NCBI GenBank assembly: GCA_005880315.1
Contig: VBHB01000086.1
Span: 1 to 32,172 of the forward strand
DNA: 32,172 nt
Reading direction: 5' to 3'
DNA from: Chloroflexota bacterium
Lineage (GTDB): Bacteria; Chloroflexota; Dormibacteria; Dormibacterales; Dormibacteraceae
Shown here: positions 1 to 32,172 of the stretch, piece after piece
How positions within the stretch are numbered: the stretch's first letter is position 1
Layout: each line of letters starts with the position of its first letter
Position numbers and translations under genes: made by a program
The notes under the pieces: generated by a model
The model's input: only the letters and a program-made list of their open reading frames with translations
What the model was told of the DNA's origin: nothing
Database searches by the model: none

Positions 1-837
1 GGTCGCCGTCTCGAAGCTCTCGCGGTCGACAGGATCGAGGCGGCGTGAGTCGATCTCCCGGAGGTAGCCGAGGGCGTTGGCCACATGGTTCCTGAGGTTG
101 TGCACGACGCCCTCGACCGCGCGGCTGTGGAAGAGGTGTCGATCCGCATCCGACAGCTCATCCTCAAGCACCCTTCGCACCCGCCTGCCGGCGATCGTGT
201 CAGTTAGCGCCAGAGCCAAGATGCAGACAATGGTTGCTAGGAGATAGCCCAGCAACGTTCCGTCAAGCACGTAGCTGATCAGGAGAGAGGCCAGATTGAA
301 ATACACGAGCGCAAGCCCAAACGACGGCGTGAGGTTGTGGCGAACAACCTTAAGGACCGACTCGCCTGATGGAAAAGACAGCCCGACTGCGATTAGAGAC
401 AAGTTGGCGACATCGAATGTAAAGAGCGTGATTAGTCGAGGTATCAGAGGAATTGTGTTGTCGAAGCGAAAGTAGGAGGCCATCAATGCGCTCACCCACG
501 CGATCGCTGCATAGCTCGCTGCGTTTGATAAGACAACTCGGAATCCTCGTCCCGCGTGTCCTAACGCCATTCCTAGGCCGGTGAGCGTTGCGTCGAGTGG
601 GTTCATCAAGATCGCGGCGGCTCCAATCGCCACTCCGGTTAGGGATAGATAACCCCGGTCAAGGCGGACGCGTGGCAGGTTAAGCAACGCTGACGCAAGG
701 AGTAGGTACAGAACGGTGAGCACATCGTCGGGATGATGAGCGTCATCGCGAAGCGTCAGCAGGTTCGCAACCACTATGGCGCCGGCGAGAAGCGCCAAGT
801 ACGAGTACAGGTAGAGGCTACTTAAAGACCGAACCAT
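1..837 (-). CDS. Membrane sensor histidine kinase, truncated by window start (TM sensor region plus DHp-like helix)
   Basis: Hand translation of the reverse strand from ATG at 837 is open to position 1 (279 codons): MVRSLSSLYLYSYLALLAGAIVVANLLTLRDDAHHPDDVLTVLYLLLASALLNLPRV...ILALALTDTIAGRRVRRVLEDELSDADRHLFHSRAVEGVVHNLRNHVANALGYLREIDSRRLD. Several TM segments, then a phosphoacceptor-like VVHNLRNHVANALG. Not in the ORF track, probably because no stop lies in the window. Confidence 0.7.
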   Translation of the reverse strand, partial: MVRSLSSLYLYSYLALLAGAIVVANLLTLRDDAHHPDDVLTVLYLLLASALLNLPRVRLDRGYLSLTGVAIGAAAILMNPLDATLTGLGMALGHAGRGFRVVLSNAASYAAIAWVSALMASYFRFDNTIPLIPRLITLFTFDVANLSLIAVGLSFPSGESVLKVVRHNLTPSFGLALVYFNLASLLISYVLDGTLLGYLLATIVCILALALTDTIAGRRVRRVLEDELSDADRHLFHSRAVEGVVHNLRNHVANALGYLREIDSRRLDPVDRESFETAT

Positions 838-860
838 CTCTTCTTGTTAAGCTGCGCGCC

Positions 861-1541
861 ATAGCCAAGGCTGCATCGGATCGAAAGGAATACCGCGTCC
901 TCGTCGTCGACGACAGCGTCTTGCCTCGCGCGGCTGCTCGAACCATGCTCGGGACGGCGGCCGGCCTGCGCTTGGTGGGAGAGGCGTCGTCTGGGACTGA
1001 GGCACTCCAAGCAATGGGCAAGATCAAGGCCGATCTGGTGCTGATGGACGTCCACATGCCCGGCATGGATGGCGCCGCAACCACTCGGGAGCTATTAGCT
1101 GAATTCCCAGACGCAAAAGTCATCGCGTGGACTGTATCGGAGTCGAGTGACGATCTACTACGGATGATGCGGGCAGGCTGCTGCGGCTATGTTCTGAAGG
1201 ACGTTGGCCCGGCGGAGTTACAGCGTGCACTATGGAGCGCTATTCGAAGCGAAAGTCCGGTGCCGCGCAAGATGATTCCAGAAGTGCTTAGGCGGGTTGC
1301 CGAGCAGACGCCCCTCTCCCACGCTTCTGGCACCGTCCCATTGACTTCCCGGGAGATGCAAATTCTCCGGGGTGTCGCGAAGGGATTGCCGACCAAAAGG
1401 CTTGCCCAGCAGCTTGGCCTCAGGGTGCCATCAGTGGAGACTCACCTCCATAACCTCTTCAGGAAGCTGAATGCTGCCAATCGCGGTGAGGCGGTAAGTA
1501 CGGCGATGAAGTTGGGGCTCATTACACTAGCCGACCTCTAG
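861..1541 (+). CDS. NarL/LuxR-type response regulator (receiver + LuxR HTH)
   Basis: Receiver YRVLVVDDS...VLMDVHMPGMDG...GYVLKD and C-terminal LuxR HTH (LTSREMQILRGVAKGLPTKRLAQQLGLRVPSVETHLHNLFRKL). The track start (TTG 921) would cut off the VVDD acidic pocket; the frame is open upstream but has no ATG/GTG/TTG nearby. ATA 861 or CTG 852 are the candidate starts. Confidence 0.85.
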   Translation: MAKAASDRKEYRVLVVDDSVLPRAAARTMLGTAAGLRLVGEASSGTEALQAMGKIKADLVLMDVHMPGMDGAATTRELLAEFPDAKVIAWTVSESSDDLLRMMRAGCCGYVLKDVGPAELQRALWSAIRSESPVPRKMIPEVLRRVAEQTPLSHASGTVPLTSREMQILRGVAKGLPTKRLAQQLGLRVPSVETHLHNLFRKLNAANRGEAVSTAMKLGLITLADL

Positions 1542-1570
1542 TTTCTTGCTCATGGATTCCCATGTGAGCA

Positions 1571-1590
1571 CCTCATGGCTTTCCATGAGG
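1571..1590. terminator. Hairpin downstream of the response regulator
   Basis: CCTCATGG-CTTT-CCATGAGG, perfect 8-bp stem with 4-nt loop; a second small hairpin CATGG-ATTC-CCATG at 1551-1564 precedes it. No strong T-tract. Confidence 0.5.
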
Positions 1591-1701
1591 GTGTCTCATT
1601 GAAATTGACTATGGGCAACCCCAGGCCCCCCGGGCAGACTTGCACCAACGTGACTTGGACACAACGGCTGCTAGAAATCTGAGGACGGAGGGGTATCTGT
1701 A

Positions 1702-1773
1702 ATGGTGCGCATCGTAAGGAGACTTCTGCGCGGCGGAGGCAAGTCCCGGGTCGTCGGTATGTGGATCACCTAG
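1702..1773 (+). CDS. Possible 23-aa small ORF (MVRIVRRLLRGGGKSRVVGMWIT)
   Basis: ATG preceded by purine-rich GGACGGAGGGG; short and basic; no homology support available. Confidence 0.2.
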   Translation: MVRIVRRLLRGGGKSRVVGMWIT

Positions 1774-1875
1774 GCTGATTCAAAGTAGGGGTTCTCTGGT
1801 GACGGGGAGCCCCTTTCTAGCGAGTTGAGCTTGGGTGGCCTTGCTCGCAACCCGTCGGTCTAGAATTCCAGCGTC

Positions 1876-4434
1876 TTGCCTACCTTTAGTTCGCTCTCGT
1901 GGTCGGCGCGACTCTACTTGGTGCTGGTCTTCATTGCCGGCGCCGCGATAATTCCGGTTGCCTGGGTAGTCCACCCGCTCTCAGACGGAAGCCTACGGAC
2001 CGCCCTTCCTACCCTGCTCTACTTGGCTGTTGGGACTCAGATCGCGGCCCTTCGGCCCATTCCGTGGAAAACGGGGTATCAGTCGGTCGTCGACCCATTG
2101 CTTGTGGCAACCGGTCTTCTCGCACCTGGGGCGGGAGTCGGCCTGGTTGCATGGATCGCCGTGTTTGACGGTCGGGTACCCGGTCGAAACATGAACTGGT
2201 GGCAGTTCTTGTTCAATCGGGCGATGCCTGCCACCGCCCACGTGATTCCTTCGCTGGCGGTAGCCTCGATTGGCGAAGACAGTTGGTGGGCAGTGCCTGC
2301 TCGAACTGCGATCTATGTGATTGCGGCAGTCGGCCTCAACTATCTGATGACAGCGATTCTGTTTTCGTTCATCAGACGCACATCGTTTTGGACGACCATC
2401 TCTCAGAACGTCGGAGCATCGACCATGGTTGCCACGCTCGCTCTGAGTTTTGCTGGCGGCATCCTATACCTACTACTCAAGACCCCCCCCATCCCTGTCG
2501 GTTACATCATGGCCCCCGGCTTGTTTGGATTTGTACTGGCCGTTCGAGGAAATGTTGCTGACGCACAGCGCCAAGGGGAGCTCAAAGACCAAACCCTCGA
2601 CCTGGCCGCTCAGGCACTTGATGCCCGCGATCGTTACACCGAATCACATTCCATCCGCGTTTCTGAGCTAGCTGGCAAATTGGGAGAACAACTTGAACTC
2701 GGTGATCGAGAATGCGAGCTGATTCGAACGGCAGCATCGCTCCATGACCTTGGAAAGATCGGAGTGCGGGACGATATTCTCAACAAGCCAGGGCCATTGA
2801 CCGAGGACGAGTGGGAGATCATGCGTCGACATCCCGATATCGGCGCGGACATGATCGCTCAGCACTCGGCCCTGGCGGAAGTTGCACCATTGGTGCGCCA
2901 TCATCACGAGCGTTGGGACGGTACCGGTTACCCAGCGGGTTTGAGAGGCGATGTGATCCCGTTTGGAGCACGTATTTTGTCGGTCGCGGACTCATTTGAC
3001 ACAATCACAGGGCCGCGTCTTTACCGACAGTCGCTAATGACGCCTCTCGAGGGGGTCGACGATATCAGCCGCCGAGCAGACCACTGGTATGACCCCAACG
3101 TAGTCGATGCGCTTCGCGAGATTCACGGACTCAAGCCGCTCGAGCTCGCCGACCGTCCAACGGTGCCTCGGAAGGTAACCAGCCTTCGGGTACTGCGCTC
3201 AAACCCGGCATTCAGTAGTCTCCTTACGGCGATCGGCATCTCGTCTCTTGGCGATCCGCTCACCCAGGTCGCGACGCTTGTATCGATTTTTCTGGTTACG
3301 GGAAGTGCACGCAACGTAGCGATTGCGTTCATCGCTCAGGCTTTAGGCACGATCCTCATGACGAGCATCGTTGGGGGGCTAACGGACAGGTTCCGGCGCA
3401 GATCTTTGATAGTGACGCTGGAACTTACGCGCGCCGCCATTCTTCTGGGCACCCCGGCGCTAATTCATACATGGATTTGGTTCATTGTCCCGATACTGTT
3501 CTTGCTGGCGTGTATCAACGCTGTGGTCCAGCCGGCGAGGCAAGCCGCGATTCCGAGCCTTGTACCTGCTGGGCAAGTTGGCAAAGCTAACGCGCTGGTT
3601 GCGGCAACCATGATGCTCGCCAGCGCTGTTGGATTCGCGGTGGCTGGATTGATTTTGGCCTGGTTAAAGTCGACGGTGCTGCTGTTCGTCGCCGACGCTG
3701 CTACCTTCGCCCTGGCAGCGCTTATCACGCTAGGCATTCCAAGCCTTGGTGGTGGCGCCACTTCAGCTCGACTCGCCGGTGCATTGCGTCGGACTTGGGC
3801 GATTGCGGCGGCGAGGCCGCATCTCGTTATGGGAGTACTCGCAGCATTCTTCCTCACGATTAGTTATCCAGCTCTACTGGCGCTTGCCTACGTCTTGTCT
3901 GGGAAGAGTGGTGGCCAGACTTATTCAATGCTCGAAGTAGTGGGATCAATCGGAATCTTCCTCGGGTCGGTTGCTGTTGGCCGGTTCGGGTCCATCGGCA
4001 GCATGCGGACAGTTGGTGTTGGTCTGTTCTTGACCGGAGTCTTCTCTGTTTCGATCGCAATGAGTCCTTCGCTAGTGATAATCGCGGTCGCATTGCTGAT
4101 GGCCTCTATTGGCAACCCCATATACGCAGTTGCGAATCAAACCGCGCTTCTCGAGGTTGCCGACGCATCGAACCGCGGCAGTGTAATGGCAATCCGCTTC
4201 GGCCTTGTGCAAACAGCGACGATCGCCGGAGCGGCTACCGGCGGTCTGATTCTCGCGTCGTTCGGCCCAGCTGGACCGTTCGTGGCATACGGAGTTCTAG
4301 GTGTGGGTCTAGTGCTGCTGGGGATGTATGCATTAGCTGCGGGGCGTAGCACGGTCAACCCGATCATCGGCGCTCCCTACGAAGAGGCGCAGGTCAAGGC
4401 GGCCGCTGCGGGCAGCAGCAGCCAGGTAACTTAA
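1876..4434 (+). CDS. Trimodular fusion: N-terminal TM sensor region + HD-GYP phosphodiesterase + C-terminal MFS (DHA3/EntS-like) transporter
   Basis: One uninterrupted 852-aa frame: multi-TM N-terminus; HD-GYP motifs TESHSIRVSELAGKLG...SLHDLGKIGVRDDILNKPGPLTEDEWEIMRRHP...HHHERWDGTGYPAGLRGDVIPFGARILSVADSFD; then about 400 aa MFS (SFSSL-type start, GGLTDRFRRRSLIV loop, multiple TM). TTG start 9 nt after TAGAAT. Confidence 0.88.
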   Translation: MPTFSSLSWSARLYLVLVFIAGAAIIPVAWVVHPLSDGSLRTALPTLLYLAVGTQIAALRPIPWKTGYQSVVDPLLVATGLLAPGAGVGLVAWIAVFDGRVPGRNMNWWQFLFNRAMPATAHVIPSLAVASIGEDSWWAVPARTAIYVIAAVGLNYLMTAILFSFIRRTSFWTTISQNVGASTMVATLALSFAGGILYLLLKTPPIPVGYIMAPGLFGFVLAVRGNVADAQRQGELKDQTLDLAAQALDARDRYTESHSIRVSELAGKLGEQLELGDRECELIRTAASLHDLGKIGVRDDILNKPGPLTEDEWEIMRRHPDIGADMIAQHSALAEVAPLVRHHHERWDGTGYPAGLRGDVIPFGARILSVADSFDTITGPRLYRQSLMTPLEGVDDISRRADHWYDPNVVDALREIHGLKPLELADRPTVPRKVTSLRVLRSNPAFSSLLTAIGISSLGDPLTQVATLVSIFLVTGSARNVAIAFIAQALGTILMTSIVGGLTDRFRRRSLIVTLELTRAAILLGTPALIHTWIWFIVPILFLLACINAVVQPARQAAIPSLVPAGQVGKANALVAATMMLASAVGFAVAGLILAWLKSTVLLFVADAATFALAALITLGIPSLGGGATSARLAGALRRTWAIAAARPHLVMGVLAAFFLTISYPALLALAYVLSGKSGGQTYSMLEVVGSIGIFLGSVAVGRFGSIGSMRTVGVGLFLTGVFSVSIAMSPSLVIIAVALLMASIGNPIYAVANQTALLEVADASNRGSVMAIRFGLVQTATIAGAATGGLILASFGPAGPFVAYGVLGVGLVLLGMYALAAGRSTVNPIIGAPYEEAQVKAAAAGSSSQVT

Positions 4435-4485
4435 CGCACCTGTAAAGCGAGTCTGATGCTGACCTTCATCGTCATACTGCCTTGA

Positions 4486-5634
4486 TTGCGTAACGTGCGT
4501 ACTACGAGCCGCGCAAGAGACAGCGCTCCCGAAAGCGGGCCTGACGAACCGACTCCATTAAGTGGAGTCGGTGTCTCCGCTTGGTCTCTTGACCCGCGAC
4601 TGAGGCGCCGCTACCTTCAAATCGCCTTCGGCTTCGCGGCGCTTACGGTCGCGATAGTGGTCCTCTATCTGCTTCGCGATTTCCTTGGCGCGTTCGTCCT
4701 TGGAGCCCTGATCGCGTTCCTGATTCAGCCCGGCATCTCCAAGCTGGTCGATGCGGGCCTGCCGCGGGCCGCGGCGATCGGGGTGATGTTCGTCGTGATC
4801 ATCCTGGTCCTCGCCGGCCTGGTGGTGATCGTGGTGCCGCTAGGGATCAGCGAAGTGGCGCAGCTTCAGGTTCAAGCTCCGGGTCTCGCTGCCGCCGCGC
4901 AGGATCGCATCAACAGCCTTCAGGGCTCTCCGGTGGAGATCTTTGGCTTCAAGATCGATCTCCGGGGCACGACCCAAACCATCAACTTGCACCTGAGGGA
5001 TTACCTGCTTGGCCAATTCGGCAATGCGGTCAGCATCGGCCTCACCGCGCTGACGACGCTGCTCCAGATCGTGTTGATGTTCATCGTTGCGTTCCTGCTT
5101 GCGCTCGACGCAACCTCGATCAAGCGTGTGCTTCGACGATTCGTTCCGCAGGACTACCGAACCGACTTCGACCAGATCTGGCGGCGCATTCGCAAGATGC
5201 TTTACGCCTACGTTCGCGGCCAGCTGATCATCGCCGGCATGATTGGAATCCTGAGTGGCATCGCGTGCGCGGTGCTCGGGCTCGACGATCCCGTTGCTCT
5301 GGGTCTAATCGCGGGCATCTCGGCGCTGATCCCGTATATCGGTCCGTTCGTTGGCGCAATCCCGGCGATCCTCGTCGGCCTCGCTGCCTCGCCCTTCAAG
5401 GCGATCGTGATCGCCATCGCCTACTTCGTCATCTCGAACATCATCCTCAACTTCGTATACCCCAAGGTGATGGGCGACGCGGTTCGGCTCCCGCCCATCC
5501 TCGTCATCGTTGCCTTCATAGCCGGTTTCAGCTGGGCGGGCATCCTGGGCATGTTCGTCGCCGTTCCGCTCGCCGCTACACTGCGCATCCTCTTCGACCA
5601 CATCTACCCGCGGCTGTACGGTAAGCCGGCTTGA
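4486..5634 (+). CDS. AI-2E family transporter (PerM/YdiK-like)
   Basis: 382 aa, TM rich; FLIQPGISKLVDAGLPRAAAIGVMFV and LIPYIGPFVGAIPAILVGL...NFVYPKVMGDAVRLPPILVIVAFIAGFSWAGILGMFVAVPLAATLRIL are typical. Confidence 0.9.
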   Translation: MRNVRTTSRARDSAPESGPDEPTPLSGVGVSAWSLDPRLRRRYLQIAFGFAALTVAIVVLYLLRDFLGAFVLGALIAFLIQPGISKLVDAGLPRAAAIGVMFVVIILVLAGLVVIVVPLGISEVAQLQVQAPGLAAAAQDRINSLQGSPVEIFGFKIDLRGTTQTINLHLRDYLLGQFGNAVSIGLTALTTLLQIVLMFIVAFLLALDATSIKRVLRRFVPQDYRTDFDQIWRRIRKMLYAYVRGQLIIAGMIGILSGIACAVLGLDDPVALGLIAGISALIPYIGPFVGAIPAILVGLAASPFKAIVIAIAYFVISNIILNFVYPKVMGDAVRLPPILVIVAFIAGFSWAGILGMFVAVPLAATLRILFDHIYPRLYGKPA

Positions 5635-6344
5635 AGATCGCGATCTTCTCGGACATCCACGCCAATTGGCAGGCGCTGGAAGCGGTACTTCGCGATTGCC
5701 CGCCAACCGACGAAACGCTCTGCCTAGGCGATGTTGTGGGATATGGGGGCGACCCCAAACACTGCATCGACGAGGTCACCAAGCGCGGCTGGTTGACGCT
5801 CGTCGGCAACCATGACCGCGCCTGCACCGACACCGAGATTCTCGAGTGGTTCAACGACGATGCAGCGGCAGTCGTACGGTGGACCGTCGACACCATCGGT
5901 GATGAGCGCATCGAGTGGTTGCGAGGATTGCCGGACAGTCATGTTGAGCACGAAGTGCTCCTGGTTCATGCGAGCCCGCGCGACCACATATACGAGTACG
6001 TGCTAGACACCGCGGTCGCATTCGCCAACCTCGAGCTGCTCAACGGCGGAGTCTGCTTCCACGGCCACACTCACGTTCCCGGCCTATTCGGCCTCGTCGA
6101 CGGCCAGGTCACGCACGAATATAGCGTCGACAAGTTCGCGCTCAAAGGTCCGGCTCTTGTCAACCCGGGCAGCGTCGGCCAGCCACGCGATGGGAGCCCG
6201 CTGGCCAGCTATGGGATTTGGGACGTCGACAACGAGAGCTTCGAATTCCGACGCGTGCGTTACGACATCAAAGGTGCGCAGCGGGCGATAAGGAAAGCGA
6301 AGCTTCCTGAACGGTTCGCCCTCCGACTCGAATCAGGGCGATGA
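5631..6344 (+). CDS. Calcineurin-like metallophosphoesterase
   Basis: MKIAIFSDIHANWQALEAVL...LGDVVGYGGDP...LVGNHDRA...CFHGHTHVPGLF metal-binding motifs; 4-nt overlap with upstream gene. Confidence 0.93.
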   Translation: MKIAIFSDIHANWQALEAVLRDCPPTDETLCLGDVVGYGGDPKHCIDEVTKRGWLTLVGNHDRACTDTEILEWFNDDAAAVVRWTVDTIGDERIEWLRGLPDSHVEHEVLLVHASPRDHIYEYVLDTAVAFANLELLNGGVCFHGHTHVPGLFGLVDGQVTHEYSVDKFALKGPALVNPGSVGQPRDGSPLASYGIWDVDNESFEFRRVRYDIKGAQRAIRKAKLPERFALRLESGR

Positions 6345-8365
6345 GCCGATTGGCCCTCCGGCGTTGGGAGCGCCTTGGCTATGCGGCGGCTGCGGGTGCC
6401 GGTCTCGGCTCGCTGCTCTTTTGGATTGGTTACTGGTTCACGTTCGTTCGCGGCGACTTGCAGGGACCTGATTTCTTTTCGTTTTACTCTGCCGCCAAGC
6501 TGTATGTCCTCAAAGGCGGGTCAGCGGTTTATGACCTTGCGCTGCAGAAGCAGTATGAGCTGCAGGTCGTACCCCACCCGCCGGATCAATTCGTCGTGTT
6601 GCCATATTTTCACCCGCCCTACTACACCCTTCTCATCGCGCCCCTCGCCTTCCTGGATTACCGAGGTGCGTACTACGCGATGGCGGCCCTCAATGTCGCG
6701 CTCGCGGCCGTGCTGGTCGTCATCCTGGTACGAGGCAGCGAGCGGATACACAAACGTGCGGCTATCGTCTCGGCCGCGCTGATCGGTGGGTTCTTTCCTC
6801 TCTTTGTGACGGTCCTGCAGGGCCAGTCGGACCTGGTCGTTCTCGTGCCTCTGGCGGCCGCGTACACGGCCTGGGCGCGAGGCCGGCTAGGCTGGGCCGG
6901 CATCTTCACCGGGCTGGCCCTGGCCAAACCGCAGCTGCTCCTGTTGGTGCCCGTGCTGTTTGTGACCCGAAGAGCGTGGCGGGCCGTGGCCGGCTTTGCC
7001 GCAGTGATCGCCGCCTTCGCAGTGGTGTCGGTTGCCGCCTTTGGTTTCGGGCCAGTGGTCGGATATGTGAATGCTGTCGGCCGGTGGGCGATCGGAGGAT
7101 CGCTGCCGACCAATGGCCAGATCGTTTACACCGACACAGCCGTCTATTCGCTGCGAAACATCCTCGAAGCCGTGCCCGGCGGAGGCAAGGCGGTTGCCCT
7201 CGTGGTGCTGATCCTTCTGCTGGCGTTGGTTGGGCTCTCCCTGAGCTGGCGACCCGACAAGCCGCGACTGGATTTCGCACTCGCGATCGCGGCTTCGCTT
7301 GTCTTGAGCCCGCACCAGAACGTCCATGACCTGGCCCTCCTGGTCATCCCGGGATTTGCTATCGCCGACCTCGCGTTGTCTGGCCAGCTCCGATGGCCTC
7401 GCATGGCTGCCCTCGTGCTAGTCCTCGCATACGCAGCGATCAACCTGACGCTGGCCCTCGACCTCTGGTCGGCGGCGGTCGGAGCCCTTGCCATCGCCGC
7501 CTACATAACTGTGGAGAGGATGGCCGTGCGCCCAGATCCGATACCGCTCGGCGAGCTCCGCTGGAGCGGGCCCCGTCCGCGCCGGGTGATCGTGCTGCCG
7601 GCCTATCGCGCGGCCAAGACTCTGGTTGAGGTAGTCGGCGACATTCCGGCCGGCCAAGCCGACCGCATCCTCCTGGTTGACGACGCCAGCAAGGACGCCA
7701 CCGTGAGCGTGGCGACGGCGCTGCGCCTCGACGTCATCAAGCACCAACGAAACCTTGGATACGGCGGTAACCAGAAAACCTGCTACCGCCACGCGCTGGA
7801 GATGGGCGCTGACGTCGTCGTGATGCTGCACCCCGATGGCCAGTACGACCCGGCCATCATCCCCAACCTTTGCCGTGTCATCGAGGATGGGCAGGCCGAC
7901 ATCGTGCTGGGGTCGCGCTGGCTAGGCCTCGATCCGGCGAAAGCGGGTATGCCGTGGTGGAAGCGGCTCGGTAACCGATTCCTGACCTGGGCTGAGAATC
8001 GCGTCCTGGGCCTGAACCTGTCCGAGTACCACACGGGTTACCGTGCTTACTCGCGCCGGTTCCTGGAGGCGATTCCGTTTCTCGAGAACAGCAACGACTT
8101 CGTCTTCGACACTCAGGTGTTGATCCAGGCGGCGACGTTTAGATTCAAGATCGGCGAGGTGCCCGCGATCGGGAAATATCACGCTGATGCCAGCTCCACG
8201 AGCTTCCGCACGTCGACCGTCTACGGATTGGAAACGCTGGCGGCGCTTCTGCGGTACGTGATCCATCGCGCGGGCTTTCCGAGTCCCTGGCTCACTCCGG
8301 CGTCAAACGCCGACAAACAGGCGCTTCCGGTAGGCCAGGTAGCCCACCACGGCCATGTTCAGTAG
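6341..8365 (+). CDS. GT87-family (DUF2029) membrane mannosyltransferase fused to C-terminal GT2 (DPM1-like) glycosyltransferase
   Basis: 674 aa: N-terminal multi-TM region (GPDFFSFYSAAKLYVLKGGSAVYD...GLALAKPQLLLLVPVLF), then RVIVLPAYRAAKTLVEVVGDIP...ILLVDDASKDATVSVA...MLHPDGQYDPAIIPNL...VLGSRWLGLD...EYHTGYRAYSR. Confidence 0.87.
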   Translation: MSRLALRRWERLGYAAAAGAGLGSLLFWIGYWFTFVRGDLQGPDFFSFYSAAKLYVLKGGSAVYDLALQKQYELQVVPHPPDQFVVLPYFHPPYYTLLIAPLAFLDYRGAYYAMAALNVALAAVLVVILVRGSERIHKRAAIVSAALIGGFFPLFVTVLQGQSDLVVLVPLAAAYTAWARGRLGWAGIFTGLALAKPQLLLLVPVLFVTRRAWRAVAGFAAVIAAFAVVSVAAFGFGPVVGYVNAVGRWAIGGSLPTNGQIVYTDTAVYSLRNILEAVPGGGKAVALVVLILLLALVGLSLSWRPDKPRLDFALAIAASLVLSPHQNVHDLALLVIPGFAIADLALSGQLRWPRMAALVLVLAYAAINLTLALDLWSAAVGALAIAAYITVERMAVRPDPIPLGELRWSGPRPRRVIVLPAYRAAKTLVEVVGDIPAGQADRILLVDDASKDATVSVATALRLDVIKHQRNLGYGGNQKTCYRHALEMGADVVVMLHPDGQYDPAIIPNLCRVIEDGQADIVLGSRWLGLDPAKAGMPWWKRLGNRFLTWAENRVLGLNLSEYHTGYRAYSRRFLEAIPFLENSNDFVFDTQVLIQAATFRFKIGEVPAIGKYHADASSTSFRTSTVYGLETLAALLRYVIHRAGFPSPWLTPASNADKQALPVGQVAHHGHVQ

Positions 8366-8836
8366 CAGCGCGCCGACCTTGAACAGCGTGATGTGGCGTA
8401 CGACCTCGTATGCCTCGTAAGGAATCAAGAAGCCGGTGGCGAACACCGTCAGGTACTCGGCCCAGCGGCGGCGCATCGCCAGCCCCACGCCTTCGGTGCC
8501 TTCCAGCAATGCGTAGGCGATCGCACCGATCGCGAGCGCGGTCGTGTGCGTGAAGTTGCCGACGTATGCGAGGAGCCTAAACAGCAGCTGGACGATGACG
8601 TTGCGGCCGGCGTTGAGGTTGAGCTGGTCCTGCGCGTAGTCCGCCCATTGACTCAGCAGGCCGGCGCGACCGGCGAAGAGCAGCCCGATGGCGAGTGCTA
8701 TGAGGACGATCGCCTTGACGATCCGCTCGATGATGATGACCTTGATGAAAGCGTCGTGCTCGCCCCCCATACGGCCGAACTCGGCCCATAGACGGGCGAA
8801 GTAGTGCGGCCTTTCTTTCGTAGGGGTTGTGGTCAC
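8303..8836 (-). CDS. DUF2127 family membrane protein
   Basis: HDAFIKVIIIERIVKAIVLIALAIGLL...ALLEGTEGVGLAMRRRWAEYLTVFATGFLIPYEAYEVVRH; GTG start inside the inverted repeat GGTCAC-TCGC-GTGACC (8831-8846). Confidence 0.8.
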   Translation of the reverse strand: MTTTPTKERPHYFARLWAEFGRMGGEHDAFIKVIIIERIVKAIVLIALAIGLLFAGRAGLLSQWADYAQDQLNLNAGRNVIVQLLFRLLAYVGNFTHTTALAIGAIAYALLEGTEGVGLAMRRRWAEYLTVFATGFLIPYEAYEVVRHITLFKVGALLLNMAVVGYLAYRKRLFVGV

Positions 8837-8968
8837 TCGCGTGACCTTAACAAGCTGGGTTGAGCAACGATTGAGACCGGTCTAACGTCCGGTTACGGTT
8901 GGTTGGCTGGGGGAGGGAGCCGGACGGGAAGGGAGGGCCCGCGAAGAGGCTTATGGGGGTGAGAGCTG

Positions 8969-9424
8969 TCAGGTCGAGTGTTCGCGGTGCTCGCGGAAGA
9001 GCATCACCCGGCAGGTGGCGTTCTTCAGGACGTACGGGACTGTCTTGCCAAGGTTGAACTCGCCGAAGCGGCGCTTGTACGGCAGCCCCATCACGATGAG
9101 GTCTGCCCCCCACTCCACAGCCTCATCGACCAGGGCCGGCCCGGTGTCGCGCGCCTGGACCAGCTCGGTCTCCACCGGCAGCCCCGACTCCGACGCGAGC
9201 TGCTCTACCTCGTCGAGGATCTTCTCGCCCCGCTCGACCACGTCATCCAGCACGGCGCCCAGGGGAAGAGCGCGGTTGACCTCGATGATGTGCACCCCAT
9301 ACAGCCGGCCGCCAGCCGGATCCGTCATCCGGCACGCCAGCCGCACCGTCTCGGCATCGATGCTCTGACCGCCCACTGCCACCAGCACCTTCTTCGATGT
9401 TGGCGGGTGGGAATGATCGGCCAT
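8969..9424 (-). CDS. Universal stress protein (UspA family)
   Basis: KKVLVAVGGQSIDAETVRLACRMTDPAGGRLYGVHIIEV...DTGPALVDEAVEWGADLIVMGLPYKRRFGEFNLGKTVPYVLKNATCRVMLFRE. Confidence 0.85.
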   Translation of the reverse strand: MADHSHPPTSKKVLVAVGGQSIDAETVRLACRMTDPAGGRLYGVHIIEVNRALPLGAVLDDVVERGEKILDEVEQLASESGLPVETELVQARDTGPALVDEAVEWGADLIVMGLPYKRRFGEFNLGKTVPYVLKNATCRVMLFREHREHST

Positions 9425-9630
9425 CAGTGCTGCGGGCCTCGGCGTACCCGCCTGATCAAGACGTAGGCACCGAAGCCGAATGAGATCAATGCGGTGAACG
9501 CCGCGATCCCCTCAGCCACCGGGTCGATGCCACGGTGTCCGACCAGGTAAAACGCCACCCAGACGCCGATTCCCAGCGCCATCACACCCATGAAAGTGAA
9601 GGGGAAGCGCACGGGCCCCAATCCTAACAA
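9424..9630 (-). CDS. Small two-TM membrane protein
   Basis: 68 aa with two hydrophobic segments (FTFMGVMALGIGVWVAFYLV; IAAFTALISFGFGAYVLI); overlaps the UspA start (ATGA-type coupling). Confidence 0.6.
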   Translation of the reverse strand: MLGLGPVRFPFTFMGVMALGIGVWVAFYLVGHRGIDPVAEGIAAFTALISFGFGAYVLIRRVRRGPQH

Positions 9631-9661
9631 GAGCCATGCGGGGGCGCCTCCGGGGCCTCCC

Positions 9662-9667
9662 TATAAT
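9662..9667 (+). promoter_or_regulatory. -10 element TATAAT of a likely leaderless promoter
   Basis: Perfect TATAAT ending 9 nt before TTG 9677, where the TrkA-N domain begins (MKILIVGCGRVGSQVA). Confidence 0.6.
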
Positions 9668-9676
9668 CAACGGGCC

Positions 9677-10096
9677 TTGAAGATCCTGATCGTGGGATGC
9701 GGCCGCGTCGGCTCCCAGGTGGCGGCCGATATGGACAAGGCGGGCCATGATGTGGTGATCATCGACAGAGACCCCAATCAGTTCTCGCGCGCCGCCGTGC
9801 GCGGGGTGCTGACCAACGACTTCAAGGGCAACCAGGTGGTCGGCAACGGAACCGACTCCGACGTACTGCGCCGAGCCGGCGTCGAGGATGCGGACGGCTT
9901 CGTCGCGGTGACAGAGGGCGACAACCGCAACATCATGGCCGCCCAGATCGCCAAGCACATCTTCAAAGTGCCCCGCGTCGTCTGCCGCATCTACGACCCA
10001 GACCGCGCTGATGCCTACGAAAAGCTTGGCATTCACACCATCTGTCCGACACTCGAGGGAGCCAAGCACATCGAAAAGACACTGGGGGAGCGCTAG
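9677..10096 (+). CDS. TrkA-N (RCK) domain K+ uptake regulatory protein, copy 1
   Basis: KILIVGCGRVGSQVAADMDKAGHDVVIIDRDPNQF...NGTDSDVLRRAGVEDADGFVAVTEGDNRNIMAAQIAKHIF; start reassigned from the track's 9590 to TTG 9677. Confidence 0.88.
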   Translation: MKILIVGCGRVGSQVAADMDKAGHDVVIIDRDPNQFSRAAVRGVLTNDFKGNQVVGNGTDSDVLRRAGVEDADGFVAVTEGDNRNIMAAQIAKHIFKVPRVVCRIYDPDRADAYEKLGIHTICPTLEGAKHIEKTLGER

Positions 10097-10102
10097 AAAC
10101 CG

Positions 10103-10504
10103 TTGTATGTGATCGTCGTCGGCGGAGGCACGGTCGGCTACTACATGTCACGTGACCTGCTGGAGCGCGGGCACGAGGTCACCCTCATCGAGAGAGATGG
10201 CCGTCGCGCCGACTGGTTGGAAACGCAACTGGGCAGCATAGTCATGCGTGGCGACGGTTGCGAAGTGAAGTTCTTGTCGCAGACCGGCATCGAGCGCGCG
10301 GACGCAGTCGTGGCAGTGACAGCAGATGATGAAGACAACCTCGTCGCCTTGCAGGTGGCGAAGCGTCATTTCAAAGTCAAGAAGACAGTAGCTCGCGTCA
10401 ACAATCCGTCCAACGTCGAGATCTTCAAGGCGCTCGGCGTCGACGAGGCGGTATCAGCGACGGAGGTGTTGTTAGGGGCGCTCGAGCCCCCGATCACAAC
10501 CTGA
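10103..10504 (+). CDS. TrkA-N (RCK) domain K+ uptake regulatory protein, copy 2
   Basis: MYVIVVGGGTVGYYMSRDLLERGHEVTLIERD...GDGCEVKFLSQTGIERADAVVAVTADDEDNLVALQVAKRHF. Confidence 0.88.
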   Translation: MYVIVVGGGTVGYYMSRDLLERGHEVTLIERDGRRADWLETQLGSIVMRGDGCEVKFLSQTGIERADAVVAVTADDEDNLVALQVAKRHFKVKKTVARVNNPSNVEIFKALGVDEAVSATEVLLGALEPPITT

Positions 10505-10517
10505 TCCGGAATAGAAA

Positions 10518-10540
10518 GGACCGCTCCCGTTAAGCGGTCC
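10518..10540. terminator. Hairpin between trkA pair and DUF5679 pair (convergent)
   Basis: GGACCGCT-CCCGTTA-AGCGGTCC, perfect 8-bp stem. Confidence 0.6.
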
Positions 10541-10555
10541 TCCGTCGAAGTCTGA

Positions 10556-10699
10556 TCAGGTCGATTTGCCGATCCTGTAAATCTTCGTACCGCAGATCGG
10601 ACAAGTGCCCACCGTGGCCGGCTTGCCGTTCTTCATCGTGATCGGGTGAGGGTCCTTCATCTCGACCTTCCGCTTGTCCTTCAAGCAATAGCCTTCCAT
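10556..10699 (-). CDS. DUF5679-like small zinc-knuckle protein, copy B
   Basis: MEGYCLKDKRKVEMKDPHPITMKNGKPATVGTCPICGTKIYRIGKST*; ATG overlaps the stop of copy A (TAATG). Confidence 0.75.
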   Translation of the reverse strand: MEGYCLKDKRKVEMKDPHPITMKNGKPATVGTCPICGTKIYRIGKST

Positions 10700-10845
10700 T
10701 ACGCCACCGCCTTTCCGATTTTGTAGATCTTCGTGCCGCAGTTTGGACATGTACCGACGGTCGCCGGCTTGCCATTCTTCATCGTGATCGGCTGAGGGTC
10801 TCGCATTTCGACCTTCCGCTTGTCCTTCAAACAGTAGCCTTCCAA
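10699..10845 (-). CDS. DUF5679-like small zinc-knuckle protein, copy A
   Basis: (TTG)EGYCLKDKRKVEMRDPQPITMKNGKPATVGTCPNCGTKIYKIGKAVA*; in-frame TAG directly upstream fixes TTG as the start. Not in the ORF track. Confidence 0.72.
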   Translation of the reverse strand: MEGYCLKDKRKVEMRDPQPITMKNGKPATVGTCPNCGTKIYKIGKAVA

Positions 10846-10894
10846 CTATTCACCATCCTCGGTAGAAATCCGTTTCGGGGGCGGGGACTCGCCC

Positions 10895-10946
10895 ATTCTA
10901 GGGGCGGGTCTTACCCCGATTCAACCCCAATTCAAACCGAATTCAG
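10895..10946 (-). promoter_or_regulatory. Promoter of the DUF5679 pair with three 11-bp tandem repeats
   Basis: On the - strand: TTGAAT (10924-10919), 18 nt, TAGAAT (10900-10895). Three 11-nt units on + strand: CCCCGATTCAA (10914-10924), CCCCAATTCAA (10925-10935), ACCGAATTCAG (10936-10946). Confidence 0.5.
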
Positions 10947-10998
10947 GCTGATCGCGCGCGAAGCGCAACAAATCGGGCCAAAACCGGCCTCATTTCGC

Positions 10999-11514
10999 CT
11001 ACTTTTTGTGGTCGCGGAACGTTTCCTCAAAAACTCTTCGGGCCTCGTCGCCAAACAGAACGAAACGAATCTCCTCCGGCTCCCAGCCGCTCGCAAGTGC
11101 GCGGTCCACGCAATCGGCCATGACGCGCGCGCACTCGTCCATTGGAAACCCTGCGATGCCCGTGCCGACTGCGGGCGCAGCGATGGTACGAACGCCATGC
11201 TCGCGCGCGAGCCGAAATGCATGGTCCATCGATGCCCGCAGCGAGTCCGCGGTGGTGATCCCGCCCAGCTGCATGCTCGCCGCATGGATGACGTGGCGTG
11301 CGGCGAGCTCGCCAGCGCCAGTGATAGCTGCTTCTCCAAGTTTCACACGGCCATGCGCATCGCACTCGCGCTGGATGGTCGGGCCACCTCGCCGCCGAAT
11401 CGCGCCTGCCACTCCTCCGCCCAACAGCAGGTCTGTGTTGGCCGCGTTGACGATTGCGTCCACCTGCTGCTCGACGAGGTCGCCGGCGATGATCACGATC
11501 CGCGCTGCACGCAT
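10999..11514 (-). CDS. Macrodomain (ADP-ribose-binding) protein
   Basis: MRAARIVIIAGDLVEQQVDAIVNAANTDLLLGGGVAGAIRRRGGPTIQRECD...AITGAGELAARHVIHAAS...APAVGTGIAGFPMDECARVM; the upstream part of the track ORF lies antisense to noncoding frame of pfkB and is dropped. Confidence 0.88.
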   Translation of the reverse strand: MRAARIVIIAGDLVEQQVDAIVNAANTDLLLGGGVAGAIRRRGGPTIQRECDAHGRVKLGEAAITGAGELAARHVIHAASMQLGGITTADSLRASMDHAFRLAREHGVRTIAAPAVGTGIAGFPMDECARVMADCVDRALASGWEPEEIRFVLFGDEARRVFEETFRDHKK

Positions 11515-12386
11515 TCCATGACCTCGGCCATACGTTCTTCGAGAAGGCCCCTCGAAACGGTCGCGATCCCCCGGACTCCGATAGATTCGATCGTCAATGA
11601 CGCGCATGCGACCCCGCAAGCCAGGGCGTCGAGGAGGCCGCCTCGCTCGGCGCCGGTGCTGATCCACCGCGCCAGCATTCCGCCGGCGACCGCGTCACCC
11701 GCACCCGTCGTGTCAAGAGCGACGTGGTTCGTCAGGGCCGGCACGTGCACGCTGCCGTCCGCGGTGAATGCGGTGACGCCGCCCGCGCCGGCTTTTAGGA
11801 CCAGGCCGTCCAACCACCACTGCCTGCGAAACTGCTCAGCGTCCTGCCCGCCGAGCGCCGCGAACTCTTCCTGGTTGCAGAAATACCAGGCCGCCCTCTT
11901 CAATACATCCTTTGCCTCTGGCGGTCGCTCCTTCACGTACGAGAGCATGGCGTCGGCGGCCAGGAGCCGGCTGGGGGCCAGCATCTTTGCGACCTGGGCC
12001 TGTCGATCTGGGCGCATCGAGCCGACGAAGGCCCAGCCGTTGAAGTCTGGCGGTACCTCCGGCTCCCATGCGTCATAGATGCTGTCCTTACTGCCGAGGT
12101 CCACGTTGTGGCCATGCTCCTGGTGTGCCCGCCACCGATACGTGGGGGCGTCGACAACCTGCAGGAAAGTGGTGTCGACCGGCCGTCCCTCGAAGGCGTG
12201 CGAAACGAGATTGAATCCGTCGCGCCCAACCGGAGCGACGATCTTCACTGGCAGAACCAGGCTTGCCGCCAGGGCGAAATAGACCGCGGAGCCGCCAAGC
12301 TCCTCAGCGACAGAGCCGAAGGGGCCGTCTCGCGTATCGAGCGCCACCGAGCCGGCCACGAGCAGCTCGAGGGCGCTGGAGCTCAC
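11493..12386 (-). CDS. PfkB/ribokinase-family carbohydrate kinase
   Basis: LLVAGSVALDTRDGPFGSVAEELGGSAVYFALAASLV...VGRDG...DTTGAGDAVAGGMLAR (PfkB signature 2). Confidence 0.88.
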   Translation of the reverse strand: MSSSALELLVAGSVALDTRDGPFGSVAEELGGSAVYFALAASLVLPVKIVAPVGRDGFNLVSHAFEGRPVDTTFLQVVDAPTYRWRAHQEHGHNVDLGSKDSIYDAWEPEVPPDFNGWAFVGSMRPDRQAQVAKMLAPSRLLAADAMLSYVKERPPEAKDVLKRAAWYFCNQEEFAALGGQDAEQFRRQWWLDGLVLKAGAGGVTAFTADGSVHVPALTNHVALDTTGAGDAVAGGMLARWISTGAERGGLLDALACGVACASLTIESIGVRGIATVSRGLLEERMAEVMECVQRGS

Positions 12387-12988
12387 GCCCTTCGCCCGGT
12401 TCCGCTCTCGGAGGTGACGACGTGGCGCGCTTGTTTCAGCTTGGCCAGGAAGTCGGCGACGTCCGTGTACTCCTCGATCTCCATCCAGGTTCGCCCCATC
12501 TCATGTGTAGAGTGCGCGTCCGAACCGGTCGCTGTGACCTTGTCCAGATCGATCGCCAGACGGGCCGCGGCTGAGTTCGCTGCCGGTTCGCACCATGGGT
12601 TGTACGTCTCGAGGATGTCGATGCGATCGGCCAGCTCGACGATTCGTTCGGCGCTGAAATGCGAGCGGTTGCGATCGAGTGGATGCGGAACGTAGGTGAG
12701 ACCGCCCATCTCGTGCACCAGGTCCATCACGCGCTCGGGGCGCTGAAATGCCGGGAGGGCTCCGGTGATGAACAGGCCGATGACCTCACCCTCCAGCGTC
12801 TTCGCCTCTTCGCCGACAATGGCGAGCTCAGGCGCGAGTCGCGCCAGGGCAAGCGCTCCCTCGACAGTGTTGTGATCGGTCAGCGCGATGCGGTCGAGGC
12901 CGCAAGCTCGGCTGCGCTCGATCAATGCATCGAGGGACGTCCTGCTGTCATGCGAATAGCGCGAGTGAAGGTGAAGATCTACCCGCAA
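12383..12988 (-). CDS. PHP-domain metal-dependent phosphoesterase
   Basis: MRVDLHLHSRYSHDSRTSLDALIERSRACGLDRIALTDHNTVEGALAL...IGEEAKTLEGEVIGLFI...VPHPLDR...TGSDAHSTHEMGRTW. Confidence 0.9.
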   Translation of the reverse strand: MRVDLHLHSRYSHDSRTSLDALIERSRACGLDRIALTDHNTVEGALALARLAPELAIVGEEAKTLEGEVIGLFITGALPAFQRPERVMDLVHEMGGLTYVPHPLDRNRSHFSAERIVELADRIDILETYNPWCEPAANSAAARLAIDLDKVTATGSDAHSTHEMGRTWMEIEEYTDVADFLAKLKQARHVVTSESGTGRRA

Positions 12989-13008
12989 CGGAACGAAGCC
13001 AGAGGCCG

Positions 13009-13392
13009 CTAGACCGTGAGGGCTTCAGCAAGCTGGCGCTCACGCGCCTTCGCAAACAGGGGAATCACCTCGGCGGGGCCGCGGCTCCGGCATGCCTGGT
13101 CCATCAACGCCGCCTGTGCGTCGTAGATGATCTCCATCACCTGCTCCGGCCTGCGCTCACGACCAAGCCGGCCGGGAAGATCTGTATGCGCCTGTCGAAG
13201 CACGACCATCAATCGCGCCACCAACCAGCCAGGAACGAGACGAACTTCTTTCACGAGACACTCCTCGACCCAGAAGAGAAGCTCATCGGATTCCTGAAGC
13301 ATTCGGCGAGGCGTCATCGCGCGCCTCCGCCTGCGGTGCCAGCGCACATATCGCTCCTGCTCCTCGATGGTCTGCTCGAGCATGGCTTGCAA
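13009..13392 (-). CDS. Hypothetical protein (127 aa)
   Basis: Complete ORF in operon orientation; MQAMLEQTIEEQERYVRWHRRRRRAMTPRRMLQESDELLFWVEECL...; no family recognised. Confidence 0.6.
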   Translation of the reverse strand: MQAMLEQTIEEQERYVRWHRRRRRAMTPRRMLQESDELLFWVEECLVKEVRLVPGWLVARLMVVLRQAHTDLPGRLGRERRPEQVMEIIYDAQAALMDQACRSRGPAEVIPLFAKARERQLAEALTV

Positions 13393-13401
13393 CTCACTAT
13401 A

Positions 13402-14016
13402 TCAGCGGCTCCCCGCGTTGCTGACCGCCTTACTTGTGGCGGGGTAGCACAACGTGCGCCAGCCGCCCGCCGCGGGAATGAGGTGAACCTCGCGGTCGAA
13501 GGTCCATTCTCTCCATTGCTGCTTCACGCGATATCGCATCACCATCTGCGCGACGTTCCTGTACGTGCGCAAATGCGCTCGATCGGTCCAGCCTTCGAGC
13601 ACGTTCACGCTGATGACCTGCATGTCCAGCAGCTCCATGTCGTCGTTCAACCGCGGCATGCCCTTGATGAACGCCTCACGCCCACCCCACGCGCGCTGTG
13701 CGTCCTCCGCCAGCATCTCCCACATCTCTTCGAATCGCCCCTGCGCCTGTAGTTTCATGAAGCGCATCTCGAAAGTTGCCGGCGCGATCGAAACCGGCGG
13801 CGGCGGTCGAATGGGTTCGGAGGCAGGCGGGAACGCGGCCGGGCCGCCCGGAAATGGGCCCGCCATAGGCGCCCCGATGAAACGGCCGAAGTCGTCCGAA
13901 GGCCACGTCGTGAAGCGCCCCGCGAGGCGGGAGAGCGCCGCCTCGAGGGCCGGCCAGCGGCGAAGTGGATGCAGTAGCCTATTGACCATTGGCGCTAGAT
14001 GTTGTGTTATTTCCAC
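13402..14016 (-). CDS. Hypothetical protein with C-terminal Tim44/NTF2-like region
   Basis: FEMRFMKLQAQGRFEEMWEMLAEDAQRAWGGREAFIKGMPRLNDDMELLDMQVISVNVLEGWTDRAHLRTYRNVAQMVMRYRVKQQWREWTFDREVHLIPAAGGWRTL; start GTG 14016 or ATG 13989. Confidence 0.55.
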   Translation of the reverse strand: MEITQHLAPMVNRLLHPLRRWPALEAALSRLAGRFTTWPSDDFGRFIGAPMAGPFPGGPAAFPPASEPIRPPPPVSIAPATFEMRFMKLQAQGRFEEMWEMLAEDAQRAWGGREAFIKGMPRLNDDMELLDMQVISVNVLEGWTDRAHLRTYRNVAQMVMRYRVKQQWREWTFDREVHLIPAAGGWRTLCYPATSKAVSNAGSR

Positions 14017-14037
14017 AGACTGTATACAAAATGTGGA
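14012..14037. promoter_or_regulatory. Symmetric 26-bp dyad overlapping the promoter of the 13402-14016 gene
   Basis: TCCACA-N3-TGTATACA-N3-TGTGGA, exactly symmetric about 14024.5; minus-strand TATACA serves as a possible -10. Confidence 0.45.
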
Positions 14038-14214
14038 TGACTCGCAACCGGAGATGCCTGGCGACCTTCAGGCGGAGACGACCGCCAGATACGCGCGAAC
14101 GGCATTGCGGCTGCCGGAGCCAAAGGCGCCAGGGGTGGGATTGGCGGGTCGCCTTGAAGGCGCGCTCCCGGTGATCCGGATCGGCGTGGGCGCCTGGCGG
14201 GTCGCTCCTAGGCC

Positions 14215-14610
14215 TCAACCGGCGGCCAGCCGGCGCACGATCGCCGCCACCTCGTCGAGGGGAACTCCCACGGGGCAAGCCGCCGATGCAGCCCCCAGCT
14301 CGGGCGAATCTCCCGACAAATCAGAGGCCGCCTCGCCCAACCTCGCGTAGAGCCGCATGTAGGATGTCGCGAGGTCGGGCAGCCGTACACTGCCGATCCG
14401 GGCCGCTGCGAGTGCGCACAGGCCGCAATTGATACATCCGATCAACTGGGGGTGACGTTCGCGTTCCTCCGGCAACAGCGGCCGGATTCCATCGTGTGCG
14501 TATGTCTCGAGAAGCTTCGCGACTTGTGAGCGCGGGCGGGTCAATCGCCGGCGGGTCAGGTGAACTCCGTAAGCGAACGCCAGTTTGACCAGCGAATCTC
14601 CGCGCGCCAC
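14215..14610 (-). CDS. Small Fe-S (4Fe-4S ferredoxin / GlpC-HdrC-like) protein
   Basis: CINCGLC (CxxCxxC) plus distal SAACPVGVPL; GTG start abuts the stop of the upstream dehydrogenase (TGA|GTG). Confidence 0.65.
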   Translation of the reverse strand: MARGDSLVKLAFAYGVHLTRRRLTRPRSQVAKLLETYAHDGIRPLLPEERERHPQLIGCINCGLCALAAARIGSVRLPDLATSYMRLYARLGEAASDLSGDSPELGAASAACPVGVPLDEVAAIVRRLAAG

Positions 14611-16218
14611 TCAGTTACAAAGGCCTCGGTGCGCGCCGATGGCCAGCTCTTCCTGCGCCCAACCCATGTGACCCAGGACCGGCGCGCGTCCCAACCATGC
14701 GCCTCGAAGAAACTCGCGCGCCGCATCAAATCGTTGCGATGCGCTCCAGCCCAACTCGTTGCCGATGACCGCCGCCGCGCGTAGCACACACGCCCCTCCC
14801 GCGCATGGCCCCGCGGCGAGGCCGACGCGGCGAAAAGCGTCCGCCAGAGTGCCCACCTGCTCGTGACGAGCTGCGTACGCCAGCTCCGCCTCGGTGATTG
14901 GCTCGCATCGGCACACCATCCTCCCGGATCGCGCATCCTGCAAAAGCGCGCCTGCATTCGAGCCGTGCCTAGACTGCAGCTTCATCGCAGCGAGCGTTGT
15001 GATGCCAGTCCGTCGTCCGAGCTCCGACGGAAGCTCGACATCCGACTCGTTGCCGGGCAGTGGTCGAGTCGCAGTGACGCAGGGAGCTTGATGGCCGAGC
15101 TTCTGGCACACGACATCCGAAGTCTCCTCAGCCATCAATCGGTACATGGAGAGCTTGCCGCCGGCAATGGTGACGAATCCGCCCGCGCCGTCGGCTGAGT
15201 GGTCGATCACCTCGTACTTCCGCGACAGCTCGTCTTCGTAGCGCCTCCACTTGAACAGCGTCGGGCGGACACCGGTCGTCGTTCGCGCCGGCCGGTACGC
15301 GCGAATCGACGGAAAGACCCGTTCGAATGCTTGCAGCAGGTAGTCGACCTCGTCTTCGAGCACATCGACAGAATCGAGGTCGCCGTAAAAGTCATCGTCG
15401 GTGGTGCCGAGGAGCGTGAAGCCGGCGTGCGAAACCATGAGCAGGTCGCGACCGTCGATCGACTCGGCGCTGATCGAAAAGTTGGAGATCCGATGCGGGT
15501 ACACGATATGAATCCCCTTGGCCGGCCGCAGCTGAACCGTGGCGCCGGCCATGCGGCTGATCTCGGGCACCCACGGTCCCGCGGCGTTGACAACGACGTT
15601 CGCCCGAGCCTCCGACATGGCGCCGTCCGGCCCGCGATAGCGAACACCGATCACCTTGCCGCCGTCGCGGAGCAGGCCGGTCACGCGCGTGTGGTTGAGG
15701 GCGCGGGCTCCGTGCGCGATGGCGTCCTGGACGTTGGCGAAGACCAGCCGATGGGGGTCGACGCCCCACTCCTCCATCGTCACGGCGCCGATGAGGTCGG
15801 CCGCGAGGCCTGGCTCAATCTGGCGCGCCTCCTCAGCCGTCAGCCGCACATGTGGGTGCGCGTGCTTGAGCGGTTGGAAGCGGTCGTAAACCTCCATGGC
15901 CGTCTCCATACGCTCGATGTTGTTCTTGTCATGCGGCAACACCGGGATGATGAAAACGACCCGATAGACCATGTTTCGCGCGATGGACACGATGTAGCCC
16001 GCGTCTTGCGTCGAAAGGCGTGTGGTATTCCAGTCGAACTCGAGGTAGCGGGGGCCGCCGTGGATCATCCAGCTGGAGCTGCCAGTCGTCCCGCCTCCCC
16101 AGTCGCCCTTTTCGAGGAGCAGCACCGACAACCCACGCAGCGCAAGGTCGCGCGCGATTCCCGCCCCGGTCACGCCGCCGCCGATGACACAAACGTCGTG
16201 CGCACTTGGAGCGCTCAA
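14611..16218 (-). CDS. FAD-dependent glycerol-3-phosphate dehydrogenase with C-terminal BFD-like [2Fe-2S] domain
   Basis: DVCVIGGGVTGAGIARDLALRGLSVLLLEKGDWGGGTTGSSSWMIHGGPRYL; C-terminus MVCRCEPITEAELAYAARHE...GPCAGGACVLRAA gives four conserved-type Cys. Confidence 0.87.
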   Translation of the reverse strand: MSAPSAHDVCVIGGGVTGAGIARDLALRGLSVLLLEKGDWGGGTTGSSSWMIHGGPRYLEFDWNTTRLSTQDAGYIVSIARNMVYRVVFIIPVLPHDKNNIERMETAMEVYDRFQPLKHAHPHVRLTAEEARQIEPGLAADLIGAVTMEEWGVDPHRLVFANVQDAIAHGARALNHTRVTGLLRDGGKVIGVRYRGPDGAMSEARANVVVNAAGPWVPEISRMAGATVQLRPAKGIHIVYPHRISNFSISAESIDGRDLLMVSHAGFTLLGTTDDDFYGDLDSVDVLEDEVDYLLQAFERVFPSIRAYRPARTTTGVRPTLFKWRRYEDELSRKYEVIDHSADGAGGFVTIAGGKLSMYRLMAEETSDVVCQKLGHQAPCVTATRPLPGNESDVELPSELGRRTGITTLAAMKLQSRHGSNAGALLQDARSGRMVCRCEPITEAELAYAARHEQVGTLADAFRRVGLAAGPCAGGACVLRAAAVIGNELGWSASQRFDAAREFLRGAWLGRAPVLGHMGWAQEELAIGAHRGLCN

Positions 16219-16243
16219 GCGAAGCTCACTGGCCGAAGCTTAC

Positions 16244-18271
16244 TTAGCTTGCCGCTTCGTGCTGCTTCTGAAATTCTTCGATGATCACTTTCGCAAGGTG
16301 AGCCGGCATCTCGTCGTAGTGCGAGAACTTCTTCGTGTAGCTGCCGCGCCCCTGTGTGATGGAGCGCAAATCCAGAGCGAAACGCAGCATCTCCGACTCC
16401 GGCACGTTGACGTGTACGAGCTGGTAACCGTCGTCGGGCTCGGTGCCCATGATCTTGCCCCGACGTCCGTTGATGTCCGACATGATGTCGCCGAGATTCT
16501 TCTCGGGCACCTTGATCGTGGCTTCGACGATCGGCTCGAGAAGCACCGGGCCGGCATCGAGTGCACCTTTGCGGATGGCCAGCGACCCCGCGATCTGGAA
16601 AGCCATGTCGTTGGAGTCGACCTGGTGGAACTTGCCATCGACGAGTGTGACCTTGACGTCCACCATCGGATAACCGGCGACCACGCCCTTGGCCATGTTG
16701 TCAACGATTCCCTTCTGCACAGAGACGCGGAAGTTCTGCGGGATGGCGCCGCCGAAGATCTTGTCTTCCCACACGAAGCCCTCTCCGCGCTTGGTCGGTG
16801 CGACCTCGATGACGCAGATGCCGTATTGGCCGTGGCCGCCTGACTGCTTGACGTGCCGGCCCTCGGCCCGGCTGTGGCCGGACACGGTCTCGCGGTAGGC
16901 CACCCGAGGCGTCTGCGTCGTCGCCTCGACGCCATACTTCCGTTTCAGCTTCTCGAGGGTCACGTCGAGGTGGACATCGCCAAGGCCCGCGATGACGAGC
17001 TGCTTGGTCTCCTCCATCCGCTCGACGTGCAGCGTCGGGTCCTCTTCGGCGAGGCGCGCCAGGCCGCTCGAGATCTTCTCCTCGTCGCCGCGGGCCTTGG
17101 GCGTGATGGCGAGGCTGTAGGCAGGGGCCGGCAGGTCCAGGGGTGCAGCTGGGCCGCCGTCCTTGGCAGCCCCCAAGGTGTCCCCTGTCAGTGTGTGGGT
17201 GAGCTTGGTCACGGCGCCGATGTCGCCGGCGTGGACCTCCGTCGCAGTCACATGCTCCTTGCCGCGCGGGTAGAAGATCTGCGCCAGGCGCTCGTCTCCA
17301 CCCCGGTTGAGGTTGGTCAGGTGCTGGTCCGTCTTGATCGAGCCGGAGACGACTTTGAAGTAGCTGACCCTCCCGAACTGGTCGCCGCCAGTGCTGAACA
17401 CGAAGGCCTTGGTCGGTTTGTCGGGCTCGCCCTCCGCCGGAGGAAGCAGCTCGGCGATCGTCGACATCAAGGTCCGGACGCCGAGCAGCTTGGTGGCCGA
17501 CGAGCACACGACCGGGGCCACCTTGCCCGCGAGGATCCCTTCGCGCAGGCCTCGCTGGATCTCCTCCTCGTTGAGCGTGCCCGCGTCGAGGTACTTCTCG
17601 AGGAGCGAGTCATCGCTCTCGGCGGCGGCTTCGATGAGCTGGCCGCGGTATTGCTCGACCAGCTTCTGCATGTCATCTGGAATCGGTGCCTCAGCGCCCT
17701 TCCCATCGCTTGCCGTCACGAACGCTTTGAGATGGAGCAGGTCGACGATGCCGCGAAAATCCTGCTCGGCGCCGATCGGGAGGTGAAGCGGGAACGGCCG
17801 CGGCGAAAGGTGCTCCCGCATTGCGCTCACCGCGCCGTAGAAGTCCGAATGCTCCTTGTCGAGCTTGTTGACCACCACCACGCGGGGTTTGCTCGTGCGG
17901 TTGCACAGCTCCCAGGCGATCTCGGTGCCCACCGCCAGGTTGGGGGTCGGGCCCACCACCACGACCGCGCCTTCCGCCGCGCGGAGGCCACTGAGCGCCT
18001 GACCCGTGAAATCGAAGAACCCGGGGGCGTCGAGGATGTTGATCTTGAAGCCGCCGTGCTCGGCGAATCCGATTCCGAGATTGATCGAGATCTTGCGCCG
18101 CTGCTCCTCGGGCTCGAAGTCAGTGGTCGCCGTCTGCTGGTCCGGCGAGCCGAGGCGGGGGACAGAGCCGGAGCTGAACAGCATCGCCTCGGCGAGGGAT
18201 GTCTTGCCGTCGTGCGAGTGGCCCAGCAGGACCACGTTCCGGATCTTTTCGGTCGGGTAATCGGCTGCCAT
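16244..18271 (-). CDS. Elongation factor G-like translational GTPase (EF-G2/FusA2-like)
   Basis: 675 aa: G1 GHSHDGKTSLAEAML, G3 DAPGFFDF, G4 NKLD, EF-G domain IV/V (GGHGQYGICVIEVAPTKRGEGFVWEDKIFGGAIPQNF...; DINGRRGKIMGTEPDDGYQLVHVNVPESEMLRFALDLRSITQGRGSYTKKFSHYDEMP). Confidence 0.93.
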   Translation of the reverse strand: MAADYPTEKIRNVVLLGHSHDGKTSLAEAMLFSSGSVPRLGSPDQQTATTDFEPEEQRRKISINLGIGFAEHGGFKINILDAPGFFDFTGQALSGLRAAEGAVVVVGPTPNLAVGTEIAWELCNRTSKPRVVVVNKLDKEHSDFYGAVSAMREHLSPRPFPLHLPIGAEQDFRGIVDLLHLKAFVTASDGKGAEAPIPDDMQKLVEQYRGQLIEAAAESDDSLLEKYLDAGTLNEEEIQRGLREGILAGKVAPVVCSSATKLLGVRTLMSTIAELLPPAEGEPDKPTKAFVFSTGGDQFGRVSYFKVVSGSIKTDQHLTNLNRGGDERLAQIFYPRGKEHVTATEVHAGDIGAVTKLTHTLTGDTLGAAKDGGPAAPLDLPAPAYSLAITPKARGDEEKISSGLARLAEEDPTLHVERMEETKQLVIAGLGDVHLDVTLEKLKRKYGVEATTQTPRVAYRETVSGHSRAEGRHVKQSGGHGQYGICVIEVAPTKRGEGFVWEDKIFGGAIPQNFRVSVQKGIVDNMAKGVVAGYPMVDVKVTLVDGKFHQVDSNDMAFQIAGSLAIRKGALDAGPVLLEPIVEATIKVPEKNLGDIMSDINGRRGKIMGTEPDDGYQLVHVNVPESEMLRFALDLRSITQGRGSYTKKFSHYDEMPAHLAKVIIEEFQKQHEAAS

Positions 18272-18344
18272 CCAACCCCCAGCAAAGCCTGCCGTACGTT
18301 CGATGCCTAAGTCTAAGGGGCGATTAAGGGACGGTTGGCTTGGG

Positions 18345-18350
18345 TATGAT
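18345..18350 (+). promoter_or_regulatory. -10 element TATGAT of a likely leaderless promoter
   Basis: TATGAT ending 10 nt before ATG 18361. Confidence 0.5.
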
Positions 18351-18360
18351 CTGACTCTAC

Positions 18361-18591
18361 ATGGTCAAGAAGACCGCGTCTGTCGAAGAGGTGCTGGCGG
18401 CGATCGAGACTGCCCGCGACAAGGTGATGGCCGACGAGGTCAAGTCGCTCACCAAGCTGGGCATCCCCAAGACGATGGCCTACCAGATGATCGCCAGCAG
18501 GTTCCACCAGAAGGTGGGGAACCAGGAGGAGGCTGAGCCCGACCCGTTTGAGGGCAACAACAACACCACCTCCTGGGAAGAGATCGGCTAA
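18361..18591 (+). CDS. Hypothetical small protein (76 aa)
   Basis: MVKKTASVEEVLAAIETARDKVMADEVKSLTKLGIPKTMAYQMIASRFHQKVGNQEEAEPDPFEG...; good promoter context. Confidence 0.65.
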   Translation: MVKKTASVEEVLAAIETARDKVMADEVKSLTKLGIPKTMAYQMIASRFHQKVGNQEEAEPDPFEGNNNTTSWEEIG

Positions 18592-18615
18592 CCAGCCGCT
18601 GATGATCCGGGCGGC

Positions 18616-20097
18616 GTGAATCGCGCCCGCCGGCTTGCCCGCCTTCTCAACATCCTCGCCGCGATCATCGCCGAGCCCGGCCTGAACCCGCTGGAGCTTG
18701 CCGAACGTGCGGGCGTCTCCGAACGTCAGCTTCGGCGTGACCTGAGCCAGCTTCGCGAGCTCGGCTACGAGGTCGCTTACACGAGCGGCTATGAGGTTCA
18801 GGAGAAGCTGAACCTGGAGGGCCGCGCCCCGTCGCGAACCCCGAAACGGGTCTACGAACAGCAGGTCGAGCTCCTGCAAGCGGTCGCGCAGGCCGTCGGC
18901 AGCGCGGGCCTGGGTGGCGACGGAACGGCTCGCACGCGCACAAAGTCCGCCCGCGCCAGGGGCAGAGCAATGAAGTCGAAGCCGATCGTGTTGATTCCCA
19001 CCGGAGAGACCGACGCCGACTTCATCCACGCAACTGGTTTCGCGGTCGAGACGGGCCTCTACATCCGGTACGCGGTGGGCGACGACGTCCTCGTCGCCAG
19101 CCCTCTGGAGATTGACCGGGCGCGGGCGCAAAGCAAAGCCAAGCAGGTGCTGGAGGACCGTCAGGCCTACGTCCACGCGTCATGGGCCGGCCTGGCCACC
19201 ACAATGCTGCGGGAAAGAGGTATTGACTCAGCGCGTGTCTCGCCGCGGCTGCACGCGGTGCACCTGGAAGAGCTGCGCGCCAACGGCATTGCCGCCGAGG
19301 TCGATCGCGACCTCTTTCGTGCCGAACGCCGACATAAGTCTTTTGTCGAGGCGCAAGCGATCCAGGCCAGCCAAAGCGCCGCAGAGGCGGCCGTCGTCGA
19401 GGTGGTCCGCCACCTGGCGGCGGCGGAGATCAAGGACGGGATCCTCTGGTCGGACGGGCGACCGTTGACCTCGGAATTGCTGTATGCACGCGCCCAGCTG
19501 TTGCTCGGCGAGATGGGTCACACCTGCCCCGACATGATCATCGCCGGCTCGCCGGAATGTGCGCTGCCGCACTATCGGGGGGAGGGTCAGATCCGCGCGA
19601 ATGCGCCGGTGATCATCGACATCTTTCCGGTCGGCCGCGCAAGTCATTACCACGGCGACCTCACACGCACCGTTGTCGTTGGCGAGATCCCGGAAGAGTT
19701 CCGGCGCATGCACACCGCGGCCCTGCAGGCGCTCGACGCGGGCATCGAAACCATCCGCGCCGGCGTGCTCGGCAAGGACGTCCATCTCGCCGTGTGCCAG
19801 GTCCTCGTCGATCGTGGCTTCGGCACCACGTCGACCGGCTACGAGGGCTCCGAAGGAGTGCCCAAGATGAACCACAGCACGGGCCACGGCGTTGGTCTCG
19901 AGGTGCATGAGGAGCCGTCGCTGCGCGAGTCGTCCACCGGACCGCTCGAGGAAGGCGACGTCGTCACGGTGGAGCCGGGGCTCTACAAGCTTGGCCTCGG
20001 TGGCGTTCGCGTCGAGGACACGGGGATGGTGACCGCGAACGGCTTCCATAACTTCACGACTCTCACCCGCAGCCTGGATCCCAAGGACTACCTCTGA
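18616..20097 (+). CDS. Fusion of N-terminal winged-helix (DeoR/HTH_11-like) domain to M24 Xaa-Pro aminopeptidase
   Basis: N-term RLARLLNILAAIIAEPGLNPLELAERAGVSERQLRRDLSQLRELGYEVAYTSGYEV; C-term M24 ligands in VIIDIFPV, YHGDLTRT, STGHGVGLEVHE, VTVEPGLY, VRVEDTG. In-frame ATG 18970 is a possible internal start. Confidence 0.85.
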   Translation: MNRARRLARLLNILAAIIAEPGLNPLELAERAGVSERQLRRDLSQLRELGYEVAYTSGYEVQEKLNLEGRAPSRTPKRVYEQQVELLQAVAQAVGSAGLGGDGTARTRTKSARARGRAMKSKPIVLIPTGETDADFIHATGFAVETGLYIRYAVGDDVLVASPLEIDRARAQSKAKQVLEDRQAYVHASWAGLATTMLRERGIDSARVSPRLHAVHLEELRANGIAAEVDRDLFRAERRHKSFVEAQAIQASQSAAEAAVVEVVRHLAAAEIKDGILWSDGRPLTSELLYARAQLLLGEMGHTCPDMIIAGSPECALPHYRGEGQIRANAPVIIDIFPVGRASHYHGDLTRTVVVGEIPEEFRRMHTAALQALDAGIETIRAGVLGKDVHLAVCQVLVDRGFGTTSTGYEGSEGVPKMNHSTGHGVGLEVHEEPSLRESSTGPLEEGDVVTVEPGLYKLGLGGVRVEDTGMVTANGFHNFTTLTRSLDPKDYL

Positions 20098-20106
20098 AGG
20101 CCTGCG

Positions 20107-20568
20107 ATGGGTGAGCTGCGCATCGAGCACGACGACCAGCTCTCGTCAGGCACCTGCACGCATTGCGGCGCTCCGTTCGACAGCGTGATCGGCGTCACTT
20201 ACGAGGACGATGAGCCGATCGCGATCTATCGCGCGGACATATTCGATCATTTTCATCGCGAGGGTGGTCCCCGCGTCGTGCTCTCCATCGCGGTCGGCGA
20301 CTGGAGCGACGGCACCGGCCGCGCCGATCGTTGCTCGGCGGCGATAGAAGCCTGGGCCGAGGGCGACCGCGTCCAGATGGCGTTCAGTGACCGCGCTGGC
20401 TCGCCCTGGCAGGAGCTGGAGGTCGTGAGCTGGCAGCTGAGTAGCGCTGAAGCGCAGGCGGGCCCGCTGCGCGATGCCTTCCTCCGCCTCGCCGATCACA
20501 TCGCGTACCAGGACCGCAGGCTGCGCCGTGCGCTCGTTCCCGCCCGTCGCCACAGCCAGGGACTGTAA
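20107..20568 (+). CDS. Hypothetical protein (153 aa) with CxxC near N-terminus
   Basis: MGELRIEHDDQLSSGTCTHCGAPFDSVIGVTYEDDEPIAIYRADIFDHFH...; same orientation as neighbours, 10 nt downstream of the M24 gene. Confidence 0.6.
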   Translation: MGELRIEHDDQLSSGTCTHCGAPFDSVIGVTYEDDEPIAIYRADIFDHFHREGGPRVVLSIAVGDWSDGTGRADRCSAAIEAWAEGDRVQMAFSDRAGSPWQELEVVSWQLSSAEAQAGPLRDAFLRLADHIAYQDRRLRRALVPARRHSQGL

Positions 20569-20600
20569 ACCCCAGCTTTACGTACCGTAAGCTTTCGCGC

Positions 20601-21224
20601 GTGCCTCGGCAGGAGACCCTCGGCCAGCGCATTCGCCGCATCCGTCAGCAGCGGGGCATGAGTCTTGCCAAGGTCAGCGGCGGCGACTTCAGCCGTGCGT
20701 TCCTCAATCAGGTCGAGCTTGGTCGGAGCCAGCCCTCGACGAGAGTGCTGCGGGTGATCGCGGGCCGGCTGGGCACCGAGGTCGACTACCTCCTCGAGGG
20801 CAGGCTGCCGAACCTCGACCGCGAGCTTGCGCTGGAGCGGGCACGGGTGCTCCTCGCTCGCGGCCAGGCGAGGCGTGCGCTGGCGGCGCTCGACGATGCC
20901 CTCGGTGCCGCGGACTGGCCCATGAGCACTGACGCGCGCCTGTGCCAGGCCGAAGCCTTGCGTGCTCTGGGACGTACGGAGGAGGCGGATGGAATCATGG
21001 CCGTGGAGCGACAGGTCATCAGCTCGCGAGGCGACGCCCATCGTCTCGAGCGCTTGCGCGCGCTGGAACGCGGTCAGGCGTTCTCGGTCGGTCGCGGCGA
21101 TCCGGAGGCCGCGATTCGGGCGCACCTGCGCCTGGCGGACAGGGCGATGCGGGCGGCCCGGACCTATGACGCGCTCGAGCACTATCGCGCGGCGCGTGTG
21201 CTGCTAGAAGCTTCCTCCAGATAA
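20601..21224 (+). CDS. XRE-family transcriptional regulator with C-terminal TPR-like helical region
   Basis: LGQRIRRIRQQRGMSLAKVSGGDFSRAFLNQVELGRSQPSTRVLRVIAGRLGTEVDYLL HTH; then helical-repeat-like C-terminus; GTG start. Confidence 0.85.
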   Translation: MPRQETLGQRIRRIRQQRGMSLAKVSGGDFSRAFLNQVELGRSQPSTRVLRVIAGRLGTEVDYLLEGRLPNLDRELALERARVLLARGQARRALAALDDALGAADWPMSTDARLCQAEALRALGRTEEADGIMAVERQVISSRGDAHRLERLRALERGQAFSVGRGDPEAAIRAHLRLADRAMRAARTYDALEHYRAARVLLEASSR

Positions 21225-21228
21225 CGGG

Positions 21229-21999
21229 TCAGAAGCCGGAAGGCCACGCGAAGGCCGGCGGCGGAACAACCATCGGCGGGCTGATCTCGAGCGTGATCAC
21301 CTCGTGGTTCGCTAGCACGATGCTTTTGGGGTCGCCGGCGTACAGCTGTGGTCCCTCCCCGTTCCCGCGATCCACGTAAATGACCAGCTTTTGGTCGGGT
21401 GCGAGGACGAAAGACGAGACATGAGCTGAGTCGAGCGGCTGCGCTTTGACTCCCCACGCACCCCAGACCGCAAAGAAGTCACCGAGCGTGAAGGTGCGGT
21501 CGGCGGGCGCCTCGACGTGGATGATTCCGGGCTCGCCGCTGTGCATGTGCAGCCAGTAGTAGCAAAAGGAGCTCCGGCCAACGGCTGTGGGGATGGCGAC
21601 GATGCGGCCCTGGTAGAGGATCTGCACCGCTGCGTGGTAGTGGACCTGCGTGTGCTCGAGCTGATCGCAAGGGATGGCGGTGGAAGCACTTTGGCCGCTG
21701 GCGGGCGTCTGGGTGGCAGCCGGGGTCGGGGTGTTGAAGCGAGACACGGCCACGTAGCTCATCACGGCGACGACCACCAGCACGATCGCCGTGACACCGG
21801 CGACCAGCCCGACCAGGGCGCCGGTGGAGAGGCCGCGCCGGGTCGGTTGGGCGGCTCCGGCCGCGACCCAGGCCCGGCCGGTCCACCGCCACGATCCATC
21901 CGATGACAGTGCCGGCTTCCAGCCCGCGCCGTCCCACCACCAGTACCCGTCAGGCGAGAACGTGGTCGGGCTTTGCATGTGGCCGGGGGGTTGCGCCAC
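21229..21999 (-). CDS. Membrane-anchored protein: DUF2510-like WW repeats + TM + His-rich extracytoplasmic domain (paralogue 1)
   Basis: PDGYWWWDGAGWKPALSSDGSWRWTGRAWV, TM segment, then CDQLEHTQVHYHAAVQILYQGRIVAIPTAVG...CYYWLHMHSGEPGIIHVEAP...TFTLGDFFAVWGAW. Confidence 0.75.
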   Translation of the reverse strand: MAQPPGHMQSPTTFSPDGYWWWDGAGWKPALSSDGSWRWTGRAWVAAGAAQPTRRGLSTGALVGLVAGVTAIVLVVVAVMSYVAVSRFNTPTPAATQTPASGQSASTAIPCDQLEHTQVHYHAAVQILYQGRIVAIPTAVGRSSFCYYWLHMHSGEPGIIHVEAPADRTFTLGDFFAVWGAWGVKAQPLDSAHVSSFVLAPDQKLVIYVDRGNGEGPQLYAGDPKSIVLANHEVITLEISPPMVVPPPAFAWPSGF

Positions 22000-22047
22000 C
22001 CGCGAAGGCTACCCGATGGCCCTCGCGATCCTCTTTATGAAGGGGCC

Positions 22048-22737
22048 TCAGAGCCCCTTGTTGGTGCCCGAGTTCCAGTCGAACGCCGGCGGCGGCGTCG
22101 GCTTGTCGTTGGTGATCTCGATGGTGATCACCTCATGAGTCTTCAGGACGATCGACTTCGGGTCGCCGTTGTACAGGACCCCGCCCTTGCCGTCGCTGGC
22201 ATCGACGTAGACGTAGATCTTCTCGTTCGGCCCAAGGGTGAAAGACGAGACATGTGTGGCATCGAATGGCACCGCGCCTTTACCGCTGTCTTTCGACCAC
22301 TGATCCCAGACCTGGAAGAACTGGCCCAGGGTGAATGTGTCGTTCAAGGGAGATTCGATGTGGATGATGTCCGGATACGCGGTGTGGACGTGGAGCCAGT
22401 AGTAGCAGGTCGGCGTCGACTCCCCGCCCTGGATTCCGATCCCTCCAGGAAGGCGGACCTGATCTCCCTCGTGGATGATCCGGAGCGCGGCGTGGTAGTG
22501 GGTTTGCGTCTGTTCGAGGTGGTCGCAGGTGACCCCGGCCACCTTCGGCGTGGGGGCCGCCCGGTTGTTGACGAAGTTGTAAACAATGAGGCCGATCGCG
22601 AAGGCCACGAGGATCGCGCCGACGGCTACCGGCAGCATGGGGATGTCCGGACCGGTCTTGACCTTCGGCGGCAGCCGCCGACCGGTCTTCCCCTTCGCCC
22701 CCCGCTGGGGCGCCTTCGTACGCGTCGATGAGGCCAT
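22048..22737 (-). CDS. Membrane-anchored His-rich extracytoplasmic domain protein (paralogue 2)
   Basis: MASSTRTKAPQRG..., TM segment, CDHLEQTQTHYHAALRIIHEGDQVRLPGGIGIQ...CYYWLHVHTAYPDIIHIESP...TFTLGQFFQVWDQW...GDPKSIVLKTHEVITIEI; start trimmed from track 23100 to ATG 22737. Confidence 0.78.
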   Translation of the reverse strand: MASSTRTKAPQRGAKGKTGRRLPPKVKTGPDIPMLPVAVGAILVAFAIGLIVYNFVNNRAAPTPKVAGVTCDHLEQTQTHYHAALRIIHEGDQVRLPGGIGIQGGESTPTCYYWLHVHTAYPDIIHIESPLNDTFTLGQFFQVWDQWSKDSGKGAVPFDATHVSSFTLGPNEKIYVYVDASDGKGGVLYNGDPKSIVLKTHEVITIEITNDKPTPPPAFDWNSGTNKGL

Positions 22738-22836
22738 GCCTTGATAGAATACCGACCTACCCTTTCTGGCCTCGGCCGGTTGGCATGTGCCTCCCGTTCT
22801 GACCGCGGCCTGAACCCATAGGAAGGAGGCTCCCCA

Positions 22837-23241
22837 TTGCGGGAATACGAAGTTCTGTACATCGTTCGCGCCGACCTGGACGACGACAAGGTCCAAGACG
22901 TGGTCAAGCGCGTCAACACGCTGATCGAGCGATCTGGCGGAGTCGCCGAGCGCACCAACCTCTGGGGCAAGCGAAAGCTCGCCTACGAGGTCAAGCATCA
23001 AAAGGAAGGCTCGTACGTCCTCCAGGATTTCCAGATCGATCAGGGACGCATCCCCGAGCTCGAGGCCGCGCTCAAGATCACCGAAGAGGTTCTCCGGCAT
23101 CTCATCGTGCGCAAGCCGGAGAAAGCCGCACCGGCCCCCGTCGTGCCGCCGCCCCCGGCGGAGGTCGTCCTCGAGCCAATCGCAGTCGAACCGGAACCGG
23201 TGGCGGCCAAATCGATGGGTGATCGGGAGGAGGAGTCTTAG
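22837..23241 (+). CDS. rpsF: 30S ribosomal protein S6 with acidic/Pro-rich C-terminal tail
   Basis: MREYEVLYIVRADLDDDKVQDVVKRVNTLIERSGGVAERTNLWGKRKLAYEVKHQKEGSYVLQDFQ; strong SD GGAAGGAGG, TTG start. Confidence 0.94.
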   Translation: MREYEVLYIVRADLDDDKVQDVVKRVNTLIERSGGVAERTNLWGKRKLAYEVKHQKEGSYVLQDFQIDQGRIPELEAALKITEEVLRHLIVRKPEKAAPAPVVPPPPAEVVLEPIAVEPEPVAAKSMGDREEES

Positions 23242-23243
23242 AG

Positions 23244-23699
23244 ATGTCGAACCTCAACAAGGCAATGCTCATCGGCCGGCTCACCAAGGATCCCGAGATG
23301 CGTTACACGCCGAGCGGCACCGCGGTCACCAACTTCAGCATCGCCACCAACCGGTGGTCCACCGGTCCGGACGGCGAGCGGAAAGAGTTCACCGACTATC
23401 ACAACATCGTCGCGTACCCGATCGGCAAGCGAAACCTCGCCGAGACGGTGGCGCAGTACACGCGCAAGGGCGCGCTCGTCTTCGTTGAAGGCCGCATCCA
23501 GACCCGGTCGTGGGAAGGCCAGGATGGGCAGAAAAGACGGGTGACCGAGATCATCGCCAACGACGTGCAGTTCCTCGAGCCCCGTGGAGCAACCGCAGGA
23601 GCCGGGGCGCCTGCGCGCAGCGCAGCCGCGACACACGACGACATCCCCGCGCCGGACGACGCGCCCCGCGACGTCGACCCCGACGACATACCTTTCTAG
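23244..23699 (+). CDS. ssb: Single-stranded DNA-binding protein
   Basis: MSNLNKAMLIGRLTKDPEMRYTPSGTAVTNFSIATNR...; intact acidic C-terminal tip DPDDIPF. Confidence 0.95.
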   Translation: MSNLNKAMLIGRLTKDPEMRYTPSGTAVTNFSIATNRWSTGPDGERKEFTDYHNIVAYPIGKRNLAETVAQYTRKGALVFVEGRIQTRSWEGQDGQKRRVTEIIANDVQFLEPRGATAGAGAPARSAAATHDDIPAPDDAPRDVDPDDIPF

Positions 23700-23708
23700 G
23701 AGTTACCC

Positions 23709-23984
23709 ATGGCAGTCAACCGTCCACAACGCGACTCGAGCAGCGGCGGCGGGTCGAGAGGTCCGAAGCGCCAGCACCGAAAGGTGTGCAGCTTCTGCGT
23801 CGAGAAGGTGCAGTACATCGACTACAAGGAGATCTCGCGCCTTCGCCGTTTCGTCAGCGACCGCGGCAAGATCCTCCCTCGCCGCGTGACGGGCACCTGT
23901 GCCCGCCACCAGCGCCCACTCACAACGGCGCTGGAGCGCGCGCGAGCGATCGCACTATTGCCGTACACCACGGAGCAGCACTAG
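23709..23984 (+). CDS. rpsR: 30S ribosomal protein S18 (zinc-ribbon-like Cys variant)
   Basis: [63 protein letters not shown]. Confidence 0.95.
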
Positions 23985-23990
23985 CTTTCC

Positions 23991-24050
23991 CCCTCCTCCC
24001 CACTTGTGGGGAGGTCGCCCCGGCCCTTCAGGGCCCGGGCGGGTGGGGGG
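23991..24050. repeat. Compound palindromic (REP-like) intergenic element / terminator
   Basis: Perfect hairpin CCTCCCCAC-TT-GTGGGGAGG (23995-24014), then near-perfect CCGGCCC-TTCA-GGGCCCGG, closed by GGGCGGGTGGGGGG. Confidence 0.5.
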
Positions 24051-24094
24051 ATACAATTCGGGTCGCCGCCGCAACCCAATTTCGGAGCGCGCCC

Positions 24095-25246
24095 ATGACC
24101 TTCCAGACCCAGCTTCGAATTCCCGGCCCGACACCTCTTCCCGAGAGGGTCGTTCGCAGCATGAGCCGGCCGATGATCGACCACCGAGGGCCGGAGTTTG
24201 CCGCCATCCTCGCCGAGATCACAGCTGGTGCGAAGCGAGTTTTCAAGACGTCCAACGACCTGCTGCTGCTCACATCGTCGGGCACCGGCGGTCTCGAATC
24301 GGCGGTCGCCAACCTGGTGTCGCCGGGCGACGAGGTCATCGTCGCGCTGAGCGGCAACTTCGGCGAGCGCTTCGCCGCCCTGGCCGCCGCCTATGGGGCG
24401 GATGTCGTGCGGCTGGAGTTCGAGTGGGGGCAGCCGGTTGACCCTGACGACCTCGCCAAGGTTGTCGAGCGCCATCCGCAAGCCAAGACCCTCCTCCTCA
24501 CCCACAACGAGACTTCGACGGGACTGACCAACCCGCTGCGCGAGCTCGCTCGCGTGGGGCGGGATGCCGGCCGAATCGTGGTCGTCGACGGTGTCAGCTC
24601 CATCAGCTCGATCGATATCGAGACCGACGCCTGGGGGATCGACGTCGCGGTCAGCGGCTCGCAGAAGGGCTGGATGGCGCCGCCGGGATTGGCGCTGGTC
24701 AGCGTGAGCGAGCGGGCGTGGGCGCAGCAGGCCAAGGCACGCTCGCCGCGCTTCTATTTCGACTGGAAGGAGGCCAAGGTCTGGGCCGAGAAGGGCATGA
24801 CGCCTTTCACCCCGGCGGTCGGCGTCGCCTTTGCATTGCAGGAGGGCCTGCGCATGCTGGAAGAAGAGGGTCTCGACCACGTCTACGAGCGCCACGCGCG
24901 GCTCGCCAGGGCCGCGCAGGCAGGGCTCAAGGCGCTGGGCTTCCAGCTCTTCGCTCAGGAGGGCTACCGCTCCAACACGGTGACCTCCGCGCTGCCGCCA
25001 CCAGGACTCGACGTTGCCGCTCTACGGACGCTCCTGAGCGAGAAGTACGGCGTCGTGATCGCCGGCGGCCAGGGCAAGATGAACGGCAAGATGGTCAGGG
25101 TCGGCCACCTGGGCGCAGTCGCCGAGGGCGACGTGGTGCAGGTGCTGTGGGCGATCGAGCAGGCGCTCGAGGAGCTCGACGTTGCGCCCGCGGAGGGCCG
25201 TGGAGTGGCCGCCGCGACCGCGTCATTGCAGGGCGTCCCGGCTTAG
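24095..25246 (+). CDS. Class V aminotransferase (serine-pyruvate / alanine-glyoxylate / phosphoserine aminotransferase-like)
   Basis: MTFQTQLRIPGPTPLPERVVRSMSRPMIDHRGPEFA...LLLTSSGTGGLESAVANLVSPGDEVIVALSGNFGERFA...VSGSQKGWMAPPGLALVSV (PLP Lys). Start set to ATG 24095, not the track's 23510. Confidence 0.9.
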   Translation: MTFQTQLRIPGPTPLPERVVRSMSRPMIDHRGPEFAAILAEITAGAKRVFKTSNDLLLLTSSGTGGLESAVANLVSPGDEVIVALSGNFGERFAALAAAYGADVVRLEFEWGQPVDPDDLAKVVERHPQAKTLLLTHNETSTGLTNPLRELARVGRDAGRIVVVDGVSSISSIDIETDAWGIDVAVSGSQKGWMAPPGLALVSVSERAWAQQAKARSPRFYFDWKEAKVWAEKGMTPFTPAVGVAFALQEGLRMLEEEGLDHVYERHARLARAAQAGLKALGFQLFAQEGYRSNTVTSALPPPGLDVAALRTLLSEKYGVVIAGGQGKMNGKMVRVGHLGAVAEGDVVQVLWAIEQALEELDVAPAEGRGVAAATASLQGVPA

Positions 25247-25254
25247 TGACGACC

Positions 25255-25260
25255 TAGACT
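25255..25260 (+). promoter_or_regulatory. -10 element TAGACT of a likely leaderless promoter for serA
   Basis: TAGACT ending 9 nt before GTG 25270. Confidence 0.45.
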
Positions 25261-25269
25261 CAAGGCACC

Positions 25270-26850
25270 GTGCCCCGGATCCTCGTCGCCGACCCGCTCG
25301 CCGAGGATGGCCTCGAACGGTTGCGTCGCGCCGGTGAGGTGATCGTCGCCGCCAAGCTTGCCGAAGCCGAGCTGATCGAGCGCATCCCCGAGTTCGACGC
25401 ACTCGTCGTCCGCAGCGAGACGAAGGTGACGGCGCCTGTGCTCGAAGCGGGCAAGCGTCTGCGGGTGGTCGGTCGCGCCGGAGTTGGGGTGGACAACATC
25501 GATGTTCCCGCCGCCACCCGCAAGGGAATCCTCGTCGTCAACGCGCCCCGCGGAAACATCGTCGCCGCCGCCGAGCACACCATCGCGCTGCTCTTCGCGC
25601 TGGCGCGCTCGGTGCCGCAGGCCGACGCCTCGGTCAAGCGTGGTGAGTGGACCCGTTCCAAGTTCATCGGCACGGAGATCCGTGGCAAGACTCTCGGCAT
25701 CATCGGTCTCGGCAACGTCGGCTCCGAGGTGGCCAAGCGCGCGCATGGCCTGGAGATGGAGGTCATCGCCTACGACCCGGTCGTCTCCGTCGAGCGCGCG
25801 GAGCTCTTCAACGTGCAGCTCGTGCCGCTCAACGAGCTTCTCGAGCGAGCGGATTTCGTCACCGTTCACGTACCTCTCGTCGACGCCAACCGCCACCTGA
25901 TCGGCGCGCCGGAGCTGGCTCTGCTCAAACCGAGCGCGCGGCTCGTCAACACCGCGCGGGGAGGAATCGTCGACGAAGAGGCTCTGTGCAAGGCGCTCGA
26001 ATCAGGGCGGTTGGCGGCCGCGGCGGCGGACGTCTTCGAGCACGAGCCCGCCGGCGAGAGCCCTCTTTTCCGCCTGCCCAACTTCATCGCCACCCCCCAC
26101 ATCGCAGCCTCCACGGTGGAAGCGCAGGCGTCAGTCGCATTCGACGTGGCCGAGGAGGTGGCGGCGGTGCTGGCGGGCGACATACCTCGCTATGCCGTCA
26201 ACGCACCGGCGTTGCCGCCAGAGGAGCTCGCTTATGTGCGCCCGTTCGCGCTGCTGACCGAGCGCCTGGCCGCGCTGCACCGGCAGCTGTTCGAAGGTCG
26301 GGTTGGTGCGATCGAGCTCGAGTTCGAGGGCGAGCTTGCGGAGCATGACGTCAACCTGCTGGTCGCGGCAGCGATTCGAGGCGTCCTGCAGCCCTTCACT
26401 GAAGATCGCATCAACTCCGTCAATGCGCGACTGATCGCATCGAGCCGAGGCGTCAAACTGATCGAGCGGAGGAGTCCCGCACATGGAAGCTATGCCAGCC
26501 TCGTCACGTTGCGAATGCACGGCCACGAACTGGCCGGGACTGTGCTCATGGGAGAGCCACGCGCGACCCGGATCGATTCGTTTCGGGTCGATCTAATGCC
26601 CGAAGGACGCTTCCTTGTCAGCCGGCACGAGGACCGGCCTGGCGTGGTTGGCAGTTTTGGCACCATTTTGGGCAAGCACGACGTCAATATCGCGAGCATG
26701 CAGGTGGGCCGCGATGCGCCGCGTGGTAACGCGATGATGATTCTCGCGGTCGACGATCCCGTCGGCAGCGATGTGCTCGCTCGGTTGCGCGAGGTGGAGG
26801 GCATGTCCGACCTTCGCTACGTCGAGCTCGGGGGCACATCCGATAGCTGA
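25270..26850 (+). CDS. serA: D-3-phosphoglycerate dehydrogenase with C-terminal ACT domain
   Basis: RILVADPLAEDGLERLRRAGEV...GRAGVGVDNIDVPAATRKGILVVNAP...GKTLGIIGLGNVGSEVAKRA...NTARGGIVDEEAL...ATPHIAAST; C-term ACT (DRPGVVGSFGTILGKHDVNIASMQVGRD). Confidence 0.95.
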   Translation: MPRILVADPLAEDGLERLRRAGEVIVAAKLAEAELIERIPEFDALVVRSETKVTAPVLEAGKRLRVVGRAGVGVDNIDVPAATRKGILVVNAPRGNIVAAAEHTIALLFALARSVPQADASVKRGEWTRSKFIGTEIRGKTLGIIGLGNVGSEVAKRAHGLEMEVIAYDPVVSVERAELFNVQLVPLNELLERADFVTVHVPLVDANRHLIGAPELALLKPSARLVNTARGGIVDEEALCKALESGRLAAAAADVFEHEPAGESPLFRLPNFIATPHIAASTVEAQASVAFDVAEEVAAVLAGDIPRYAVNAPALPPEELAYVRPFALLTERLAALHRQLFEGRVGAIELEFEGELAEHDVNLLVAAAIRGVLQPFTEDRINSVNARLIASSRGVKLIERRSPAHGSYASLVTLRMHGHELAGTVLMGEPRATRIDSFRVDLMPEGRFLVSRHEDRPGVVGSFGTILGKHDVNIASMQVGRDAPRGNAMMILAVDDPVGSDVLARLREVEGMSDLRYVELGGTSDS

Positions 26851-27991
26851 CGTACGAGCCCTGCCCGGAATCCGATACCGACTTGCAAGCGCCGGCAATC
26901 CCAGCACGCTCGTCGCCCCGCCGTATGACGTCATCCCGGACTCCGAGCTCGCGAAATACCAGCGCCTTTCGCCCTTCAACGTCGTTCACGTCACGCGTCC
27001 GGGCTCGGACTACGAAGGTGCCGCCCGGACCTTTCAGGAGTGGGTGGAAAAGGGCGTCGTCCAGGCCGACGAGCCGTCCATGTACGTCCACGAAGTCACC
27101 TTCGACGGCCGGCGCCGCCATGACATGATCGCCGCGCTGCGTCTACAGCCCTACTCAGACCGCGTGGTCTTCCCGCACGAGCGCACCCACCGCGGACCCA
27201 AAGAGGACCGGCTGGCCCTGATGCGCGCAACCCACATGAGCCTCGAGCCCTTGTGGTTCGTATATGAAGGACGCGCCGGCGGCGTGAAAGGGATCACGGA
27301 CGTTGTCAGCCAGCGCTCGCCGGCAGTCGCGTTTCTTGGCCCCGACGGCACGGAGCACCGGCTGTGGACGATCACCGATCGCGTGATCCAGGCGGCTGTG
27401 CATGCAGCTTTCGAGGGCATGCCCGTGCTGATCGCCGACGGGCACCATCGTTACGAGACTGCCCTTGCCTACGCGGAGGAGGCAGGCGGCTCAGCCGACG
27501 CCAGCTCTCGTTTCACTATGGCGGTGCTCACCGATATCGACGATCCCGGTCTGCAGGTGCTGCCCACTCACCGGGTGCTCAAGGCCGGTGTTACGGTCAG
27601 CGGCGGCGACGACGCGCCGTCGCTGGAGGCTACCCTCGCCGGCCTCCACGGCCGGGTGGCGGCCGGCGCCTATCACGACCACCGATTCCAGGTGCTGCCA
27701 TTGGAAGGAGAGGTGGCCCTTGTCGAGTTACATGAGCAGGTGATCGACAACATCCTGGGCAAGCGGAACCCGGAAGACTTCCTTCTGTACACCCGCGATG
27801 CGACCGAGGCGGTGCGCTGGGTCGACGAGGGTGTGGGGGTTGGCGCCTTCTTCCTGGACGCACCCGACGTGCGGCAGGTTTTGCGGCTGGCCAAGGCGGG
27901 GAAAACACTTCCGCAGAAGAGCACCTACTTTTACCCCAAGCCACCGTCCGGGATGGTATTTCTCCGTCTCGATCCAGATCGGCGGCTATAG
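26843..27991 (+). CDS. DUF1015 family protein
   Basis: ADVRALPGIRYRLASAGNPSTLVAPPYDVIPDSELAKYQRLSPFNVVHVTRP...VFPHERTHRGPKEDRLALM...IADGHHRYETALAY. Conserved N-terminus begins at ATA 26843; the only ATG in frame nearby is 26771, inside serA. Confidence 0.88.
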   Translation: MADVRALPGIRYRLASAGNPSTLVAPPYDVIPDSELAKYQRLSPFNVVHVTRPGSDYEGAARTFQEWVEKGVVQADEPSMYVHEVTFDGRRRHDMIAALRLQPYSDRVVFPHERTHRGPKEDRLALMRATHMSLEPLWFVYEGRAGGVKGITDVVSQRSPAVAFLGPDGTEHRLWTITDRVIQAAVHAAFEGMPVLIADGHHRYETALAYAEEAGGSADASSRFTMAVLTDIDDPGLQVLPTHRVLKAGVTVSGGDDAPSLEATLAGLHGRVAAGAYHDHRFQVLPLEGEVALVELHEQVIDNILGKRNPEDFLLYTRDATEAVRWVDEGVGVGAFFLDAPDVRQVLRLAKAGKTLPQKSTYFYPKPPSGMVFLRLDPDRRL

Positions 27992-28018
27992 TTAGGAACC
28001 CGAAGCAAGAACTGAAAA

Positions 28019-28372
28019 ATGCCCACATACGGTTATCGCTGTAGCAACTGCGGCCACGAGTTCGAGATCCAGCAAAAGATCACCGATCCGCCTCTAAAGG
28101 CGTGCCCGAAATGCGAGGGGAAGCTGAGCAAGATCCTGTACCCGGTCGGCATCAGCTTCAAGGGCAGCGGGTTCTACTCCACTGACTACAAGGGGTCGGG
28201 CAAGGACTCGGCGGGCTCCAGCGACGGCTCCGCAGGCTCCAGCGACGGCGCCGCCGCCTCGTCGAATAGCTCAAAGGGCTCAGAGAGCAAGGCCGAGACC
28301 AAGTCAGAATCGAAGGCGGACAAGAAGTCAGAGTCCAAGTCAGATTCAAAAACGGAGAAGAAAGCTTCCTAG
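28019..28372 (+). CDS. FmdB-family zinc ribbon protein with Ser/Lys/Glu low-complexity tail
   Basis: MPTYGYRCSNCGHEFEIQQKITDPPLKACPKCEGKLSKILYPVGISFKGSGFYSTDY; low-complexity tail from about residue 57. Confidence 0.9.
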   Translation: MPTYGYRCSNCGHEFEIQQKITDPPLKACPKCEGKLSKILYPVGISFKGSGFYSTDYKGSGKDSAGSSDGSAGSSDGAAASSNSSKGSESKAETKSESKADKKSESKSDSKTEKKAS

Positions 28373-28723
28373 ATGGCAGAGACAGGCGCAGAGATACAGG
28401 CGGTCACCGACGCGGAGTTCGAGTCCATCGTCCTGAAGGCAGACCGGCCGGTGCTGGTGGATTTCTGGGCGGCCTGGTGCGGCCCATGCCGGATGATCGC
28501 CCCCATCGTCGAGCAGCTCCACGGCGAGCTCGGCGACAAGGTGACCGTCATGAAGATGGACATCGACGAGAACCCGGCCACGCCCATCTCGCTGGGGATC
28601 GCCTCGATCCCAACCGTGATCATCTTCAAGGATGGCAAGCCCGCGGATAGGACCGTCGGCTACCGCCCCAACATGAAGGGCGACCTCAAGGCCAAGCTCG
28701 AAGCGCTGATCAGTCCGGCCTAA
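28373..28723 (+). CDS. trxA: Thioredoxin
   Basis: RPVLVDFWAAWCGPCRMIAPIVEQL...MKMDIDENP...IASIPTVIIFKDGKPADRTVGY. Confidence 0.95.
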   Translation: MAETGAEIQAVTDAEFESIVLKADRPVLVDFWAAWCGPCRMIAPIVEQLHGELGDKVTVMKMDIDENPATPISLGIASIPTVIIFKDGKPADRTVGYRPNMKGDLKAKLEALISPA

Positions 28724-28761
28724 GTCCTGCCAGCAGGCGGAAAGCTGGCTATTGTTCTCGC

Positions 28762-29130
28762 GTGCAGGTCGCGATCTACACCGGCAAGGACCCGGGTGGG
28801 AAGCGGTTTCTGAGCACGCTGGAGCGCCGGATCGGCCGCCAGGAGATCAGGGCGTGGGAGGTCCGGCGCAAGAGTCCCCTCACGCTCGTCCACTCGGGGG
28901 AGCGCTACGCCGGGGTCCGGGTCACATTCATCCCTTCCGGGACGCGGAGCTTCTCCCGGGTCGCCAAGGAGGGCAAGCTGGGCGCGTTTCGCTCCCCCGA
29001 GCCGTCCCTTGTCGCCACCATCGCCGGGAGCTCGCAGGTCGATCGGGTGCTGGGCTTCCTGGTTGGCTTGTTGACCCGGCATGCGGAACACCTCGGGGTC
29101 GAGGGCGTCGGCATCCCGCTGACCGAATAG
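28762..29130 (+). CDS. Hypothetical protein (122 aa)
   Basis: MQVAIYTGKDPGGKRFLSTLERRIGRQEIRAWEVRRKSPLTLVHSG...; GTG start 6 nt after TATTGT. Confidence 0.55.
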   Translation: MQVAIYTGKDPGGKRFLSTLERRIGRQEIRAWEVRRKSPLTLVHSGERYAGVRVTFIPSGTRSFSRVAKEGKLGAFRSPEPSLVATIAGSSQVDRVLGFLVGLLTRHAEHLGVEGVGIPLTE

Positions 29131-29143
29131 CATTCCCGATGCT

Positions 29144-29242
29144 GGGGATGTTCGAGAGCTGGTGCTCTCCGCGGTCTTCAAAACCGTTTGCGGGGCGCTG
29201 TGAGGCGTCCTGGGTGGGTTCGATTCCCATCCATCCCCGCCA
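29144..29242 (+). tRNA. selC: tRNA-Sec (anticodon TCA at 29178-29180), CCA encoded
   Basis: 7-bp acceptor GGGGATG(29144-29150)/CATCCCC(29232-29238); 6-bp D stem GAGAGC/GCTCTC with 4-nt loop TGGT; anticodon arm GCGGT-CTTCAAA-ACCGT; long variable arm GGGGCGC-TGTGAG-GCGTCCT (7 bp with two G-U); T arm GTGGG-TTCGATT-CCCAT; G73 and CCA. Confidence 0.9.
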
Positions 29243-29458
29243 ATTTCACGCCGTCTGACGCCAAGATGACAGCCACAACCGCGGACGTAGGTGGATCAGC
29301 ACGGTATGGCAGGCCCATAGAGAGTGACACGACATTCATCGGAGTGCGGGAGACCGTTGTCGGCGATCAGTCGGTCAGCAGTGGCGACATTAAGGTCCGA
29401 ACCAACCAGCGTTCTTTTCGAAGGTCAGCTACACGGCGCCGGCTCCGCTCTTGGCCCG

Positions 29459-30346
29459 CTACCGGCTCGGGGCTCTTGCGCCAGCCTCTCGCGACGAGTC
29501 TGCTGTGAGGGCCATCCAGCGACCGGGCGTCAGGCCATAGGTTCGCTTGAACTGACGTGTCATGTGGCTTTGGTCAGCGAAGCCGGCCTCAGACGCAGCT
29601 CGGGCAAGTGGTTGCCCGCTCTCTATCGCAACCCGCGCCAGCGCCAGGCGGCGCAACGTCCGGTATCGGTCGGGGCTCGTCCCAAACGCCAATCGGAAGT
29701 GGCGAGCGATCGTGAAGCGGTCAGTACCCGCGATCTTTTCGAGGATCGAGGCCGATGTCTGCTCACGTGCGTGGGCCGCGAGATAGTCGCGCGCGAGCTC
29801 GACCGCCCTAGCATCGATAGCCGCTTTCCGGCGGTCGGGGTGGCCGCTTAACGAAACGAGGCAATCGGCGACCGCGACGGCGATCTCGGCGGAGCTGAGC
29901 TCATTGATCGGCTCGTCGATATCGGAAAGCAGGGAGGCGATAAGTCCGGCCGTCGGTGCCACCTGCTGAATGGGATCGGCGACAAACGGCAGCGCGCGTC
30001 CGGCCAAAGCGTCACGAACGAGCTCGGGCGGTATGTAGAGAATTCGGTAGCCAAACCCGCCGTCCGTTCCCGCTGCACCGTCGTGCGCTTCATCAGGATG
30101 CAGGACGTGGAGCTGACCCGGCAGGCAGATGCGGCGCGAGCCGCGGTAGTGAAACGTCTGCACGCCGGCTGTCGTAATTCCGATGGCGTAGGTGTCGTGC
30201 CGATGCGGCTCGAATGCGCATGCGGAGAGGTAGATCTCGGCGCGTTCGATCCCGTGCGCACTCGGTCCGAACCTGATCGAGTCCGACCGCCGGGTGCTGG
30301 ATTGTTCAAGACCGCCGGCATCGATACCTCCTAGCGTCTGCGGCAT
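29459..30346 (-). CDS. AraC-family transcriptional regulator
   Basis: N-terminal cupin-like FEPHRHDTYAIGITTAGVQTFHYRGS...; C-terminal HTH pair (SILEKIAGTDRFTIARHFRLAFGTSPDRYRTLRRLALA...AASEAGFADQSHMTRQFKRTYGLTPGRW). Confidence 0.92.
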   Translation of the reverse strand: MPQTLGGIDAGGLEQSSTRRSDSIRFGPSAHGIERAEIYLSACAFEPHRHDTYAIGITTAGVQTFHYRGSRRICLPGQLHVLHPDEAHDGAAGTDGGFGYRILYIPPELVRDALAGRALPFVADPIQQVAPTAGLIASLLSDIDEPINELSSAEIAVAVADCLVSLSGHPDRRKAAIDARAVELARDYLAAHAREQTSASILEKIAGTDRFTIARHFRLAFGTSPDRYRTLRRLALARVAIESGQPLARAASEAGFADQSHMTRQFKRTYGLTPGRWMALTADSSREAGARAPSR

Positions 30347-30354
30347 GGGACAAC

Positions 30355-30362
30355 GGTATAGC
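30355..30362. promoter_or_regulatory. Overlapping divergent -10 elements (GGTATAGC) between AraC and LysE genes
   Basis: TATAGC (30357-30362, +) ends 7 nt before GTG 30370; TATACC (30360-30355, -) ends 8 nt before ATG 30346. The intergenic region is only 23 bp. Confidence 0.5.
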
Positions 30363-30369
30363 GCCCGCA

Positions 30370-30993
30370 GTGCCTGAGGTGCTTCTTGACGATGGCATTC
30401 GTTGGGGATCGGTCGGGCCGCTACTGTTCATTTCGCTGGCAATCATGGGCAGTCCTGGTCCCGCGACCATCAGCCTAATGGCCGCCGGCTCGGCCAACGG
30501 CGTGCGGCGATCGCTCTCGTACCTGATCGGGATCGTCGTTGGCACAACGATCGTGCTCCTGTCGGTGGCGACCGGAATTACGGCCGCGCTCCTGGCCGTT
30601 CCCGCGATCGGCTCCATCCTGATCTGGATCTCGGTGGCGTACATCCTCTGGCTGGCTTACCACATCGCGACCGCACCACCACTCTTGGAACCGACCGCAG
30701 CCTCGAGCACGTTCTCGGTCGCGGGGGGAACTTTCCTCGGCATCGCCAACCCGAAGGCCTGGGTCGCCATCGCCGCAGTCTTCGCCAGCGGCCACCTCGC
30801 CGACGACACGGCAACCGACGCTGCCGCCAAAATCGCGGTGCTGACCGCGATGATCATTGCGATCTGCGCGATATGGCTCGTCGCCGGCACATCAATCGCC
30901 CCGTTGCTCCGCGACCCACGTCGAGCCCGCGTGGTGAACGCCGCGCTTGCCGTGGCCCTCGTTGGCGCGACCGCGCTAGCGGTGCTCCATTGA
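30370..30993 (+). CDS. LysE-family amino-acid exporter
   Basis: GPLLFISLAIMGSPGPATISLMAAGSANGVRRSLSYLIGIVVGTTIVLL...GGTFLGIANPKAWVAIAAVFAS. Confidence 0.88.
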   Translation: MPEVLLDDGIRWGSVGPLLFISLAIMGSPGPATISLMAAGSANGVRRSLSYLIGIVVGTTIVLLSVATGITAALLAVPAIGSILIWISVAYILWLAYHIATAPPLLEPTAASSTFSVAGGTFLGIANPKAWVAIAAVFASGHLADDTATDAAAKIAVLTAMIIAICAIWLVAGTSIAPLLRDPRRARVVNAALAVALVGATALAVLH

Positions 30994-31261
30994 AACAGTC
31001 GTTCCCGTGGGAGCAAGGATGGCTTCTGATCTCCTACGTTCCGGCGCCGCCTGCCGGCAGCACCTCAACCGTGCCGCAGAGCCATGTCGGGTCGTAGGAG
31101 CGGCGCCCGAAGTTAATCGGGACGGTAGTTGCACGTCCAGTCGCACGATCGTTCAAGACAGTCGGTATCGAGAGCTACTACGGTCCGATGTGTGACTCGA
31201 CGGTCCTAGTCGAAGCGCAGTTTGTCCCGCAGGCCGAGACGAAATAGAGGAGGAGCGATTG

Positions 31262-31621
31262 ATGGCAAAGACGGTCGGACCTTACAGCCCATGGTGTCGG
31301 ATTGGACAGACGATCGCCACGTCAGGTCAGATCGGCCTGGGCGACGACGGGAAGATGGTCGAGGGCGGCTTCGGACCCGAGCTCGAGCAGACGCTCCGCA
31401 ATCTCAGCAACGTGCTCGCCGACGCCGGTGTGACAAGAGAACAAGTCATCAAAGTCAACGTGTACCTGGCTGACCTCGCGGACTGGCCGGCTCTGAATGG
31501 TCCCTACGCTGACTTCTTTGGCTCATCGCGGCCAGCACGGACCGCCTTCGCGATTTCCGCGCTCCCGCTCGCTGCGAGGGTCGAGATCGAGGCCTGGGCC
31601 GTCGTCGAGGAGACGCGCTGA
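31262..31621 (+). CDS. RidA family protein (Rid superfamily)
   Basis: VGPYSPWCRIGQTIATSGQIGLGDDGKMVEGGFGPELEQTLRNLSNVLADAGVTREQVIKVNVYLADLADWPALNGPYADFFGSSRPARTAFAISALPLAARVEIEAWAVV; SD GAGGAGGAG upstream. Confidence 0.92.
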   Translation: MAKTVGPYSPWCRIGQTIATSGQIGLGDDGKMVEGGFGPELEQTLRNLSNVLADAGVTREQVIKVNVYLADLADWPALNGPYADFFGSSRPARTAFAISALPLAARVEIEAWAVVEETR

Positions 31622-31754
31622 TCGCGCTTGACCTTTACGTCGGCAAAACTTCGCTCGCTCACAACCTGCCGCCTCCGAAGTGTTCGGCGTGCACGAGGTG
31701 GCAACCACTCGGCCCTGGGTTTGATGCGTGACGGGTGGGAGTGAGAGAACACGA

Positions 31755-32172
31755 ATGGATCCCGAAGATATTCGGCGGCGGTTTGCAGCCCTGACCACCG
31801 CCCACCTGGCGGATGCGTGCATTCGCGCTCAGACCCCAGTGCGCTGCGCCCCCGCGCTCTTGCAAGCTGTTGTTCCAGGAAGCCGCCTGGCCGGGCGTGT
31901 AATTCCTGCTCGACACGCCGGCAGCGTCGACATCTTCCTGGAAGCGCTGCAGGAGGCTGCTCCGGGCGACGTGCTGGTGGTCGACAACGGCGGACGGCTC
32001 GACGAAAGCTGCGTAGGCGATCTTGTTGTCCTTGAAGCCCACGCGGCTGGACTCGACGGCATCGTGATCTGGGGCCTGCATCGCGATACGTCTGACATAC
32101 GTGCGATTGGGTTGCCTGTGATCAGCCTTGGAGCGATCCCGACCGGCCCTCAACGTCTCGATTTACGTCCTG
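31755..32172 (+). CDS. RraA-like family protein, truncated by window end
   Basis: MDPEDIRRRFAALTTAHLADACIRAQTPVRCAP...GRVIPARHAGSVDIFLEALQEAAPGDVLVVDNGGRLDESCVGDLVVLEAHAAGLDGIVIWGLHRDTSDIRAIGLPVISLG; open to window end, absent from the track. Confidence 0.82.
   Translation, partial: MDPEDIRRRFAALTTAHLADACIRAQTPVRCAPALLQAVVPGSRLAGRVIPARHAGSVDIFLEALQEAAPGDVLVVDNGGRLDESCVGDLVVLEAHAAGLDGIVIWGLHRDTSDIRAIGLPVISLGAIPTGPQRLDLRP

Follow-up and report, generated by a model that had tools for sequence, protein, structure and literature searches.

The window analysed here, a stretch of 32,172 bases that makes up one entire contig (C184) of a MAG, carries a genuine bacterial tRNA-Sec gene, selC, which we consider, with a probability of about 0.97, to be a working gene in a complete bacterial selenocysteine pathway. 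The source MAG amounts to 3.25 Mb in 258 contigs and is 92.3% complete and 1.6% contaminated. A preliminary description had placed a 99-nt tRNA-Sec at 29144-29242, and both its position and its length proved exact by ARAGORN, RF01852 and reading of the sequence. ARAGORN called a single tRNA in the window, tRNA-SeC (tca), at 29144-29238 on the plus strand, and the sole Rfam match at the gathering threshold was RF01852 (tRNA-Sec; curated cut-off 47 bits), which covered the same positions at 68.8 bits (E = 3e-12) and was full length, spanning model positions 1-91. The runner-up RF01852 match in the whole genome was an ordinary tRNA-Gly at 43.7 bits, indicating that selC is single-copy and well clear of background; the remaining weaker matches were tRNA-Ser, -Leu and -Arg. 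The features of the gene are as follows.

29144-29242, plus strand: selC, tRNA-Sec gene of 99 nt with G73-CCA encoded (ARAGORN; Rfam RF01852, 68.8 bits; sequence)
29144-29151, plus strand: 5′ strand of the acceptor stem, GGGGAUGU; position 8 is U29151, opposite C29231 and unpaired (sequence)
29154-29169, plus strand: D arm with a 6-bp stem GAGAGC/GCUCUC (29154-29159 / 29164-29169) and loop UGGU (sequence, Rfam)
29171-29187, plus strand: anticodon arm with loop CUUCAAA; the anticodon UCA is at 29178-29180 (ARAGORN, sequence)
29192-29211, plus strand: variable arm with a 7-bp stem GGGGCGC/GCGUCCU (29192-29198 / 29205-29211) and loop UGUGAG (sequence)
29214-29230, plus strand: T arm with a 5-bp stem GUGGG/CCCAU (29214-29218 / 29226-29230), first pair G-U, and loop UUCGAUU (sequence, family comparison)
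29231-29242, plus strand: 3′ strand of the acceptor stem, CCAUCCCC (29231-29238), discriminator G73 (29239) and CCA (29240-29242) (sequence)

The anticodon TCA, the 6-bp D stem with its 4-nt loop, the 7-bp variable arm and G73-CCA, all given in the preliminary description, were confirmed in the sequence, and two of the seven pairs in the variable stem were found to be G-U. The acceptor stem (29144-29151 / 29231-29238) comprises seven pairs and the unpaired U29151-C29231, the U-C mismatch already noted at the eighth pair, and the acceptor-T helix has an 8/5 geometry in which this pair is mismatched both here and in 30/30 family members. The gene resembles E. coli-type selC (RF01852) in its UCA anticodon, 6-bp D stem with 4-nt loop, long variable arm and G73, as well as in having 8 nt per acceptor strand and a 5-bp T stem. 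It differs in the eighth acceptor pair, which is U-C here and A-C in some relatives, so that the acceptor-T helix consists of 12 standard pairs and one mismatch instead of 13.

By analogy with the known bacterial system, the tRNA would be charged with serine by SerRS, SelA would convert Ser-tRNA to Sec-tRNA with selenophosphate from SelD, and SelB would deliver Sec-tRNA to UGA codons that have a SECIS hairpin downstream; our observations depart nowhere from this standard scheme. The genome search for selA, selB, selD and fdhA that had been proposed earlier recovered selA, selB and two fdhA genes, but not selD. Both selA (493.8 bits against a cut-off of 267.9) and selB (356.5 bits against 242.25) lie on another contig of the same MAG, C107, in keeping with the earlier remark that selC stands apart from them. 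On this 4-kb contig they are adjacent and form an operon at 324-3517 with a 4-base overlap (selB starts at 1688 and selA ends at 1691), flanked by a site-2-protease-like gene before and a methylenetetrahydrofolate-reductase-like gene after, both cut by the contig ends. The SelA sequence shares 62-92% identity with that of records titled Candidatus Dormibacteraeota and Dormiibacterota, of soil 'Chloroflexi' MAGs and of one unidentified bacterium; with every other record its identity reaches about 50% at most. Since its closest SelA relatives are Dormibacterial, the organism is assigned to the class Dormibacteria as a soil member.

No selD scored above the cut-off in the 92%-complete assembly, in which the best matches were ThiL and PurM: the weak match on C58 lies inside a thiE-thiL-tsaE-tsaB-rimI-tsaD stretch and is ThiL, and that on C90 is PurM. 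Because selD was found above the cut-off in 36/42 genomes of the order, including 5/5 congeners, and the MAG is 92% complete, its absence here is most likely a gap in the assembly. Among the 30 selD genes read, 28 have TGA at the HGAGUACKLSP active site and the other two a Cys codon, so SelD itself appears to be a selenoprotein in the family; Sec-containing SelD is common in bacteria (PMC1794560). The Cys-type genes come from two genomes of different genera (G031 and G001), apparently through two separate Sec-to-Cys changes.

At least four genes in the MAG, found among targeted families and hence an incomplete list, are interrupted at a redox active site by a single in-frame TGA. Two of them are fdhA genes for formate dehydrogenase alpha, on C119 (SCNRTU-HAPSVVGL) and C195 (QARVU-HGPTVVSL), each open apart from the one TGA, and one TGA lies inside the Fdh-alpha match in 30/30 order genomes with a strong match. 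The others encode a peroxiredoxin-like protein on C133 (TGGU, in DFTGGURTEL) and an AhpD-like protein on C211 (CxxU as CRYU, in NRCRYULSAHT), both with U where the catalytic Cys is expected. Together with selA-selB, these four genes with TGA at catalytic positions bear out the proposal that the organism probably recodes UGA. No selenouridine synthase (SelU/YbbB) was found in the genome, which suggests that selenocysteine is the sole use made of selenium, in line with an earlier survey of Chloroflexi (PMC1794560). For the fdhA on C119 (2389-4300), alignment to the Fdh-alpha model begins only at about position 51, as it does in nearly all family genomes, which suggests that the N-terminal Fe4S4 part is absent or separately encoded; the gene is followed by a NuoE/F-like fusion gene and then by an iron-sulphur protein.

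The preliminary description had also called for a search for SECIS-like hairpins. Folding of the first 45 nt after the fdhA UGA in ten relatives predicted a hairpin with a GGUCU loop, the same loop as in E. coli fdhF. This loop is invariant and the 6-bp upper stem is able to pair in 8/8 distinct sequences, including that of this genome; in this genome's own copy, however, another predicted fold is slightly better, so that the hairpin, the predicted fold in the relatives, is not the predicted optimum here. No compensatory changes were seen across the 8 distinct sequences, and covariation supports the hairpin neither way because the stretch is nearly invariant. Hairpins were predicted after the selD UGA too, less uniform than those after fdhA, and the prediction is likewise less clear for the peroxiredoxin-like and AhpD-like genes.

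Upstream of selC in the window are genes for DUF1015, an FmdB-type zinc ribbon, thioredoxin and a 122-aa protein, and downstream are an AraC regulator and a LysE-type transporter. In most of the relatives read, selC adjoins the DUF1015-FmdB-trxA group. The 122-aa protein (28762-29130), which lies between trxA and selC, is without a Pfam match and occurs beside selC in only two congeners, where it is 82-84% identical. No promoter or terminator consensus was found near selC, which says little in this lineage. As had been observed before, the window holds no obvious selenoprotein: for each TGA-ended gene checked, reading on past the TGA led either into the following gene, which has a start of its own, or into a stretch that was short or out of frame, and three in-frame extensions, after the Tim44-like, GlpD-like and M24-like genes, were rejected as being the next gene. 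The earlier warning that UGA-ended ORFs may be truncated selenoproteins thus holds for the genome (two fdhA, the peroxiredoxin-like and the AhpD-like genes, with selD in relatives) but not for the window, where no TGA is followed by a homologous continuation.

The genes for the tRNA, for SelA-SelB and for the selenoproteins lie on separate contigs of the MAG, so that any one of them could have been binned in error. Family-wide conservation, which extends to tRNA-Sec, Sec-containing SelD and UGA-containing fdhA, argues against such an error. It also bears on whether selC might be a relic, a gene kept after the pathway was lost, with no SelD and no decoding. This was considered because selD is missing above the cut-off in the assembly, and the mismatched eighth acceptor pair would fit it as well; it was dropped after the search of 42 relatives and is now very improbable. 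The preliminary description had reserved this outcome for a complete genome lacking selA, selB and selD, whereas we found selA and selB intact and above their cut-offs, selD in congeners, several genes that require UGA read-through, and a mismatch fixed family-wide beside intact machinery.

Slighter still is the chance that selC encodes a tRNA that looks like tRNA-Sec but is charged differently, for example a selC* tRNA-Cys or an allo-tRNA, which resemble tRNA-Sec in their long acceptor, anticodon and variable arms (PMC7609411). The UCA anticodon, G73 and 6-bp D stem with 4-nt loop speak against it, as does the presence of a single copy in a genome whose selA-selB and UGA-containing genes need a tRNA-Sec and which holds no second candidate for that role. 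A pseudo-tRNA or chance match, for which we found no supporting point, has a negligible probability in view of the RF01852 E-value of 3e-12 in the window, and is refuted by family-wide conservation, every arm being common to 30 family members. A working selC in a complete pathway is therefore the reading that we retain.

The mismatch was followed through the family, where position 8, opposite C, is U in 24, A in 6 and paired in none of the 30 tRNAs read, whereas pairing is intact at positions 1-7 and in the T stem. This comparison of sequences indicates that the mismatch is a fixed trait of the family and not a sign of decay. The eighth pair is formed in 22/28 other Chloroflexota tRNA-Sec and unformed in 6/28, in a biased sample of the best-scoring ones, and it is unformed in 4/5 tRNA-Sec from other phyla; bacterial tRNA-Sec mismatched at this pair are therefore not rare. 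Some bacterial tRNA-Sec are known to have an acceptor-T helix of 12 bp (Santesmasses et al. 2017, PMC5330540), and selC here is like them in its twelve standard acceptor-T pairs. Those tRNAs, however, have only 7 residues from the T stem to G73, and in many of them a nucleotide is bulged, whereas selC has 8 residues on both strands and a mismatched eighth pair. Recognition by SelB and rejection by EF-Tu depend chiefly on the long acceptor stem (PMC7609411), so the mismatch could have a role. It might, though we think this rather unlikely, be a functional mismatch that stands in for the usual eighth pair and helps to exclude EF-Tu and to admit the family's SelB, with SelB and the tRNA having changed together.

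Across the order, tRNA-Sec was found in 32/42 genomes and in 18/19 near-complete ones, and the figure for the phylum, 247/301 genomes, is an upper bound only, weak matches being counted in it. The Caulobacter, Thermus and Thermotoga control genomes also passed the RF01852 cut-off, so bare tallies at the cut-off may overcount. One congener (G037, 6% contamination) gave three tRNA-Sec matches, on contigs C213, C111 and C13, which may be extra copies or the product of mixed bins.

The bacterial Sec trait has been defined by SelA, SelB, SelC and SelD, with FdhA and SelD as the commonest selenoproteins and with peroxiredoxin and AhpD-like proteins also listed (Zhang et al. 2006, PMC1794560). That machinery recurs here, and so do its two leading selenoproteins; the differences are that selC lies apart from selAB and that the trait spans a whole family of Dormibacteria. 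Knowledge that Chloroflexi use selenocysteine dates back to 2006 at the latest, when a survey listed 3 selenoproteins for them (PMC1794560). No published work on selenocysteine or selenoproteins in Dormibacteria was found in the literature searched, though one may still exist. A Dehalogenimonas genome paper also mentions tRNA-Sec. What we describe is an ordinary bacterial Sec system in a little-studied lineage, and the general picture of how selenocysteine is encoded is unchanged by it. The results nonetheless indicate that UGA is recoded as selenocysteine in an uncultured family of soil Dormibacteria. Gene callers would consequently cut the genes for formate dehydrogenases, for selenophosphate synthetase and for some proteins that handle peroxides into two pieces, and MAG annotation for formate and redox metabolism would miss or truncate these UGA-containing genes.
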